Assembly: GCA_017651245.1 (NCBI GenBank)
Contig: JAGCDQ010000002.1
Span: 1 to 64,000 of the forward strand
DNA from: Bacteroidaceae bacterium
GTDB lineage: Bacteria; Bacteroidota; Bacteroidia; Bacteroidales; Bacteroidaceae
Length of the DNA: 64,000 nt
Direction of reading: 5' to 3'
In this document: positions 1 to 64,000 of the stretch, one piece after another
Position numbering within the stretch: the first letter of the stretch is position 1
Layout: each line of letters opens with the position of its first letter
The notes under the pieces: model-generated
Told to the model about the DNA's origin: nothing
The model's database searches: none
Seen by the model: only the letters and a program-made list of their open reading frames with translations
Position numbers and translations under genes: made by a program

Positions 1-44
1 AAGTCATTTACGAGTAGTTTTAAGGGTGCACGGATTTGAATTTG

Positions 45-73
45 TACCTTTGCAGCCAAATTGAATGGCTGCA
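45..73 (+). promoter_or_regulatory. Transposase promoter -7 box and start-proximal hairpin
   Basis: TACCTTTG at 45-52 fits the Bacteroidetes -7 consensus TAnnTTTG. It runs into a perfect 8-bp inverted repeat (51-58 with 66-73, loop 59-65) that ends two bases before the ATG at 76. The hairpin would sit at or near the 5' end of the mRNA and could limit transposase translation. No good -33 TTTG is visible. Confidence 0.5.
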
Positions 74-75
74 AG

Positions 76-1239
76 ATGAACAAAGACAAATACGTATTCG
101 CCCAATTGCTAGAGTATTTAGACTATGACAAGTTCCGCCACCTTGTTGACAAGTATGATGGAAACCGTTATGTCAAGCACCTCACTTGTTGGAACCAACT
201 TCTTGCACTGATGTTCGGGCAACTCGGTAACCGTGAGAGTCTGCGAGACGTGATTGTGGCTCTTGAAGCCCATCGGTCTAAGTGCTTCCACCTCGGCTTA
301 GGGCGAAAGCCCATCGCCAAGACGACGCTGGCTACTGCCAACCAGAACCGCGACTATCGCATCTTCGAGGAGTTCGCTTTCTACATGATGGCTCAGGCCA
401 GGGAGAAACGGTCGGCAGACATATTCAAGCTTGGAGGACAGGTCTATGCATTCGATTCCACGACGATACCACTCTGTCTGTCGGTGTTCTGGTGGGCGAA
501 GTTTCGCAAGAAGAAAGGGGGTGTCAAGGCTCACGTCCTTTATGACTTGGAGGCACAGGTGCCAGCCTTCTATCATATCACCACAGCTTCCGTCTACGAC
601 TCCAAGGCAATGCCGGAAATTCCTTATGAAACAGGTGCTTACTATGTGTTTGACCGAGGCTACAACAACTTTGGGGAACTATACCGCATACAGCGGATGG
701 AGTCCTTCTTTGTTGTCAGAGCCAAGTCCAACTTACAATACAGGTGTGTCAAGTGGAAACGCCGTTTGCCAAAGAACATTCTCACCGATGCAGAGATTGA
801 ACTGACGGTCTATAAGAGCCGCAAGGACTATCCTGAGAACCTGCGTCTCGTCAGATACTATGACGAAGAGCAAGACAGAGAGTTCATGTTCCTGGCCAAT
901 GCGATGGACTTGACTGCCCAGCAAATAGCCGACCTCTACAAGAACCGATGGCAGATAGAGCTGTTCTTCAAGTGGCTCAAGCAGCACCTCAAGATCAAAA
1001 AGTTCTGGGGCACTACGGAGAACGCTGTCAGAATACAAATTAGTGCTGCTATCACTGCCTACTGTCTCGTGGCGATTATCCAGCATGACATGCAGTTGAA
1101 ACGCTCGACCTATGAGGTTTTGCAAATCCTCAGCATGTCGCTCACGGACAAAACGTCACTCAGAGAACTATTCGATAAGACTTATTCCAATGATGTCAAA
1201 GAGCAATCTGGTCCCCTTATTCCGGGGTTGTTTGATTAA
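76..1239 (+). CDS. IS4-family transposase
   Basis: DDE transposase that catalyses cut-and-paste movement of its element. The N-terminal part (residues about 1-70) resembles the DUF4372 domain found in Bacteroidetes IS4 transposases. The catalytic core shows the first Asp in YAFDSTT, the second in YVFDRGYN, and the Glu in the IS4 signature YKNRWQIELFFKWLKQ. Length (387 aa) is normal, and no frameshift is seen, so it may be active. A TTG at 61 is in frame, but the ATG at 76 gives the usual MNKDKYVF start. It is the only clear mobile element in the window. Confidence 0.93.
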   Translation: MNKDKYVFAQLLEYLDYDKFRHLVDKYDGNRYVKHLTCWNQLLALMFGQLGNRESLRDVIVALEAHRSKCFHLGLGRKPIAKTTLATANQNRDYRIFEEFAFYMMAQAREKRSADIFKLGGQVYAFDSTTIPLCLSVFWWAKFRKKKGGVKAHVLYDLEAQVPAFYHITTASVYDSKAMPEIPYETGAYYVFDRGYNNFGELYRIQRMESFFVVRAKSNLQYRCVKWKRRLPKNILTDAEIELTVYKSRKDYPENLRLVRYYDEEQDREFMFLANAMDLTAQQIADLYKNRWQIELFFKWLKQHLKIKKFWGTTENAVRIQISAAITAYCLVAIIQHDMQLKRSTYEVLQILSMSLTDKTSLRELFDKTYSNDVKEQSGPLIPGLFD

Positions 1240-1364
1240 TATTTAACTCGTCCCAATTTTAACGGGACACTTATGTTCTTTTTTTTCGTTTTACTTGTTA
1301 CTTCATGCAGCATTGACCTTCAGTCGAGTCTGCTTCCGCCCTTCTTCGACAGGCTCAGGATAAA

Positions 1365-2795
1365 TTAACCTTCTGGTTTCTTGAGTAGGACTATCCAATG
1401 ACCGGCACTTGTGTTGCCTTCTCGAATCAGAACGCCCTTCTTCTGCATATCTGCAAGGTCACGCTTTATAGTCCTTTCAACTAGTGACAAAACTAGTGAC
1501 ATTTCTTTCACAGAAACTCGTGAGTCCTTTTTTATCATTTCGCATATTTTTTTCTGTCTTTCAGTTAGTTGAATTTGCGACAAACTTACGACATCACTGG
1601 TGACATTACTGGCGTCACTACTAGTGACATTACCGACATCTTTTCCGACATCACGGACATTCAGCATCTTCATAAACTGGGTTCGTTCTACCGTCACCTG
1701 CACGCCGCCGCAGAAGTTCTCGACCTTGGGCATGGGAATGCCGGCAGGCTCAAAGCCCTCACGAATTTTCTTATAGCCACGCCCCCATGTGTCGATGAAG
1801 CCTGCCTTGAAGAAGGCGTTGGCGATGTTCAGGTTGCGAGGTTTGGAAGAATGATTCCCATATAGTGTCTCCTGAGAATAACCCGTAGGCAACTCTCCTT
1901 CATTCCAAATCTCCAGATGATCATCATATACGTGCATTTGAATGTCTGACCCTGCATAATCCTTATGAGCGATGGCGTTGTAGAGTATTTCTCGCATGGC
2001 TTCTTTGGGAATCTCCAATTTCTCATAGCGCTGCATGCCTTCAAATCGCACAGGTGAAACCAAGTACTTGGCTTGTAGAATATCCATCACACGGTCGGCC
2101 ATCTGAATGATATTGCCTTCTATGACGTCTTGGAACATCAGGTCTGCCTCGTCACGACCGAAGCGACCAATCTTGAATTGCGCACTAGGGAAGAACTTCT
2201 GAGGCTTCTTGCCGAATAGGAGGATGGCTGCATTCTTCAGACCGCCATTGTCATCCACCAGACCAAGGCTTGAAAGCACATCAACGGTAGATGAATAGCG
2301 CTGATCCTCTGGGATACGCTGCGCATCGATGCCTTTGCGGAGGAAATAGTCAATAGCATCACGGTCAATATCATCTATCTTGGCTCGGTCGTTGGTCACA
2401 TCGTCCCACGAGCGGCCCATCTTCTTCAGCACAAACTGCTGGAGGGCTGGGCCACGAAGCTCCTGCATGGTGCTGCCGGAGCGGTAGTAGTACTTGCCGC
2501 GATAGTTGATGGGGATATTGCTGGGCTCTATCACCACTTCGATGTATTCTAAGCCATCCTGCTCGAGTAGGTTCACATCAACAACGATGCCCATGGTGGT
2601 GACAATCTTGTTAGGGATGTCCTCCATCAGGCGGTCAACATTCTCCAACCCGACTACCTCATGGTCATCATCCACACCGAAGTACATGACGGCACCTTGT
2701 GCATTTGCGAAGCCGCAAATCCACTTCAGGTATTCGTCATGCCAGCTGCTCTTGTACTCAACATTCTGGCTCTCGCGTGCTTTTATCTTAGTCAT
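1365..2795 (-). CDS. AlbA_2 (Schlafen-like) / HATPase regulator
   Basis: Putative transcriptional regulator of the divergent AAA-4 type. Residues about 5-120 form the AlbA_2 domain (ESQNVEYKSSWHDEYLKWI, then GAVMYFGVDDDHEVVG). The middle (about 230-370) has the HATPase_c_4-like block with LYNAIAHKDY and a DTWGRGYKKI motif. The C-terminus (about 420-465) is a winged helix (KKICEMIKKDSRVSVKEMS). The linker is a low-complexity run of Asn-Val-Thr-Ser-Asp units. I took the ATG at 2795; an upstream in-frame ATG at 2837 would only add a basic leader. Targets are unknown. It lies next to the insertion sequence and the repeat-rich spacer, in accessory-looking surroundings. Confidence 0.85.
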   Translation of the reverse strand: MTKIKARESQNVEYKSSWHDEYLKWICGFANAQGAVMYFGVDDDHEVVGLENVDRLMEDIPNKIVTTMGIVVDVNLLEQDGLEYIEVVIEPSNIPINYRGKYYYRSGSTMQELRGPALQQFVLKKMGRSWDDVTNDRAKIDDIDRDAIDYFLRKGIDAQRIPEDQRYSSTVDVLSSLGLVDDNGGLKNAAILLFGKKPQKFFPSAQFKIGRFGRDEADLMFQDVIEGNIIQMADRVMDILQAKYLVSPVRFEGMQRYEKLEIPKEAMREILYNAIAHKDYAGSDIQMHVYDDHLEIWNEGELPTGYSQETLYGNHSSKPRNLNIANAFFKAGFIDTWGRGYKKIREGFEPAGIPMPKVENFCGGVQVTVERTQFMKMLNVRDVGKDVGNVTSSDASNVTSDVVSLSQIQLTERQKKICEMIKKDSRVSVKEMSLVLSLVERTIKRDLADMQKKGVLIREGNTSAGHWIVLLKKPEG

Positions 2796-3222
2796 ATATC
2801 TTTTTTGTTTTCTTCTAGTTTGCCTTCTTTCTTCCATCTCCGAGCCATCTCCGAGGGTATAAACTCGACCTATGCTACGCCCTTGCTTGTCCCTTCCTTC
2901 TCCCTTGCTTGTCCCTTGCTATGATATAGCTTGGATATCCCTACGATATCGCTACACTATCCGCACAATAGCCCTTCACTATAGGAAGGAACCTAAAGGA
3001 GGACTAAAGGGCCACCAAAGGAGGAGTAAAGGATGAGTCGTATTCATTGCTCTTATCTACCATCATTTCGGTTTTGATATACAAATTTACAAAGATTATT
3101 TGTATTCACAAAAACAATCTTCGTCTTTTTTCAATAAGGAACGGTTATTTCTCAGCAGAGGCACCTTATTTCACAATAACGAACGAGTATTGATCAGCAG
3201 AGGTGGGTTATTGGGAGTCCAA

Positions 3223-3276
3223 GCCAAGCGGAAGGGGAGTCCGAGCCAAGCGGACTACCAGAGAGTGCCAAGCGGA
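3223..3276 (+). repeat. GCCAAGCGGA tandem repeat, 22-bp period
   Basis: GCCAAGCGGA starts at 3223, 3245 and 3267, exactly 22 bp apart (two helical turns), with partly conserved GGAGTCC or GACTCC text between. Confidence 0.75.
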
Positions 3277-3300
3277 CTCCAAGAGAGGCTGTTTTATTAA

Positions 3301-3378
3301 TTGCCGACGGCATCGATTGAAAGAGGCGGCGGCAAAGCATCGTTTTGCCGACGGCAAAAGGTAGGATTGCCGACGGCA
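3301..3378. repeat. TTGCCGACGGCAA palindrome repeat
   Basis: TTGCCGACGGCA occurs at 3301-3312, 3345-3356 and 3367-3378; the last two extend to a perfect 13-bp palindrome around a central A. A related GGCGGCGGCAAAGC lies between the first two. Confidence 0.75.
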
Positions 3379-3574
3379 ATTTTTTGCAATCCTTAAGGGA
3401 AATTTTTGTTACCCCTAGGGGCTGCAAAATTTTCCCTTAGGGGGAAGCACTTTTTGCTGCCTAGTTAGAGAAAAAATTTTCCTCACGGGGGCGCAAAATC
3501 TCTCCCGTGGGGGAACAAAAAATGGAAGGGCAAGAGGAAGTTTTTCTTGGAAAAGAGAACTTTTTTGCAAAAAG

Positions 3575-3807
3575 ACCTAACAACCTAACACGACAAGCCT
3601 CAATCCCTGATGTACAAAGGTATTGAGGAACGTTAGGTCTTTTCCAAACACCTAACATAGACCTAACATTTAATCTCACACAGATATTCCTCTGACTGTT
3701 ACCTGATAAGGTGAGTGTTAGGTCTGTGTTAGGTCTTCACACAAGACCTAACACAGGCAACCACCTGAACCACAATCCATTTGAGAAGAAATGTTAGGTT
3801 GTTAGGT
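3575..3807. repeat. ACCTAACA / TGTTAGGT repeat cluster
   Basis: ACCTAACA occurs at 3575, 3583, 3650, 3661 and 3746. Its complement TGTTAGGT occurs at 3716, 3727, 3792 and 3800, plus a 7 of 8 match at about 3631. The outermost copies are doubled, so 3575-3590 and 3792-3807 form a perfect 16-bp inverted repeat enclosing the cluster. Confidence 0.85.
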
Positions 3808-3897
3808 TATTTTTGTGATTAACGGTTAACGGTTAAGGGTTATAGGTAAAGGAAAGGGAAGGCTCCGAAAGGATGCATTCCCTTTTTTTGTAAAAAA

Positions 3898-3929
3898 TTT
3901 GGTAGTGTTCTCAATTAGTCGTAACTTCG
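3898..3929 (+). promoter_or_regulatory. Promoter of AraC-type gene
   Basis: TTTG at 3898-3901, a 20-nt spacer and TAACTTCG at 3922-3929 fit the Bacteroidetes -33/-7 pattern. Transcription would begin around 3933-3936, only a few bases before the ATG at 3938, so the mRNA may be nearly leaderless. Confidence 0.5.
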
Positions 3930-3937
3930 CAAACGAA

Positions 3938-4279
3938 ATGGAAAAACTGGAGAGCTATAAGGAAAGTATTGATGCCATTCTCATCAAGGGAAAAGGGTAT
4001 CTCGTGCCCGATTTCTCTGCCCAGCAACTGGCAGAGCAGCTTGGGATTTCGATATTTTCTCTGTCACGTCTTCTCAAGGCGATTTATGGGAAGTCTTATA
4101 GCGACATCGTGCATGCCCATCGCATACAGGATGCCACAAGGCACCTGAAGGACAAGCGGTTTGCCCCCTACTCTGTTGATGACATCGGCATGATGGTGGG
4201 CTTCAAGAATCGCCAGTCGTTCTTCACTGCTTTCAAGAAGCTGACTGGAATGACTCCCGACAAGTTTCGCCAGATGTAA
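3938..4279 (+). CDS. Single-domain AraC-type DNA-binding protein
   Basis: About 113 aa made almost wholly of an AraC/XylS helix-turn-helix domain. The first helix-turn-helix is at FSAQQLAEQLGISIFSLSRL and the second ends in VGFKNRQSFFTAFKKLTGMT with the family's terminal P-x-x-FR (PDKFRQ). There is no effector-binding or receiver domain, so it is either constitutive or controlled through a partner. It lies 42 nt before the dipeptidyl peptidase gene in the same direction and could be co-transcribed with it. The ATG at 3938 is preferred to the TTG at 3899 because the promoter boxes would fall inside the longer frame. Confidence 0.85.
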   Translation: MEKLESYKESIDAILIKGKGYLVPDFSAQQLAEQLGISIFSLSRLLKAIYGKSYSDIVHAHRIQDATRHLKDKRFAPYSVDDIGMMVGFKNRQSFFTAFKKLTGMTPDKFRQM

Positions 4280-4321
4280 CCAGTTTTCACCTTTCAGTCA
4301 CCAATTATCAATCTAAATATA

Positions 4322-6352
4322 ATGAAGAGAATCGTAAAAACAATGATGATTTCAGCACTTTTCGCCACAACGGTATGTCCCATGAATGCCGAGAAGCTTG
4401 ACGCACCTTCGCCAAAGGGTGCCAAGAAGGAGAAGAAATTTGAGTACAGCAATGAACGCTTTGCCGACTTGCAGATGCTGCGCTACAAGGTGGAGGGGTT
4501 TGAGAACTTAACCTTGAAGCAGAAAACTTTCATCTACTACCTGCAAGAGGCTGCTCTATATGGTCGCGACATCCTTTTCGATCAAAACGGCAAGTACAAC
4601 CTTCGCATCCGCAAGATGCTGGAGGATTTGTATGTGAACTATCCAGGCGACAAGGAGAGCAAAAACTTCAAGGCGATGGAAGAATACCTGAAGCGCGTAT
4701 GGTTCTCTAACGGCATTCACCATCACTATGGCAGCGAGAAGTTCGTGCCTGGATTCTCACGCAGATGGTTGCAGGATGCTGTCCATTGTCCCGATGAAAT
4801 CGCCAATGTCATCTTCAATCCGAATATCTTGCAGAAGCGTGTGAATCTTGCTGAGGGACAGGATTTGGTGAAGACCAGCGCCAGCAACTACTACGAGAAC
4901 GTGACGCAAGCAGAAGCAGAAGAATTCTATGGTAAGCAGAAAGCAGAAGGAGATCCACTTCACCCCGTCATGTATGGTATGAATTCACGTCTCGTGAAAA
5001 CAAAAAATGGCGAACTCATCGAGAAAAAGTGGACCATCAACGGACTTTATGGCGATGCCATCAAGAAGATTGTGGAGAACCTGAAACTGGCACGTCCCTT
5101 TGCAGAAGACGAACAGCAACAGAAGGTGATTGACCTGCTCATCTCTTATTATGAGACAGGCGACCTGAAGACGTTTGACCAATACTCTATTGCCTGGGTA
5201 GAAAACACGGCTCCGTTGGTGGACTTTGTCAACGGTTTCATCGAGTGTTATGGTGACCCTCTGGGGTTGAAATGCTCTTGGGAAAGCATCGTCAACTTCA
5301 AGGATGTGGAAGCCACGAAACGCACGGAAACCTTGAGTGCCAACGCCCAATGGTTTGAGGACCACAGCCCTGTGGCACCAGAATTCAAGAAAGAGAAAGT
5401 GAAGGGCATCACTGCCAAAGTCATCAAGGCTGCCATCCTGGCTGGTGATCTCTATCCCCCAACTGCGATTGGCATCAACCTACCGAACAGCGATTGGGTT
5501 CGTGCAGAACACGGTTCCAAATCCGTAACCATCGGCAATTTGACGGATGCTTACAATCAGGCAGCCAAAGGAAACGGCATGTTGCAAGAGTTCGCCTATG
5601 GCAAGGAAGAGATTGCCTTGATGGAGAAATATGGCGATTTGACCGACGATTTGCACACAGACCTGCACGAATGTCTAGGTCACGGAAGTGGCAAATTGCT
5701 AGAAGGTGTGGATGGCGACAGCCTCAAAGCGTACGGAAGCACGATTGAGGAAGCTCGTGCCGACCTCTTCGCACTCTATTATCTGGCTGACCCCAAACTC
5801 GTGGAGTTAGGTCTCGTTCCTGATGCGGAAGCCTACAAGGCAAGCTACATCGGACAGATGCAGAATGGTTTGCTGACGCAGTTGGTACGTATCAACTTGG
5901 GCAACAATATTGAAGAGGCACACATGCGCAATCGTGCGCTCATTGCCCGTTGGGCTTTGGAGCATGGACAGAAGGACAACGTGATGGAATTGGTGAAACG
6001 CGACGGCAAGACCTTCGTCAAAATCAATGACTATCAGAAACTGCGCGGGCTCTTTGGAGAGTTGTTGGCAGAGATACAGCGAGTGAAGTCAACAGGCGAT
6101 TTCAAGGGTGCTCAGGCACTGGTGGAGACTTATGGTGTGAAGATTGACCCTGAACTGCACAAGGAAATCCTCGACCGCTACGCCAAACTCAACATCGCGC
6201 CTTACAAGGGCTTCATCAATCCTGTCTATACAGCTGTTCGCGATGCGCAAGGCAACATCACCGATGTAAAGATCTCCTATACGGAAGGTTATGCAGAGCA
6301 GATGTTGCGCTACAGCAAGGATTACGCCACACTACCGCTCGTCAATGAATAG
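4322..6352 (+). CDS. Dipeptidyl peptidase III (M49 family)
   Basis: Zinc metallopeptidase releasing dipeptides from peptide N-termini. The first 23 residues form a signal peptide ending near MNA, so the protein should be exported to the periplasm. The zinc site is HECLGH (His449-His454) plus EEARAD (Glu476-Glu477), the spacing found in Bacteroides DPP III. At 676 aa it has the family's usual length. Its stop overlaps the start of the next gene by 8 nt, indicating translational coupling with the AlkD-like protein. Peptide uptake and amino-acid catabolism is the likely role. Confidence 0.93.
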   Translation: MKRIVKTMMISALFATTVCPMNAEKLDAPSPKGAKKEKKFEYSNERFADLQMLRYKVEGFENLTLKQKTFIYYLQEAALYGRDILFDQNGKYNLRIRKMLEDLYVNYPGDKESKNFKAMEEYLKRVWFSNGIHHHYGSEKFVPGFSRRWLQDAVHCPDEIANVIFNPNILQKRVNLAEGQDLVKTSASNYYENVTQAEAEEFYGKQKAEGDPLHPVMYGMNSRLVKTKNGELIEKKWTINGLYGDAIKKIVENLKLARPFAEDEQQQKVIDLLISYYETGDLKTFDQYSIAWVENTAPLVDFVNGFIECYGDPLGLKCSWESIVNFKDVEATKRTETLSANAQWFEDHSPVAPEFKKEKVKGITAKVIKAAILAGDLYPPTAIGINLPNSDWVRAEHGSKSVTIGNLTDAYNQAAKGNGMLQEFAYGKEEIALMEKYGDLTDDLHTDLHECLGHGSGKLLEGVDGDSLKAYGSTIEEARADLFALYYLADPKLVELGLVPDAEAYKASYIGQMQNGLLTQLVRINLGNNIEEAHMRNRALIARWALEHGQKDNVMELVKRDGKTFVKINDYQKLRGLFGELLAEIQRVKSTGDFKGAQALVETYGVKIDPELHKEILDRYAKLNIAPYKGFINPVYTAVRDAQGNITDVKISYTEGYAEQMLRYSKDYATLPLVNE

Positions 6353-6938
6353 CCTCATCAACGACATCAAGAAGGAGCTGAGAGCCAACATGAATGGGGT
6401 GGCTTCAGCGCATGCGAGGCAGACAGAAGACTATCGCATCAATTGGGGAATAGAATTGCCCAGATTGGAAAAGATTGCCGATGAAATCGGACAGTTATGC
6501 GATGAAAAGGAACTGTCAAGACGGGCTTTGGCACAAGCCTTATGGAACGAAAGCACGAGGGAATGCAAGATTCTTGCCTGCATGCTCATGCCTGTGGATG
6601 AGTTTGCAGAGGAAGTGTGCGACATCTGGACAGAAAGCATCCACACAGAAGAAATCGGCATGATGTTCTGCCTATACCTTGTACAGAAGCTGCCATATGC
6701 CAGTACGAAGGCCTTTGAGTGGATTGCCCACGAAGAAAAGATGTTACAGAATTGTGGGTATCTGACCTTGTGCCACTTGATGAGAAAATACCCGTTCAGC
6801 GAGGAGGCGGAAGCAGAATTTTTGGATCAGGCAAGTGCGTCGTTAGGCAATCGATATGCTATAAAGGCGTTACAGATATATGCCTCTTTAGGAGAAGATA
6901 ACGCACGGAAAGTCAAAAAAGTTGCAGATTATTTGTGA
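6345..6938 (+). CDS. AlkD-like HEAT-repeat protein (DNA alkylation repair family)
   Basis: About 197 aa, helical and HEAT-repeat-like throughout, resembling the Bacteroidales branch of the DNA alkylation repair family (KKELRANMNGVASAHARQ near the N-terminus). AlkD excises bulky or cationic alkylated bases, but the residues that define activity in AlkD are not clear here, so glycosylase activity is unproven. The ATG at 6345 overlaps the end of the dipeptidyl peptidase gene; the earlier frame start lies inside that gene and is not credible. Confidence 0.7.
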   Translation: MNSLINDIKKELRANMNGVASAHARQTEDYRINWGIELPRLEKIADEIGQLCDEKELSRRALAQALWNESTRECKILACMLMPVDEFAEEVCDIWTESIHTEEIGMMFCLYLVQKLPYASTKAFEWIAHEEKMLQNCGYLTLCHLMRKYPFSEEAEAEFLDQASASLGNRYAIKALQIYASLGEDNARKVKKVADYL

Positions 6939-6963
6939 CACCCAAAGAAAATCTGTAAATTTG
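6932..6963 (+). promoter_or_regulatory. Promoter of fur-family gene
   Basis: TTTG at 6932-6935, a 20-nt spacer and TAAATTTG at 6956-6963 make a near-ideal Bacteroidetes promoter. It starts inside the last codons of the upstream gene. The predicted start near 6970 is followed by the ATG at 6987. Confidence 0.75.
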
Positions 6964-6980
6964 TACCCATATTGTACAAA
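6960..6980. promoter_or_regulatory. Dyad operator, candidate Fur-family autoregulatory site
   Basis: TTTGTAC (6960-6966), a 7-nt spacer and GTACAAA (6974-6980) form a perfect dyad of 7-bp arms centred on the expected transcription start. Its placement would block RNA polymerase. Fur-type repressors bind AT-rich dyads of about this size, so autoregulation is plausible. Confidence 0.5.
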
Positions 6981-6986
6981 GGCGGT

Positions 6987-7565
6987 ATGAAAAAGGGAGA
7001 AGGGTTACCATCAAAAGAAACCCCACATGACATTCTAAATCGTTACATCGCAGAAAAAGAAGGCATGCGCAACACAGGCGAACGGCATGCTATCTTGGAT
7101 GTTGTCATGCAGATGAAAGGTCATCACAGCGCCGACCAGATTTTGGAGATGATGCCAGACAATTTTCCCGTCAGCCGTTCGACGATGTACAGCACATTGG
7201 CCCTGCTTGTCGAGTGCGGGCTTTTGTACAGCCACCTGACGGATGGTGCCACCTTGTATGAATGTGCCTATAAAGTGCCTGCGCATCACCATTACATCTG
7301 TACGGGATGCCACAAGATTTGGGACTTGAAAGACTCGTCCATCGAGAAGGCCGCCTCGAAAGTGAAGACGCCCCGATTTAAGAAGCTGCGATGCAACACT
7401 TATATCTATGGTATCTGCAACATCTGTCAGGCGAAGTTGGCACGACTGAAGAAGAAGTTGGAGAAAGAAGCGAAGGAGCAGAAGAAGTCGAGCATGACCC
7501 GAGAAGAGATACGATTTGCCAAGATTGACGAGGAGTTGAGCAAGGCAGCCGCATGGTTCAAGTAA
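6987..7565 (+). CDS. Fur-family transcriptional regulator
   Basis: Metal- or peroxide-responsive repressor of the Fur/PerR/Zur group, 192 aa. The N-terminal winged helix spans HDILNRYIAEKEG to the recognition helix at PVSRSTMYSTLALL. The dimerisation domain has the His cluster AHHHYICTGC and the paired Cys motifs CTGC and CNIC that hold structural zinc. The C-terminal tail is long and Lys/Glu-rich (KLEKEAKEQKKSS), longer than in typical Fur. The ATG at 6987 follows the promoter; the TTG at 6972 lies inside the operator dyad. purA follows 27 nt downstream, so the two are probably co-transcribed. Which metal it senses cannot be told. Confidence 0.88.
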   Translation: MKKGEGLPSKETPHDILNRYIAEKEGMRNTGERHAILDVVMQMKGHHSADQILEMMPDNFPVSRSTMYSTLALLVECGLLYSHLTDGATLYECAYKVPAHHHYICTGCHKIWDLKDSSIEKAASKVKTPRFKKLRCNTYIYGICNICQAKLARLKKKLEKEAKEQKKSSMTREEIRFAKIDEELSKAAAWFK

Positions 7566-7592
7566 ATTCAAACTAAAAACATTATAATCAAC

Positions 7593-8864
7593 ATGAGCAA
7601 AGTAGATGTATTGTTAGGTCTTCAATGGGGAGACGAAGGTAAAGGTAAGGTCGTGGATGTGTTGACTCCACGCTATGACGTTGTAGCCCGTTTCCAAGGA
7701 GGTCCTAACGCAGGACACACGCTCGAGTTCGAGGGACAGAAGTACGTGCTTCGTTCCATTCCATCGGGCATTTTCCAAGGTGATAAAGTAAACATTATTG
7801 GTAATGGTGTGGTGCTGGCACCAGACCTCTTCATGGATGAAGCAAAAGATTTGGAAAAGAGCGGCCACAACCTGAAGAACCGCCTCCACATCTCCAAGAA
7901 GGCACATCTCATCATGCCAACTCACCGTCTGCTTGACGCTGCATACGAGGCAGCCAAGGGCAAGAACAAGGTGGGCACAACTGGTAAGGGCATTGGTCCT
8001 ACCTACACCGACAAGACCAGCCGTAACGGTCTGCGTGTAGGTGACATCCTCGATAACTTCGAAGAGAAGTACGCTGCCCACAAGGCACGTCATGAGGGCA
8101 TCCTCAAGAGCCTCAACTATACTGACTACGACATCACTGAGGTGGAGAAGAAGTGGATGGAAGGCATCGAGTACATCAAGCAGTTCCAGTTGGTGGATTC
8201 TGAGCACGAAATCAACAAACTCCTGAAGCAGGGCAAATCTGTGCTTTGCGAGGGTGCGCAGGGCACTATGCTCGACATCGACTTCGGTTCTTATCCTTTC
8301 GTCACCTCTTCCAACACCATCTGTGCAGGTGCCTGCATCGGTTTGGGCATTGGTCCTAACAAGATTGGCGATGTATTCGGTATCATCAAGGCTTATTGCA
8401 CACGCGTAGGTGCTGGTCCTTTCCCAACAGAGTTGTTCGACGAGACAGGCAAGCAGATGCGTGACATCGGTCATGAGTATGGTGCTGTGACTGGTCGCGA
8501 ACGTCGTTGTGGATGGATTGACCTCGTGGCACTCCGCTACGCTATCATGGTCAGCGGCGTGACGAAGCTCATCATGATGAAGAGCGACGTGCTCGACGGC
8601 TTCGACACTATCAAGGCTTGCACCGCCTACAAACTGAAGGATGGCAGCGTGACGCGCGACTTCCCTTACGACATCAGCGACGGTCTCATCGAGCCAGTTT
8701 ATGCTGAGATGCCAGGTTGGAAGACCGACCTCACCAAGATGACAAGCGAAAAAGAATTCCCCAAGGCATTCTCTGAGTACATCGCTTTCTTGGAGAAAGA
8801 ACTGGAAACGCCTATCACCATCGTCAGCGTAGGTCCTGACCGCGAACAGACGATTGAACGATAA
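7593..8864 (+). CDS. purA: Adenylosuccinate synthetase
   Basis: Joins IMP and aspartate with GTP hydrolysis to make adenylosuccinate, the first committed step to AMP. The GTP-binding signature GDEGKGKVVD is at residues about 12-21, followed by the IMP-site segment GPNAGHT, and the later GQ/TGRERRCGWIDLV region is typical. At 423 aa it is full length. It lies directly behind the Fur-family gene and just ahead of the TPR-HTH gene in the same orientation. Confidence 0.97.
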   Translation: MSKVDVLLGLQWGDEGKGKVVDVLTPRYDVVARFQGGPNAGHTLEFEGQKYVLRSIPSGIFQGDKVNIIGNGVVLAPDLFMDEAKDLEKSGHNLKNRLHISKKAHLIMPTHRLLDAAYEAAKGKNKVGTTGKGIGPTYTDKTSRNGLRVGDILDNFEEKYAAHKARHEGILKSLNYTDYDITEVEKKWMEGIEYIKQFQLVDSEHEINKLLKQGKSVLCEGAQGTMLDIDFGSYPFVTSSNTICAGACIGLGIGPNKIGDVFGIIKAYCTRVGAGPFPTELFDETGKQMRDIGHEYGAVTGRERRCGWIDLVALRYAIMVSGVTKLIMMKSDVLDGFDTIKACTAYKLKDGSVTRDFPYDISDGLIEPVYAEMPGWKTDLTKMTSEKEFPKAFSEYIAFLEKELETPITIVSVGPDREQTIER

Positions 8865-8891
8865 GAAAGACCGCTCCGAACGAAAAGGACG

Positions 8892-10076
8892 ATGAGAAAA
8901 CTCGCATTTTTACTAACCATTATACTCATGCTGACCACCTGTTGCAACAGGAGGGGTCAGCATGAGTGTATTCTTGTTGACATCGACAGCCTCACAGCCA
9001 CCGATGCCGACAGTGCCAGACGCATGCTGCTGCGTATGGATGGGGAGATGAAAGATGCGAACGAGGACACCAAGGCTTACTACAACATGCTCCGAGTGAA
9101 GGCTGATGAAATCGCCAAAGTGGAGCATAAGTCTGACTCGCTCATCTGTATGGCGGTAGAACAATTTGAGAAACAAGACCCTAACGGGCATCTTCCCGAA
9201 GCATACTATTATGTAGGATGTGTCAACTCCAGCCTGCAAAACGGAGAGAAAGCCCTGCTCTATTTCCAGAAAGCCCTGCTGTGCGACAGCGTCAACATCA
9301 CCTCTTGTCTGAAAAGCCGTTGCTATTCACAGATCGGTCACATCTACATGCGCAACGGACTGCTGGACGAGGCACTTGACATGCAGCAACTCGCCCATTT
9401 CTATTGCAAGGAGATCGGTGACACGTTGGGAATGCGATACAGCAGTGAAGACATGCAGGCGATCAAGGAGATGAAGAGTGACAGCACCCTTGCCAAGCAG
9501 CCCAAAGCGGAACTGGTGGTGCGCATACAGAAACTGCATGCACAAGCCAGAAGCCAAGTGCTCAACAACATGAACACTCGTCTGGAGGAGGAGAACTCAA
9601 AAGAGCGGCAATTCATCTGGATTGTGAGCATCTCAGCCCTGCTCATCATCGTGGCAACCATCTGGCTGGTGCTCCATCTGCGCCAACAGAGAGAGATACG
9701 GAAAGAGGAGGCTGCCGAGATATTCCTTTCGTCTCGAAACAAACGCCAGTTCTATGACAAAGAGATCAACCAACTGGTGACAACACATATATATAATAAT
9801 AAGGTGTTGAAGGATGCCGACTGGAAAAAGATTGAGGAGAAACTCCTGAAGGCACATCCCACATTCAAGGAGCAACTCTTTGCCCTCTACCCTCTTTCCG
9901 ACACCGAATATCGCATTTGCATGCTCATCAAGATGGAAGTTTCACCTTCCAACATCGCCAAGTTGATGGCATTCAGCAATAGTGCTGTGACTCAAAACCG
10001 CCTCCGAATGCAACAAAAAGTGTTTGACGGCAAGGGAACGGCAAAAGATTGGGATAACTTTGTACTTTCTTTGTAA
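8892..10076 (+). CDS. TPR-transmembrane-HTH regulator
   Basis: Bacteroidales-type signalling protein of 394 aa. Residues 1-18 form a lipoprotein-like signal ending in TTCC; residues about 80-190 hold tetratricopeptide helices; a transmembrane helix lies near 235-258 (IVSISALLIIVATIWLVL); the C-terminal 110 residues carry a helix-turn-helix (LSDTEYRICMLIKMEVSPSN, then a recognition helix at NSAVTQNRLR). The design suggests an envelope sensor whose cytosolic end binds DNA. It sits immediately upstream of the DUF4419 gene, whose promoter carries a repeated operator also found before a distant paralogue, so this protein is a candidate regulator of both. Direct binding is inference. Confidence 0.82.
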   Translation: MRKLAFLLTIILMLTTCCNRRGQHECILVDIDSLTATDADSARRMLLRMDGEMKDANEDTKAYYNMLRVKADEIAKVEHKSDSLICMAVEQFEKQDPNGHLPEAYYYVGCVNSSLQNGEKALLYFQKALLCDSVNITSCLKSRCYSQIGHIYMRNGLLDEALDMQQLAHFYCKEIGDTLGMRYSSEDMQAIKEMKSDSTLAKQPKAELVVRIQKLHAQARSQVLNNMNTRLEEENSKERQFIWIVSISALLIIVATIWLVLHLRQQREIRKEEAAEIFLSSRNKRQFYDKEINQLVTTHIYNNKVLKDADWKKIEEKLLKAHPTFKEQLFALYPLSDTEYRICMLIKMEVSPSNIAKLMAFSNSAVTQNRLRMQQKVFDGKGTAKDWDNFVLSL

Positions 10077-10106
10077 ATTATCACATATCAACCATTTACA
10101 AAGATG

Positions 10107-10205
10107 ATGTAAAATTTTTGTAAATTATTTTCCACCCCCGAAACAAAATGTAAATTTTTTGTAAATTCAATTTCTTGGTGTTTTTAGCAAGAATTTCGAC
10201 CTTTG
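10107..10205 (+). promoter_or_regulatory. Tandem TGTAAA operator and promoter of DUF4419 gene A
   Basis: Two boxes, 10107-10127 and 10148-10169, each contain TGTAAA twice with an 11-bp period. A CTTGG at about 10174-10178 and GACCTTTG at 10198-10205 form a slightly off-consensus promoter. The same arrangement, with the same box order and spacing to the -7 box, occurs upstream of the second DUF4419 gene (50311-50422, opposite strand). Confidence 0.72.
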
Positions 10206-10240
10206 CACCCAACAAATTGTTTCATCAAAAAATTTACATC

Positions 10241-12262
10241 ATGAAAAGAATCATTACACTTGTTTGCATCGTGCTGACCACCATCGCGGGTTGGGCACAG
10301 ACAAACAAAATCGTGAGCAGCACGGAAGGGAGCATCACCTTTGTCGTTGACGAGAACCTCAGCCCCATCGACGAGGACGACCTTGACATGGAATTTCTCC
10401 AATCAAGGGGTTCTGGGGCTCTTTCTGAAATCTTCGAAGACGAGGGTGTTTTGGAACCTCGTTGGATTGCCAAGAGTTTTTCCAACAACGAAAGTTTTTA
10501 CACTTTCAGGGGGAAAGACGTGTTCTTCCAGACGATTGTGCGGGCATACGCTGAGCATCGTCCTCTCGTGCTCTCGCCCGATATGGTTTGGTTGCTCATC
10601 AGTCAGGGATTCGCACGTTACGTGAATGCGCATTCGGAAGAACTGCGCGACCAGATTGTGAACCACACAGAGAAGATGGATCTGGTGGTGGAGACCAAGA
10701 AGGATCTGATTCATGAAGACCCTGACTGGGAGAAACTCATTGCTGGTTTCGCTGCACAAATTGACGAATACACCAAGGGTGACATCGCCAAAACTATGAC
10801 TGCCGACTTTACCACCACAGGCGTGACGGAGCGCATCACCTCGCAAGTGACGCTGATGGAGACGGTGAAGACCTACTTCGACTACATTATCCATTATGTA
10901 GGCTGTGGTATTCCATCCATCACACTCAAGGGCACGCCAGAAGACTGGCAGAAGGTGCTGGAGAAGACAAAGCAGTTGGAGAAGTACGGCATGAGCAAGT
11001 GGATCAAGAGCCTCAAACCTATCCTGACCGAGTTTGTCAACGCCTCCCAAGGCACCCCCAATCAGGCTTTCTGGCAGGGTATGGTCAAGAAAGAAGATCC
11101 CGACAAACTGGTGGGCGATAAAGTCTGTGACCTTCGCACCCCGACAATTTTGGACGGCTGGATGCTCAAGCTTTTCCCCGATGAAAACGGGAAAACACTC
11201 GATCAAGTGCTCCACACCCACGAGATGCCGTCGGAGCGCGTGTATGTGGATTTCAGATACCAGATTATCGACCCTGATAATGGCGATGTCCTCGTCGATA
11301 CCCCGATGGAACTCGTCGCTGGCTATATCGGAACGGAAGTGGACACCCTGACGCACGCCCTCACGCCCAAGATGGGTTGGATGGTCCGACAGTTAGAGAG
11401 CGACGAGAAGATAGTAGAAAGTCTCAAGAAAAAGGCCGAAGAAGATTCCTTCGAAGGTCTCGATCTACGGGTGAACAGAGTGCCTGAGTACCTCGCCCAG
11501 TTGAAGCACATCAGGAAATTGAGCCTCACCTTCACCGACAAAGTTGTCCTGCCCGAGTGGATGGACAAGATGAAAATCGATGAACTCCATGTCAAAGGGA
11601 AAATCAGTCCAGATGAGGAGCAAAAGCTCATCGAAAGGTTCCCTAAACTCTACATCCATAATACGTCTTATAATTACGATGAAGTCGTTAGTTCGGGTGC
11701 GTTGGGTGTTCCATTAATCGTCGTGAATGGGAAACCCTTCAAAGTGACCAAAAAATTTGACTTTGCGAATGCACGCGATGAGGACTATGCAGAACTCATA
11801 GGCGTGGAACCAGATGATATCAAGGACATCACAGTCTTCAAGGATGCTGGTGCCATAGCCATCTGGGGTGAAAGAGGCAAATGGGGCGTCATCGAAATCA
11901 AGACCAAGGGCAACCTAAAAAAGACCAAGCGTGGAGGCAACAGGAAGATCAAGATGATCAGCGGTACTGTGAGCGACGCTGCCGGTCCGCTTTGGATGGT
12001 CAACGTGGTTGAGATCAATGAACAGAATCGCATCGTTGGACATGCTGTCACCGACTCCCTTGGTCATTTCAAACTCAAAGTAGTGAATCCCAAAGACAAG
12101 ATTCGTGTTACGTACATAGGGACAAAGACTGTGGAACTCGACATCAACAAAAAAAAGTACGACATCATCATGGAATCCGCAAAGCCCCCAATGACCGCTG
12201 AGGAGCTAATCAAACTCAGAAGGACGGTGAACTCAACTAAATGGAATTTCCCGGAACCGTAA
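10241..12262 (+). CDS. Exported DUF4419 protein with SusC-plug-like tail
   Basis: 673 aa. A signal peptide (MKRIITLVCIVLTTIAGWAQ) is followed by the DUF4419 domain (residues about 65-390; HRPLVLSPDMVWLLISQGFA and FTTTGVTERITSQVTLME are its clearest segments). A short leucine-rich-like stretch follows (LPEWMDKMKIDELHVKG). Residues about 485-555 resemble the plug of SusC-type TonB receptors (VPLIVVNGKP, then IKDITVFKDAGAIAIWGERG), and about 565-645 resemble a carboxypeptidase-regulatory beta-sandwich (ISGTVSDAAG, VTDSLGHFKL). No barrel follows. I use the ATG at 10241 because the promoter lies just upstream. Function is unknown; a paralogue without the tail lies at 48624-50276. Confidence 0.82.
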   Translation: MKRIITLVCIVLTTIAGWAQTNKIVSSTEGSITFVVDENLSPIDEDDLDMEFLQSRGSGALSEIFEDEGVLEPRWIAKSFSNNESFYTFRGKDVFFQTIVRAYAEHRPLVLSPDMVWLLISQGFARYVNAHSEELRDQIVNHTEKMDLVVETKKDLIHEDPDWEKLIAGFAAQIDEYTKGDIAKTMTADFTTTGVTERITSQVTLMETVKTYFDYIIHYVGCGIPSITLKGTPEDWQKVLEKTKQLEKYGMSKWIKSLKPILTEFVNASQGTPNQAFWQGMVKKEDPDKLVGDKVCDLRTPTILDGWMLKLFPDENGKTLDQVLHTHEMPSERVYVDFRYQIIDPDNGDVLVDTPMELVAGYIGTEVDTLTHALTPKMGWMVRQLESDEKIVESLKKKAEEDSFEGLDLRVNRVPEYLAQLKHIRKLSLTFTDKVVLPEWMDKMKIDELHVKGKISPDEEQKLIERFPKLYIHNTSYNYDEVVSSGALGVPLIVVNGKPFKVTKKFDFANARDEDYAELIGVEPDDIKDITVFKDAGAIAIWGERGKWGVIEIKTKGNLKKTKRGGNRKIKMISGTVSDAAGPLWMVNVVEINEQNRIVGHAVTDSLGHFKLKVVNPKDKIRVTYIGTKTVELDINKKKYDIIMESAKPPMTAEELIKLRRTVNSTKWNFPEP

Positions 12263-12283
12263 ACCCCATAAAACCACACAACA

Positions 12284-13144
12284 ATGAAAAAGTATATCAT
12301 TACCTTATTACTCGTGTTTGTCGGAATGACAACACAGGCACAGCCATTTGATCCTTTTGGCACCTACCGACTCATGGACGTCATTGACAAGAATGGCGAC
12401 ACCATCCCCACACCGTTCGACCAGTACAAAATCTGCATGAAGGACGTGACACTGACATTCGTAATGGAGGGCAACCACTTCATTATCCGAAAGACCGACA
12501 AGAACGTGCTCAAATACACAGGCGAGGAGCCCGATGCCCACGATGCCACCGCCACCCGCATCTATGGTGACGGCAAAGAGAAATTCACGCTAAAATGGTG
12601 GAGCACCACGCCCAATCACAAGATATTCCCACACAACGACTGGTGCATCGAACACTATGCATTGTACAATTCTTCCGACAATGCCAGACCTGTGCTATAT
12701 CAACTGAACAGGGTGCCAGCCAGCGAACTCGTTGACACTTACTTTGCTGACAAAAAGATTCAGAAAGCCTATGAAAAGTCGATGAAGAATCCGTTCGTCG
12801 GCCGCTGGAGAGTGCTGGGATGGATGGACGAACTGTGCAACGTGAAGCAGGAGCTGCAGCGTCTGCACGAAAATCCGAGTGTTGGTCACTACTTCATCTT
12901 CAAGCCCCACGAATTTATCGACGTGAATGGCGAACGAGGCGGTATTTACCCCATAAAACTGAACGGCAAGAAGTCCTTCACCACAGGAGAAACAACGAAA
13001 ACGGAGCATAAGGTAACTTGGCTCTCCAAAGACATCATTGCCGTTGAGGAGCAACCCGACAACTACCACACCGACTACCTCATCTTGGAACGATTGGATG
13101 GCGAGCACTCCATCTTCCAGTTGCTCAGCGACCTATATAAATAA
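12284..13144 (+). CDS. Exported protein of unknown function, DUF4488-like
   Basis: 286 aa with a clear signal peptide (cleavage after TTQAQ). The body looks like two lipocalin-type beta-barrel halves: FDPFGTYRLMDVIDKNGDTI at the start and NPFVGRWRVLGWMDE near residue 170, each opening with G-x-W/Y-R, as in DUF4488 proteins. The family assignment is tentative. It follows the DUF4419 gene by 21 nt and is probably in its operon, so the two may act together outside the inner membrane. It ends three bases from the convergent deacetylase gene, with no terminator visible between them. Confidence 0.65.
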   Translation: MKKYIITLLLVFVGMTTQAQPFDPFGTYRLMDVIDKNGDTIPTPFDQYKICMKDVTLTFVMEGNHFIIRKTDKNVLKYTGEEPDAHDATATRIYGDGKEKFTLKWWSTTPNHKIFPHNDWCIEHYALYNSSDNARPVLYQLNRVPASELVDTYFADKKIQKAYEKSMKNPFVGRWRVLGWMDELCNVKQELQRLHENPSVGHYFIFKPHEFIDVNGERGGIYPIKLNGKKSFTTGETTKTEHKVTWLSKDIIAVEEQPDNYHTDYLILERLDGEHSIFQLLSDLYK

Positions 13145-13147
13145 GGA

Positions 13148-14224
13148 TTAGAAGTTGGAAAGCAACTTTGTGTACAGCGAGATGGCATGGTCTATCTCGC
13201 TGATTTTGATGTACTCATCCGCCGTATGGGAACGTGACGAATCACCAGGGCCCAACTTGAGTGATGGGAACCGCATCAGAGCTTGGTCGCTCAAGGTCGG
13301 CGAACCAAACGGCGTGAGTCCCTCTTTGATACAAGCCTGCACGAAAGGATGCTCCACGTCTATTTTGGAAGAGGACAGACGGAAGGAACGGGCTTTCAGT
13401 TCCGAGGTGAGATGCTCTTGGAAGAAGGCGAAGATTTCCTCGTTCGTATAGCATTCGTTCGACCGTACATCGATGGTGAACGTGCAAGTATCAGGAATCA
13501 CATTGTGCTGCGTGCCAGCATTGACAATCGTGACGGTCTGTTTCACTGGTCCTAAGAGTTCCGACTGCTTTGGGAATTGCCACTCCGACAACCACTGGAT
13601 GTCCTTCATCGCATGATAGATGGCATTGTCACCTTCATTCCGAGCTGCATGCCCAGCCTTCCCGTGTGCCACAGCATCAATCACCATCAGACCCTTCTCC
13701 GCAATAGCTGGCTGCATACCCGTCGGTTCTCCTACGATGGCAAAGTCAATCTTGGGTAGGAGAGGCAAGACAGATTCAATACCGTTCTTGCCAGAGACTT
13801 CCTCTTCGCAAGAGGCGAGGAAGATGAGATTGATGGGGTTAATGGACTGAATGGGCGAATTGAGTTTCCCAATAAGCCCCATATAAGTCATCAGCAAAGA
13901 GACAAGCCCGCCTCCACAATCATTGCTGCCCAAACCATAGAGCTTATCGTCCTCAATGACTGGGGTGAACGGATCGTGCTGCCATCCTGCCACAGGCTTC
14001 ACGGTGTCAAGGTGGGCATTGAGCAGGATAGCAGGTTTCTGTGCATCAAATTCCTCACTCATGCACCACACATTGTTTCCGTACCGTTGTGGAGCGAGCC
14101 CTTTCTCTTTCATGTATGCCTCCAACACATCGGCAGCCGCCTTCTCGTCGCGACTCACGCTGGGTGTGGCAATCAGCCGTTTCAGCAGTTCCACTGCCTC
14201 ATTCGTATGTTCTTTGTACGTCAT
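13148..14224 (-). CDS. argE: M20 family deacetylase, argE-like
   Basis: Zinc-dependent amidohydrolase of the ArgE/DapE/CPG2 group, 358 aa. The first metal motif is LLNAHLDTVKP, the second is GLGSNDCGGG, the general-base Glu pair is in ASCEEEVSG, and a metal-binding Glu is in GEPT. In Bacteroidetes such a protein deacylates N-succinyl or N-acetyl ornithine/citrulline in arginine synthesis; other arginine genes are not in the window, so substrate is inferred. The ATG at 14224 (MTYKEH) is preferred to one three codons upstream. Confidence 0.82.
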   Translation of the reverse strand: MTYKEHTNEAVELLKRLIATPSVSRDEKAAADVLEAYMKEKGLAPQRYGNNVWCMSEEFDAQKPAILLNAHLDTVKPVAGWQHDPFTPVIEDDKLYGLGSNDCGGGLVSLLMTYMGLIGKLNSPIQSINPINLIFLASCEEEVSGKNGIESVLPLLPKIDFAIVGEPTGMQPAIAEKGLMVIDAVAHGKAGHAARNEGDNAIYHAMKDIQWLSEWQFPKQSELLGPVKQTVTIVNAGTQHNVIPDTCTFTIDVRSNECYTNEEIFAFFQEHLTSELKARSFRLSSSKIDVEHPFVQACIKEGLTPFGSPTLSDQALMRFPSLKLGPGDSSRSHTADEYIKISEIDHAISLYTKLLSNF

Positions 14225-14291
14225 ATTCAACACTTTTCATGATTTCAGAGACAAAGGTAGCACTTTTCCCTCAAAACACAATCATTTTCAC

Positions 14292-15383
14292 TTATTTTGT
14301 CTTCCCAAAGAAGTAAAAAGCCACCAGAGGCGATTTCGTTATGATCTTGATGATGTAAATACATGAAATCAAACAAATAAATGATATGATAGGCGCAACA
14401 CAAAAATTAAAAACAAAGAAGTTCAAATCATCCAATACAACATATCTCGCCAGAATATTCTCCACGAGTATTGTTTGCAATATGTACACGCCTAAAGTAT
14501 ATTGTCCCCAACTACAGCATAATGACATCACTTTATTGGTCTTCTCTTGAGGGATTAAAGCACAAGCCATCCCTATAAATGCCAGACTTCCTGCAATACC
14601 GATGGTCAACTTATACAGTCGGGAAAAACTCTCAAGGAGAATCTGATTATTGGTATGCATATAACTGGCAATCATTGTTTTCCAAAAGCCATCATCTCCC
14701 CAGAAAAATTGATCCCAAAAACATAACATAATCATAAACAATCCCAATGGCCATAAATAATGATGACATACCCTGTTATAGAATTTACGGTTTTCCCTTA
14801 GTTCCATTCCTACCACGAAGCATGGATACAATAGATTAAAATCTTCGAAATGGGGTACACATTGGCTTGCAACAAGTGTGATTGACATCCATAAATATTT
14901 GTTTAGTCCAAGATGACTGCCCAAATAAGCAAGCAAATAGCAAAGAAAACAAGTCTTCAAAAACCAAAATGGGTCTAAGCTAAACCACCCTTGTAAAATA
15001 GACACAATGGCTTCCTTAATAGGTATCATCCATAATGATGGACTCTGTGTCAGAAAATTTGTTCGAGACAAAATATGCAATAGTCCTAATACCACGACCC
15101 ATGAAAAAGTCGGCAGTATCAGCTGTACAAACTTCTTTCTCACAAAATCCAATGGAGATTGTGACATTGATGATATAGAGAAGAAACCCGATATCATCAT
15201 AAATAAAGGCATGTGAAACGAATATATGATCCTGTATATAGGCTCATCATAATACGTGGATGACAAAAAATATTGTATAGAATGCCCCCATAACACAAGA
15301 AATATTGCATATAACTTTAAAATGTCAAATGCCTTTAACCGCACTTTCGATTCTCTATTACAACACGTTTCAACAATATCCAT
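14292..15383 (-). CDS. Acyltransferase family 3 membrane protein
   Basis: Multi-spanning O-acyltransferase of about 363 aa. The opening FDILKLYAIFLVLWGHSIQY carries the family's membrane-embedded His and is followed by FHMPLFMMISGFF; about ten hydrophobic helices follow. Such enzymes acetylate or succinylate surface glycans or small molecules. The ATG at 15383 is chosen because a -7 box lies at 15427-15434 and would fall inside a longer frame. The gene is visibly richer in A and T than its neighbours and has no functional link to them, suggesting transfer. Confidence 0.82.
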   Translation of the reverse strand: MDIVETCCNRESKVRLKAFDILKLYAIFLVLWGHSIQYFLSSTYYDEPIYRIIYSFHMPLFMMISGFFSISSMSQSPLDFVRKKFVQLILPTFSWVVVLGLLHILSRTNFLTQSPSLWMIPIKEAIVSILQGWFSLDPFWFLKTCFLCYLLAYLGSHLGLNKYLWMSITLVASQCVPHFEDFNLLYPCFVVGMELRENRKFYNRVCHHYLWPLGLFMIMLCFWDQFFWGDDGFWKTMIASYMHTNNQILLESFSRLYKLTIGIAGSLAFIGMACALIPQEKTNKVMSLCCSWGQYTLGVYILQTILVENILARYVVLDDLNFFVFNFCVAPIISFICLISCIYIIKIITKSPLVAFYFFGKTK

Positions 15384-15426
15384 ATAATAAGGTAAGTTCC
15401 AAGACTGTTTCGCTGAAATTTGGGCA

Positions 15427-15434
15427 CAAAGATA
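15427..15434 (-). promoter_or_regulatory. -7 box of acyltransferase gene
   Basis: On the minus strand this reads TATCTTTG, matching TAnnTTTG. No clear -33 TTTG is present at the expected spacing. It places transcription start near 15420, upstream of the ATG at 15383. Confidence 0.5.
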
Positions 15435-15562
15435 CACAATTCTTTGCATAAAAGTTGGAAATATGCTGGATAATATTGAACAAGAACCAAAGAAGGATGT
15501 CTATTTTCCCTTCATTCACATTATTTTATATACAAAAACACAACTTTTTGAGGAGAAAGTCG

Positions 15563-15570
15563 TACCTTTG
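15563..15570 (+). promoter_or_regulatory. -7 box of glyS
   Basis: TACCTTTG matches the Bacteroidetes -7 consensus and lies 39 nt before the ATG of glycyl-tRNA synthetase. A TTTG exists at 15547-15550, but closer than the usual spacing. Confidence 0.6.
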
Positions 15571-15608
15571 CACGTTAAAAGTAAGATAAAACAAAAACAA
15601 ACAACATA

Positions 15609-17162
15609 ATGGCACAGCAAGAAGACATTTTCAAGAAAGTGGTGAGCCACTGCAAGGAATACGGTTTTGTGTTCCCATCTTCAGAGATTTATGACGGACT
15701 TGGCGCCGTGTATGACTATGGTCAGAACGGTGTGGAGTTGAAGAACAATATCAAGCAATACTGGTGGCAGTATATGGTGCTGCTGCATGAGAACATCGTA
15801 GGATTGGATTCTGCTATCTTCATGCACCCCACCATTTGGAAGGCATCAGGTCACGTGGATGCATTCAACGACCCACTCATCGACAACCGCGACTCCAAGA
15901 AGCGCTATCGTGCCGATGTGCTCATTGAGGACCAGATTGCCAAGTACGATGAGAAGATTGAGAAGGAAGTTGCCAAGGCTCGCAAGCGTTTTGGTGATGC
16001 TTTCGATGAGGCACAGTATCGTGCTACTTCTCCTCGCGTGTTGGAGGAGCAGGCAAAGCGCGACAACCTGCACCAGCGTTATCAGGAGGTGATGAACGCT
16101 GAAGGTGGCATTGACCTCGAAGGTTTGAAGCAGATTATCATTGACGAGGAAATTGTCTGCCCCATCAGCGGTACAAGGAACTGGACAGATGTGCGTCAGT
16201 TCAACCTTATGTTCAAGACCGAGATGGGTGCTGCTGCTGAAGGTGCATCCACCATCTACCTTCGTCCTGAGACGGCACAGGGTATCTTCGTGAACTACCT
16301 GAACGTGCAGAAGACTGGTCGCATGAAGGTTCCTTTCGGTATTGCCCAGATTGGTAAGGCATTCCGCAACGAGATTGTTGCCCGTCAGTTCATCTTCCGT
16401 ATGCGTGAGTTCGAGCAGATGGAGATGCAGTTCTTCGTGAAGCCAGGCACAGAGTTGCAGTGGTTTGAAGAGTGGAAAAAGCGTCGTATGGCTTGGCACC
16501 AAGCCCTTGGTTTCGGAGCAGAGAACTATCGTTTCCACGACCACGACAAACTGGCTCACTATGCCAACGCTGCCACCGACGTGGAGTTCAAGATGCCATT
16601 CGGTTTCAAGGAAGTGGAGGGTATCCACTCTCGTACCAACTTCGACCTCTCTCAGCATGCTAAATACTCAGGCAAGAAGATTGAGTACTTCGATCCAGAG
16701 GAGAACATCTCTTATACTCCATACGTCATCGAGACCTCGATTGGTGTGGACCGTATGTTCCTCTCCATCATGTGCCACAGCTACTGCGAGGAGAAGCTCG
16801 AAGGTGGCGACACTCGTGTGGTGCTCCGTCTGCCAGCAGCCTTGGCTCCTATCAAGTTGGCTGTGTTCCCACTCACCAAGAAGGATGGTCTGCCAGAGAA
16901 GGCTCGCGAGATTATCGACGATCTCAAGTTCCACTTCAATTGCAAGTATGAGGAGAAAGACCAGATTGGTAAGCGCTATCGTCGTCAGGACGCCATCGGT
17001 ACCCCATTCTGCGTGACGGTTGACAACCAGACGCTGGAGGACAATACCGTCACCTTGCGTTATCGCGACACGATGAAGCAGGAGCGTGTGAACATCGCAG
17101 ACTTGCGTGGTATCATCGAAGATCAGGTGACCATCACCAGCTTGCTCAAGAACTTGAAGTAA
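15609..17162 (+). CDS. glyS: Glycyl-tRNA synthetase (dimeric type)
   Basis: Class II aminoacyl-tRNA synthetase charging tRNA-Gly, single-chain alpha2 form, 517 aa. The catalytic domain includes FVFPSSEIYDGLGAVYDYG at the N-terminus, motif 2 near GIAQIGKAFRNEI and FRMREFEQMEMQFF, and motif 3 near ETSIGVDRMFLS. The anticodon-binding domain occupies the last 110 residues (LAPIKLAVFPLTKKDGLPEK). It is followed after 43 nt by an FKBP lipoprotein gene in the same direction. Confidence 0.96.
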   Translation: MAQQEDIFKKVVSHCKEYGFVFPSSEIYDGLGAVYDYGQNGVELKNNIKQYWWQYMVLLHENIVGLDSAIFMHPTIWKASGHVDAFNDPLIDNRDSKKRYRADVLIEDQIAKYDEKIEKEVAKARKRFGDAFDEAQYRATSPRVLEEQAKRDNLHQRYQEVMNAEGGIDLEGLKQIIIDEEIVCPISGTRNWTDVRQFNLMFKTEMGAAAEGASTIYLRPETAQGIFVNYLNVQKTGRMKVPFGIAQIGKAFRNEIVARQFIFRMREFEQMEMQFFVKPGTELQWFEEWKKRRMAWHQALGFGAENYRFHDHDKLAHYANAATDVEFKMPFGFKEVEGIHSRTNFDLSQHAKYSGKKIEYFDPEENISYTPYVIETSIGVDRMFLSIMCHSYCEEKLEGGDTRVVLRLPAALAPIKLAVFPLTKKDGLPEKAREIIDDLKFHFNCKYEEKDQIGKRYRRQDAIGTPFCVTVDNQTLEDNTVTLRYRDTMKQERVNIADLRGIIEDQVTITSLLKNLK

Positions 17163-17205
17163 CCAACCCATACGCTGGGCGATTTTCCCATTCGGATTAA
17201 AGACA

Positions 17206-17823
17206 ATGAGAAAAGTTTTCTACATATTGCCAATGCTCACCCTCCTCTTCCTCTCCTCTTGCAGTGAGAATGACGAGGTGGGAGAGTACGACAATTGGCG
17301 TACAAGGAATCAGCATTACGTTGATTCCATTGCGGCACTTGCCGATGCAGGAAAGGATGGCTGGACGAAAATCATCGCCTACAACCTGATCATGCGAGAA
17401 GCTCGGACAGACCTGACCAACAACCATTACATCTATGTGCAGAAACTGGAGAATGGAGCAGGTGAGAAACATCCTGAGCACAACGATTCTGTTCGTGTTC
17501 ATTATCTAGGTCGTCTGATTCCTTCTGCTTCTTTCTCACAGGGAAAGGTGTTTGACAAGAGTTACAGCACTTATACCTTCAACGAGAATACAGATGTGCC
17601 CAAGTTGATGGCGGTGTCCAGCAACATCATTACAGGATTCTCCACAGCTGTGCAGAATATGGTGGAAGGTGACCGTTGGAAGGTGGTGATTCCTTACTAC
17701 TTGGGCTATAACCCCAGCGTGAATCCGTCAAGCCTCGTGCCCGACTATTCCGCCCTCATTTTCGACATCAAACTGGTTCGTCTCTATCGGTATAAGATAG
17801 ACACCGACACTACATGGCACTAA
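17206..17823 (+). CDS. FKBP-type peptidyl-prolyl isomerase lipoprotein
   Basis: 205 aa with a lipoprotein signal (LLFLSSCSEN, lipidated Cys19). The C-terminal half is an FKBP fold: DSVRVHYLGRLI, KVFDKSY, then VSSNIITGFSTAVQNMVEGD and KVVIPYYLGY. It probably assists folding of exported proteins at the envelope. The usual FKBP segment with a conserved Tyr after the flap is retained. It ends at a strong bidirectional terminator facing asd. Confidence 0.85.
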   Translation: MRKVFYILPMLTLLFLSSCSENDEVGEYDNWRTRNQHYVDSIAALADAGKDGWTKIIAYNLIMREARTDLTNNHYIYVQKLENGAGEKHPEHNDSVRVHYLGRLIPSASFSQGKVFDKSYSTYTFNENTDVPKLMAVSSNIITGFSTAVQNMVEGDRWKVVIPYYLGYNPSVNPSSLVPDYSALIFDIKLVRLYRYKIDTDTTWH

Positions 17824-17884
17824 CCAGCCCACGCGCTGAGCGATTTTCTCCATACGGCGAGAAGGGCATTATAGGAATACAAAC

Positions 17885-17923
17885 AAAGAGAGCATCCATC
17901 ATACGATAGATGCTCTCTTTTTA
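17885..17923. terminator. Bidirectional intrinsic terminator
   Basis: AAAGAGAGCATC (17885-17896) pairs perfectly with GATGCTCTCTTT (17909-17920) around a 12-nt loop, with T residues on one side and A residues on the other. It lies between the convergent FKBP and asd genes. Confidence 0.9.
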
Positions 17924-17937
17924 TGATTGATTTGTTT

Positions 17938-18948
17938 TTATTTCACATTACCCACCTTGATGAGGTACTCAGCAATCTGTACTGCATTGAGGGCTGCACC
18001 CTTCTTGATTTGGTCGCCTGAGAGCCAGAAGGTGAGACCGTTCTCGTTAGCGAGATCCTTGCGCACACGACCTACATACACATCGTCCTTACCTGCTGTG
18101 TAGAGAGGCATTGGGTACTTCTGGTTCTTAGGATCGTCGATGAGCGTTACGCCGTCTGCTGCAGCGATAGCCTTCTGTGCATCCTCCACTGAGATAGGCT
18201 TCTCTGTCTCTACCCATACTGCCTCAGAGTGAGCACGGAGAGAAGAGATACGCACGCACATCGCAGAGCATTTCGCATCGGTGTGCATGATTTTGCGTGT
18301 CTCGTTGAACATCTTCATCTCTTCCTTCGTGTAACCATTATCCTGGAACACATCAATCTGAGGGATGACGTTGTATGCCAACTGATAAGCAAACTTGTTC
18401 ACGGTAGGCTCCTTGCCTTCCACCAACTCCTTGTACTGCTGCTGGAGTTCTGCCATTGCAGCGGCACCCGCACCCGAAGCACTCTGGTAGCTTGCCACGT
18501 GAATGCGCTGGATGTGGCTCAGTTTCTCAATAGGCTGGAGCACCACCACCATCATGATCGTCGTACAGTTAGGATTGGCGATGATGCCACGAGGACGGTT
18601 CAGGGCATCGGCTGCGTTGCACTCAGGCACCACCAATGGCACATCATCATCCATACGGAATGCGCTGGAGTTGTCAATCATGACAGCACCGAACTTGGTG
18701 ATGTCCTCAGCAAACTCCTTCGAGGTGCCAGCACCAGCCGATGTGAAAGCAATGTCCACACCCTTGAAGTCATCGCCGTGCTTCAGGAGTTGCACTTCGT
18801 ACTCCTTGCCACGGAACGTATATTTTCTTCCAGCACTACGAGTAGAGCCGAAAAGCACGAGTTCGTCAATTGGGAAATTTCTTTCATCAAGAACACGGAG
18901 GAATTCCTGTCCTACAGCGCCACTTGCGCCGACGATAGCTACTTTCAT
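17938..18948 (-). CDS. asd: Aspartate-semialdehyde dehydrogenase
   Basis: Reduces aspartyl phosphate to aspartate semialdehyde for lysine, methionine, threonine and cell-wall diaminopimelate. The NADP site is [18 protein letters not shown] at the N-terminus, and the catalytic Cys is in [22 protein letters not shown] is the expected conserved loop. The length of 336 aa is normal. Together with dapB (33902) the window holds two enzymes of the diaminopimelate pathway, though not in one operon. Confidence 0.96.
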
Positions 18949-18999
18949 CTTATTACCTTATATTTGTTTGTAAATCTGCCGTATTTTCAAAAAACGCTG

Positions 19000-19007
19000 C
19001 AAAGTTA
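19000..19007 (-). promoter_or_regulatory. -7 box of asd
   Basis: Reads TAACTTTG on the minus strand, 52 nt before the asd start codon. The -33 region falls in the left arm of a 27-bp inverted repeat. Confidence 0.55.
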
Positions 19008-19020
19008 ATCATTTTCAGCG

Positions 19021-19111
19021 AAAAGTTAAATGTGAAAAGTGAAAAATATGGAGGACAAGCCATTCGGACGTGTTGGAAACTTAGATTTTTCACTTTTCAC
19101 TTTTAACTTTT
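19021..19111. repeat. 27-bp inverted repeat between divergent promoters
   Basis: 19021-19047 and 19085-19111 are inverted copies matching at 26 of 27 positions, made of the dispersed motif AAAAGTGAAAAAT. The pair lies between the -7 boxes of asd and the antiporter and could form a long stem in either DNA strand. Confidence 0.8.
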
Positions 19112-19124
19112 CACACAAAAAGCG

Positions 19125-19132
19125 TACCTTTG
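19125..19132 (+). promoter_or_regulatory. -7 box of antiporter gene
   Basis: TACCTTTG with TTTT 20 nt upstream (19101-19104). Transcription should start near 19137-19139, leaving only about ten bases before the TTG start at 19148. Confidence 0.6.
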
Positions 19133-19147
19133 TAAAAATTTTTCACT

Positions 19148-21289
19148 TTGGACGTAATCACCACATATCTACCCATCACCAACCCGACATGGATATTCTT
19201 CCTTGTTCTCTGCGTGATTCTGTTTGCTCCGATGATTTTCAGCAAACTACGCATTCCACATCTGATTGGAATGATTCTGGCTGGTGTACTGATTGGTGAA
19301 CACGGGTTCAATCTCTTGGCAAGAGATGCCTCGTTCGAACTGTTCGGCAAGGTGGGCATCTACTACATCATGTTCCTGGCAGGTTTGGAGATGGACCTCC
19401 AAAATCTGAAGCAGAACCGCAGCAAGGGCTTTGTCTTTGGTTTCATCACCACGGTGATTCCCTTCGGATTCGGTTTCTTGGCAGGTTACTATTTCTTGGA
19501 TTACAGCATTCCTGCCTCCCTGCTTTTGGCTTGCATCTTTGCTTCCCACACGTTGGTGGCATATCCCATCGTGGGACGTTATGGCTTGAGCAAATCGCCT
19601 TCCGTGACCATTTCCATTGCCGCCACGATGGTGGCATTGCTTTCTGCGCTGCTCTTCTTGGCGGGGATGTCAGGCACTATCAAAGGTACAGGCGGTTTCT
19701 GGTTCTGGACGTTCTTCGCCATGAAGTTTGCCTTCTTCATGTTTGGCATGTTCTTCCTGTTGCCACGCTTCATCCGAGTATTCTTCCGCAAGTTCAGCGA
19801 CCCCGTCATCCAGTTCACCTTCACCTTGGCTGTGGTGTTCCTTGCTGCCGCCACTGCTGAGTTCTGCGGATTGGAGGGCATCTTCGGTGCGTTCTTGGCA
19901 GGTTTGGTGCTCAACCGATTCGTGCCCAACACCTCTCCGTTGATGCTGCGCATTGAGTTCATCGGCAATGCACTCTTCATCCCCTATTTTCTGATTGGTG
20001 TGGGTATGCTGGTGAATGTTGCCCCGATGTTCCGAGAAGGCAAGGCTGCTGTGGTGGTGCTCGTCATGGTGGTGGCAGGCACCCTCTCCAAATATCTTGC
20101 CGCCTTCATCAGCCGAAAACTCTTCCGCATGAGCCGTACTGAGGGTGTGATGATGTTCGGTCTCACTGAAGCCCATGCCGCTGGTGCATTGGCGATGGTG
20201 ATGGTCGGTGTGAACCTTGAGGTTTCACCAGGTGTGCCCTTGATGAACAGTGCCGTGCTCGATGGTGTGGTCATGATGATTCTCATCTCCTGCATCATCT
20301 CGTCCATTGCCACCGACCAAGCCGCCAAGAAACTCAAGGTGGGAGGCGATGAAGCCAGCAAGAAGCAACGACGAGACAGTACTGCCCTCGACGACGAGAA
20401 GATACTCATTCCGATCAATGATCCAAGCAATATCAACACGCTGATGTCCACCGCTTTCATGATGCGCAACCGACAACTGAATCGTGGCCTCATCTGCTTG
20501 AATATCATCAACGATGCCGACATGAGCGACAAGACGCAGGAGCATAGCCGTGAATGTTTGGAAATGGCAAGCAAACTGGCTTCTGCTGCCGATGTGCCTG
20601 TGCAGACACAGACACGCCTTGCCGTCAATTTCGTCACCGCCACCATCCATGCCTTGCGTGAGAACGACGCCAGCGAGTTGCTCATTGGTTTGCATCGCAA
20701 GCGTCGACAGGATGATTCCTTCCTCGGTATCTTTGCCCAAGGACTCATCGACAATATGCTGCGCCAGCTCATCATCGTCAGTATGAACATCCCTGCCAAC
20801 ACCATCCGCAAGATTGTGGTGGCTGTACCCGAAAAGGCGGAGTACGAGAAGGGCTTCTATCGTTGGATCAACCGTATTGCCCGCATGGCAGAAGACCTCG
20901 GTTGCCAGATGGATTTCTATGCCACCGAAACCACTGGCAATCTCATCATGCGCTATATGCGTGACCGTCATAAGAGTGTGCGCGACGATTACGAACTGTT
21001 GGATTCTTGGAACGACTTCCCAGCACTTCGTCACGAACTCAGTCCTGACCATCTGCTCGTGGTGGTCACAGCACGCAAGGGCAGCATCTCCTATCAAAGC
21101 TCCTTCGCCAAACTGCCTCACCAACTCCAAAACGACTTCTCCGACAACAGCCTCATGCTCATCTATCCCGACCAGCAAGAAGGCAACAATGAGATACAAG
21201 CTTTTGCCGACCCACACCACTACGAAGCCAACTCTGGTAGCACTCGTGTTGGTCGCTGGCTCAGCAAATGGATTGGCGAAATGGGATAA
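19148..21289 (+). CDS. CPA2-type cation:proton antiporter with USP-like tail
   Basis: 713 aa membrane exchanger. Residues about 10-395 contain 11-13 hydrophobic helices of the Na+/H+ exchanger fold (LRIPHLIGMILAGVLIGEHG, GIYYIMFLAGLEMDL, and EGIFGAFLAGLVLNR are hallmark segments). The cytosolic part (about 415-713) looks like two universal-stress-protein-like units, the first starting ILIPINDPSN. It probably exchanges Na+ or K+ for protons. The start is a TTG: no in-frame ATG exists before residue 29, and the promoter lies just upstream. Confidence 0.87.
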   Translation: MDVITTYLPITNPTWIFFLVLCVILFAPMIFSKLRIPHLIGMILAGVLIGEHGFNLLARDASFELFGKVGIYYIMFLAGLEMDLQNLKQNRSKGFVFGFITTVIPFGFGFLAGYYFLDYSIPASLLLACIFASHTLVAYPIVGRYGLSKSPSVTISIAATMVALLSALLFLAGMSGTIKGTGGFWFWTFFAMKFAFFMFGMFFLLPRFIRVFFRKFSDPVIQFTFTLAVVFLAAATAEFCGLEGIFGAFLAGLVLNRFVPNTSPLMLRIEFIGNALFIPYFLIGVGMLVNVAPMFREGKAAVVVLVMVVAGTLSKYLAAFISRKLFRMSRTEGVMMFGLTEAHAAGALAMVMVGVNLEVSPGVPLMNSAVLDGVVMMILISCIISSIATDQAAKKLKVGGDEASKKQRRDSTALDDEKILIPINDPSNINTLMSTAFMMRNRQLNRGLICLNIINDADMSDKTQEHSRECLEMASKLASAADVPVQTQTRLAVNFVTATIHALRENDASELLIGLHRKRRQDDSFLGIFAQGLIDNMLRQLIIVSMNIPANTIRKIVVAVPEKAEYEKGFYRWINRIARMAEDLGCQMDFYATETTGNLIMRYMRDRHKSVRDDYELLDSWNDFPALRHELSPDHLLVVVTARKGSISYQSSFAKLPHQLQNDFSDNSLMLIYPDQQEGNNEIQAFADPHHYEANSGSTRVGRWLSKWIGEMG

Positions 21290-21290
21290 T

Positions 21291-21380
21291 AAAAATTGAA
21301 GAATTGAAAGATTGAAAAATTGAAGTCTTTCCTTTCTTCAACTCCATCTAAATAAATTCTTTTTCAATTCTTCAATTCTT
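21291..21380. repeat. ATTGAA / TTCAAT dispersed repeats
   Basis: A run of GAATTGAA-type units at 21296-21325 faces CTTCAATTCTTC units at 21363-21380, giving an imperfect inverted repeat. The same TTCAATTCTTCAA text reappears at 22049-22068 inside the downstream reading frame. Confidence 0.65.
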
Positions 21381-21381
21381 C

Positions 21382-22122
21382 ATGATACAACTCCACAACA
21401 TCACCAAGTCTTTCGGCACCCTCCAAGTGCTCAAGGGCATTGACCTCCACATCGACAAGGGCGAGGTGGTCAGCATCGTCGGTCCTTCGGGGGCTGGCAA
21501 GACCACCCTCCTGCAAATCATGGGCACCCTCGACACGCCCGATTCGGGTTCCGTCATCGTCGATGGCATTGATGTCACCAAACTGAAAGACAAGGACATT
21601 GCCAGGTTCCGCAACCAGCACCTAGGCTTCGTCTTCCAGTTCCACCAACTACTGCCCGAATTCACAGCGTTGGAGAATGTCTGCATCCCTGCCCTGATTG
21701 CTGGGGGCAACAAGAAAAAGGCTGAGGAGAGAGCCAAGGAACTGCTCAACTATCTCAACCTTTCCGACCGTGCCAGCCACAAACCAGCCGAACTCTCAGG
21801 AGGTGAGAAACAACGCGTGGCTGTGGCACGAGCACTCATCAACAACCCTGCCATCATCTTGGCAGACGAGCCTTCAGGTTCGCTCGACTCGAAGAACAAG
21901 GCAGAACTGCACCAACTCTTCTTCGACCTTCGCGACAAGTTCGGGCAGACCTTCGTCATCGTCACTCACGACGAAGAACTCTCACAGATAACAGACAGAA
22001 CGATTCATATCAAGGACGGAATGATAGAGACTTCAACTTCCCCATCCTTCAATCCTTCAATTCTTCAAGAAAATGGCGACACTACAACTGGGCAAGAGGA
22101 ATCAACTGAAGGTCTTGCGTGA
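21382..22122 (+). CDS. lolD: ABC transporter ATPase, LolD-like
   Basis: ATPase of the LolCDE/MacB group, which moves lipoproteins or other envelope cargo. Walker A is GPSGAGKTT (residues about 34-42), the signature is [16 protein letters not shown] (from about 136), Walker B is [10 protein letters not shown], and the H-loop is VIVTHDEE. The permease partner is not adjacent. The conserved domain ends near residue 218; the last 30 residues are encoded by dispersed-repeat DNA and overlap the next gene by 50 nt in another frame, so the natural stop seems to have been lost. Confidence 0.85.
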
Positions 22123-22840
22123 AAAAGACCACGGCGTGTATCTGGAAGGCGGCGACATCGGCGACATCTTGTTGCCCAAGCGTTATGTGCCTGCAGGCAC
22201 CAAGATTGGCGACGTGCTTGACGTGTTCCTCTATCTCGACCAAGAGGAACGCCTCGTTGCCACCACCGAACATCCACTCATCGAAGTGGGACAGTTCGCC
22301 TATCTCGAATGCACATGGACCAACGAATATGGTGCCTACCTCAACTGGGGTTTGATGAAAGACCTATTCTGTCCCTTCCGTGAGCAGAAAGTGCGCATGC
22401 AGCGAGGCAAGCGCTATCAAGTCTATTGCTACATCGACGACAAGACCTACCGCATCGTCTGCTCCAGCAAGATTGAGAAGTTCCAGAAAGCAATCTCAGA
22501 AAAAAGCTCAAATCTCAACCTTCAGCTCGGCGAAGCCAAACCTCAAACCTCAACCTTCAGCTCGGCGAAGCCAAACCTCAAACCTCAAACCCCTCCTGAC
22601 CGTAAAGTCCTCATCGGCGACTTCTCCACTCGTCTTTTCGAGCATCTCAAGCTCTCCGCCAACGGCTTCACGCCCTACCACGACAAGTCGCCAGCAGAAG
22701 ATATTTACGCGATGTTTGGCGTCAGCAAGAAAGTGTTTAAGCAAGCTGTGGGCGACCTCTACAAGCGACAACTCATCGACATCAAGCCCAACGGCATCGA
22801 ACTGACCATCAAGGGGAAAGCCACAGGCATAGAAGAATAA
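22073..22840 (+). CDS. CvfB-like S1 RNA-binding protein
   Basis: 255 aa. The N-terminal two-thirds are S1-type OB folds ([20 protein letters not shown] and [20 protein letters not shown]), and the C-terminus is a winged helix ([20 protein letters not shown]). This is the layout of CvfB/YitL, RNA-binding proteins linked to expression control. Between the S1 and winged-helix parts (residues about 143-180) lies a low-complexity linker encoded by a 35-bp DNA repeat present twice and read in two frames. The start overlaps the ABC ATPase gene. Confidence 0.82.
22515..22584 (+). repeat. 35-bp perfect tandem duplication inside CvfB-like gene
   Basis: 22515-22549 and 22550-22584 are identical. Because 35 is not a multiple of three, the two copies are translated in different frames ([12 protein letters not shown] against [12 protein letters not shown]) and yet leave the gene open. 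Confidence 0.92.
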
Positions 22841-22842
22841 CC

Positions 22843-23967
22843 ATGCAGTACCTCCTCACCCTTCTCCTCCTCTTTCCGTTCACCCTCTCTGCCCAGAACC
22901 TCACCCGAGCACAAGCAGAGCAGGAAGCGCAAGCACTTGCTGTCCAGTGGAAAGAAGACATCAAAACCCAATACCAACAAGCTTGGCAGAACCGCCACCT
23001 GATTGTCGGCAGCAAGATCATGCCTTTCTGGTACACCACCTACGGCACCAAGCCTGCCGATGGCTACAGCCTCTTCATCTCCCTGCATGGAGGCGGCAAT
23101 GCTCCCGCTCAACTCAACGACAGCCAGTGGGAGAATCAGAAACAACTTTACAAACCCCAAAACAGCGTCTATCTCGCACCCCGAGCCCCTTACGACGATT
23201 GGGATATGTGGTTCAAGCCCGACCTCGATGCTTTCTATGCTGCGCTCATCCAGATGTGCGTCGCCAACCTCGATGTCAACCCCGACAAAGTCTATCTCAT
23301 CGGCTACTCCGCAGGGGGTGACGGCGTGTGGCGTATGGCGCCCCGCATGGCAGACACGTGGGCAGGAGCCTCGATGATGGCAGGACATCCCGGTGATGTC
23401 TCCCTTCTCAACCTTCGCAACACCCCCTTCATGGTGTGGTGTGGCGCCCTCGATGCCGCCTACAACCGCAATCGCGAATGCGCCCAACGCGGCTTGGAAC
23501 TCGACTCCCTGCATGCAGCCGACCCTGATGGCTACCTCCACCAGACCCACATCGTCGAAGGAAAACCCCATTGGATGGATCTCGAAGATGCCGCCGCCCT
23601 GCCTTGGTTGCAGCAATACCAGCGCAACCCCTACCCCACTCACATCGTATGGCGACAGGAAGAAGTCACCCATCCCCATTTCTATTGGCTCACCGCCCCC
23701 GCCGACCAACTCCAGCGAGGCAACACCGTCCGCCTCTCTCTCAAGGGCAACACTGTCACCATCTCCCAATGTGACTACACTCAACTCACCCTCCACTTCA
23801 ACGACCAGCTGGTCAACCTCGACAACCCCGTCACCATCCGCCAGAATGGCAAAACCCTCTTCAAAGGTATCCTTCCCCGCACCCTCACCAACCTCCAATC
23901 CTCCCTCACTGAACGCAACGACCTCCGCTACATGTTCCCAGCACAAGTGACGGTGAAATGCCCTTGA
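22843..23967 (+). CDS. Secreted alpha/beta-hydrolase (esterase-like)
   Basis: 374 aa with a signal peptide ending LSAQ. The hydrolase fold shows the oxyanion region SLHGGGNAP, the nucleophile Ser156 in GYSAGGDG, the acid Asp204 in CGALDAAYN, and His243 in GKPHWMD. The C-terminal 110 residues form a separate beta-rich part. Substrate may be a polysaccharide ester or polyester, but nothing nearby identifies it. It begins 2 nt after the CvfB-like gene, so they may be co-transcribed. Confidence 0.83.
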   Translation: MQYLLTLLLLFPFTLSAQNLTRAQAEQEAQALAVQWKEDIKTQYQQAWQNRHLIVGSKIMPFWYTTYGTKPADGYSLFISLHGGGNAPAQLNDSQWENQKQLYKPQNSVYLAPRAPYDDWDMWFKPDLDAFYAALIQMCVANLDVNPDKVYLIGYSAGGDGVWRMAPRMADTWAGASMMAGHPGDVSLLNLRNTPFMVWCGALDAAYNRNRECAQRGLELDSLHAADPDGYLHQTHIVEGKPHWMDLEDAAALPWLQQYQRNPYPTHIVWRQEEVTHPHFYWLTAPADQLQRGNTVRLSLKGNTVTISQCDYTQLTLHFNDQLVNLDNPVTIRQNGKTLFKGILPRTLTNLQSSLTERNDLRYMFPAQVTVKCP

Positions 23968-24386
23968 ATATCCACCTACCATTTTGCTCTTCCTTCTTTA
24001 AGGGGTGACTTTGCCGCCGTCTTTTTGATGCTTTGCCGCCATCTCTTTAGGGTTTCCCCGTCGGCTCTTTTCGTGTTTGTTTATAGCCCTTACGAAGGAA
24101 TTTTTGCGGCCCCTAAAGGTAACAAATTTTTCCTACTGAGGCAGCAAAAACGATGACACCGATGACGATGACACCGATGACACTGAGGGCATTTATTTTT
24201 TTTCGGGGCGATGTAGAGGGTATTATTTATTATATTTAAATTATTAGATATATAATAAACATATAATAATAACTATAATAATAACCTTCTTTCCGAAACG
24301 ATGACAAAAAATAGGTCGGTGTCATCGGTGTCATCGGTGTCATCGTCATCGATTCGAAGATAATATTTCAAAAAAATCGAAGTAGA
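23968..24386. other. 419-bp spacer between convergent genes with GATGACACC arrays
   Basis: No gene is visible. The left part has GC-rich text with TTTGCCGCC twice. The right part has two opposed arrays of GATGACACC units (24151-24186 and 24316-24351) around a very AT-rich core of TAATAATAA and TATATAA runs. Both flanking genes end here, so the structure may serve in transcription termination. Confidence 0.7.
24151..24351. repeat. Opposed GATGACACC arrays around AT-rich core
   Basis: The left arm (24151-24186) and the complement of the right arm (24316-24351) share a 26-bp stretch with one mismatch and are built from 9-bp GATGACACC and 6-bp GATGAC units. A further CGATGACA is at 24299-24306. 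Confidence 0.85.
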
Positions 24387-25937
24387 TTACCTCACCCATT
24401 GCTCTGGATTGAGGCGGGTGCTTTCCTGACGGAGTTGGAAATGGAGGATGTAGCGGCCGTCGGAGTCCTGACCGATGGCTCCGAGATTGTCTTTGGTCTT
24501 GACGCTCTGTCCCTTGCGGACGGAAACGGAGGAGAGACCTGAATAGACGGAGATGTAGGAACCGTGACGGAGCATGACGATGTAGGAACCTCCATACTGG
24601 AAGATGGAGCTGACGGTGCCGTTGAAGACGGCACGCGCGGCACAGCCTTGCTGGCCTCGGATGTCAATGCCCTTGTTGTCGAGGGTGACGTTGCGAAGTC
24701 CTGAAACGGCATAGTTGCCATAATGACCCACCACGCTGTAACTGCCTGTGATTGGCATCGGGAGACGTCCCTTGTTGCTGGTGAAGTTGCTGGAGAGCTT
24801 GGCATCAGCACTGGCATCGTTGCTCTTCCACGCCTCGTATTTCTCACGTTCCACCTTCTCTTCTTTGGCGGCTGTCTTCACATTGGCATCAGCAGTCTTG
24901 GCATCTGCCTTGGCTTTCTCAGCAGCCTTGTTGGCAGCTTCCTTCTCAGCGGCAGTCTTGGCGGCACGTTTGGCAGCCTCAGCGGCTTCTGCTGCCTTAC
25001 GGGCACGTTCTGCAGCGGCTTTGGCTTCTGCCAACTTGCGCGCCTTCTCACGGGCTTCGGCTTCGGCTTTCTTGCGGGCTTCCTCCGCCTTGCGCTTGCG
25101 TTCAGCCTCTGCTCGACGCTGGGCTTCTATCTCAGCTTGGATAATGCGGTCAATCTCAGCATTGAGGGCTTGCTCCTTCTTCTGATAGTCCTTGATTTGC
25201 TGCTGCACGGTGGCGATGTTCTTGTTGAGAAAGGCGACTTGTGTCTGCGCATTTTCCTTCATGCCCTGCAGGGACTTCTTCTTCTGTTCCACCACTTGCA
25301 GGTTGTGCTCCTTCTGTGCCTTGGCTGCCAGCAGTTCGTTTTGCTTCGCCTTGACTTCCAACTGCTTTTCCTTGAGCAGTTCGCCCTGTGCCTTCTGGAA
25401 GGTGGAATACTCCTGCATATAGCGCATACGGCGCACCATCTGGGTGAAGTTGTCGGCGGAGAAGATGAACATGAGCTTGTTCTGCACGGAGCGGTTCTTG
25501 CGCATATACACCATTGCCTTGGCATAGCGTTTCTTCTTCACCTCAAGGTCTTTCTGGAGTTTTGTCAACTGCACGTTGAGGGTGTCGATGGTGTGTTCGA
25601 GCGACACCAAGTCACGATTGAGGCTGTCGATGGATTGCTGCTGCTTGCCTATCTGATGGTCGAGCACGAGCACGCTGTCAAGACTTGCCTTCACGTTCTT
25701 GTTGAGCTGGGCAAGTTGTGCCTGTGACTGCTGACGAGCCTTTTCGGTGGAAGCCTTCTCGTTGCGAAGCTGGGTCTTCTTGTCCACGGGCTTCGTCTGC
25801 TTCTTCTGCTGCGTGGTCGTGGTCTTCTTGGCTGTCGTGGTGGTTCGCTTGGTGGCAGTCGTGGTCTTTCCCCTATTCTGAGCAGAGAGGGGAAGCATCA
25901 ACGCGAGTGATAATATGCAGAGAAAGAGTCGTTTCAC
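24387..25937 (-). CDS. EnvC-like murein hydrolase activator with degenerate LytM domain
   Basis: 516 aa. A signal peptide (ending PLSAQN) precedes a Thr/Lys-rich segment, then a long coiled coil (about 55-350) with an Ala/Lys/Glu-rich second half, and a C-terminal M23/LytM domain (about 395-516). The metal-binding HxxxD of active LytM is replaced (LDNKGIDIRG), while RHGSYISVYSGL and ILHFQLR remain, as in EnvC-type activators that switch on amidases at septa. It is last in the dut-TPR-DUF4292-envC operon, overlapping the DUF4292 gene by 4 nt. Confidence 0.87.
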   Translation of the reverse strand: MKRLFLCILSLALMLPLSAQNRGKTTTATKRTTTTAKKTTTTQQKKQTKPVDKKTQLRNEKASTEKARQQSQAQLAQLNKNVKASLDSVLVLDHQIGKQQQSIDSLNRDLVSLEHTIDTLNVQLTKLQKDLEVKKKRYAKAMVYMRKNRSVQNKLMFIFSADNFTQMVRRMRYMQEYSTFQKAQGELLKEKQLEVKAKQNELLAAKAQKEHNLQVVEQKKKSLQGMKENAQTQVAFLNKNIATVQQQIKDYQKKEQALNAEIDRIIQAEIEAQRRAEAERKRKAEEARKKAEAEAREKARKLAEAKAAAERARKAAEAAEAAKRAAKTAAEKEAANKAAEKAKADAKTADANVKTAAKEEKVEREKYEAWKSNDASADAKLSSNFTSNKGRLPMPITGSYSVVGHYGNYAVSGLRNVTLDNKGIDIRGQQGCAARAVFNGTVSSIFQYGGSYIVMLRHGSYISVYSGLSSVSVRKGQSVKTKDNLGAIGQDSDGRYILHFQLRQESTRLNPEQWVR

Positions 25938-26602
25938 TTGTCGAGCATACTGCTAAAGAGTTTGTTGGCGTCGGTCTTGGTGTATTTGCCCGACACAGCG
26001 GTGTGGGCATCCCAATTGGCGTTGCTGCCCTTGTTGGAGAGCCTGAGGTCGAGCTTGATGTCTCGCTTGGCTGGGATGGTATAGGCAAACTTTTCACCAT
26101 TCTTCGCCTCTTGCCAGAAGAACTCCTGAATGGTGTTGAAATCAATGTTGCGACTCTTTAGGGCTGAGAATTCATCATAGGTCGTATCGACATAACGTCT
26201 GTTCACACGGTCGATAATCAGCACCTTGTCGGGAGAGAGTTCCAGACGCCCAATCTCCGCCACGCCCAGCAGCGGGTCAACCAACGTGAGCTGTATCACA
26301 TCGCCGTAACGCATACGCAAGTTGCCGTTGGTGGTGACATCCTTCCCTTCCTGTGTGATGGTGACACGCACCTTGGACGTGAAGTTGGTGCCCACCGCAA
26401 TCTTCATCTTGTCGAGGTCGGGGTCTTTCTTATCCTTGTTCGTCTTCGTGGAAGGCGTTGTGGTCGTAGTTGTCGTTGTCATCGTGACAGGGTTGGTCTT
26501 ATCTGTCTTCAGCGCCTTCTTGGAGGAGTGGCAGGAAGCCAGCATCAGCATGAAGAGAAAAGTGATAAGTGAAAAGTGAAAAGTGAAAAATCTTTTTTTC
26601 AT
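25934..26602 (-). CDS. DUF4292 lipoprotein
   Basis: 222 aa with a lipoprotein signal (lipobox LASC, Cys24), then a Thr-rich stretch (TMTTTTTTTTPSTKT) and a beta-rich body resembling LolB/LolA-like DUF4292 proteins (KVRVTITQEGKDVTT, DVIQLTLVDPLLGVAE, DKVLIIDRVNRRYV). Function is probably in envelope lipid or lipoprotein handling. The signal-peptide codons are formed from copies of the dispersed CACTTTTCAC repeat. It sits between the TPR and EnvC-like genes. Confidence 0.85.
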   Translation of the reverse strand: MKKRFFTFHFSLITFLFMLMLASCHSSKKALKTDKTNPVTMTTTTTTTTPSTKTNKDKKDPDLDKMKIAVGTNFTSKVRVTITQEGKDVTTNGNLRMRYGDVIQLTLVDPLLGVAEIGRLELSPDKVLIIDRVNRRYVDTTYDEFSALKSRNIDFNTIQEFFWQEAKNGEKFAYTIPAKRDIKLDLRLSNKGSNANWDAHTAVSGKYTKTDANKLFSSMLDK

Positions 26603-26630
26603 TTCTTATCGGTATTATATGTCCCAAGGA

Positions 26631-28247
26631 CTATTTCTTTTTGACTTTCTTGTTGATTTGTTTGATGTGATCCAGTACGTCATCGCTCATCTCCTCTCCG
26701 TCGCGTTCCATGAGTTCCACCACCTTGTCCATGTACTGTTTGGCTTCCTCGTAGCGTTTCTGCTGGAAAAGCACCCATGCGTAAGTGTCGAGATAGGTGG
26801 CATTGTCGGGCTCCAGTTCGTTGGACAGGCGACTCATCTCCTCGGCACGCTTGAGGTCTTTCTGCTTGAGCGAGAGATAATAGGCGTAGTTATTGAGCAC
26901 CATTGCATCGTTCTGCTTATACACCAGACAGGAATCGTAAGCCAGGAATGCCTTTTCATCTTGTCCGAGTTGGTGATAGATGTCGCCCATGAGCGCATAT
27001 GAATTGACACGAATCTGCAACTTAATCATTTCATCGTCGGCGTTCTCCACACGATCCAATCCTCCCCTGAACATATCGAGGCACTTCTGTTTCTCCTGTT
27101 GCTGGAAATATGCCACACCGAGATAGTAGTAGAAAACGGGGTTATCGGTATGGTAATCGACAGCAGGCTGACACACACTGATGACGTCGGGTGTGTTATT
27201 CTCTTCCACTGCATAGCGAAGAAGTTGCTGACGTGCCATATCGTTTTCGGGGTCGATGTCGAGAATCTTGTGCAGAGTGGGCTTCACATCCTCTGCAGGC
27301 ATCTGCTTGGTGACCATATAGCGCGCTTTCAACTCAAGGATGGCGGCTTGTTCCTGGGGCTGTTCCAGCACTTTGTCGAAAAGCTCCATCAACTGGGTGG
27401 AATCGGCTTTGTTGCTGAGGTTCTCCTGCACCAGCACTCCCAACATCCTAAAGCGGGTGGCATCATCCACCTCTTTGTTGGTGAGCAGTTTGGTGAGATA
27501 TTCCTGATAGCGAGCATTGTCACCCTCTTGATGATAGTAATTGACCAAGGAAAGCAGGAGCGTCACGTTTTCAGGGTCTTGTGCCTCCACCTGCTTGAAT
27601 TGCTTGAGTGCCTCTTCTTTCTTGCCTGCATCGAGGTAAAGGTCACCAATCACCACCTGATAACGCTGGTCGTTGGGGTATTCATCTGCCAACTTCTCCA
27701 TCTCTTCGAAGGCACGTTTCTCATCGTTCATCTGCACAAAGAGGCCGAACTTCATCATCGAAAGTTTTTCACTTTTACCTTCCTTCACCTCTATCTTGTC
27801 CAACACCTTCACCATATTGGCGTAGTCGTTCTTGCTTTCGTAAAGATCATGCAACATCCACAGCACCTCTTCCTTCTCAGGGAAGAGGCGCGCCATTTCC
27901 TCCACAGTCTTCAAAGCCTCATCGTTGCGACGATTCTCCAGATAGAGCGACACCAGCTTGTCCTTGTACCAATAGTTGGAGGGATACAACTTACAAGCCT
28001 GCTCCAAGGAACGGATGGCAAGACTGTCGTTCTTCACATAGCGATACAACTCAGACAACTCATAGAGAACGGCTCCAGAGTGGGGGTCGAGTTGACGGCA
28101 ATAGTCGAACAAGTCGATGGCTGCGTCATACTTGTTGGCAAGTTTCTGACGTAGCGCCTCCTGAAAGATGTAGTCGAACTTGGTTGACTGTGCCGAAGCG
28201 CCAACAAACGACAAGCTAAAAACGAAAAGGAATACTATCTTACGCAT
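26631..28247 (-). CDS. Exported tetratricopeptide-repeat protein
   Basis: 538 aa with a signal peptide (ending VGASAQ). From residue about 30 to the end it is built from roughly a dozen TPR helical pairs, such as YDAAIDLFDYCRQLDPHSGA and YWYKDKLVSLYLENRRNDEA. It probably acts as a scaffold in the periplasm. It lies 31 nt after dut and 28 nt before the DUF4292 gene; I know this order from other Bacteroidales, where it looks conserved. No enzymatic motif is present. Confidence 0.85.
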   Translation of the reverse strand: MRKIVFLFVFSLSFVGASAQSTKFDYIFQEALRQKLANKYDAAIDLFDYCRQLDPHSGAVLYELSELYRYVKNDSLAIRSLEQACKLYPSNYWYKDKLVSLYLENRRNDEALKTVEEMARLFPEKEEVLWMLHDLYESKNDYANMVKVLDKIEVKEGKSEKLSMMKFGLFVQMNDEKRAFEEMEKLADEYPNDQRYQVVIGDLYLDAGKKEEALKQFKQVEAQDPENVTLLLSLVNYYHQEGDNARYQEYLTKLLTNKEVDDATRFRMLGVLVQENLSNKADSTQLMELFDKVLEQPQEQAAILELKARYMVTKQMPAEDVKPTLHKILDIDPENDMARQQLLRYAVEENNTPDVISVCQPAVDYHTDNPVFYYYLGVAYFQQQEKQKCLDMFRGGLDRVENADDEMIKLQIRVNSYALMGDIYHQLGQDEKAFLAYDSCLVYKQNDAMVLNNYAYYLSLKQKDLKRAEEMSRLSNELEPDNATYLDTYAWVLFQQKRYEEAKQYMDKVVELMERDGEEMSDDVLDHIKQINKKVKKK

Positions 28248-28278
28248 CGCGTCTGCCTGAATGGTACTTAAAAGTCTA

Positions 28279-28713
28279 TCACTTCACGCCGCTATGTCCG
28301 AAACCACCAGCGCCACGCTCGGTCTCGTCCAGCACCTCCACCTCCACAAGGGCAGGTTGCTCGTGCTTGGCAATCACCATCTGCGCAATACGTTCACCAT
28401 CGTTGATAACAAATGGCTCGTTGGAGAGATTGACCAAAATGACACACACCTCACCACGATAATCAGCATCGATAGTGCCTGGCGTGTTCAGCACCGTGAT
28501 GCCCTTCTTAATGGCAAGTCCTGAACGAGGGCGAACCTGTGCTTCGTAGCCAGCAGGCAACGCCATGAAAAGTCCTGTGGGAACAAGTGTGCGAGCTAAA
28601 GGAGCCAAGGTGATCGGCTCGTCGAGATTGGCACGCAAATCCATGCCAGCCGACTGAGGAGTGGCATAAGCAGGCAGTGGATGGTGCGACTTATTGATGA
28701 TTTTTACTTCCAT
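28279..28713 (-). CDS. dut: dUTP diphosphatase
   Basis: Hydrolyses dUTP to dUMP, keeping uracil out of DNA and feeding dTMP synthesis. All five trimeric dUTPase motifs are visible: [38 protein letters not shown] and [10 protein letters not shown]. The length is 144 aa. A second in-frame ATG two codons upstream (28719) is also possible; both lie within a dozen bases of the predicted transcription start. It opens the TPR-DUF4292-envC operon and is divergent from the dGTPase gene. Confidence 0.96.
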
Positions 28714-28730
28714 AAACATTAAATTTGATG

Positions 28731-28800
28731 CAAAGGTAATGATTTTTCAATTAAGAATTAAGAATTAAGAGTTAAGATTTCCGAAAAATTCCTAACTTTG
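28731..28800. promoter_or_regulatory. Divergent promoters of dut and dgt
   Basis: On the minus strand 28731-28738 reads TACCTTTG (dut). On the plus strand 28793-28800 reads TAACTTTG (dgt), ending only four bases before the dgt ATG. The 55 bp between are copies of GAATTAAGA. Neither -33 region is a good TTTG match. Confidence 0.65.
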
Positions 28801-28804
28801 CACC

Positions 28805-30118
28805 ATGAACTGGCAAAAACTTATCTCAAATAAACGACTCGGACAGGAACACCTGCATCTGAACAAGAACGACGACCGCACCGAATTCAAGCGTGACTAC
28901 GACCGTCTCATCTTCTCTGCCCCCTTCCGCCGCATGCAGAACAAGACTCAAGTGTTTCCGCTGCCTGGCAGTGTGTTTGTACACAACCGACTGACTCACT
29001 CGCTGGAAGTGGCAAGTGTGGGACGCAGTCTTGGCGATGATGTGGCACACCGGTTGATGGAACGCCACCCCGAACTCAACGGCACTCTGTTCACAGAGAT
29101 TGGTTCCATCGTGTCAGCCGCCTGTCTGGCTCACGACATGGGCAACCCTCCTTTCGGACACTCAGGCGAACGTGCCATTGCTTCCTATTTCAGTGAAGGT
29201 GAGGGCATCAAATACAAAGGACAACTCACTCCTGAGCAATGGGCTGACATCACGCATTTCGACGGTAATGCCAACGCTTTCCGCCTGCTGACCCATCAGT
29301 TCAAAGGAAGACGTGTCGGCGGTTTCGTCCTCACCTATTCCACCCTTGCCAGCATCGTGAAGTATCCTTTCCCTGCCATTGAGGCAACTAAACAGAAGTT
29401 TGGCTACTTCACCCAAGAGCAACCCCTCTACGAACGCATTGCCACCGAACTTGGCATCACTCGTTCCGCCAAGGGCTGGCATCGTCATCCCCTCGCCTAT
29501 CTGGTGGAGGCTGCCGACGACATCTGCTACGAAATCATGGACATAGAGGATGCGCACAAGCTCAAGATTCTCTCTTTCGAAGAGACGCGCGACCTCATGC
29601 TGGGCTTCGTGTCGCCAGAACGCCGTGAGCACATCATTGAACGGGCTTCTGAAACGACAGACCTGAATGAGCAGGTGGTGTATTTCCGCTCCTGTGCGAT
29701 TGGAGAACTGGAAAAGGAGTGTGTCCGCGTGTTTGTGGAAAACGAGGAAGCCATCCTCAACGGCGCATTCGAGAAATCGCTCATTGACCACTCCTGTCCA
29801 CTTGTACACGATGCTTATCAAGCCTGCGTGAAAGTGGCGAATAGTCGCATCTACCGTAGTCGCGATGTGGTGGACACAGAACTAGCGGGTTATAAAATCA
29901 TCTATACCCTCATGGGGCTCTTCATCCATGCGGTGATGAACCCGAACCACGCTTACAGCCGCCTGTTGCTTGACCGCGTATCGTCTCAGTATGAGGTGGA
30001 TAGCCAAGACACGTATGTGCGTATCATGGCTGTGCTTGACTACCTCTCAGGCATGACCGACGTGTTTGCTCTCGACCTCTATCGCAAGATCAATGGTGAA
30101 AGCCTGCCGATGATTTAA
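28805..30118 (+). CDS. dgt: dGTP triphosphohydrolase (dGTPase)
   Basis: HD-domain enzyme that hydrolyses dNTPs to nucleoside and triphosphate, 437 aa. The metal motif is H-x(n)-HD: NRLTHSLEVA supplies the first His and CLAHDMGNPPFGHSGE the HD pair (His110, Asp111); a later AADDICYEIMDIED supplies the final Asp. The N-terminus MNWQKLISNKRLG is typical of Bacteroidales homologues, so this start is secure even though the promoter -7 box ends four bases upstream. The gene is divergent from dut, giving a nucleotide-pool pair. Confidence 0.93.
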   Translation: MNWQKLISNKRLGQEHLHLNKNDDRTEFKRDYDRLIFSAPFRRMQNKTQVFPLPGSVFVHNRLTHSLEVASVGRSLGDDVAHRLMERHPELNGTLFTEIGSIVSAACLAHDMGNPPFGHSGERAIASYFSEGEGIKYKGQLTPEQWADITHFDGNANAFRLLTHQFKGRRVGGFVLTYSTLASIVKYPFPAIEATKQKFGYFTQEQPLYERIATELGITRSAKGWHRHPLAYLVEAADDICYEIMDIEDAHKLKILSFEETRDLMLGFVSPERREHIIERASETTDLNEQVVYFRSCAIGELEKECVRVFVENEEAILNGAFEKSLIDHSCPLVHDAYQACVKVANSRIYRSRDVVDTELAGYKIIYTLMGLFIHAVMNPNHAYSRLLLDRVSSQYEVDSQDTYVRIMAVLDYLSGMTDVFALDLYRKINGESLPMI

Positions 30119-30157
30119 AGTTGAAAGTGTAGAGTTTAAGGTTAAAAGATTGACATA

Positions 30158-31015
30158 ATGAATACCATCTTTATTGTATTACCCATTCTGACGTTACTGA
30201 TGTTCGACCTCGGACTCACGTTGCGTCCCCATGATTTCCAGCTGATTCTCCAACGTCCCCTGCCTGTGCTTGCAGGTATCATCGGACAAATCATCCTCTT
30301 GCCCCTCATCGCTTGGGCAGTAGGATATATATTCCACCTCGAAGCCCTCTTTTTCCTCGGCATCATGCTCATTGCCTGCAGCCCTGGCGGCAGTTCGAGC
30401 AATGTGTTTTCGATGCTCGCCCGAGGCGATGTGGCACTCTCCGTCACCTTGACGGCATGCAGTTCCATCATCACTCTCTTCACCGTGCCCCTCATCATGG
30501 CGTGGGTGACGGCTTCCATTGGCACAGGGGCTGACGTGCACCTGCCAGTGGGCAACCTGCTCATGCAGAATATTGTCTTGATGGCTGTGCCCATCCTTAT
30601 CGGACTTGGAGTTGGCATGAAATGGACATCCGTTGCAAATCGCATCCACAACGTACTGAAACGAGGTGCATTTCCTGCACTCATCCTCCTTGCCACGGTG
30701 TTCTTCCTCCAACACAAAGAGACCATCGTGCGGGAGTTTCCTTCACTCGGATTCTGCATCACCGTGCTCATCCTGCTCGCCATGAGTGGAGGTGCCCTTC
30801 TATCCTATCTTTTCCGACTGAAGGGTGCTGAACGTCGCACCATCGTCATTGAGGTGGGCATGCAGAATGCAGCACAAGCCATCACTGTGGCTTGCAGCCC
30901 ATTGGTTTTCGACAATGAGACCATCGCCATCCCCGCCATCATCTATGCCCTGATGATGAACGTATTACTGCTGATTTATGTGGGAATCCAGAGAAAAATC
31001 AAAAGAATCTCCTAA
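30158..31015 (+). CDS. Bile acid:sodium symporter family transporter
   Basis: 285 aa membrane protein with about nine or ten hydrophobic segments of the BASS/PanS/ArsB-like fold. ACSPGGSSSNVFSMLARGDV carries the family's characteristic unwound-helix motif, with a second crossover near EVGMQNAAQAITVA. Substrates in the family include bile acids, pantoate and ketopantoate; none can be assigned here. It follows dgt by 39 nt and ends 6 nt from the convergent kinase gene. Confidence 0.87.
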   Translation: MNTIFIVLPILTLLMFDLGLTLRPHDFQLILQRPLPVLAGIIGQIILLPLIAWAVGYIFHLEALFFLGIMLIACSPGGSSSNVFSMLARGDVALSVTLTACSSIITLFTVPLIMAWVTASIGTGADVHLPVGNLLMQNIVLMAVPILIGLGVGMKWTSVANRIHNVLKRGAFPALILLATVFFLQHKETIVREFPSLGFCITVLILLAMSGGALLSYLFRLKGAERRTIVIEVGMQNAAQAITVACSPLVFDNETIAIPAIIYALMMNVLLLIYVGIQRKIKRIS

Positions 31016-31021
31016 ACGAAT

Positions 31022-32140
31022 TTAGTACTCAAAGGCACTACCTCCCATGAACTCACGAAGAAGGGAGTAAGGGGGAAGCAAGTCGAGCGGAATGTCACGG
31101 AAATGGTTTAACACCCACTTCAAGCGTTTCGCTTCTTTGTAATTGAGGTCATCCTCAGCCACATCCTTCAAGAGTGGGAGGGCTTTCTGCTTGAGCACAG
31201 CAAGTTCATATTGGAAAGCCGTACAGAAATTCACATCGGCATTCTGCTGAAAAGGAACAATCCATTTCTCCTCTCCCCGACGCACAGAAGGCCAACGAGC
31301 AAGGGTCTCAGACGCTGTGGTGTTGCGGAACTGAGCATCACGCACCATACGGCGGATTACACGATTGTCGGTAGTGGGGAAATAGGTGCCATCATCATTC
31401 TTCGCAACGGTGAGTCCTGAGATGTAAATGCGGAAAAGAGCCTCTGAGGGGAGAGATTCCGTCAAGAGTGGATTGAGCGCATGAATACCTTCCATAATCA
31501 AAACGGTTTGATCGGTAAGATGGATGCGGTTGCCACTTGAGCAACTCTTTCCCTGAGTGAAATCATAACGGGGCAGCTCTATCTCCTTGCCCTCAAGTAA
31601 CTGAGAGAAATGCTGTTGGAAGAGCGCCACGTTGATGGCATGGAGGTGCTCGTAGTCGTATTCACCATTCTCATCCAGAGGGGTCAACTCACGATCAACA
31701 TAATAATCGTCCAAAGAAAGACATTTAACCGTCAAACCATGCTGTTCCAACGCCACGCAGAGTTTCTTGCTGAAGGTGGTCTTGCCACTCGATGAAGGAC
31801 CCGCAATGAGCACCACTCGCACAGCTGGACGCTCACTGATGGCTCTGCCAACAAGCTCGATGCCACGCCCCATCAAGGCTTCGGAAATCTTGACCAACTT
31901 CTCGGCATCTCCCTCATCAATGATGCGGTTCATCGTACCGATGGAGTGGCAGACAACTTTGAGGCGTTTGGTGAAAAGATTCTTGCCATCGACCTTGCTG
32001 ACAAGGAGTTGAATCGCTTCGTCAAGTGTCTTTCCCGCTATTTCGGACTTGATTTGCTTCGAAATCTTCATGAAGGCTCCATTGACTTCAAATTCCTCGG
32101 AGCTACGATTATTGATGATTATAGGTGCTGATTCGCTCAT
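31022..32140 (-). CDS. Uridine kinase-like nucleoside kinase, N-terminally short
   Basis: Phosphoribulokinase/uridine kinase fold, 372 aa. The P-loop is LIAGPSSSGKTTFSK (residues about 112-126), followed by SLDDYYVDRELTPLDENGEY and LPRYDFTQGK, and the Walker-B-like VLIMEGIHALNPLL. Bacteroidales homologues that I know are about 550 aa, with TGS and threonyl-tRNA-synthetase-like domains in front. Here only the end of that region remains (SIGTMNRIIDEGDAEKLVKI). A promoter lies directly upstream of the short start, so the gene appears genuinely shortened and not mis-called. Activity of the kinase part looks intact. Confidence 0.85.
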   Translation of the reverse strand: MSESAPIIINNRSSEEFEVNGAFMKISKQIKSEIAGKTLDEAIQLLVSKVDGKNLFTKRLKVVCHSIGTMNRIIDEGDAEKLVKISEALMGRGIELVGRAISERPAVRVVLIAGPSSSGKTTFSKKLCVALEQHGLTVKCLSLDDYYVDRELTPLDENGEYDYEHLHAINVALFQQHFSQLLEGKEIELPRYDFTQGKSCSSGNRIHLTDQTVLIMEGIHALNPLLTESLPSEALFRIYISGLTVAKNDDGTYFPTTDNRVIRRMVRDAQFRNTTASETLARWPSVRRGEEKWIVPFQQNADVNFCTAFQYELAVLKQKALPLLKDVAEDDLNYKEAKRLKWVLNHFRDIPLDLLPPYSLLREFMGGSAFEY

Positions 32141-32179
32141 GAAATAATGAATGGTTTTGGAAATTTAGGTTTATCGCCC

Positions 32180-32187
32180 CAAAGGTA
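32180..32187 (-). promoter_or_regulatory. -7 box of nucleoside kinase gene
   Basis: Reads TACCTTTG on the minus strand, 40 nt before the ATG at 32140, which supports the short start. Confidence 0.6.
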
Positions 32188-32284
32188 GTACTTTTAATTG
32201 ATAATAAACTATTAATCACTGATAATTCATCATCTAAACCAAAAAATTGTCAATCGTCCATCGTTAATTGTCATTTTTTTTCCT

Positions 32285-32292
32285 TACCTTTG
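32285..32292 (+). promoter_or_regulatory. -7 box of tRNA operon
   Basis: TACCTTTG ends 21 nt before the first tRNA. The upstream 90 bp hold TAATTGATAAT and AATTGTCAATCG repeats typical of spacers here. Confidence 0.6.
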
Positions 32293-32312
32293 CACCCGCT
32301 TTAGAAACTGAT

Positions 32313-32387
32313 GGCCCCATAGTTCAATGGATAGAACAAGTCTCTCCTAAAGATTAGATCCGGGTTCGATTCCCGGTGGAGCTACCA
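32313..32387 (+). tRNA. tRNA-Arg (anticodon CCT)
   Basis: Cloverleaf with D stem GTTC/GAAC, anticodon stem AGTCT/AGATT, loop CTCCTAA (anticodon CCT, reading AGG), T stem CCGGG/CCCGG with TTCGATT loop, and encoded CCA. The acceptor stem GGCCCCA / TGGAGCT has a C-A mismatch at the fourth pair and a terminal G-T. Confidence 0.93.
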
Positions 32388-32390
32388 GCA

Positions 32391-32464
32391 CACGGGGTTA
32401 GTTTAGTTGGTAGAATATCGGTCTCCAAAACCGAGGGTCGGGGGTTCGAGTCCCTCACCCCGTG
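32391..32464 (+). tRNA. tRNA-Trp (anticodon CCA)
   Basis: Perfect acceptor stem CACGGGG/CCCCGTG, anticodon stem TCGGT/ACCGA, loop CTCCAAA (anticodon CCA), and T stem GGGGG/CCCTC. The D stem GTTT/GAAT contains wobbles. The discriminator base would be C at 32465 and CCA is not encoded. It follows the tRNA-Arg by 3 nt and is in the same transcript. Confidence 0.92.
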
Positions 32465-32493
32465 CTAGCGAGAAGGGTTGGCTTCACTCGAAG

Positions 32494-33798
32494 TCAATCC
32501 TTCTTTGCTTCATGCTCACGGAGGAAGTCAGGTGTACGACGGAGGTATTCGTAGCCAAACTGGCAACGCAGACAATCACGACGCAGACAATACTGGTGAT
32601 GCAACTGAATGAGGGCTTGGCTATCAGCCGCATTCTCGCAAAGCACACCCGCCGCTGCCCAATTGCGGATGATGGCATTGTTCTCGGCTTTGAGCTGTTC
32701 CCAAAGAGAGAAAGCACGATCGCACAAGGCTTGGTCAGATTTGTATTTACCGTAAGCAAAGAGAATCGGGGCGACGCTGTTGATGACGATGAGTTCGATG
32801 GAAGCAGAGGAAAGCAGTTTTTCTATCGGTTTGGTCTCCTTTCCACCAAATGTGTAATGAGTGCGCCAATAGTCACTCACATGGGTAAGCAACAAAGCAT
32901 TTACTTCTGTAAGATTCTCAGCATTGAGCAATCGTGAAAGATTGAGCCGTTGTTCATAGTAGAGCATCGCAAGTTGAGCAATGCGGATGTGTGGAAAGTT
33001 CTGGGGTCGCAAACGGAGGAACTTCCATCTTTTGGCTTCAATCGGAGTGAGGGTGAACTTCTGACGAAGATAGCGGTATTCCCTTTGAAGTTTCAAGTAG
33101 TAATCATCCACGATATCCTCCTCCAACAGCCCTGCTTGTCCAAAAAATATTGCCTCTATCTGGAAAAGGTTATCACGATGTTTGCCCACTGCACTCATCG
33201 GAATGGAATGTGCCCATTGCTCAAACGCATCACCATTGATGCCAAAACCAAAATTGCGAGCAAGGGTGACGAAAAGGGTGTCCTCCCAATTCTTGTCAAG
33301 TGTCTCACGACGTTGCAGAATCTGGCGGGTACGTTCCTCGAAGCGTTCCAAGGTCAGAGAGGTCATCCAATTATGTATCAGAAACGTAGAAAGCGAACCC
33401 ACCACTTCTCGACAACGAGGGTTACCATCATTGCGACTCAATTTCTCATAGTTGTCCCTCACATAAGCAGGAACCGAGAGTTGCAGCTGGGGAATCTCCT
33501 GTCCATTGGGATAGAATAATTTCTGGTCAATCTCTTCAGCCACATGCAGGATGATGTTCTCATAGGCTGCATCTTGGTCGTGATGATGACGAAACCAATC
33601 GCTGGTTCGTTGGTGAATCTCAACATTCCCTACCCATACCGTACCATCCAGTTTCACTTTCGCATCCAGAAAGTCTGGTCCTGCATTCGTATTGTGCCGT
33701 CCAGGATTCAACACCTCCACGCATCGACCATCCGTCGTACGTAACTCGCACAACGGTAAAATCTTGTGTTTCCACACATAATGCAACAGTTGTTCCAT
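32494..33798 (-). CDS. DUF2851 family protein
   Basis: 434 aa cytosolic protein of the Bacteroidetes-wide DUF2851 family; function not known. Recognisable segments are the N-terminal LHYVWKHKILP, the conserved NPGRHNTNAGPDF and WVGNVEIHQRTSDWFRHHHD, and the C-terminal CLRRDCLRCQFGYEYL with its paired Cys. The Asp/Glu/His-rich N-terminal part resembles a nuclease-like core, but I would not assign activity. It is divergent from dapB. Confidence 0.87.
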   Translation of the reverse strand: MEQLLHYVWKHKILPLCELRTTDGRCVEVLNPGRHNTNAGPDFLDAKVKLDGTVWVGNVEIHQRTSDWFRHHHDQDAAYENIILHVAEEIDQKLFYPNGQEIPQLQLSVPAYVRDNYEKLSRNDGNPRCREVVGSLSTFLIHNWMTSLTLERFEERTRQILQRRETLDKNWEDTLFVTLARNFGFGINGDAFEQWAHSIPMSAVGKHRDNLFQIEAIFFGQAGLLEEDIVDDYYLKLQREYRYLRQKFTLTPIEAKRWKFLRLRPQNFPHIRIAQLAMLYYEQRLNLSRLLNAENLTEVNALLLTHVSDYWRTHYTFGGKETKPIEKLLSSASIELIVINSVAPILFAYGKYKSDQALCDRAFSLWEQLKAENNAIIRNWAAAGVLCENAADSQALIQLHHQYCLRRDCLRCQFGYEYLRRTPDFLREHEAKKD

Positions 33799-33820
33799 TG
33801 TTTTTGCATTAAATTTTGTT

Positions 33821-33858
33821 CAAAGGTACACAAAAAAGAGAAAAATCCCTATCTTTGC
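33821..33858. promoter_or_regulatory. Divergent -7 boxes of DUF2851 gene and dapB
   Basis: 33821-33828 reads TACCTTTG on the minus strand, 22 nt before the DUF2851 start. 33851-33858 reads TATCTTTG on the plus strand, 43 nt before the dapB ATG. Confidence 0.65.
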
Positions 33859-33901
33859 AGTGTTTTTTCAATCAATAGATCAAAAACAACGAACGGAAAC
33901 A

Positions 33902-34657
33902 ATGAAAATAGCACTGATAGGATACGGAAAAATGGGCAAGATGATTGAGCAGATTGCCCTGAATCGCGGTCACGAGATCGTGAGCATTATCGACATTGAC
34001 AACCAGGAGGACTTCGAAAGCGAGGCATTTGCCAGTGCGGATGTCGCCATCGAATTCACCACCCCACAAACTGCATACGGCAACTACCTAAAAGCTTGGA
34101 AGGCGGGAGTGAAAGTGGTGAGCGGTAGCACAGGTTGGCTGAAAGAGCATGGAGATGATGTGAAGAAAGCTTGTAGCGAAGGGGGCAAGACTCTTTTCTG
34201 GGCAAGCAACTATTCGATTGGCGTGGCAATCTTCAGTGCCATCAACAAGTATCTGGCAAGCATCATGAACCAGTTCCCCCAATATGACGTAAAGGAGGAG
34301 GAGACGCACCACATCCATAAACTCGACCACCCTTCAGGCACAGGCATCACGCTAGCTGAACAGATAGTGGAACGTCTAGACAGAAAAAAGGACTGGACAA
34401 TGGGCTATTTGCAACAGCCTGACGGAACCGTGGAGGGAAGTGATGAGGTGGCTGCCGATTTGTTGCCTATCAGTTCTATCCGTCGTGGCGAGGTGCCTGG
34501 CATTCATTCAATTACATGGAACAGCGAGGCAGACCAAATCACTATCACACATGATGCACACTCTCGTCAGGGCTTCGCGCTCGGTGCTGTCATCGCAGCA
34601 GAATTCACGGCTCAGCATGAAGGACTGCTAACAACAGACGACCTTTTCAAGTTCTAA
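33902..34657 (+). CDS. dapB: 4-Hydroxy-tetrahydrodipicolinate reductase
   Basis: Second committed step of lysine and diaminopimelate synthesis. The nucleotide-binding loop is ALIGYGKMGKM at the N-terminus, the substrate motif is EETHHIHKLDHPSGTG with the catalytic His pair and Lys. At 251 aa it is normal. The ATG at 33902 follows the promoter; a longer frame start at 33860 would lie on the transcription start. It leads the dapB-lepB-wbqC operon with 10 nt to lepB. Confidence 0.96.
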   Translation: MKIALIGYGKMGKMIEQIALNRGHEIVSIIDIDNQEDFESEAFASADVAIEFTTPQTAYGNYLKAWKAGVKVVSGSTGWLKEHGDDVKKACSEGGKTLFWASNYSIGVAIFSAINKYLASIMNQFPQYDVKEEETHHIHKLDHPSGTGITLAEQIVERLDRKKDWTMGYLQQPDGTVEGSDEVAADLLPISSIRRGEVPGIHSITWNSEADQITITHDAHSRQGFALGAVIAAEFTAQHEGLLTTDDLFKF

Positions 34658-34667
34658 GCATAGCATT

Positions 34668-36155
34668 ATGGGATTCAATTATAAAGATTTCAAGAAGACC
34701 CGTTCGGGTGAGAACGGAAAACCTGCATGGGCAGGATGGAAATGGGTGAAATTTGGTATAGCAACTCTCTGCTACCTAGCTTTCCTCTTATGGGTGAAAT
34801 CATGGTGGGGACTGATTGTCGTTCCATTCATCTATGATGCTTATATCAGCAAGAAAATCAAATGGACTTGGTGGAAAGAATTGGAAAGCGACATCGCACG
34901 CACCATCATGAGTTGGGTAGATGCCATTGTGTTTGCGTTGGTAGCTGTCTATTTCGTCAATAACTTCTTCTTCCAGAACTACCAGATACCTTCTTCTTCG
35001 TTGGAAAAAACGCTGATGACGGGCGACTTCCTCTTGGTGAGCAAGATGAGTTATGGTCCTCGCATTCCACAAACGCCATTGACGATGCCGCTGACACAGC
35101 ACACCATTCCGATGCTGAATTGCAAGTCATATATCGAATGGCCACAATGGGAATATCGTCGCGTGAAGGGGTTTGGCAAGGTGGAATATGGTGATATTGT
35201 GGTGTTCAACTATCCTGCTGGTGACACAGTGGCAATTAACTACAACGGAGATTTCTACAGCCTCTGCTATCAAGAGGGATGTATGGCCGCCAGTGAGCAA
35301 GGATATGAGGTGCCGCTGATGGAAACACTCTCTGCCGATGAACAGCAAAAGATGTGGGACCAACTCTATGGTATCGGCAAACAGATTGTGGAAACCAAAA
35401 CCAATATCTATGGTAGTGTGACGACTCGTCCTGCCGATCGTCGGGAGAATTATGTGAAGCGTTGTGTGGGATTGCCTGGTCAGACTTTGGAAATCAAGGA
35501 CAAGATCATCTACGTGGATGGCAAGAAGCAGGAAACCCCAACTTTTGCACAGTTCAACTATAAGGTTTACACACGTAACAGCCAAGTGCTTAACGATGAT
35601 ATGTGTGACGAGCTGAACATCAGCGATGAAGATCGTGACAAGATTCTTGACCATAACCAAGGCATTCCACTCACTCACATGGCTGTAGAGGCACTGAAAG
35701 CCAATAAGGAATTTTGTGATAGCGTGGTCGAAATCAAGGATGGCTATTGGGGCAACCTCTATCCGCTCAATCGCCAGTACGGTTGGACACGTGACAACTA
35801 TGGCCCTATCTGGATTCCAGCAAAAGGCAAGAGTGTAAAACTGACTCTCGACAATCTTCCCATTTACGAACGTCCAATCCGTGTATATGAGAATAACCAA
35901 CTGGAGGTGAAGGATGGTAAAATCTTCATCAACGGCAAGCAAACCGACGAATACACCTTCAAAATGGATTACTACTGGATGATGGGTGACAACCGCCACA
36001 ACTCAGCAGACAGCCGTTATTGGGGCTTTGTACCAGAAGACCACGTGGTGGGCAAACCGCTCTTTATCTGGCTCTCGTTGATAACCGACCGTTACGGGAA
36101 ATCACATGGCGTTCGTTGGAGCCGTCTGTTCACATGGGTGGATAACATCAAGTAA
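34668..36155 (+). CDS. lepB: Signal peptidase I
   Basis: Cleaves signal peptides of exported proteins at the inner membrane. Two or three N-terminal hydrophobic segments (residues about 25-65 and 85-105) anchor it. The catalytic Ser is in YQIPSSSLEKTL (Ser111) and the general-base Lys in NYVKRCVGLPGQ (Lys264); the GDNRHNSADSRYWGFV box is present. At 495 aa it is much longer than E. coli LepB; about 150 residues separate Ser and Lys, and another long insert lies between Lys and the GDN box, as in other Bacteroidales. Stop and next start overlap (TAATG). Confidence 0.95.
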   Translation: MGFNYKDFKKTRSGENGKPAWAGWKWVKFGIATLCYLAFLLWVKSWWGLIVVPFIYDAYISKKIKWTWWKELESDIARTIMSWVDAIVFALVAVYFVNNFFFQNYQIPSSSLEKTLMTGDFLLVSKMSYGPRIPQTPLTMPLTQHTIPMLNCKSYIEWPQWEYRRVKGFGKVEYGDIVVFNYPAGDTVAINYNGDFYSLCYQEGCMAASEQGYEVPLMETLSADEQQKMWDQLYGIGKQIVETKTNIYGSVTTRPADRRENYVKRCVGLPGQTLEIKDKIIYVDGKKQETPTFAQFNYKVYTRNSQVLNDDMCDELNISDEDRDKILDHNQGIPLTHMAVEALKANKEFCDSVVEIKDGYWGNLYPLNRQYGWTRDNYGPIWIPAKGKSVKLTLDNLPIYERPIRVYENNQLEVKDGKIFINGKQTDEYTFKMDYYWMMGDNRHNSADSRYWGFVPEDHVVGKPLFIWLSLITDRYGKSHGVRWSRLFTWVDNIK

Positions 36156-36724
36156 TGGTACTACCAAGCGCATATCTCCCTCCTATATCATGGTTCGCTC
36201 ATTTGCTGACGGGCGAACCTATTTTCATTGAGCAGTACGAGAACTATCAAAAGCAGACCATCCGCAACCGATGTACCATCGACTCACCGAATGGTCCGCT
36301 TCATTTAACCATACCCATTGACAAGAGCAATTTCGCTGCTAGCGGAAAATGTCTGATGAAAGATGTGCGCATCAGTACACACTCTGATTGGCAACATCAA
36401 CATTGGTATGCACTTGAGACCACCTACTTCAACTCCCCTTTCTTTGAATATCTTCAAGACGATTTCCGTCCTTTTTACGAAAAGAAATGGAACTTCCTTA
36501 TGGACTTCAACGAAGCACTTATTGCCAAATGTTGTGAGTTCCTTGACATTCATCCGACCCTTCAAAGATCGGAAGCCTATACAGGCATCACTTCTATCAT
36601 TGACTTCCAACCCCAACCTTATTATCAAGTCTTTCAGCAGAAACATGGCTTTCTCCCCAACCTCTCCATCATTGACCTTATTTTCAACATGGGGAATGAA
36701 AGCATCATCCTCCTGCGGAAATGA
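36155..36724 (+). CDS. WbqC-like family protein
   Basis: 189 aa of the WbqC family, which is associated with surface polysaccharide gene sets but has no firmly known reaction. Typical segments are YLPPISWFAHLL near the start, YQKQTIRNRCTI and TYFNSPFFEYLQDDF. It is translationally coupled to lepB by a one-base overlap, an arrangement seen in other Bacteroidales as far as I recall. A long hairpin covers its stop codon. Confidence 0.85.
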   Translation: MVLPSAYLPPISWFAHLLTGEPIFIEQYENYQKQTIRNRCTIDSPNGPLHLTIPIDKSNFAASGKCLMKDVRISTHSDWQHQHWYALETTYFNSPFFEYLQDDFRPFYEKKWNFLMDFNEALIAKCCEFLDIHPTLQRSEAYTGITSIIDFQPQPYYQVFQQKHGFLPNLSIIDLIFNMGNESIILLRK

Positions 36725-36740
36725 ACCCGAGGAGGATGAT
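36704..36740. terminator. Terminator-like hairpin over the WbqC stop codon
   Basis: ATCATCCTCCT (36704-36714) pairs perfectly with AGGAGGATGAT (36730-36740) across a 15-nt loop that contains the TGA stop. No T tract follows, so it may protect or pause the transcript instead of ending it alone. Confidence 0.6.
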
Positions 36741-36776
36741 ACATGATATTTCGAGAAACTATTGGCAACTCCCTCT

Positions 36777-37499
36777 TTACACAATTATATTCTGTATGCG
36801 TGGAAGAAGCTCTACAGTTTCTTTCTTCAGTGCTTTGGCGTTAATGGCTTGCTGGAAATTTGACAATGAATGAAGGTCGGAACCAAAGAAACTATAATAC
36901 CCTTTCGACAACATCATCAGTGCTTTTTCCTGTGCAGTCCTTCCATAACCACCAGCCAAAGAAACCATGTTCATCTGCAACTTCACACCTTTCGAATACA
37001 AATAATCATAGTCGGAATCTCCCATATAGCGATAACGTTCGGGATGAGCAAGAATAGGTTGGTAACCCTTCTCCTTGACACGTTCCAACGTTCCGTGCAG
37101 GTCAATAGGAGGCTGGTAGTAAGAGGTTTCCACCAGAAGATGGTCACCCTTCGGACCTATCGGTAGCAATTCATTAGCTTCCAGACGCTCATTAAAGAGA
37201 TTATCCATCATATTCTCTGCTGCCAGATTCAGCTTCACTGTTCCACGATAAGCCTCCTGCAACTCCTCATAACGCTCACGCAATTCTTCTATTGTGTTGG
37301 GCATATCTTCCATAATATGAGGAGTGAGCCACACCTCCTTGATGCCTATCTTCTCGTAATAAGCAAGGACGTCGAGGGAATCCTCCAATGTTTGGATTCC
37401 ATCATCCACACCGGGGAGAATGTGACTGTGCCAATCCGTTGCACCCTTGAAGATGCCCGTATTAACTAGTTTCTTTTTAGTACAGAAGAAAGAAAACAT
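36777..37499 (-). CDS. CpsB/CapC-type tyrosine-protein phosphatase (PHP fold)
   Basis: Metal-dependent phosphatase of the PHP superfamily, 240 aa, that dephosphorylates tyrosine kinases controlling polysaccharide export. Metal ligands are visible in TDWHSHILPGVDDG, in EVWLTPHIME, in PILAHPERYRY and in FFGSDLHS. It is the last gene of the export operon, 34 nt after the Wzz gene. The Wzz-like protein here lacks a fused kinase, so its kinase partner must lie elsewhere or be absent. Confidence 0.87.
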   Translation of the reverse strand: MFSFFCTKKKLVNTGIFKGATDWHSHILPGVDDGIQTLEDSLDVLAYYEKIGIKEVWLTPHIMEDMPNTIEELRERYEELQEAYRGTVKLNLAAENMMDNLFNERLEANELLPIGPKGDHLLVETSYYQPPIDLHGTLERVKEKGYQPILAHPERYRYMGDSDYDYLYSKGVKLQMNMVSLAGGYGRTAQEKALMMLSKGYYSFFGSDLHSLSNFQQAINAKALKKETVELLPRIQNIIV

Positions 37500-37533
37500 A
37501 AATAATCCCTATTTAGTCATTTGTTTGTTAATG

Positions 37534-38634
37534 TCAAGAAAGACCGAGAAGCAGCTTCAACTGATCTTCTTTATAAAGAATCCATATAGAGGTACCAATG
37601 AAAGCGAGGAAGAGAGCTATCAACACCATTTTACTACGTGCAGGTCCAGATTTCTTGACAGGCACAGTAGCACGTTGCAAAGTCGTGAACGAAGGAGTTT
37701 CTTCCTGCACTTTGGTTTCAGCCAACAATAATCGCTGCGCCATCGCATTGTAGGCATTATATTTCAGTTGCATGTCATTCTCCAAATCCATCAGTTTCGT
37801 TCGATCGCTCTGATATATAATATCCTGATGGGCATCAGCATAAGCTGCGTATTTCTTGCGAGCCTCATCGTAAAGAACCTTTGCATCAGCGGTTAGTTTC
37901 TGATTATATTCCACATCCACACGTGCCTTCTGGGTACGATAGTCGGTGATAAACTCTTGCAGACGAGTCTGTACAGAATCTGCTATAGTCGCACAAATGA
38001 GAGGGTCTTGATCTATCACCTCAATGGAAATCACCAAAGTCTTGTTATCAACATCGCATATTACTTTCTTTTCGAGAAACTTCGCAATATTTGTTTGCTG
38101 TTTCGTCAATTGGAAAGGGTCGATTTTCTTCTCTTCAATAGTTTTCTCTTCGGTAGAAAAAATACTTGCCACCCCTTCCATTGCTACCCCGATGACAGAT
38201 GTCCACCATGGTACTTTCTGATCATTCATCAAATAATCATAATAAGTCATTGTACGAGTACTATCCTTCTTATGTACAGGGATATTGAATAGACTTATCT
38301 TAAAATCTGTAGAATTCACGACATCTGGATACAATATTGGATAGAGTGCCTCTGACCCCATAGTTCCAGACCCCATCCTTAAACCGAACTGATTGGCAAG
38401 CACGCTCAAAGAATTTGTACTACGACTAGTGGACAACTCTGGTGCCAATTGTACTTCACAAGTATAATAATTAGGAAGTGATAGCGTATAAATACATGCC
38501 AAAACAAAAACAACAGGAAGCACCTTCCAATAAAGGTTCTTGCGCTTCTTGAAAGCATCAAACATGGCCTTAAAATCAATATGACTCTCCTCTTCCCCCT
38601 TTTTCGGCTCTATATACTGCTTTTGATTATCCAT
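37534..38634 (-). CDS. Wzz-type polysaccharide chain-length/co-polymerase protein
   Basis: 366 aa inner-membrane protein with one helix near residues 37-55 (VLPVVFVLACIYTLSLP) and one near 340-358 (KMVLIALFLAFIGTSIWIL), enclosing a large periplasmic coiled-coil region. This is the Wzz/PCP layout. There is no C-terminal Walker-type BY-kinase. It sits between the SLBB export porin and the phosphatase in one operon. Confidence 0.86.
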   Translation of the reverse strand: MDNQKQYIEPKKGEEESHIDFKAMFDAFKKRKNLYWKVLPVVFVLACIYTLSLPNYYTCEVQLAPELSTSRSTNSLSVLANQFGLRMGSGTMGSEALYPILYPDVVNSTDFKISLFNIPVHKKDSTRTMTYYDYLMNDQKVPWWTSVIGVAMEGVASIFSTEEKTIEEKKIDPFQLTKQQTNIAKFLEKKVICDVDNKTLVISIEVIDQDPLICATIADSVQTRLQEFITDYRTQKARVDVEYNQKLTADAKVLYDEARKKYAAYADAHQDIIYQSDRTKLMDLENDMQLKYNAYNAMAQRLLLAETKVQEETPSFTTLQRATVPVKKSGPARSKMVLIALFLAFIGTSIWILYKEDQLKLLLGLS

Positions 38635-38651
38635 AATGATTGTTATGTAAT

Positions 38652-41096
38652 TTATTTCGTCAGGTATGAAATCAAAGCAACCATTGTTGCAAGCGGACTC
38701 AATATGCCACCAATTGTAGTTATGGTACTCACATCAAAGTGCTTCTTCTTTTTGCTTGGTACAACAATTTCACTACCAGGCTCTACACCTGATGCCCGAG
38801 ACAAACGACTCATCATACCATTCTGATAAATGATGAAAGTTTTCTTTTTCTTGGCAGACTGGCTGTATCCTCCAGCATTGTTAATATACCATTTAGCACT
38901 TTTTCCTTCCACATATGTCACAGTATTGGGGAACTGGACGTCTCCAGAAATCCTTACTGTTCCATTGTATTCAGGAATGTCTATATGGTCATTTTCACGC
39001 AATACTATATCATATCTACTACCTGGCTCTTTCAACGCCTTCTCCAAATCAATACCAATAGGATAAGTATTATCCAATTCCATTTTATTCCAAGAAATAG
39101 AGTCTTTCCCGTCCCAACTATTGCGGAGAGCCTCTAACACTGCTTGCTTACGCACACGTTCCTCATCATTCATCTGACGTATCAACCGGGCACCCTTAAT
39201 ATAAGCATCTTGTGTTACGCCCCCTGCCATCTTGATAGCATCCGTCAAACGAAGGTTCTTCTTCTCCAAAGTGAATGCACCCTCATAGTTCACTTCACCT
39301 GTTACGGTAATGTTTTTAGGCATCACATAACCTGGGCTACGACGAACATGCACCACATCATAAGGCTCCAAAATGAAATTGCGATTATTATTAATCACTA
39401 AACCATCCTTAATATCAAACTGGAAAGTCTCAGAAATATTACGTGTCTTCTCTGTTGAATATGGGTCATTGATACGGCGGCTCACATCCACGCGTGCCAG
39501 AGATGCCCCATCACGCAAACCACCAGCCTGCACAATCAGGTCTTCAATGGTTGTGTTATCGGCATATTCATAAGTGCCGGGAGTCATCACCTCTCCCGTA
39601 ATAGTAAAGAAACGTTCCTTTCGAAGCTCCTCTTGAGTTGGGATAAACACTACATCTTCGTTCTTCAATGGGACATCTGCCACTGTTCCATCCATGATAC
39701 CTTTTACATCAATCGGAATAACTTCCAACGTACGGTCTTCCTTTAAACGATGAATAATAGCGTGATCCAAGAATGCATCCTCGGTCAAACCATCTGCAGC
39801 TTGAATAAGCGTACGCACTGAACACACATCACCACTGATGTTAAACTGTCCAGGACGGAACACTGCACCCCTGATTTCCACCATATTATCATAACGGTTG
39901 AGAATTGCATCTACTGATACGGCATCACCATCGTCAATAGTAAAGGCATTCATCTCGAACTCATCAATATTGTGCACAGTGTATCGTTCACCACTCTGAC
40001 GAACCAAACGGATTGATTTTTTGTATGCATCACCTGTATAACCACCTGCATATTTGAGCAGAGTACCTACGGTTTCCGTTTTGCGCATCTCATAGAACAT
40101 TGGACGCTTCACATTACCTGTGATACCAACCAAACAATCATAGGGCTCAATGTGAATGACATCATCATCCTCCAGATTGATGTTACCTGCCAATCTTCCG
40201 TTCAAAAGATATTCATAGAAATCGACAACCGTCACCAATCTTCCACCTCTAAATACCTTAATGTTACGTAACGTACCAAGCGGTTTAATGCCACCAGCCA
40301 TAGAGACTGCATGGAAAACAGTGGAGAATGAAGTCATCTTATAAGTGCCAGGATTGTTCACTTCGCCCATGACATGCACCATAATAGAACGAACCTGTCC
40401 TAAAGTAAGACGAACACTTGAACCCTGATAATGTCTGCCTAAAGTTGCTTTGATTTTGTTCTGAGCTGCAGCCACTGTAAGACCATTCACATAGATAGGA
40501 CCAATGCCTGGCACGGTAATGGTTCCCTCTGGGGAAACCGTATGAACCAATGTTCTTTGAGCCTCTCCATAAATGTCAATCACCAATTGGTCACCTACAC
40601 CCACTACATAGTTTTGAGGGGTTGGAACATTGGGGTTCACCGATATTCTGCGGAATTGGTCATGACCGAACACACGCTTTCCTGCGGTTTCTCCCTGTAC
40701 ATTCTGTGCGGACAGCACATCTCGTTCTGCATCAGCATGCTCTTCTGCTGCATCCGTATATATTTCACCCGTTGTACCAAGACGAGCTGTCGTCACTTCC
40801 TGAGAAGTCGTTCCATCACCATTTCCTTGCATACGGTCTGACACCATGGAAACAGCTCCATCTGCAGCAGCTGACAAACCTTGATTATTAATCTGCGAAT
40901 CATACTGATTACGGATTCTGCGTATCTGCTCCATTTGCACGCCACGTTGCATCAAGCCTGTAACAATTTGAGATTGACTCGTTCCCGCCCGCGTTTCCCT
41001 CGAGATATACGCCAATACCTGCGAGTCTGACATCTGCGCAAAAGCACCGCATATTGTCGTAAAACACAATATCGTTGCCAAGAATGCTCTTTTCAT
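38652..41096 (-). CDS. Wza-like polysaccharide export protein with SLBB repeats
   Basis: 814 aa outer-membrane export protein. A signal peptide (ending ICGAFAQ, no lipobox) leads to a Poly_export domain (residues about 165-250: VVGVGDQLVIDIYGEAQ) and then about six SLBB units, recognisable by GEV/GDV-x-x-PG/NP openings, e.g. MGEVNNPGTYKM, RGAVFRPGQFNI, TGEVMTPGTYEY and SGDVQFPNTVTY. A hydrophobic C-terminal segment follows. It heads an SLBB-Wzz-CpsB export operon. I chose the ATG at 41096, three codons inside the longest frame. Confidence 0.9.
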   Translation of the reverse strand: MKRAFLATILCFTTICGAFAQMSDSQVLAYISRETRAGTSQSQIVTGLMQRGVQMEQIRRIRNQYDSQINNQGLSAAADGAVSMVSDRMQGNGDGTTSQEVTTARLGTTGEIYTDAAEEHADAERDVLSAQNVQGETAGKRVFGHDQFRRISVNPNVPTPQNYVVGVGDQLVIDIYGEAQRTLVHTVSPEGTITVPGIGPIYVNGLTVAAAQNKIKATLGRHYQGSSVRLTLGQVRSIMVHVMGEVNNPGTYKMTSFSTVFHAVSMAGGIKPLGTLRNIKVFRGGRLVTVVDFYEYLLNGRLAGNINLEDDDVIHIEPYDCLVGITGNVKRPMFYEMRKTETVGTLLKYAGGYTGDAYKKSIRLVRQSGERYTVHNIDEFEMNAFTIDDGDAVSVDAILNRYDNMVEIRGAVFRPGQFNISGDVCSVRTLIQAADGLTEDAFLDHAIIHRLKEDRTLEVIPIDVKGIMDGTVADVPLKNEDVVFIPTQEELRKERFFTITGEVMTPGTYEYADNTTIEDLIVQAGGLRDGASLARVDVSRRINDPYSTEKTRNISETFQFDIKDGLVINNNRNFILEPYDVVHVRRSPGYVMPKNITVTGEVNYEGAFTLEKKNLRLTDAIKMAGGVTQDAYIKGARLIRQMNDEERVRKQAVLEALRNSWDGKDSISWNKMELDNTYPIGIDLEKALKEPGSRYDIVLRENDHIDIPEYNGTVRISGDVQFPNTVTYVEGKSAKWYINNAGGYSQSAKKKKTFIIYQNGMMSRLSRASGVEPGSEIVVPSKKKKHFDVSTITTIGGILSPLATMVALISYLTK

Positions 41097-41186
41097 ATTT
41101 TCCATGTATGCTATCTCCGAATTTGTTTGAGGGGACTTATTGCGCCAATTTCAATCTCAATTGGACACACATACCCATATTCGATG

Positions 41187-41268
41187 CAAAGATACTACTT
41201 TTTTTCTGCCCCGATGGTGAAAAGTTGTCTTTTTTTATTAAAAAACAAAAAAGATTTAATAATTTTGC
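41187..41268. promoter_or_regulatory. Divergent -7 boxes of export operon and glsA-like gene
   Basis: 41187-41194 reads TATCTTTG on the minus strand (export operon, leader about 85 nt). 41261-41268 reads TAATTTTG on the plus strand, 16 nt before the ATG at 41285. Confidence 0.6.
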
Positions 41269-41284
41269 ACGACATTTCTGTATT

Positions 41285-42169
41285 ATGGCGATCGAAGGAG
41301 AAGAATTTCGAGTGGACGTGGACCAAGTGTTGAAGGACAAGCTCGGCAAGAAATCCAAGTTTGTTCCTCAATTTTTGGTGTCATGGCTGAAGAGGATTAT
41401 CCATCAGGACTGGATGAACGTGCACCTGTGCGGCGAGGGGAAAGGACAAGTGGGCGTGGAATGGTTGGACGGATGCTTGAAATACCTGAACTGCACGACA
41501 AAGGTGCAGACCAACATCAACGGGGTTGTCCAAGAGGGATTGGATGCGCTGCCTGGCAATGAGGGCGGACGTTACTTCACCATCGTGAGCAATCACCCGT
41601 TGGGAGGACAGGACGGTATTGCGTTGGGTTCCATCATCTGTCACAAATACGACAGTCAGATGGTGTATCTGGTGAACGACATCCTGATGAGCTTCAAGGG
41701 ATTGGCGCCACTCTGCGTACCTATCAACAAGACGGGGCGCAACAGTAGGAACTTTCCCAAGATGGTGGAGGCGGCGTTCCAGTCGCCCAAGAACGTGGTG
41801 ATGTTCCCAGCCGGACTCTGCTCCCGTAAAGGGGAGGATGATGTCATCAAGGATTTGGAATGGAAGAAGACTTTCATCACCAAGACGGTGCAATACCAGC
41901 GCGACGTGATTCCCGTTCATTTCTCGGGTCACAATTCCGACCGGTTCTACAACATTGCCCGTTGGTGCAAGCGTCTGCACATCAAGTTCAACATCGCCAT
42001 GCTCTATCTGGCAGACGAGATGTACAAGAATCAGGGGAAAACCTTCACGGTCACGTTCGGAGAGCCCATCCCCTGGCAGACTTTCGACAAATCGAAGACG
42101 CCGAACGAATGGGCGCAGTGGGTGAAGGAAAAGGTCTATCAGCTCGACCCCGGCAATGCGTCGGCATGA
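41285..42169 (+). CDS. PlsC-domain O-acyltransferase, GlsA-like
   Basis: 294 aa acyltransferase. The catalytic motif NHPLGGQDGI (His-x4-Asp type), the acceptor-site segment PINKTGRNSR and the FPAGLCSRK motif are present. Beside a GNAT-type GlsB-like gene, it matches GlsA, the O-acyltransferase that adds the second fatty acid to N-acyl glycine in Bacteroides glycine lipids. Without the neighbour it could be called a generic lysophosphatidate acyltransferase. The ATG at 41285 follows the promoter; the longer frame starts inside the divergent gene's leader. Confidence 0.8.
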   Translation: MAIEGEEFRVDVDQVLKDKLGKKSKFVPQFLVSWLKRIIHQDWMNVHLCGEGKGQVGVEWLDGCLKYLNCTTKVQTNINGVVQEGLDALPGNEGGRYFTIVSNHPLGGQDGIALGSIICHKYDSQMVYLVNDILMSFKGLAPLCVPINKTGRNSRNFPKMVEAAFQSPKNVVMFPAGLCSRKGEDDVIKDLEWKKTFITKTVQYQRDVIPVHFSGHNSDRFYNIARWCKRLHIKFNIAMLYLADEMYKNQGKTFTVTFGEPIPWQTFDKSKTPNEWAQWVKEKVYQLDPGNASA

Positions 42170-42231
42170 CGAAAAGAACACTGGCGTAGCAGGGCGAAGC
42201 AGCACAACAACGAATTAGGAAAAATCAAAAT

Positions 42232-43260
42232 ATGGAAGCAGAAATCATCGCACCTATTCCCAAAGAGGTGCTCAAAGCGGAACTTACCGATGAGAGGCGT
42301 TTGCGCATGACCAGCAAAAGCAACAATGAGGTGTATGTGGTCACATGGCAGAACGCGCCCAACGTGGTGCGCGAGATTGGTCGTCTGCGCGAGATCGCCT
42401 TCCGTGCAGCAGGTGGAGGCACAGGTTTGGATTGCGACCTTGACAAGTTCGACACGATGGACCATCCTTACAAGCAGCTCATCGTGTGGAACCCTGAGTC
42501 GGAGGAAATCATTGGCGGCTATCGCTACATCCTCGGTCCCGACATCAAGTTCGACGAGAAGGGTCAGCCCATTCTTGCCACCAGCCACATGTTCCATTTC
42601 TCCGAAGAGTTCATCAAGGACTACCTGCCCTACACCATCGAGCTGGGACGTTCCTTCGTGACGCTGGAGTATCAGTCCACGCGCTCCGACGGTAAGTCCA
42701 TCTTTGCCCTCGACAATCTTTGGGACGGACTCGGTGCACTGGCGGTCATCATGCCTGGCTGCAAGTACTTCTTCGGCAAGATGACCATGTATCCCAGCTA
42801 CAACCGCAAGGGTCGCGACATGATTCTCTACTTCCTGCGCAAGCACTTCGGCGACAAGGACGGGCTGGTCATCCCCACCAAGCCGCTCGAGCTGGAGCAC
42901 GACCCCAAGGAGTTTGAGGAACTGTTCTGCGAGGACACTTTCAAGGAAGACTACAAGATTCTCAACCACGAGGTGCGTGCCCTGGGCTACAACATCCCTC
43001 CGCTGGTCAATGCCTACATGAGCCTTTCGCCCACCATGAAGATGTTTGGCACTGCCATCAACTACGGTTTCGGCGACGTGGAAGAGACAGGCATCCTCAT
43101 TGCCGTCAGTGAGCTTTACGACCAGAAGCGCATCCGCTACATCGACAACTTCGCCAAGGAGCACCCCGAGTACGTGCAGATCACGAGCGGTGCCAACAAG
43201 GTCATCTACGAGCCATCCAACAAGCAGGAACTCATCGACGATTTCGACCCTGTAAAATAG
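42232..43260 (+). CDS. GNAT-type N-acyltransferase, GlsB-like
   Basis: 342 aa of the OlsB/GlsB N-acyltransferase group (sometimes called hemolysin-like). Core segments: IGRLREIAFRAAGGGTGLDCD, VWNPESEEIIGGYRYILG and ELGRSFVTLEYQ. In Bacteroides thetaiotaomicron GlsB transfers a 3-hydroxy fatty acyl group to glycine, giving the lyso-lipid that GlsA completes. Gene order here is glsA then glsB, 62 nt apart. Amino-acid specificity (glycine, ornithine or serine-glycine) cannot be seen from sequence. Confidence 0.82.
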   Translation: MEAEIIAPIPKEVLKAELTDERRLRMTSKSNNEVYVVTWQNAPNVVREIGRLREIAFRAAGGGTGLDCDLDKFDTMDHPYKQLIVWNPESEEIIGGYRYILGPDIKFDEKGQPILATSHMFHFSEEFIKDYLPYTIELGRSFVTLEYQSTRSDGKSIFALDNLWDGLGALAVIMPGCKYFFGKMTMYPSYNRKGRDMILYFLRKHFGDKDGLVIPTKPLELEHDPKEFEELFCEDTFKEDYKILNHEVRALGYNIPPLVNAYMSLSPTMKMFGTAINYGFGDVEETGILIAVSELYDQKRIRYIDNFAKEHPEYVQITSGANKVIYEPSNKQELIDDFDPVK

Positions 43261-43296
43261 TCGATAAGTATACATATATATTATATAACACTCCAA

Positions 43297-43335
43297 AAGT
43301 GGCACAGAACATCAGTTTTTGTGCCACTTATTTTG
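43297..43335 (+). terminator. Terminator after glsB-like gene
   Basis: AAGTGGCACA (43297-43306) pairs with TGTGCCACTT (43320-43329) and is followed by ATTTTG, which is also the -33 element of the next promoter. Confidence 0.75.
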
Positions 43336-43362
43336 TCATTCCAAATAAAACGCCTAACTTTG
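43332..43362 (+). promoter_or_regulatory. Promoter of CoA-transferase gene
   Basis: TTTG at 43332-43335, a 19-nt spacer and TAACTTTG at 43355-43362: both elements match consensus exactly. The ATG at 43398 lies about 30 nt after the expected start. Confidence 0.8.
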
Positions 43363-43397
43363 CACAAAATTTGAATAATTGTGTAATAATAAGATTT

Positions 43398-44894
43398 ATG
43401 GCATTTACAAGAATCACCGCTGCAGAGGCTGCAGCACTCATCAAGAACGGAGACAATATCGGCCTGTCTGGTTTCACGCCAGCAGGCACACCCAAGGCAG
43501 TGACGGCAGAGGTTGCCAAGATTGCTCACGCTGAGCACGAGGCTGGCCGTCCATTCCAGATTGGCATCTTCACAGGCGCATCCACAGGCCAGTCCTGCGA
43601 CGGCGTGCTGTCCGACGAGCAAGCCATCCGTTACCGCGCTCCCTACACCACCAACTCCACTTTCCGCAAGCACGTGAATGCGGGCGAGATTGCCTACAAC
43701 GACATCCATCTCGGCATGATGGCTCAGGACCTTCGCTACGGCTTCCTGGGCGATGTTGACTGGGCGATTCTCGAGGTGTGTGCCATCGAGGAAGACGGCA
43801 AGGTGTATCTCACAGCCGCTGGCGGTATCTCTCCCACCGTGGCACGTTTGGCAAAGAAGGGCATCATCCTCGAGCTGAACGCATTCCACCCAGCATCTTC
43901 CAAGGGTCTGCACGACGTGTACGAGCCACTCGACCCTCCACAGCGCAAGCCCATTCCCATCGAGAAAGTGACCGACCGCATCGGTACTCCATATCTCCAG
44001 CTCGACCCCAAGAAGGTCGTCGGCGTCGTAGAGTGCAACATCCCCGACGAGGCGCGTGCCTTCAAGGATGCCGACCCCATCACCGACAAGATTGGTGAGA
44101 ACGTGGCGAACTTCCTCATGGGCGAGAAGAAGCGCGGCATCATTCCTTCCGGCTTCCTTCCCTTCCAGAGCGGTGTGGGCACCACTGCCAACGCCATCCT
44201 CTTCGCCCTCGGAAGCAATCCCGAGATGCCACAGATGGAGGTCTACACCGAGGTGCTCCAGAACGCCATCGTGGACCTCATGTTCCAGGAGAAGGTGAAG
44301 TGCGCATCCACTTGCTCCCTCACCGTTACCAACGACAAGCTCCTGAGCATCTACGACAACATCGACTTCTTCAAGGAGAGACTCGTGCTGCGTCAGTCAG
44401 AAATTTCCAACAACGCCGAGGTCATCCGTCGTCTCGGTCTCATCGCCATCAACACCGCCATCGAGGTGGACCTCTACGGACATGCCAACTCCACCCAGAT
44501 CTGCGGCACGAAGATGATGAACGGCATCGGCGGCTCCGGCGACTTCGAGCGCAACGCATTCCTCTCCATCTTCACCTGCTCATCCGTGGCAAAGGGCGGC
44601 GCCATCTCAGCCATCGTCCCATTCTGCAGCCACGTTGACCACACCGAGCACGACGTCAACGTCATCGTCACCGAGCAGGGCGTGGCAGACCTCCGCGGCA
44701 AGAGCCCCATCCAGCGCGCCCATGCCATCATCGAGAACTGCGCGCATCCCGACTACAAGCAGCTCCTCTGGGACTACCTCAAGATTTCCCAGAAGGGCCA
44801 GTCATGGCACAACCTTGCTGCCACCCACGCATTCCACGACACCTTCATCAAGGAGGGCGACATGCACAAGGTGGACTTCAGCAAGTTCGCATAA
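43398..44894 (+). CDS. Acetyl-CoA hydrolase/transferase family CoA-transferase
   Basis: 498 aa of the succinate:acetate or propionyl-CoA:succinate CoA-transferase family. Recognisable segments include GLSGFTPAGTPKAV, the glycine-rich FQSGVGTTANAIL, VDLYGHANSTQICG and GIGGSGDFERNA near the C-terminus. In propionate-forming Prevotella such an enzyme moves CoA from propionyl-CoA to succinate; acetate formation from succinyl/acetyl-CoA is the alternative. The first ATG in the longest frame lies before the promoter, so 43398 is used. Codon third positions are strongly C-rich, as expected of a highly expressed gene. Confidence 0.88.
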   Translation: MAFTRITAAEAAALIKNGDNIGLSGFTPAGTPKAVTAEVAKIAHAEHEAGRPFQIGIFTGASTGQSCDGVLSDEQAIRYRAPYTTNSTFRKHVNAGEIAYNDIHLGMMAQDLRYGFLGDVDWAILEVCAIEEDGKVYLTAAGGISPTVARLAKKGIILELNAFHPASSKGLHDVYEPLDPPQRKPIPIEKVTDRIGTPYLQLDPKKVVGVVECNIPDEARAFKDADPITDKIGENVANFLMGEKKRGIIPSGFLPFQSGVGTTANAILFALGSNPEMPQMEVYTEVLQNAIVDLMFQEKVKCASTCSLTVTNDKLLSIYDNIDFFKERLVLRQSEISNNAEVIRRLGLIAINTAIEVDLYGHANSTQICGTKMMNGIGGSGDFERNAFLSIFTCSSVAKGGAISAIVPFCSHVDHTEHDVNVIVTEQGVADLRGKSPIQRAHAIIENCAHPDYKQLLWDYLKISQKGQSWHNLAATHAFHDTFIKEGDMHKVDFSKFA

Positions 44895-44906
44895 ACCACA
44901 CATCAC

Positions 44907-45695
44907 ATGAAATTCATTTCCTGGAATGTAAACGGACTCCGCGCCGTGTGCGGCAAAGGTTTCTCAGAGACCTTCACCGCGCTCGACGCGGATTTCTTCT
45001 GCCTGCAAGAGACCAAGATGCAGGCAGGGCAGCTCGACCTCGCCTTCCCCGGCTACCAGTCCTACTGGAACTACGCCGAGCGCAAAGGCTACTCAGGCAC
45101 CGCCATCTACACCAAGCACACGCCCCTCACCGTCGCCTACGGACTGCCCGACGACATCATCGCCACCCTCCCCGACGGCGACTGGCGCGAGATGCTCACC
45201 GAGGGACGCGTCATCACCCTCGAGTACCCCCAGTTCTACGTCATCACCGTCTACACCCCCAACTCGCAAGACGGGCTCAAGCGCCTATCCCAGCGCATGA
45301 CCTGGGACGACGCCTTCCGCCTCCACCTCCAGCGGCTCGACCAGACCAAGCCCGTGCTCGTCTGTGGCGACATGAACGTGGCGCACGAGGAAATCGACCT
45401 CAAGAACCCCAAGACCAACCACTTCAACGCAGGCTTCACCGACGAGGAGCGTGCCAAGTTCACCGACCTCCTCGCCGCAGGGTTCACCGACACCTTCCGT
45501 CATTTCTTCCCCGACACACCCGACATCTACTCCTGGTGGAGCTACCGTTTCCATGCCCGCGAGAAGAACACAGGCTGGCGCATCGACTACTGGCTCTGCT
45601 CCAACCGCCTCCAGCCCCAGCTCCAGTCCGCCAAAATCCACACCGACATCATGGGCAGTGACCACTGCCCCGTCGAAGTCGAGGTGGCACTGTAA
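44907..45695 (+). CDS. xth: Exodeoxyribonuclease III
   Basis: AP endonuclease and 3'-5' exonuclease in base excision repair, 262 aa. The endonuclease/exonuclease/phosphatase fold is clear: MKFISWNVNGLRA (Asn7), CLQETKMQ (metal Glu35), YTPNSQDGLKRL, CGDMNVAHEEIDL and the terminal GSDHCPVEVEV with the catalytic His. It follows the CoA-transferase gene by 12 nt and ends at a strong terminator. Composition is strikingly GC-rich at third positions. Confidence 0.95.
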   Translation: MKFISWNVNGLRAVCGKGFSETFTALDADFFCLQETKMQAGQLDLAFPGYQSYWNYAERKGYSGTAIYTKHTPLTVAYGLPDDIIATLPDGDWREMLTEGRVITLEYPQFYVITVYTPNSQDGLKRLSQRMTWDDAFRLHLQRLDQTKPVLVCGDMNVAHEEIDLKNPKTNHFNAGFTDEERAKFTDLLAAGFTDTFRHFFPDTPDIYSWWSYRFHAREKNTGWRIDYWLCSNRLQPQLQSAKIHTDIMGSDHCPVEVEVAL

Positions 45696-45703
45696 GAAAC
45701 ACA

Positions 45704-45747
45704 AAAGAAACGAATGAGTCAGTCGTGACCCATTCGTTTCTTTTAAT
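45704..45747. terminator. Intrinsic terminator after exonuclease III
   Basis: AAAGAAACGAATG (45704-45716) pairs perfectly with CATTCGTTTCTTT (45731-45743); GTC/GAC extends the stem inside after one mismatch. T residues follow. It can also serve the convergent DUF6261 gene. Confidence 0.9.
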
Positions 45748-45805
45748 GTAGCGGTCAAAGACACCCCGCATGGCTCTTTAACCTTTGACCTTAGACCTTT
45801 GACCT

Positions 45806-46672
45806 TTAAAATACTCCTTCGCCGCCGTCATCGCCGCCTCCGCCATTGTCTCCTCCGCCGCCATTGTCGCCGCCTCCGTTGTTCGGGTCGGGAGTCGGGT
45901 CAGGTGTCGGGGTTGGCGTGTTGCCACCTTCGCTTGGGGTGCCGCTTTCGCCCGAGCCGCTGCCTGTGGAACCTTCGTTCAGGTAGTACTGGCGCACGTA
46001 CAGCTCGATGCCCTTCAGCTGGTTGTACAAGGCAGAGAGTTCGGCAGAAGGCATGAGTTCCATCATCGCCATGATGGTCTTGTAGAGGTCGGCGATGGCA
46101 AGGTCGGTCTGTCGGCGTGCCGTCTTCATCTCGCCCTTCACGAACTCGCCCATGGTCAGGGCACGTTCGCCGAGGAGCTGGCGCACGTACTGTGCGGCGG
46201 TCACTGCCTGGGTGAAGAATGTCCATGCGCCAATCTGGGTGAGGAAAGCCTGATGGGGCTGGAGGTTCTGCTGCATCTGGATGATTTTGTCCGACTCTGC
46301 ACCGTAGGCGTCGCGGGTGCTGAACTTGAAGTCCTTGAACACCTGCTCGCACTCCAGCGCCTCAGCCCTGGTGGGTTCGCTGTCGGGCAGCGCGCAATGG
46401 GCAGCGATGGCATAGCGTGCGGCAGTGGCGTAGCAGTCCTGCTGCCTGTCGGCCTCTGCAAGTCGGGGCACGACGGGGTCGCGCTGCGAGGTGAGCCACA
46501 CCTCGTCCTCCGTCTGGCGGCACTGGTACAATGCCGTGCGCTTCTGGATGAAAACTTGGTTGTCGGTCACGAAAGCCTGCGCAAAGTCGTCAATCTGCTG
46601 CGTCGTGCCGTCGTGGTGCGGGTTGGACAATTCAGCCAGCCACGCCGTGTTCAGTTGGGTTTCTGTACTCAT
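45806..46672 (-). CDS. DUF6261 family protein with Gly/Asp/Pro tail
   Basis: About 288 aa. The helical body (residues 1-225) resembles the Bacteroidales DUF6261 family: NTAWLAELSNPHHDGTTQQI at the start and helices near VTAAQYVRQLLGERALTMGE. The last 55 residues are low complexity, a TPTPTPDPTPDPNN stretch followed by repeated DNGGGG. No signal peptide is seen. The ATG at 46672 is used; an upstream extension would only translate the 42-bp DNA repeats. It is third in a transcript with a secreted protein and a 50-aa protein. Confidence 0.75.
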   Translation of the reverse strand: MSTETQLNTAWLAELSNPHHDGTTQQIDDFAQAFVTDNQVFIQKRTALYQCRQTEDEVWLTSQRDPVVPRLAEADRQQDCYATAARYAIAAHCALPDSEPTRAEALECEQVFKDFKFSTRDAYGAESDKIIQMQQNLQPHQAFLTQIGAWTFFTQAVTAAQYVRQLLGERALTMGEFVKGEMKTARRQTDLAIADLYKTIMAMMELMPSAELSALYNQLKGIELYVRQYYLNEGSTGSGSGESGTPSEGGNTPTPTPDPTPDPNNGGGDNGGGGDNGGGGDDGGEGVF

Positions 46673-46716
46673 AGCAACTTTGATTTTAAGAGTGATTAGT
46701 AAAAAATTGATTGAAA

Positions 46717-46941
46717 GCACCCCTGCAACGGGGTCGCCGGGTCGTCCTGTGAGGTCATTGCACCCCTGCAACGGGGTCGTCGGGTCGTCAACCAGCCCAT
46801 TGCACCCCTGCAACAGGCTCGACGGACCGTCCTGTGAGGTCATTTCACCCCTGCAACGGGCTCGCCGGACCGTCAACTAAGCCATTGCACCCCTGCAACA
46901 AGGTCGCCGGGTCGTCAACCAGCTCATTGCAGGGGTGCAAC
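46717..46941. repeat. 42/43-bp minisatellite, five units plus inverted end
   Basis: Five units start at 46717, 46760, 46802, 46845 and 46887, lengths 43, 42, 43, 42, 42. CACCCCTGCAAC is constant; the second half alternates between CCTGTGAGGTCATT and AACCAGCCCATT types. A final inverted piece GCAGGGGTGC (46929-46938) can pair with the last unit. It lies between the 50-aa gene and the DUF6261 gene. Confidence 0.92.
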
Positions 46942-46950
46942 GCCGTCATT

Positions 46951-47103
46951 TTAGAAGCCGTCATCCACCTCGTCGCTTGTGTCAGTTGGGATTTGCAGCT
47001 GGTTAAGCATGCCGTTTGGGTCAGGGCTGCCAATGAGCATCTGCACTTGGCTCTGAATCTTCACCACCTCCATGGTGGGCTGTTCGTATGTCTTCTTTTT
47101 CAT
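46951..47103 (-). CDS. 50-aa Bacteroidales small protein (MKKKTYEQPTMEVV type)
   Basis: Begins MKKKTYEQPTMEVVKIQSQ, passes MLIGSPDP and ends TDTSDEVDDGF. In my experience small proteins opening with M-K-K-x-Y-x-x-P-x-M-E-V-V and ending in an acidic tail are common but mostly unannotated in Prevotella and Bacteroides, often beside secreted proteins. There is no signal peptide and no known function. It begins 19 nt after the secreted protein gene ends, so it is very probably translated from the same mRNA. Confidence 0.75.
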   Translation of the reverse strand: MKKKTYEQPTMEVVKIQSQVQMLIGSPDPNGMLNQLQIPTDTSDEVDDGF

Positions 47104-47122
47104 TGTAGTGTCCTCCGTGCGT

Positions 47123-48331
47123 TTACTTGATGAATACTTTCTTTCCGTTCACGATGTAGATGCCATGGGCTGGGTTCGTCACGGGGCGACCCTGCAGGTC
47201 ATAGACCGTGCCGTAGTCCGCTGCCACCTCTGCCTCCGTCTGCTGGATGCCTGTGGTCTCCTCGCCCTGGAGGAACTCGAAGTAGTCGCGAAGAGGAGCA
47301 CCGCCGCCACTATATGTCAGGTAAGCCTTGTTGGCACCGATGGTCCCGCTGGCGCTCAACTTGTAGAAGCCTGCGCCCGTTGCTGCCTTATAGTTCAGCA
47401 CGTAGGCATTGCCCGGGTTCGTGATGTTGGTCATCGTGCCCACGAGGCTGTTGCCCGAGTAGTCGTCGGAACTGTTCGAGCTGGTCGGGGTCATGGTGAT
47501 GCTGCCCGACGCAGTCTTCTTCAGCACCACGCCCTGGCCTTTCTTCACGATGCGGTCTGTGATTTCGGTCATCTCAATCGCCGTGCCAGCGAGTGCCACC
47601 TTGAACACCTGCGTACCTTCGGGAGCCTGATAATTCATTGCATTGCTATAGAACGTAGCCCAGTATTGGCCCGTAGCTCCCTCGTTGGTCGTCACGTCGA
47701 TTGCCGGCCAGACGGTGACAGTGAGTGTTTTACTTTGGGCAGCCTTGTAATTTTTATTGCCTGCAAATGAAACTGTAATTGTGGCAGTGCCTGCACCAAC
47801 AGCATCAATATAACCCTCAAATCCATAAGAGAAACTGGATGAAGCCCTAAATTTAGCAACATTATCATTACTTGATGAAATATTTACCTCACTTGATTCA
47901 GGACCATCTACATGACCCCTAAAATTCCTACTTTCACCAACGCCCATTTCAATTGAAGATTGTCCAGGATCATCAATATAAACATAGGCAAAGCCCTGAT
48001 CTATTGTAAAACTTCTCTCTTCAGTACTCTTTTCACCGCCTCCTTCAGGATAAAACACGGCTTTCCAGGTATGATCTCCCGCATCTAAAGCGGGGGAAAT
48101 TTCACCAGAACACATTCCATTATCAACAGTGAAACTGCCCTTTGAATAATCATCGACGAATAGTTCGAGCGTACCATTAGGCATATCAGGACCCATAACA
48201 TCACAAATAAAAAATGTAAAATCAGGATTATATTGAGAGTCGAAGTTGACATTAATATTATAATACTGTGCCCACGCGCCCGTCGCTACCGTCATCAGCA
48301 GCACGAGCAATGAAAGTAATTTTCTTTTCAT
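47123..48331 (-). CDS. Secreted Ig-like protein with Prevotella-type C-terminal tail
   Basis: 402 aa. A signal peptide (ending TGAWAQ) is followed by Ig-like beta domains; residues about 115-215 resemble a bacterial Ig-like (Big_2) unit (NDNVAKFRASSS, AGTATITVSFAG). A beta-rich region follows (TGQYWATFYSNAMNYQAPEG). The end, TVYDLQGRPVTNPAHGIYIV then NGKKVFIK, is the tail frequent on Prevotella surface proteins and resembles type IX sorting domains. Ligand unknown. The ATG at 48331 is preferred because it opens the signal peptide. The leader is about 220 nt long and contains a (CT)10 tract. Confidence 0.8.
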   Translation of the reverse strand: MKRKLLSLLVLLMTVATGAWAQYYNINVNFDSQYNPDFTFFICDVMGPDMPNGTLELFVDDYSKGSFTVDNGMCSGEISPALDAGDHTWKAVFYPEGGGEKSTEERSFTIDQGFAYVYIDDPGQSSIEMGVGESRNFRGHVDGPESSEVNISSSNDNVAKFRASSSFSYGFEGYIDAVGAGTATITVSFAGNKNYKAAQSKTLTVTVWPAIDVTTNEGATGQYWATFYSNAMNYQAPEGTQVFKVALAGTAIEMTEITDRIVKKGQGVVLKKTASGSITMTPTSSNSSDDYSGNSLVGTMTNITNPGNAYVLNYKAATGAGFYKLSASGTIGANKAYLTYSGGGAPLRDYFEFLQGEETTGIQQTEAEVAADYGTVYDLQGRPVTNPAHGIYIVNGKKVFIK

Positions 48332-48458
48332 AATTCTCTTTTGATTTAAGTTAATAAATATGTTAATGTTCACGTATTTCACAAACAAGAAGGCTTCCCC
48401 TGCCCCGCCATTGGGACAAGAGAAGCCTATGTCATATCACCGCAATCCCCCTGTTTCT

Positions 48459-48478
48459 AGAGAGAGAGAGAGAGAGAG
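48459..48478. repeat. (AG)10 dinucleotide tract in a 5' leader
   Basis: Ten uninterrupted AG units, reading CT on the mRNA-sense strand of the secreted-protein gene, about 70-90 nt after the predicted transcription start. Confidence 0.95.
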
Positions 48479-48556
48479 TAAATCGCTCCGCTGATTGTCT
48501 GTGTCTTCATACCTCTTGGGTGATTAGTTTTAGTGTCGTTTTTCGATTGTCAACGG

Positions 48557-48588
48557 CAAAGGTACATCATTTCTCCGAAACCACCAAA
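48557..48588 (-). promoter_or_regulatory. Promoter of secreted-protein operon
   Basis: On the minus strand, TTTG (48585-48588), a 20-nt spacer and TACCTTTG (48557-48564) match both consensus elements. The leader to the ATG at 48331 is about 220 nt and also contains an AGGCTTC/GAAGCCT hairpin (48391-48428). Confidence 0.75.
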
Positions 48589-48623
48589 CATTTCCCCAAC
48601 TTTTTTCCCGCATCCAATTATCT

Positions 48624-50276
48624 TCACTCTTTCTTCCTATTCTTGATGTCAGCATTGGGGAACCGCTGGCGCAACCGAGCCTCCTCCTCCTCGGTGAGAG
48701 AACCGTAAATCTCGAGCCTTTCGATGGAAAGACTGTCCATCCATTCGGGGACATTGACAGGAACCTCGTCTCCGTAATTGAGCTCCAGACTGCGAATGTG
48801 CGACATCTTGCTGAGAATTTCCGGTGGGGTGGGTTGATCCTTGGACATAGAATAGTAGAGAAGCTGGAACTTGGTTTCCTCTTCCAGCCGCGCAACCTCC
48901 TCTGCCTCGGGGTCCGACACGCGGGCAAGCCACCCAATCTTGGGAGTGAACGCTTGCGTCACGCTGTCCACCTCCACGCCCACGAATCCAGCCCACAGCT
49001 CCATCGGCACGACCTCCACCTCCTCGTTCGTGACGGGATGGGTGTAAACCTGGTTGAACGGCACGCTCACCATCTCGTTTTCCATGCTGGAAGTCCACGC
49101 CACCTCCTCCGGCGGGACACCAAACCACTTGTCAGGGAAGAACGTGAGGAACCAGCCGTCCAGCATGGTGACGTCAGAGCGGAAACAACCCCTGGTGTTC
49201 TTCAGCTCGTCAACACGCAGTTTCTTCACGATGCTCCGCCAGAACACGCGGTCGGGCTGCCCCTCCGACGCCTTCACGAACTCCGCCAGCACCTTGTCCA
49301 GCTGCCGCGACCACTTCTCCAGACCGTACTTCTCCAGACTGCGCGCCTTCGCCTGCACCTTCCGCCAGTCGTCCGGCGTGCCCGTGAGGGTGATGGAAGG
49401 GATGCCACAAGCCACCCTCATATTCCAGAATTCGAAGAAAGTCTCCACCGCATCCATCAGCGTGATTTGCGAAGCGATGCGCTCCGTCACCCCCGTGGTC
49501 GTGAAGTCGGCAGTCAACATCTCCGCCACATCCCCCTTGGTGTTCGCCGCAACACCGGCGGTGAAATCACTCAGCAACTTCTCCCAATCGCCCTTCGTGC
49601 CCGACTTGCCCAGAACATCGTTGTCCTCAGTCACCACAATCTTCATCTTCCCCTCATGCTCCACAAACAAGTCACGCATCTCCTCCGAATGCTTATTCAC
49701 ATAGTTCGAGAAGTTCTGGGCGATGATGAGCCACACCACATCAGGCGACAGCACCAGCGGATGGTGGTCGGCATACGCATTCACCATACATTTAAATAAA
49801 TTGTCCTCGCCCATGTAGCACAGCGACTCATCGTCGAAACTGCTCTTCACCACACGATAAAGCTCCGCGGACGCCACGGTCTTGCCCACGATTTCGTCTG
49901 CGATCGCCTTGCCATCCTTCATCTCGAAGGTCTTCTTGGGAGCCGGCAACCCCTCGTCCACCACAAACGTGATGCTCCCCTTCGACCGCTTGAGAATCTT
50001 GCCCTTCGACGCCTTCTTCTGCGCCTTCCGCAACCGCTTAGCCATCTTCTTGTCCATGATCTGCGACTGCTTGAATGCATCCATCGCCATCGAATCAAGG
50101 ACGATGTCCGGATACAACTTCCCCAGCTTCAGCGGCGAAGGAGAATCGAGCGGCAACGGAAGCGTGTAGGCTCTGGCCTGCGGCTCGTCTGTATCAATAG
50201 GAGGAATCTGCCCGTGACTGAGGGTAGAAAACATGAGGCTGAGGACAGCCCAAAGAGTGATACGCAAAGTTTTCAT
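48624..50276 (-). CDS. Exported DUF4419 protein, paralogue B
   Basis: 550 aa with a signal peptide (ending LSHGQ). The DUF4419 core is clearly homologous to gene A at 10241: HHPLVLSPDVVWLIIAQNFS, FTTTGVTERIASQITLMD and GIPSITLTGTPDDWRKV. After the core it has the same leucine-rich-like stretch (VPEWMDSLSIERLEIYG) and then stops; it lacks the plug-like and carboxypeptidase-regulatory tail of gene A. An extra Lys-rich segment (residues about 75-95) follows the signal. Function unknown. Its promoter region matches that of gene A. Confidence 0.82.
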   Translation of the reverse strand: MKTLRITLWAVLSLMFSTLSHGQIPPIDTDEPQARAYTLPLPLDSPSPLKLGKLYPDIVLDSMAMDAFKQSQIMDKKMAKRLRKAQKKASKGKILKRSKGSITFVVDEGLPAPKKTFEMKDGKAIADEIVGKTVASAELYRVVKSSFDDESLCYMGEDNLFKCMVNAYADHHPLVLSPDVVWLIIAQNFSNYVNKHSEEMRDLFVEHEGKMKIVVTEDNDVLGKSGTKGDWEKLLSDFTAGVAANTKGDVAEMLTADFTTTGVTERIASQITLMDAVETFFEFWNMRVACGIPSITLTGTPDDWRKVQAKARSLEKYGLEKWSRQLDKVLAEFVKASEGQPDRVFWRSIVKKLRVDELKNTRGCFRSDVTMLDGWFLTFFPDKWFGVPPEEVAWTSSMENEMVSVPFNQVYTHPVTNEEVEVVPMELWAGFVGVEVDSVTQAFTPKIGWLARVSDPEAEEVARLEEETKFQLLYYSMSKDQPTPPEILSKMSHIRSLELNYGDEVPVNVPEWMDSLSIERLEIYGSLTEEEEARLRQRFPNADIKNRKKE

Positions 50277-50310
50277 AACGCAAACATTTTAGTGAGAAAC
50301 TTATTTGCTG

Positions 50311-50422
50311 CAAAGGTAGGAAAACTTGCAAGTAAACTCCAAGAAAATGAATTTACAAATATTTTACATTTTTCCGAGGGGGTGGAAAATGTCGCCAAGA
50401 GGAATTTACAGATATTTTACAT
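50311..50422 (-). promoter_or_regulatory. Tandem TGTAAA operator and promoter of DUF4419 gene B
   Basis: On the minus strand: boxes at 50401-50422 and 50348-50369, each with two TGTAAA-type half-sites 11 bp apart (one of the four reads TGTAAA after CTG), then TTCTTGG and, 20 nt later, TACCTTTG (50311-50318). Order and sequence parallel the region before gene A, including a CCACCCCC-like stretch between the boxes. Confidence 0.72.
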
Positions 50423-50483
50423 GACCACTGTCAAATCTCTCTCTCTCAACAACTTCCAAAAGATTTCCATCCCAGTGGAAGAA

Positions 50484-52193
50484 TCAGAAGAGGGTGGAAA
50501 GCAATCGCTTCGCTGTCTCATCACCCATGTCAGCAGCTTTCTGCATATTGGCACGAGCAGCGGTCGTGTCACCCTTCTGAAGTTGGGCATAACCCATGAT
50601 GCGATAGGTGTCGATGATGTCGGGATTGAGTCGGATGGCAGTCTGGCACGCCTCGATGCACTCGTCGAACAGATTCACCCGAACAGTCAGCGCCGCCTTC
50701 TCCACATAATAGAGAGGCTCACGAGGTGCCAGTTCAATTGCCTTGTTGATGTCGTCGAGTGCCGGCTGATACATACGGGCATTCACCTCAATCTGGGAAC
50801 GCTCATAATAGAAGACCGGACTGACCTTGTCGTTCATCAGGTAGGCATACTGGTTGTAGTCCTGCACCGCCTCGCGATACTTGCCGCTGTTGGCATAGAG
50901 CTGTCCGCGACGCATGATGAAGTTGGCTGCCTCCGAAGGCAATGGAGTGCCGAACTTGGCAATCGCGCTGTCGATGGGTTCCATCACCGCCTCGATGCTG
51001 TCGCCCCTACCCTCACGAGCCATGCTGATGGCATAGAGATACGTGGGACTAGCGCCCCCGCTCTCCCTGTTCAGTTCCTCATACACCGCCAGGGCATCGT
51101 CATACCGTTTCTCGTTCATCAACATCATTCCCTTCAGGATGAGATACCGCGCCTTCTCCGTCTTTTGCTCATCGCCAGGAGTCTGAGACGCATTGAGCGA
51201 CAACGCCGTGTCCACATACTTGAGGGCGACGTCGATGTTCCACTTCTCATAAGCAGGTTCTGGTTGCAGACGAAGTTTGTCGAAAACGAGGGTCGCCACG
51301 TTGTAATTGGCAATGGCCTTGTCGCCTGCCAACGAAAGATATTGTTGCAAATCATGGTCTGCCTCATCAAAGCGAGTCATGTCAATCAACGGCGTGGCGC
51401 GACGGAAATATCCCTCCGCATTCTTGGGATAGGTCGCGATGAAACGGTTGAGCATATCCAGATATTCCTCGTTGCTGGTGGAACGCGACTTCGTGTAGAG
51501 ATAGACCAACGCCTCCTCCTGCGTTTCAGGCAATGCCTTGGGGATGAAGATATTGTTCAGCGCCACCGCTGTCGAACCGTTGAGGAATGCCGACATCTTC
51601 AGCTCATTGCAGAAACGGATGTCTATCACATAGTTCTTGCCGCCCATCTGCGGATGCAGCACGCCCATCAGATTCCCCGCCTCGTTGAATACGGGAGCGC
51701 CAATCAACGCATCTTCCACCTGCTTGTCCAGACCATAATAAACATACTTTCCCTGTATCATCGCCGTGTCGGTAATCACTGCCTGCGCATCTCCCAAAAC
51801 GCCTCCATTCTTGCGTCCCAACACATAAATCGTCGATTTTATCGGCTGAGAAGCAGTAACGGAAGGAATGACCGCATTCCCCTTGGTGTTGACATGAAAG
51901 CGCACCAGCGAATAGGTGTCGTCGGCTCCCAGAATCATATCCACATCCGCCGACTTTCCACTATCATCAATCACAACCGCCTTGTAAGCACCCTTGAACA
52001 CACGGTAATCCGCCACCGCCTCTCCATTGGCTCCCACATAGAATCCCGTTCCCTGATGCAACAGATTCCCTTGCTTGTCGTACGTGTTCACCGACACAAT
52101 ACCCTTCCTCACCTTCGAGGCAAACTTAGGTTGAGCCATTGACAACAATGACCCCATCCACAACACTCCTATCAAAACCGTCAATCTTCTCAT
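50484..52193 (-). CDS. Exported trypsin-like pseudoprotease with TPR repeats
   Basis: 569 aa. After a signal peptide (ending LLSMAQ), residues about 25-200 have the trypsin/HtrA fold (VRKGIVSVNTYDKQGNLLHQ, GTGFYVGANGEAVADYRVF), but the catalytic His position reads ADYRVF and the nucleophile loop reads IGAPVFNEAGNLMGV, with no Ser after GA. The rest is TPR (about 230-560), e.g. NPDIIDTYRIMGYAQLQKGD. It is probably a non-catalytic binding or scaffold protein of the envelope. It lies upstream of DUF4419 gene B on the same strand, with that gene's own promoter between. Confidence 0.82.
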   Translation of the reverse strand: MRRLTVLIGVLWMGSLLSMAQPKFASKVRKGIVSVNTYDKQGNLLHQGTGFYVGANGEAVADYRVFKGAYKAVVIDDSGKSADVDMILGADDTYSLVRFHVNTKGNAVIPSVTASQPIKSTIYVLGRKNGGVLGDAQAVITDTAMIQGKYVYYGLDKQVEDALIGAPVFNEAGNLMGVLHPQMGGKNYVIDIRFCNELKMSAFLNGSTAVALNNIFIPKALPETQEEALVYLYTKSRSTSNEEYLDMLNRFIATYPKNAEGYFRRATPLIDMTRFDEADHDLQQYLSLAGDKAIANYNVATLVFDKLRLQPEPAYEKWNIDVALKYVDTALSLNASQTPGDEQKTEKARYLILKGMMLMNEKRYDDALAVYEELNRESGGASPTYLYAISMAREGRGDSIEAVMEPIDSAIAKFGTPLPSEAANFIMRRGQLYANSGKYREAVQDYNQYAYLMNDKVSPVFYYERSQIEVNARMYQPALDDINKAIELAPREPLYYVEKAALTVRVNLFDECIEACQTAIRLNPDIIDTYRIMGYAQLQKGDTTAARANMQKAADMGDETAKRLLSTLF

Positions 52194-52260
52194 ATCGATT
52201 ATCTTCTCTTTTTACCTATTCTACTTGAATTATCCAAATCTTCTCTTTACATTATATATA

Positions 52261-53931
52261 TTATTGATTCAACAACGCCCTCGCATTATCCAATGCCGCC
52301 TGTGTCAACTTCTCGCCGCTGAGCATGTGGGCAAGTTCCTCCACGCGCTCCTCATCAGACAGAGGAATGATGTGCGTCAGCGTGTCGTCGCTCGTATCTT
52401 CCTTGTACACCTTGTAGTGATGGCTGCCCAAAGCCGCAATCTGTGGCAAGTGAGTGATGGAAATAACCTGTCGCTCCTGATCACCAATCTCTTTCATGAT
52501 GCGAGCCATCTTTTCCGCGATGGAACCACTCACGCCCGTATCGATTTCATCGAAAATAATCGTGGGCAACTTCACGGCTCCTGCAATCAATGCTTTGAGA
52601 GCCAACATCACTCTGGCGATTTCACCGCCTGAAGCAATCTGACTGACAGGTTTCAGTTCACCACTCTTATTCGCATTGAAGAGGAACTGCACTTGGTCAT
52701 AGCCAGCCGAAGTAAGTTCCGATGGATTCGCCAAAACGGAGCACCTGAACTGCACATTAGGCATTCCGAGTGGCAACAAACGCTCCTCCATTTCCTTTTC
52801 CACCTTCTTAGCAGCCTCCATACGTGATCTAGAGAGCTTCTTTGCCAATCCCAGCACTTTCTCCTTCTGCACCTCCACATCCCGACGAAGTTTTTCGATG
52901 AATTCATCGGAATTGGTGATTCGAGACAGCTTCTCTTCCATCCCCTCCTGAATCTCCAGCAGCTCCTTAATGCTCTCCACGCCATGCTTCTTCTGCAAAG
53001 CATAGATAGTGTTCAGACGCTCATTTACCTGTTCAAGACGATTCGGATTGTATTCCACATCCTCTGCTTGTCCCTCCAATTCATTGGCAACATCCTTCAA
53101 CTCAATGTAGCAGGAATCCAAACGCTCAGCCAACTCCTCAGCAGCAGAATACACCGATGAAATCGACTGAATAGAAGAAATACTTTGTTTGAGCAGCCCC
53201 AACACATCGGTTCCATCCGTGGAAGATTGCAGGTGATTGGCAGCTGTATAAAGGGAGGACTTGATGTCTTCAGCATGTTCGAGCGTCTCCGATTCCTCTT
53301 CCAATTCCTCCTGCTCTCCTTCTTTCAGATTAGCATCTGCCAACTGATTCACTTGGAAACGCAGATAATCCTCATCCTCCTTGCCACTCTTCGCCTCTTC
53401 CAAAACCTCCTCCAACTGTCTCACAAGACGACGATATTCCTTATACTCTTTCTTATAAGCCAACAGCGATTCCTGATGATTAGCAACAATATCAAGGACT
53501 CCTAACTGGAAATCCTCCTTCCCAAGCAGAAGGTTCTTGTGCTGGGAATGTACATCGAGCAGTTGCTCACCAAGGTCTTTCAACTGAGCAAGGGAAGCAG
53601 GAGTGTCGTTGATGAATGCACGAGACTTGCCTGCCGAAGTCAATTCACGACGGATGATGCACTCCTTACCATCGGAATCGAGGTCATTCTCCTGAAAGAA
53701 ATCATCCAAATGGTCACGAGAAATGTCGAAAGCCGCTTCAACCACACAACGTTTGGCATCCGCCTTGATGGAACGCGAATCCGCCCGCTGCCCCAATAAC
53801 AGTCCGATGGCACCAATAATGATAGATTTACCAGCACCCGTCTCACCTGTGATGACAGAAAAGCCCGTATGGAAATCTATGTCAAGGTGTTCGATGAGTG
53901 CGTAGTTCTCAATATGAAGGTGGCTAATCAT
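52261..53931 (-). CDS. recN: DNA repair protein RecN
   Basis: SMC-like ATPase in double-strand break repair, 556 aa. Walker A is ITGETGAGKSIIIGAI (residues about 27-42), two coiled-coil halves follow (about 155-375), and the C-terminal head has the signature ASGGEIARVMLALK and Walker B TIIFDEIDTGVSG. The start at 53931 (MISHLHIENYAL) is canonical and overlaps the DUF4835 stop by 4 nt (ATGA). Confidence 0.96.
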   Translation of the reverse strand: MISHLHIENYALIEHLDIDFHTGFSVITGETGAGKSIIIGAIGLLLGQRADSRSIKADAKRCVVEAAFDISRDHLDDFFQENDLDSDGKECIIRRELTSAGKSRAFINDTPASLAQLKDLGEQLLDVHSQHKNLLLGKEDFQLGVLDIVANHQESLLAYKKEYKEYRRLVRQLEEVLEEAKSGKEDEDYLRFQVNQLADANLKEGEQEELEEESETLEHAEDIKSSLYTAANHLQSSTDGTDVLGLLKQSISSIQSISSVYSAAEELAERLDSCYIELKDVANELEGQAEDVEYNPNRLEQVNERLNTIYALQKKHGVESIKELLEIQEGMEEKLSRITNSDEFIEKLRRDVEVQKEKVLGLAKKLSRSRMEAAKKVEKEMEERLLPLGMPNVQFRCSVLANPSELTSAGYDQVQFLFNANKSGELKPVSQIASGGEIARVMLALKALIAGAVKLPTIIFDEIDTGVSGSIAEKMARIMKEIGDQERQVISITHLPQIAALGSHHYKVYKEDTSDDTLTHIIPLSDEERVEELAHMLSGEKLTQAALDNARALLNQ

Positions 53932-54848
53932 TTTGTAATCTTTTTCCAATAAGTGATTTGACTGGCATTGATGTTGGACAAGATGTCATACACCTGTTGC
54001 TTCTCCTTCTCAGTACCATGTCCCGAATAGATATTGACGATTTCATCGCGCTTGAAATCCGTGAAAATCTGAGGAAGTTGTGAAAGAGGTTTTTCACTGC
54101 TTGCCTCTTTCAGCATTTCCAAAGCCTCAGTGATAGCCGTCCGTCCACGATCAGCGTTTTGTGCCATCTCATCGAGACCTTGGCGGTAATACTTGTACTG
54201 CAAGTTGCGGAAAGGTTCCATAGAGGAATCCATGTAATCATTGATGATTGCGTGGCGATTGTTGGTCTTGTCAAAGGCTTTCCACCCTGGTTCCGACATC
54301 GATTGAGCACTGTTCACAATGCTTTCCACCACATGCAAGACCTCCGTTCCGCCCATCGGGGAGAAAGTGTCCAAATCCATACCAATGAACAGATAAGCAT
54401 AATACGCCAACATGGCCGTCAGGTTGTTGTCCAAGTTATTCTCGTTGAATTCCAAAGCATCCTGCTCCTGATAAGAAAAAGTAAACTCCGTATCACGCAT
54501 GGAGAACACAACCGTGTTGTAACCCGAATTGAAAACGGGGCGATTCACCTGAAAAAGCAATTCGCAGGAAAAGGCATTGTTGGATGCGGTGTATTTCTTC
54601 ACGGTGATGTTCAGGTTGCAGTCAATTCGCTCCGCTTTCTGAAATTGCAAGTCAGTCCATGAATGATTATTCATAAACTCACTGATGGCTGTTTCCAACG
54701 ACTCGAACACAGCATCACTGGTTCCCTGTATTTGAGAATGGTTGACCTTAACGGTACAGTTCAGTTCCTGACCCTCCACCAAAAAGGTATAGGAGCATCC
54801 CAAAAAGAAAAAAAAGAGAAGGGTCAATCTGTTCAAATGTCGACACAT
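53928..54848 (-). CDS. DUF4835 exported protein
   Basis: 306 aa with a signal peptide (hydrophobic LTLLFFFFLGCSYTFLV). The mature part carries family features: ELNCTVKVNHSQIQGT at the start, YAYLFIGMDLDTFSPMGG in the middle and KPLSQLPQIFTDFKRDE near the end. DUF4835 proteins are Bacteroidetes-specific and have been linked to gliding/type IX secretion gene sets; role here unknown. It is translationally coupled to recN. The ATG at 54848 is downstream of the -7 box at 54908. Confidence 0.83.
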   Translation of the reverse strand: MCRHLNRLTLLFFFFLGCSYTFLVEGQELNCTVKVNHSQIQGTSDAVFESLETAISEFMNNHSWTDLQFQKAERIDCNLNITVKKYTASNNAFSCELLFQVNRPVFNSGYNTVVFSMRDTEFTFSYQEQDALEFNENNLDNNLTAMLAYYAYLFIGMDLDTFSPMGGTEVLHVVESIVNSAQSMSEPGWKAFDKTNNRHAIINDYMDSSMEPFRNLQYKYYRQGLDEMAQNADRGRTAITEALEMLKEASSEKPLSQLPQIFTDFKRDEIVNIYSGHGTEKEKQQVYDILSNINASQITYWKKITK

Positions 54849-55213
54849 ACAATTCGAAGTGAATAGGTAAAACGGGAGTATCAACCACCCCGTGCGCTAT
54901 TTTTCGGCAAAAGTACTACTTTCTTCCGACTTACCCAAATAAATGCTCTTCTTTTTGTTTTTTTTGCAAACTGAGCCACGAGGATGGATACATTATGTTT
55001 CACAAATGGCCACAGGATGTTTCCACTTCATATTTTTTTTCCATATTATCAAAGATTTCCCCATGATTTCTTTTTATTTAAATAAAAAAGTTTGTACTTT
55101 TGCAACGGAAACAAACAAAATTAACAAATAAAAAGGTGGCAGATGGCGGTTCATCTGTTCACTTAATAAAAAACTTAAAAGCAAATTCTCAACCGCGAGA
55201 AAAAGAAAAAGTT
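54849..55213. other. 365-bp divergent spacer with two promoters
   Basis: AT-rich and without a gene. Minus-strand TACTTTTG at 54908-54915 is the likely -7 box of DUF4835-recN. Plus-strand TACTTTTG at 55095-55102, with TTTT 20 nt upstream, is the likely promoter of the TM2-caspase cluster, leaving a leader of about 105 nt. No other repeat or hairpin of note is visible. Confidence 0.65.
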
Positions 55214-55441
55214 ATGAAGAATAAGACAACTGCAGGTATTCTTGCAATCCTTTTAGGATGTTTGGGTATTCACAAGTTCTACCTTGGCAATAACAAGGGT
55301 GGTGTTATCTACCTCCTTCTTGGTATTTGCTGCGGTATCGGCGGTATCCTCGGTATCATTGATGGCATTATTTACCTCATGGACACAGAAGAGAAGTTCC
55401 AGGAGCGTATCGCTGCTAACAAGGTATTCGATTTCGCTTAA
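55214..55441 (+). CDS. TM2 domain protein
   Basis: 75 aa. Two membrane helices joined by the TM2 signature: GILAILLGCLGIHKFYLGNN then a second helix GGVIYLLLGICCGIGGI and DGIIYLM. The function of TM2 proteins is not settled. It is the first gene after the cluster promoter. The longer frame starting at 55100 begins on the predicted transcription start; MKNKTTAGI at 55214 is the natural start. In other bacteria TM2 genes are found beside envelope-stress or toxin-like genes, but no firm role follows. Confidence 0.87.
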   Translation: MKNKTTAGILAILLGCLGIHKFYLGNNKGGVIYLLLGICCGIGGILGIIDGIIYLMDTEEKFQERIAANKVFDFA

Positions 55442-55496
55442 TCCTATTGATTCATTTATTATCAAGTAAAAGCAAAAGTTATTAAAAACATCGATT

Positions 55497-55697
55497 ATGA
55501 AAAAGATTCTTTTCGCAGCTGTGGCACTCGTTGCCATCTCTTTCGCTTCCTGCAATGGTTGCGCTAAACTCGACGAAATTCAGAAGGCAGCAGACTCTCT
55601 CTCTGCAGCTTTGGATTCTGCAAGCGCACAGATTGAAAAGGCTGACTCTGCATTCGAAGAGGTAGCTGATTCCGTAGAAGCTTTTGTTGAGGAGTAA
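55497..55697 (+). CDS. Small Ala/Ser/Glu-rich lipoprotein
   Basis: 66 aa. The signal ends in ISFASC (lipidated Cys19), then NGC with a second Cys three residues on. The mature 48 residues are a predicted amphipathic helix or coiled coil with repeated ADS units (AADSLSAALDSASAQIEKAD and following), reminiscent of Lpp-like spacers. It lies 55 nt after the TM2 gene and before a strong hairpin. I recognise no family. The heavily acidic surface may matter for contact with the cluster's exported proteins; this is inference. Confidence 0.75.
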   Translation: MKKILFAAVALVAISFASCNGCAKLDEIQKAADSLSAALDSASAQIEKADSAFEEVADSVEAFVEE

Positions 55698-55748
55698 TCT
55701 CCTGCGAATTGTCATCCATGACATAACGAACAGAACTTATACACTCAA

Positions 55749-55791
55749 GAAGAAAGTTTGCTTGCTCATTACAAGCGAACTTTCTTTCTTT
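55749..55791 (+). terminator. Long hairpin before caspase gene 1
   Basis: 55749-55764 pairs with 55772-55787 over 16 positions with two wobbles, loop CTCATTA, followed by CTTT. It ends 31 nt before the caspase ATG, so it can stop or attenuate readthrough from the TM2-lipoprotein transcript. Confidence 0.8.
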
Positions 55792-55821
55792 ATAAAATGT
55801 CATTATTTCGAGATTCCATAT

Positions 55822-57222
55822 ATGCAAAGAATCTATACACTTTTCATCCTGCTGTGCCTCGCCCTGTCATCAAAGGCACAGACTTTCTACGAGGTAAACT
55901 ACAATGACAGCGATGGAGATGAGTACCTCGGGCTGATGATTTATTATGATGACGAAAATTGCAAAATGCGCCTTGTCTCTGAAAGTTCCATGGAGGAAGA
56001 TATGGTGTATGAGTCACAATATGTGAACCTTGTCGAGGAAAAGGAGAGCGAGGAAGATACGGGCATGATGGCTTATTATCCCCTGGAAAAGAATTTCCCA
56101 ATTTTCGTATGGTTCTGGCAAGAAGATGATGCCAGCGACATTAGCGACAAACCATACTTCACATATAATATAAAAAAAATCAAGCAATATAACGAGACTG
56201 AATACTTCCGTGAAATCAGCCTCGGAGATATGACGGAAGAGTACATTGCCCAATTTTATGGAGAGGGTGAGCCAGAATACAGAATGCTGCTCAACGGCAT
56301 CAATCTCGTAAAACTCCAGGGAGGGGCACACCAAGACATAGAAGTGACCGTGGATGACCCGATCTTCACCAACAACGGAAACAGCAATCAAGGAGAAGAA
56401 AGTAACTACGCCGGAGAAAATGTAGCACCAGGAGAAGGAGAAAACACCCTGGGAGGCACCGATACAGCTAACGAATCCACACTTCACCTCATTGTGGTGG
56501 CAAACACCAATGTGAGCGACATTGGTACCGCTTGCCAAAAGGATATGGTCAACCTCAGCAGCGAGTTTGGCGGCATTGCAAGAGTATTAGGTATGAAATA
56601 TGACCTCAAGACCATATGGGGGCAATCATACAGCAAAGAGAATCTTGCTCAATTGATACAAAAATTCAATCCCAATCACGATGACGTGGTTGTGTTCGTC
56701 TATACAGGTCATGGCTTCCGTTTTGATGACCAAAGCGACTACTACCCCAACATGGATCTCAGCCCAACAAGCTATGATGACCCTATCAAAAATTATGTGG
56801 CTGTCAGTGACATTTATAAAGAACTTGTGGCCAAAGGGGCACGTCTCAGTCTTGTATTCAGTGACTGCTGCAACAATGAGGTAGGAGCCACCACTCCATT
56901 GGTGAACACCAACACATTGTTTTCACGTTCCAACAACAACTTTGACGTCAGAAAACTAGAACGTCTTTTTGTGGACGCCAGCGGTAGTTTGATAGCCACC
57001 GCAGCCAGTCCTGGTGAAATCTCATGGTGCGGTGTTAATGGTGGCTTCTTCACCTTGAGTCTCCTTGAAAGCTTGCGCAGTCAAGTGAGTGTACTATCCG
57101 AACAAACTCCAGATTGGGAAGTCTTGGTGGGCAACGCAATTGCTGCTGCCACAGCCAAATCAGAGAACAATCAAAACACCAAAGCACAGCATGGCATGAA
57201 AATGATTAGAATTAATAAATAA
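55822..57222 (+). CDS. Exported caspase-like protease (C14 family), large
   Basis: 466 aa. A signal peptide (MQRIYTLFILLCLALSSKAQ) is followed by an N-terminal beta-rich domain (about 21-185), an Asn/Gly/Glu-rich linker (about 186-215, containing ENVAPGEGEN) and a caspase domain (about 218-460). The catalytic His is in VYTGHGFRF (His297) and the Cys in FSDCCNNE (Cys350 by the D-x-C pattern, beside Cys349). The end is AQHGMKMIRINK, matched in caspase 2. Caspase-family enzymes cut after Asp, Arg or Lys; specificity is not evident. The tethered thioredoxin gene follows after 15 nt. Confidence 0.87.
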   Translation: MQRIYTLFILLCLALSSKAQTFYEVNYNDSDGDEYLGLMIYYDDENCKMRLVSESSMEEDMVYESQYVNLVEEKESEEDTGMMAYYPLEKNFPIFVWFWQEDDASDISDKPYFTYNIKKIKQYNETEYFREISLGDMTEEYIAQFYGEGEPEYRMLLNGINLVKLQGGAHQDIEVTVDDPIFTNNGNSNQGEESNYAGENVAPGEGENTLGGTDTANESTLHLIVVANTNVSDIGTACQKDMVNLSSEFGGIARVLGMKYDLKTIWGQSYSKENLAQLIQKFNPNHDDVVVFVYTGHGFRFDDQSDYYPNMDLSPTSYDDPIKNYVAVSDIYKELVAKGARLSLVFSDCCNNEVGATTPLVNTNTLFSRSNNNFDVRKLERLFVDASGSLIATAASPGEISWCGVNGGFFTLSLLESLRSQVSVLSEQTPDWEVLVGNAIAAATAKSENNQNTKAQHGMKMIRINK

Positions 57223-57237
57223 CATAAAAAGAAAACA

Positions 57238-57822
57238 ATGAAAACAATTTTCAAGGTCGCCATAGGCGTTATTCTCGGTTTCTTTATTCTCATTGGTATT
57301 GTAACCTGTGCACTCTCTTTCGATGATGATGAGCAAGAAACTGAAACGACTGAAGAATACTATGACGAAGAGGACATGAACGATGCTGAAGACTACTACG
57401 ACAGCGAGGAAGGTGGCAACAACGATGCGAGCAACATTGCACCAGGAGAAGATGGCGACGCCTACTCTTCATGGGGTGATGGCACTTGTCGTCCCATCAA
57501 TACAAAGCAGTTCTATCAGCTGGTGGCATCCAAAAAGAATTATGAGACCTACATTGGTGATGGTCCATGCGTGGTAGATTTCTGGGCTGATTGGTGTGGC
57601 TACTGCAAACAAATTGACCCATATATGAAGGCGTTGGCAAAGAAATACAAAGGGAAAGTGCAATTCTACAAGGTCAATGCTGATGAAAATGAGGAATTGA
57701 TGCAGCTCTATGGTATTGATGGACTTCCAACGATTTTCTTCTGCAATGGCGAAGATATACAAATGAACAGCGGTGCTCAGTCACAGGCAGAATTCGACAA
57801 GATAATTCGAGAGATGTTGTAA
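57238..57822 (+). CDS. Membrane-tethered thioredoxin-fold protein (CGYC)
   Basis: 194 aa. One N-terminal membrane helix (VAIGVILGFFILIGIVTCAL) and a very acidic linker (about 28-75, rich in Asp, Glu and Tyr) place a thioredoxin domain (about 85-194) on the periplasmic side. The active site is WADWCGYCKQ (Cys120, Cys123) and the cis-Pro loop is DGLPTIFF. CGYC is also the DsbC motif, so reductase or isomerase action is plausible. The linker contains SNIAPGEDG, close to VAPGEG in caspase 1. The gene lies between the two caspase genes, 15 and 4 nt away, so its client is probably one or both. Confidence 0.85.
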   Translation: MKTIFKVAIGVILGFFILIGIVTCALSFDDDEQETETTEEYYDEEDMNDAEDYYDSEEGGNNDASNIAPGEDGDAYSSWGDGTCRPINTKQFYQLVASKKNYETYIGDGPCVVDFWADWCGYCKQIDPYMKALAKKYKGKVQFYKVNADENEELMQLYGIDGLPTIFFCNGEDIQMNSGAQSQAEFDKIIREML

Positions 57823-57826
57823 GAAA

Positions 57827-58801
57827 ATGAAAGTTCGATTATTATTCACATTATTTATTAATATAGCCATTGTTGCGTTCGCCCAAGAGGGAACGGACAC
57901 TTTGGCTTCATTCTCCGATGCTGAGCAGGAAGCTGAATATCAGTCCTTCTATACCGACGATGAAGAGGAAGAGGTGATGGGCAAAGCCATTCTGCAAGGT
58001 AATAACAGCGGAAAGGTCAATGTCAAACCAACCGAAACCACCAACGGTGCACCATGCAAGATGTGGGCAATCTTGGTTGCAGACACCTATGACCAAAATA
58101 TTGGGGAAGATGACAAATATGACAATTTGGCTCTCAATAAAGAATTGAAAGCTATCGCACAATGTTTGGGTATCGAAGTAAGCATTACCAACATCACTGC
58201 CAACAGAGCATACGACAAGCGTAATCTCGCCAATGCTATTGCCAATCTGCGACCAGCCAAGAATGACATTGTTTTCTTCTGCTTCAATGGGCACGGATTC
58301 CGTTGGGATGATCAAAAGGACATGTATCCCAACATTTGCATGATTGGCCCTAATGATGATGTCTATGGACACTACGTGGCAACCACCGACATCTACAATG
58401 CCATTAAAGCAAAGGGAGCACGTCTCAATGTGGTTATCACTGATTGCTGCAATTCCAAATATGGCGAATATGCACCTCGTCAGAAAGATAATACACTCTA
58501 TAGCCGTACCAACACACGGGTAAGCAAGAAGCGGATGCAGGAGCTCTTTCTGGGAACCAAGGGAATCATCCTCGCCACTGCTGCCAAACCAGGTGAATAT
58601 GCATGGTCTTTTGATGGAACTGGTAGTGCCTTCACGCAATCTTTTATCGCTCAACTGCGTAAAGAAGCAAGCACCAACCAAACAGATTCCCCTAATTGGC
58701 AACGACTCATTGACAACGCCATTGAATCCGCACGAAGGAAAACCACTTCTTGCGAAAACACCCAGCATGGTATGCGATACATGAGCATTACTAAACAATA
58801 A
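57827..58801 (+). CDS. Exported caspase-like protease (C14 family), small
   Basis: 324 aa. A signal peptide (ending IAIVAFAQ) leads to an acidic segment (about 22-50, with DDEEEEV) and the caspase domain (about 72-320). His156 is in CFNGHGFRWDD and the cysteine pair Cys207-Cys208 in ITDCCNSK. The domain parallels caspase 1: YPNICM against YPNMDL, IYNAIKAKGARLNVVITDCC against IYKELVAKGARLSLVFSDCC, and the ending TQHGMRYMSITKQ. It lacks the large N-terminal domain. The two genes look like an old duplication. Only four bases separate it from the thioredoxin gene. Confidence 0.87.
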   Translation: MKVRLLFTLFINIAIVAFAQEGTDTLASFSDAEQEAEYQSFYTDDEEEEVMGKAILQGNNSGKVNVKPTETTNGAPCKMWAILVADTYDQNIGEDDKYDNLALNKELKAIAQCLGIEVSITNITANRAYDKRNLANAIANLRPAKNDIVFFCFNGHGFRWDDQKDMYPNICMIGPNDDVYGHYVATTDIYNAIKAKGARLNVVITDCCNSKYGEYAPRQKDNTLYSRTNTRVSKKRMQELFLGTKGIILATAAKPGEYAWSFDGTGSAFTQSFIAQLRKEASTNQTDSPNWQRLIDNAIESARRKTTSCENTQHGMRYMSITKQ

Positions 58802-58822
58802 AAACAACTAAATCCCAACAAC

Positions 58823-59410
58823 ATGGACAAATTCTTTTCAAACAACACATTCGTCATTGACGAGAAAATCGCTGCATTCAAACTATCCAATGCTTACAAA
58901 GTGTATAATGGAGAGGGTCAAGAGATTGGCGCCATTCAGGAACACAAATCATTCTTGCGCGTCATTCTTGGTCTTTTCCTAAGCGATGGCATGCTACCGT
59001 TTGAGCTGAACATCCTGAATATGGATGGCAAACGTATCGCCCAACTCAAGCGCAGCTTGACTCTGTTCATGTCAAAGGTACAAATCTATAATGAGGCAGG
59101 AGCTCCCATCGGCTCTTTCAAACAGAAATTCACGTTACTGAAGCCAAAGTTTACCCTTCTTAATAATCTAGGGAAGGAAATGGCCACCATCAAGGGAGAT
59201 TGGAAGGCTTGGAATTTTGAAATAACCGATGCCGCTGGTCAGCAAATCGGCACCGTGGATAAGAAATGGAACGGGATGGCAAAAGAATTATTCACCACCG
59301 CAGATAAATATGCTGTGAACATCGAGTCGACGTTGACCGATGAGAACACACGCATCGCTGTGGCTTCTGTTGCTGCAGCTATTGATATGATTTTGAAAGA
59401 GGGATCGTAA
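58823..59410 (+). CDS. Scramblase / LURP-one-like protein
   Basis: 195 aa, no signal peptide. It is built from about five beta-hairpin units with the pattern Val/Ile-x-Asn-x-x-Gly-x-x-Ile: VYNGEGQEIGAI, ILNMDGKRIAQL, IYNEAGAPIGSF, LLNNLGKEMATI and ITDAAGQQIGTV. This matches the phospholipid-scramblase/LURP-one-related (tubby C-terminal-like) fold. A hydrophobic stretch FLRVILGLFLSDGMLPF sits near residue 45-60, and the C-terminal helix (RIAVASVAAAIDMIL) could touch membrane. It is last in the cluster, 21 nt after caspase 2. Scrambling activity is not demonstrated for most bacterial members. Confidence 0.78.
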   Translation: MDKFFSNNTFVIDEKIAAFKLSNAYKVYNGEGQEIGAIQEHKSFLRVILGLFLSDGMLPFELNILNMDGKRIAQLKRSLTLFMSKVQIYNEAGAPIGSFKQKFTLLKPKFTLLNNLGKEMATIKGDWKAWNFEITDAAGQQIGTVDKKWNGMAKELFTTADKYAVNIESTLTDENTRIAVASVAAAIDMILKEGS

Positions 59411-59433
59411 TAGATGTCAGTCATAAGGAACGA

Positions 59434-60630
59434 TCAAAGACGTTCCAACTCATCTATAATGTCTTTGGCTACCTCCTCCTTTGACTTGAGGGGGTAGTCT
59501 TTTTTGTTATCAGCCGTAATGATCGTGATTTTATTGGTATCCGTACGGAAACCTGCTCCTTCATCTTTCAGACTGTTTAGCACGATAAAATCGAAGTTTT
59601 TCTTCTTCAGCTTCGCCTGAGCATTCGACTCTTCATCATTGGTTTCAAGAGCAAATCCCACCAATGTTTGACCCTGCTTCTTCATTTGACCCAACGAAGC
59701 AGCTATGTCAGGATTAGGTTTCAAGCGGATCACCATCTCATCGCCCGTCCGTTTAATCTTTTGTTCAGCCACCTTTTCTGGTGCAAAATCAGCTACAGCT
59801 GCACACAGAATAGCCGAATCCATCGAAGAAAACAGTTCCTTGCATGCTTCAAACATCTCTTGAGCACTCTCTACATTGATACGATGAATGTAGGGATGAT
59901 TGACTTGCATGGAAGAAGAGACAGGACCGCAAACCAACTCCACTTGAGCACCACGATTCGCACATTCATTTGCCAAAGCAAACCCCATTTTTCCCGAAGA
60001 ATAATTCCCAATGAAACGTACAGGATCTATTTTCTCATAAGTGGGACCAGCAGTGATCAGCACCTTCTTGCCCTTGAGACTTTCCTGCTGGGAGAAGAAT
60101 CGCTCTAAACAAGCCACTATGTTTTCTGGCTCCTCCATTCTTCCTTTGCCTTCTAATTTTGAGGCCAAGAAGCCTGTACCTGGCTCTATGACATGATTAC
60201 CATACGACTGCAAGGTCTTCAAGTTCTGCTGCGTGGAAGGATGTGCATACATATCCAAATCCATTGCAGGAGCAATGAAAACAGGAGCTTTCATTGACAA
60301 GTAAGTAGTGATGAGCATATTGTCTGCCACTCCATGAGCCATCTTGCCAATAGTGGAAGCAGTAGCAGGAGCTATCAGCATGGCATCAGCCCACAAACCC
60401 AAATCGACATGAGAATGCCAAGTACCATCACGCTGAGCAAAAAATTCACTGATAACAGGCTTGCTGGTGAGCGCCGAAAGGGTGATGGGGGTGATGAACT
60501 CCTTCCCTGCAGGAGTGATAACCACCTGCACCTCCGCCCCCTTCTTAATCAGTTGGCGGATAATGAGACACGATTTATACGCAGCGATACTGCCCGTGAT
60601 ACCAAGTACTATTTTCTTGCCTTGCAACAT
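59434..60630 (-). CDS. coaBC: Phosphopantothenoylcysteine synthetase/decarboxylase
   Basis: Bifunctional coenzyme A enzyme, 398 aa. The N-terminal flavin decarboxylase (CoaC) has KIVLGITGSIAAYKSC, the active-site His in GTWHSHVDLGLWADA and APAMDLDMY. The CoaB part starts near KVLITAGPTYEKIDPVRF, with FIGNYSSGKMGFALA and AAVADFAPE, and ends KEEVAKDIIDEL. Seven nt separate it from dnaN upstream. It ends 23 nt from the convergent scramblase-like gene. Confidence 0.96.
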   Translation of the reverse strand: MLQGKKIVLGITGSIAAYKSCLIIRQLIKKGAEVQVVITPAGKEFITPITLSALTSKPVISEFFAQRDGTWHSHVDLGLWADAMLIAPATASTIGKMAHGVADNMLITTYLSMKAPVFIAPAMDLDMYAHPSTQQNLKTLQSYGNHVIEPGTGFLASKLEGKGRMEEPENIVACLERFFSQQESLKGKKVLITAGPTYEKIDPVRFIGNYSSGKMGFALANECANRGAQVELVCGPVSSSMQVNHPYIHRINVESAQEMFEACKELFSSMDSAILCAAVADFAPEKVAEQKIKRTGDEMVIRLKPNPDIAASLGQMKKQGQTLVGFALETNDEESNAQAKLKKKNFDFIVLNSLKDEGAGFRTDTNKITIITADNKKDYPLKSKEEVAKDIIDELERL

Positions 60631-60637
60631 GATGATT

Positions 60638-61762
60638 TTAGTCTTTGAGCATCATCGGCATCAGCAACATAATGAGATCTTCGTTCTCATCTTGTTCTGC
60701 TGGTGTGATGACACCTGCACGACTTGGATCGGCCAATTCCAGAACGATATCGTTGCTGGTGATGCTGTTGAGCACATCAATCAAGAATGGGCCATTGAAT
60801 CCGATGCTCATGGCTGTACCATCATAGTCGCACATCAGATGCTCTTCTGCCGATGTGGAGAAATCCAAATCTTGTGAAGAAACTGTCAATGTACCCTTTT
60901 CCACATGAATCTTGATGAGAGAACTGCTCTGGCTTGCAAACACACCCACACGACGTAAAGCACTAATGAAAGCCATGCGGTCAGCAGTCACACGGAAAGG
61001 ATTATCTGTTGGAATGACAGAATTATAGTTTGGATAACGGCCCTCTATCAGACGGCAACTGATAACGTAATCCGTCAACGTAATCTCCGCATTACGGTCA
61101 TCGAAACTAACCACTGCATCACCTTCAGCCTTTGGAAGCACCGTCTTCAAGAGCAAAGCAGGCTTCTTGGGTAAAATGAAAGCAGATGGTTCGTCCACAT
61201 GGGCAGAGAACACACGATTACGCACCAACTTATGGCCATCACTTGCCACAAACGTGATGCTATCCTGTGTCATATCGAAATATACACCATTCATCTGTGG
61301 ACGGAGTTCATCGTCTGCAGCAGCGAAAAGACTACGGCTAATACCATTGAGCATCACCTGAGAATCAATAGAAAGACGACGAGCACCCTCATTCACACTA
61401 TTAGGAATAGGGAACTCATAGCCATTCTGTCCTATGAGATTATACTTACCATTCTGATAATTGATCTCAATAGCAAACGTGTTCGGATCCACCTGGAACG
61501 AAATCGGCTGCTCTGAAATCTCCTTCACAGAACTGATGAGTTGCTTCGCACCAATGGCAAACTTGCCCTCACCATCTGCATCAGTGATTTCCACTGTTGT
61601 CACCATCGTTGTCTCGCTGTCCGATGCGGTCATCTTCAACACTCCATCAGCGAGCTCAAAAAGAATACAATCGAGTATCGGCAGAGCATTCTTGGAACTC
61701 TGTACTCGGCTTATCGTCTGCAGGCGATTGCTGAGACTGGTACTTGAAACATTAAATCTCAT
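60638..61762 (-). CDS. dnaN: DNA polymerase III sliding clamp (beta subunit)
   Basis: 374 aa processivity clamp with three clamp domains (about 1-120, 130-250, 255-374). The start MRFNVSSTSLSNRLQTISRV is typical; a further ATG two codons upstream (61768) is possible. The C-terminus (AEQDENEDLIMLLMPMML) has the conserved P-M-x-L region. dnaA and an origin are not nearby. It is transcribed from a strong promoter and followed directly by coaBC. Confidence 0.96.
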   Translation of the reverse strand: MRFNVSSTSLSNRLQTISRVQSSKNALPILDCILFELADGVLKMTASDSETTMVTTVEITDADGEGKFAIGAKQLISSVKEISEQPISFQVDPNTFAIEINYQNGKYNLIGQNGYEFPIPNSVNEGARRLSIDSQVMLNGISRSLFAAADDELRPQMNGVYFDMTQDSITFVASDGHKLVRNRVFSAHVDEPSAFILPKKPALLLKTVLPKAEGDAVVSFDDRNAEITLTDYVISCRLIEGRYPNYNSVIPTDNPFRVTADRMAFISALRRVGVFASQSSSLIKIHVEKGTLTVSSQDLDFSTSAEEHLMCDYDGTAMSIGFNGPFLIDVLNSITSNDIVLELADPSRAGVITPAEQDENEDLIMLLMPMMLKD

Positions 61763-61785
61763 GGTCAAAAAACTTTATTTGAACA

Positions 61786-61833
61786 CAAAGTTAGGGAGAA
61801 GTTTTGACAATACAAAAAAAAAGCGTAATTTTG
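61786..61833. promoter_or_regulatory. Overlapping divergent promoters of dnaN and DUF3127 gene
   Basis: Minus strand: TTTG at 61813-61816, 19 nt, TAACTTTG at 61786-61793 (dnaN). Plus strand: TTTG at 61803-61806, 19 nt, TAATTTTG at 61826-61833 (DUF3127). The two -33 elements are only six bases apart, so the two polymerases would exclude each other. Confidence 0.8.
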
Positions 61834-61874
61834 TGGCTGATTTTATAATTATGTAACATAATACACAAAAAAAT

Positions 61875-62282
61875 ATGGAATTTACAGGAAGAATTATCAA
61901 GGCGCTTGATCAACGCACTGGTGTTTCAAGCAGAACCGGCAACCCTTGGAAGATGCAAGACTTCGTGATTGAGGAGACCATGGGACAGTTCCCCAAGAGA
62001 ATGGTATTTAACGTGTTTGGCGAAGACAATCTCAATCGCTTCAACCTTCAGGAAGGTCAGGAGGTGACAGTTTCCTTCGACATCAATGCCCGTGAATACA
62101 ATGGACGTTGGTACAATGATGTACGTGCTTGGAATGTAGTGGCAGCAACGCCCGCAGCTCCTATTGCTGCACAGCCTGCTGATGCCCAGCCACAAGCTGC
62201 TCCTTTCCCACCAGCAGATCAAGCTCCTGCACAGAACGCATTTGAGTCTGCACCAGACGATTCAAGCGACCTGCCTTTCTAA
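61875..62282 (+). CDS. DUF3127 OB-fold protein with SSB-like tip
   Basis: 135 aa. The N-terminal 95 residues form an OB-fold of the DUF3127 family (FTGRIIKALDQRTGVSSRTG, RMVFNVFGEDNLNRF, YNGRWYNDVRAWNV). A Pro/Ala/Gln-rich linker follows, ending in APDDSSDLPF, which closely resembles the acidic Asp-Asp-x-Pro-Phe tip of single-stranded DNA-binding proteins. With dnaN divergent from it, a role in binding single-stranded DNA or recruiting repair enzymes is a reasonable inference. It is much like SSB in layout but the OB domain is not a clear SSB domain. Confidence 0.86.
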   Translation: MEFTGRIIKALDQRTGVSSRTGNPWKMQDFVIEETMGQFPKRMVFNVFGEDNLNRFNLQEGQEVTVSFDINAREYNGRWYNDVRAWNVVAATPAAPIAAQPADAQPQAAPFPPADQAPAQNAFESAPDDSSDLPF

Positions 62283-62303
62283 TTTTTATATGAAGGGACT
62301 CAA

Positions 62304-62340
62304 AAGGGGTTGTGTCTTTTGACGCAACCCCTTATTTTAT
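62304..62340 (+). terminator. Intrinsic terminator after DUF3127 gene
   Basis: AAGGGGTTG (62304-62312) pairs with CAACCCCTT (62325-62333); a T-G wobble and GTC/GAC continue the stem to a TTTT loop. ATTTTAT follows. The convergent DUF2264 gene ends just beyond. Confidence 0.92.
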
Positions 62341-62372
62341 CTGATTTCACAAATCGTTCATGCCTCATCCTC

Positions 62373-63722
62373 TTATTCCCAATATAGCTTTTGGCTATTG
62401 ATATCCCATTTGTGATCTTTCGGGAAATCATCACCTTCCCATGCCTTCTTGTTCGTCCACTTCTCGGCAGGATCTGTCCAGAAAGAGTCTGTTTCAGGCA
62501 AGCCCAAAGGTAAGAAAGCCAAGCTAGTCAAGTAGAGCGAACCATTATTGGTGTACCAATCCGCCACATTAGGATGAGGTCCCACAAAACCTATTGTCAG
62601 AAATCCTCCTTCATTGAAGTTTTTGCTCATTACCTTGGCATTTTTGTCAGGATTCTCCAACCGGCCATAGAACATCCTATTGGCAACAGCGGTGAGTGCA
62701 GCACGCACTTGTCCATTGTGCAGTTCTTGAGGCAGCTGTTTACGCCATGCCAGTTGTGCCAAAGGTTGCATGGTTGCCATTCGGTAAGGGATGCTTCTTC
62801 CCACTACTGGAAATGTTCCTTCTGGGGAAATGAGACGTTCCAAGATGACAGCCCATTTCTGCATCCGCTTCCTCACCTCTTCCAGACGGTTCTTGGCACC
62901 ACGTATCTTTTCGTTGGTCTTGCTGAAAATCAGTTGATTGTTATTTGGCTGCTTGGCTGCAATCATCTCCAAGCACTCCACATACATCGGCTGAATGACA
63001 AAAGAATTATAGTAATCAAATGCGAAGGAAGGACCATCGCTGTAGATACCGTCACCAATATACCATTCTTCCACTTTTGCCAATCCCATCTTAATGCGAT
63101 AGGCATCATAGGAAGCACCTACATACATCAGGAAGCCCTCCTCCATTGCCACAAACAACAGCCAATTCGTATATGGAGGGTCATATCTGCGTAATTTCTG
63201 TATCTCTTGGATGTAACGGTCTTTCGTCTCCTTCGGAAGTGGCACCCAAAGAGAATCGTAACCACGATACAGCCCCTCCACCACATAAGCAGCATCCACC
63301 AACGTCTGACCACCATTCTCCCATCCTAAACGGTCAGGTGATTGTGGATCAACCGCATTGATGATTGCTTGTCGTGTCCATGCACGCAGTTGCTTGCGTT
63401 TCGCACCTTCGGGAGAATCGTCATCTGGTAAGTTCAACCATGGAGCCACCCCTGCCAACAAACGGCCAAACGCCTCCATATACGCCACCTTCTTATCACG
63501 ATTGTCCCATGTAGGAGAAAGTTCCAGGTTCTTGTTGCCATCCGTCGTGTCCATCACCTGCTGCAGCTTTCCCTCCGCCATATTCTTCATGACAGGTTCC
63601 GCCATTTGGTACATGATGTCCACCCACACCTCACGGTCAGTCTTCTGCTTACTCTTCGGAGCAGCAAATACACACAGCACTAAGCCGAACAACAGTAAGG
63701 CTGTACAGATTCTCTGTTTCAT
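62373..63722 (-). CDS. DUF2264 exported protein
   Basis: 449 aa with a signal peptide (ending LCVFAAP). The DUF2264 fold is an alpha/alpha barrel related to polysaccharide lyases and unsaturated glucuronyl hydrolases; visible family segments are AYMEAFGRLLAGVAPWL, PPYTNWLLFVAMEEGFL, EWYIGDGIYSDGPSFAFDYY and VVGRSIPYRMATMQPLAQLA. It probably acts on plant or host glycans in the periplasm, but the substrate is unknown. It lies 24 nt after a lipocalin-like gene that runs off the window, so a polysaccharide-utilisation set may continue beyond. Confidence 0.85.
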   Translation of the reverse strand: MKQRICTALLLFGLVLCVFAAPKSKQKTDREVWVDIMYQMAEPVMKNMAEGKLQQVMDTTDGNKNLELSPTWDNRDKKVAYMEAFGRLLAGVAPWLNLPDDDSPEGAKRKQLRAWTRQAIINAVDPQSPDRLGWENGGQTLVDAAYVVEGLYRGYDSLWVPLPKETKDRYIQEIQKLRRYDPPYTNWLLFVAMEEGFLMYVGASYDAYRIKMGLAKVEEWYIGDGIYSDGPSFAFDYYNSFVIQPMYVECLEMIAAKQPNNNQLIFSKTNEKIRGAKNRLEEVRKRMQKWAVILERLISPEGTFPVVGRSIPYRMATMQPLAQLAWRKQLPQELHNGQVRAALTAVANRMFYGRLENPDKNAKVMSKNFNEGGFLTIGFVGPHPNVADWYTNNGSLYLTSLAFLPLGLPETDSFWTDPAEKWTNKKAWEGDDFPKDHKWDINSQKLYWE

Positions 63723-63746
63723 AAATAGGTTGTGAGTTTTCAGTTG

Positions 63747-64000
63747 TTAGTTATATCTTGCAAATTCTGTGACGAGGTCACCATTCATCAGCACAAGGCT
63801 GTCCGTCGTCAGTTGCATAATTTCAAACGTATCAACGACGGCAGGACCTTCATCACCCAATTTCTTGGGCGAATGGAGCAGCAACAAGCCGTCCTTTACT
63901 TCCCAAGAATCATAGTCAACCAGCATATTATATGTGGAAGCACGACCTTCTGAATCAAGTTCAAGGCTTTGTTCCCTGCCATCAGCTCCTCGTTGCGACC
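63747..64000 (-). CDS. Lipocalin-like protein, C-terminal part only
   Basis: The reading frame enters from the right edge and ends with TAA at 63747-63749, giving 83 residues. The sequence SWEVKDGLLLLHSPKKLGDE and FEIMQLTTDSLVLMNGD fits the closing strands of Bacteroidales lipocalin-like domains (compute W, express, test D-S-L pattern). The N-terminus and any lipobox are outside the window. It precedes the DUF2264 gene on the same strand. Confidence 0.6.
   Translation of the reverse strand, partial: SQRGADGREQSLELDSEGRASTYNMLVDYDSWEVKDGLLLLHSPKKLGDEGPAVVDTFEIMQLTTDSLVLMNGDLVTEFARYN

What the first reader, a model, noticed from the sequence alone, without database searches (positions are those of the whole stretch)
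55214..59410. Caspase-thioredoxin-caspase-scramblase cluster
Six same-strand genes encode a TM2 protein, a small lipoprotein, two exported caspase-like proteases, a membrane-tethered thioredoxin between them, and a scramblase/LURP-one-like protein. Seen: intact His and Cys motifs in both proteases, signal peptides, tight spacing (15, 4, 21 nt) from caspase 1 on. Known: in eukaryotes caspases can activate lipid scramblases, and bacterial caspase-like proteins occur in defence and cell-death systems. Inferred: an envelope proteolysis module, possibly stress- or death-related, in which lipid asymmetry is an output. I know of no description of this gene set.
Basis: partly seen in the sequence, partly recalled or inferred. 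Interest (0 to 1): 0.82.

Follow-up and report, generated by a model that had tools for sequence, protein, structure and literature searches.

The report
Tagged exported caspase–thioredoxin–caspase cassette
In some uncultured gut Bacteroidales, two exported caspase-like proteases and a membrane-anchored thioredoxin travel together as a three-gene cassette and share a short peptide tag, which points to a little-known protease module of the bacterial envelope; the neighbouring "scramblase" is probably a bystander.

Summary
The six genes are real, but the unit is smaller than proposed. The core is Casp1–Trx–Casp2, which recurs at five kinds of genomic site. The scramblase is an independent resident of the window's site: it occurs in 21 of 45 genus genomes, only 9 with the cassette beside it. 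Housekeeping and cassette trees conflict strongly, so the cassette seems to be exchanged between species. Both proteases have intact His/Cys dyads and invariant acidic residues that predict cleavage after Arg/Lys, not Asp. The unexpected find is a short tag, N-[V/I]-x-P-G-E, in the disordered linkers of both Casp1 and Trx. In two relatives a form of it ends Casp1 instead, and it ends a lipoprotein beside one caspase pair and a C10 protease beside another caspase. In 45 genus genomes 19 of 22 exact N[VI]APGE sites lie in caspase clusters. A second tail, DFYGN (once DDFYK), ends 11 of 11 caspase-linked C10 proteases and 0 of 54 unlinked ones. I favour an accessory envelope proteolysis module, possibly with tag-based recruitment. 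Lipid scrambling or cell death as output has no support here.

The parts
55214..55441 (+). TM2-domain protein, 75 aa; resident of the site, not part of the cassette
   Evidence: Pfam TM2 5.8e-17; present without caspases in L118, L121, L122, L123, L125, L126 and, with Trx, L124
55497..55697 (+). small lipoprotein, 66 aa; resident of the site in some species
   Evidence: sub-threshold PG1828-family lipoprotein hit, 34.8 bits against a cut-off of 50; present without caspases in L118 and L119
55747..55790 (+). hairpin with a T-rich 3' side, terminator- or attenuator-like, between lipoprotein and Casp1
   Evidence: -20.4 kcal/mol, z -5.86, 0 of 200 shuffles as stable; stable hairpins also before Casp1 in 4 of 4 relatives and before the scramblase at 4 of 4 empty sites folded (z -2.5 to -5.8)
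55822..57222 (+). Casp1, 466 aa: signal peptide, beta-rich N-terminal domain (about residues 21-165), disordered tagged linker, C14 caspase domain
   Evidence: Pfam C14; AlphaFold model, mean pLDDT 62, linker 167-216 under 50; H297/C350, D241, D348, E399 invariant
56419..56436 (+). tag NVAPGE (residues 200-205) in the Casp1 linker
57238..57822 (+). Trx, 194 aa: N-terminal membrane anchor, acidic linker, thioredoxin domain WCGYC
   Evidence: Pfam Thioredoxin 5.6e-26; hydropathy; alignment of 12
57433..57450 (+). tag NIAPGE in the Trx linker
57827..58801 (+). Casp2, 324 aa: signal peptide, short acidic pro-region, C14 caspase domain
58823..59410 (+). Scramblase/LURP-one-like protein, 195 aa, no export signal seen; co-directional neighbour, not part of the cassette
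   Evidence: Pfam Scramblase 1.6e-22; distribution; empty sites

Best explanation
An accessory cassette, apparently exchanged between species of the genus, that encodes an extracytoplasmic proteolysis module. SHOWN by sequence: two C14-fold proteases with intact dyads and signal-peptide-like N-termini; a thioredoxin with a membrane anchor between them; recurrence as a unit at different sites; a shared short tag N[VI]xPGE in the Casp1 and Trx linkers and at C-termini of other caspase-linked exported proteins. INFERRED: the proteases cleave after Arg/Lys, because an Asp two residues before the catalytic Cys, an Asp in helix 1 and a Glu in loop L5 are invariant, as in the MALT1 S1 pocket. INFERRED: the thioredoxin reduces or isomerises protease cysteines, and its anchor holds the module at the inner membrane. 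INFERRED, weaker: the tag is a docking sequence that gathers module members and clients (the other caspase, a lipoprotein, a C10 protease) on a common partner, giving a local protease relay. The tag holds no Arg/Lys, so it is unlikely to be the cut site itself. The output is unknown; envelope protein turnover or zymogen activation seems likelier to me than cell death or anti-phage defence.
For: Recurrence: L041, L042 and L043 carry Casp1, Trx and Casp2 at sites unrelated to the window's. Trees: CoaBC+DnaN joins L034 with L040 and L035 with L038 (each 98/95); the cassette tree rejects both (p-AU 4e-53 and 8e-43). Tag: 22 exact N[VI]APGE sites in 45 genus genomes, 19 in caspase clusters; a looser pattern hit 26 of 665 distinct proteins in the loci scanned, 25 of them caspase-module proteins, most related by descent; tag conserved inside a hypervariable stretch with varying synonymous codons; absent from the linker and present at the C-terminus of Casp1 in L041 (and as NIAPSS in L042). 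C10 tails: 11 of 11 caspase-linked C10 proteases end in DFYGN (10) or DDFYK (1); 0 of 54 unlinked ones with a readable end do, of 55. Fusion: in G021 (L013) Casp2 carries a Trx-like membrane anchor, 18/28 identical. S1 residues: with MALT1 passages of PMC4357240.
Against: The association is not obligatory: G033 has Casp1-Casp2 without Trx, G021 has the caspases on different contigs, G018 has the Trx at this site with no caspase found. Three of 12 aligned Trx linkers (L041, L042, L043) lack N[VI]APGE, as does that of G018. The hexamer is not confined to caspase loci: outside the genus it has 51 sites in 365 genomes against 12 for the reversed control (sites of all 399 genomes), and the 18 genes read there are unrelated proteins; one unlinked C10 protease has it internally (NVEPGE). 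The models are of modest confidence (pLDDT 62, 66) with low Foldseek TM-scores (0.2-0.5). S1 residues were matched by motif and position, not by superposition. The tree conflict could partly reflect recombination of the housekeeping genes or draft-genome errors. Docking is purely inferred; no partner is known.
Confidence: 0.5

Rival explanations
1. One reading: a six-gene envelope stress or death module in which the caspases act on the scramblase-like protein and lipid asymmetry is the output.
For: Tight co-directional spacing of Casp1-Trx-Casp2-scramblase (15, 4, 21 nt); 9 genus genomes keep the scramblase next to Casp2.
Against: The scramblase occurs in 21 of 45 genus genomes, 12 of them without the cassette beside it; L041, L042, L043 and L044 have no scramblase beside the caspases; in G021, G030 and G033 both exist but on different contigs. 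The proteases have export signals by eye, the scramblase none.
Confidence: 0.06
2. Two ordinary exported housekeeping or nutritional cysteine proteases with a neighbouring thioredoxin; the shared tags are inert linker sequence copied between neighbouring genes by recombination.
For: Casp1-like genes stand without a Trx or Casp2 next to them in other Bacteroidales families (L130-L134). Linkers are variable and acidic, and one copying event into Casp1 and Trx followed by descent would explain most of the 19 sites. The hexamer occurs in unrelated proteins of other genera.
Against: The tag is nearly invariant inside a hypervariable stretch with differing synonymous codons. It changes position within Casp1 and ends two proteins of other families beside caspases, one in another genus. 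The C10 tail splits cleanly by linkage to a caspase (11 of 11 against 0 of 54), although the linked C10 proteins are also one orthologous group.
Confidence: 0.3
3. A defence or abortive-infection system using caspases.
For: Bacterial caspase-like proteins occur in defence systems (recalled); patchy distribution and apparent exchange between species would fit.
Against: Only one weak PADLOC hit (E 0.0054, 14 bits); no sensor or NACHT-type partner in the cassette; both proteases look exported, whereas known defence caspases act in the cytoplasm (recalled); Casp2 has no hit among 50,697 phage records.
Confidence: 0.06

Closest known systems
Peptidase family C14 (metacaspases, orthocaspases, paracaspase MALT1; C14B)
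   Same: Caspase fold, His/Cys dyad and acidic residues predicted for the S1 pocket; best structural matches of both models are MALT1 chains
   Different: Signal peptides, a beta-rich N-terminal domain without a Pfam name (Casp1) or a short acidic pro-region (Casp2); paired, with a tethered thioredoxin between. The 2012 survey of prokaryotic metacaspase operons names Bacteroidetes among four groups with multi-metacaspase operons; 'thioredoxin' occurs 0 times in its main text (PMC3501461, passages)
Nodularia spumigena metacaspase M33 locus
   Same: A DsbA-like thioredoxin gene neighbours a bacterial metacaspase gene (PMC4933709, passages)
   Different: Cyanobacterium; [quoted passage not shown] its sequences were not compared here
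EACC1-associated caspases (NCBIfam NF047832)
   Same: Only NCBIfam match of both proteases, 39.2 bits (Casp2) and 25.4 bits (Casp1)
   Different: Far below the curated cut-off of 140 bits
C11/C25 clan CD proteases of Bacteroidales (clostripain, PmC11, gingipains)
   Same: Clan CD, exported, basic P1 preference (recalled; clostripain Arg in the table passage of PMC4357240)
   Different: No C11 or C25 Pfam hit up to E 1; both proteins hit C14
C10 (streptopain-like) proteases (family named by eye)
   Same: A C10 gene directly precedes the third caspase, Casp3, in 11 genus genomes and follows a Casp1-like gene in L202; these C10 proteins end in DFYGN-type or N[VI]xPGE tails
   Different: Different clan; not part of the window's cassette

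Membership tests
Peptidase family C14 (Pfam PF00656) | Score above Pfam's curated cut-off | tested here: met
   48.4 and 52.7 bits against 21.4
Peptidase family C14 (Pfam PF00656) | Intact His/Cys dyad | tested here: met
   Invariant in 13 of 13 sequences of each caspase
C14B (metacaspase/paracaspase type) | Acidic S1 pocket, cleavage after Arg/Lys | tested here: inconclusive
   D241/D348/E399 and D99/D206/E257 invariant, matched by position to MALT1 Asp365/Asp462/Glu500 (PMC4357240); activity not measured
EACC1-associated caspase (NF047832) | Score above the NCBIfam cut-off | tested here: not met
   39.2 and 25.4 bits against 140
Anti-phage caspases (PADLOC) | Convincing PADLOC match | tested here: not met
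   Five proteins scanned: one hit, E 0.0054, 14 bits, for Casp2; none for Casp1, Trx, scramblase or TM2
C11/C25 (clostripain, gingipain) | Match to the family's Pfam model | tested here: not met
   No C11 or C25 family among the hits up to E 1
Thioredoxin (PF00085) | Score above cut-off and CxxC motif | tested here: met
   91 bits against 23.5; WCGYC in 12 of 12 aligned
Scramblase (PF03803) | Score above Pfam's curated cut-off | tested here: met
   80.4 bits against 25.4
Scramblase (PF03803) | Moves lipids between leaflets | not testable with these tools
   No 19-residue segment over 1.6 in hydropathy (maximum 1.57)

The most novel reading that the evidence does not exclude
A tag-coded envelope protease network: caspase-type (C14) proteases, a tethered thioredoxin, lipoproteins and C10 proteases of Bacteroidales carry short peptide codes (N[VI]xPGE and DFYGN-type), placed in linkers or at C-termini, that recruit them to one another or to a shared receptor, forming a recruitment-based proteolytic relay outside the cytoplasm, reminiscent of adaptor-driven caspase activation but with linear tags in place of death-fold domains.
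Probability: 0.22. Interest if true: 0.82.

Novelty: new variant of a known kind. Interest (0 to 1): 0.56.

Why it matters
What bacterial caspase-like proteases do, and how they find substrates, is largely open. A cassette whose members, and whose presumed partners in other species, share portable peptide tags offers a direct handle: delete or move the tag and see what changes. It also brings an extracytoplasmic thioredoxin into caspase biology and gives a positional code by which further clients can be sought. The negative part matters too: it removes the attractive but unsupported caspase-scramblase link from this cluster.

Tried and rejected
Scramblase, TM2 and lipoprotein as module members: rejected on distribution and empty sites. 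DFYG as a genome-wide tag: rejected; the pattern RAYRAYTTYTAYGGN occurs in 45 of 45 genus genomes at about the rate of its reversed control, so only its position at the ends of caspase-linked C10 proteins, and its recurrence in some Trx linkers, carries weight. N[VI]xPGE as a common C-terminal signal: rejected; 11 sites in 389 family genomes against 7 for the reversed control, 5 with a true stop, and the only one that ends a gene I find credible is the caspase-linked C10 of G517 (G033, whose lipoprotein ends so, was not in that sample). The vicinal Cys pair before the active site as a Trx-specific redox switch: not kept, because caspases without a Trx neighbour have it too (L130-L134). The tag as cleavage site: not kept, as it has no Arg/Lys. 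Profile searches of solved structures found nothing. Casp2 on plasmids or phages: best plasmid hit 29% identity, phages none. A promoter between the hairpin and Casp1: the Bacteroides-type pattern gave no site there, and sigma-70-type hits are near chance (15 against 12.7). The terminator scan did not list the hairpin on the + strand; it was found by folding. Nine searches of the open-access library found no description of the gene set or the tag; subscription papers are not held.

Papers: PMC3501461, PMC4357240 and PMC4933709 by passages only; all others by search listing. MALT1 catalytic numbering, caspases in defence, the meaning of the RUG isolate names and the family names of porin-like, glycosidase-like and C10 proteins are recalled or by eye.
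Full report
WHAT IS THERE. The closest titled record is 'uncultured Bacteroidales bacterium isolate RUG11335' (Casp2 99% identical, L033); titles of other relatives name sheep and water-buffalo rumen and horse faeces. The six ORFs and their domains are as described. Additions: the ATG of Casp1 is at 55822; the scramblase shows no N-terminal hydrophobic segment; a strong hairpin with a T-rich 3' side separates the TM2/lipoprotein pair from Casp1, and comparable hairpins precede Casp1 in 4 of 4 relatives and the scramblase at 4 of 4 empty sites folded.

WHAT BELONGS TOGETHER. I found 14 genomes with a Casp2 orthologue at 59% identity or more: the window, L033-L044 and L013. Casp1 is in the same cluster in 13 of 14 and Trx lies directly upstream of Casp2 in 12 of 14; 9 of 14 have the scramblase next to Casp2. 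Two cases break the trio: G033/L044 lacks Trx; in G021 the two caspases lie on different contigs, and there Casp2 begins with a Trx-like membrane anchor (18/28 identical) and an acidic stretch. In L041 Casp1 is divergent from Trx-Casp2. A fifteenth genome, G011, is cut by a contig end inside Casp1 (L151). The scramblase was found in 21 of 45 genus genomes: 9 beside the cassette, 3 with caspases elsewhere, 9 without a Casp2 orthologue found (three of these, G002, G003 and G024, have Casp3). At L118, L119, L121, L122, L123, L125 and L126 no caspase lies between TM2 or lipoprotein and the scramblase; in L124 (G018) only the Trx is there. In L034 and L040 the CoaBC side is the same but RecN/PorD were not found upstream.

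HOW IT MOVES. On a CoaBC+DnaN tree of 17 loci the cassette needs three changes of state (the count cannot tell gain from loss). That tree joins L034 with L040 and L035 with L038, both at 98/95. The cassette tree rejects both pairs (p-AU 4e-53 and 8e-43). The simplest reading is exchange between species at this site. Casp2 has no close relative in the plasmid or phage collections.

THE TAG. Casp1 (NVAPGE) and Trx (NIAPGE) share a hexamer in their linkers. A DNA pattern for N[VI]APGE found 22 sites in 12 of 45 genus genomes and none for the reversed control. By position 19 lie in caspase clusters: Casp1 and Trx linkers, and the very C-terminus of the lipoprotein downstream of the G033 caspases. 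The other 3 lie in a porin-like protein (twice) and a glycosidase-like protein. In 399 family genomes the pattern has 65 sites: 14 in the 34 genus genomes and 51 in the 365 others, against 12 for the reversed control; so outside the genus the hexamer is not rare. Of the 25 loci outside the genus that came with that call, 18 gave a called gene with N[VIM]APGE, and none is a caspase or Trx of this kind. A looser scan of the window and loci L033-L044, L118-L153 and L201-L208 hit 26 of 665 distinct proteins: 14 Casp1, 9 Trx, 1 lipoprotein, 1 C10 protease (twice, once at its very end) and 1 unrelated; the Casp1 and Trx cases are mostly descent. Casp1 positions 184-196 and 212-219 vary among nine species while GEN[VI]xPGEG-x-NT is nearly invariant, with different synonymous codons: selection seems to act on the peptide. 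In L041 and L042 the motif is missing from the linker and a form of it ends the protein (DNVAPGEGGNTLDL, QNIAPSSGGSTLDL). In composition-preserving shuffles of five tagged segments, chosen after the fact, it appears in 4 to 148 of 200,000.

A SECOND TAIL. A third caspase (Casp3, 38-42% identical to Casp1) directly follows a C10-type protease in 11 of 11 genomes where that orthologue was found, among 16 searched. This C10 ends in DFYGN in 10 and DDFYK in 1. One search listed 59 other C10 places in those genomes, 55 genes by my count of places. Of these, 54 have a readable C-terminus (11; 43 of 44 regions) and 0 of 54 ends in either tail; one has an internal NVEPGE. None of the 44 regions read holds a caspase; the 11 lie on contigs with no caspase match. 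The linked C10 proteins are one orthologous group, so the split may be descent. FYG-like sequences also sit in the Trx linkers of L124 (DDFYGD) and L043 (DNFYDN; L041 and L042 have VYGN and IYGN), near the mature N-terminus of Casp2 in L041/L042 (DNFYGT), and in the G033 lipoprotein tail 16 residues before its NVAPGE. As a free pattern FYG is no commoner than its control, so this part is weaker.

READING. The safest statement is an exchanged cassette for an extracytoplasmic C14 protease pair with a tethered thioredoxin. The bolder one is that the tags are docking codes that assemble a protease relay. The tags are unlikely to be cut sites if the enzymes cleave after Arg/Lys. A thioredoxin role as reductant for the protease cysteines is plausible but not exclusive, since each partner can occur without the other.

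NOVELTY. Paired metacaspases in one operon are reported for Bacteroidetes (PMC3501461, passages), and a DsbA-like thioredoxin gene beside a metacaspase gene for Nodularia (PMC4933709, passages). The caspase-thioredoxin-caspase arrangement with shared tags was not found in nine library searches. I file it as a new variant of a known kind.

Noticed in passing
L138-L147, L235-L245: A third exported caspase (Casp3) follows a C10-type protease in 11 genus genomes and is followed by a 231-239-aa protein in the 10 of them read downstream; in L202 (another genus) a C10 follows a Casp1-like gene.
   Followed up: partly
L013 1183-2307 (G021): Casp2 with a Trx-like membrane anchor and acidic linker but no Trx domain.
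   Followed up: yes
L133 7168-7689: The unnamed N-terminal domain of Casp1 occurs alone as a 173-aa protein next to a Casp1-like gene.
   Followed up: no
L206, L207, L208: Different caspases (about 380-400 aa) in other genera of the family sit among small exported proteins of similar sizes, which looks like a repeated multi-gene cluster.
   Followed up: no
L036-L039, Casp2 residues about 177-183: Casp2 itself has DDVYGN in a loop between the catalytic His and Cys, resembling the DFYGN tail; the tail may mimic this segment.
   Followed up: no
window 53928-54884: The divergent upstream gene is the type IX secretion protein PorD (370 bits, cut-off 170), so the organism may have that export route.
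   Followed up: no
window, whole: The Bacteroides-type promoter pattern TTTG-N17-22-TANNTTTG occurs 8 times against 1.15 expected in shuffles.
   Followed up: no
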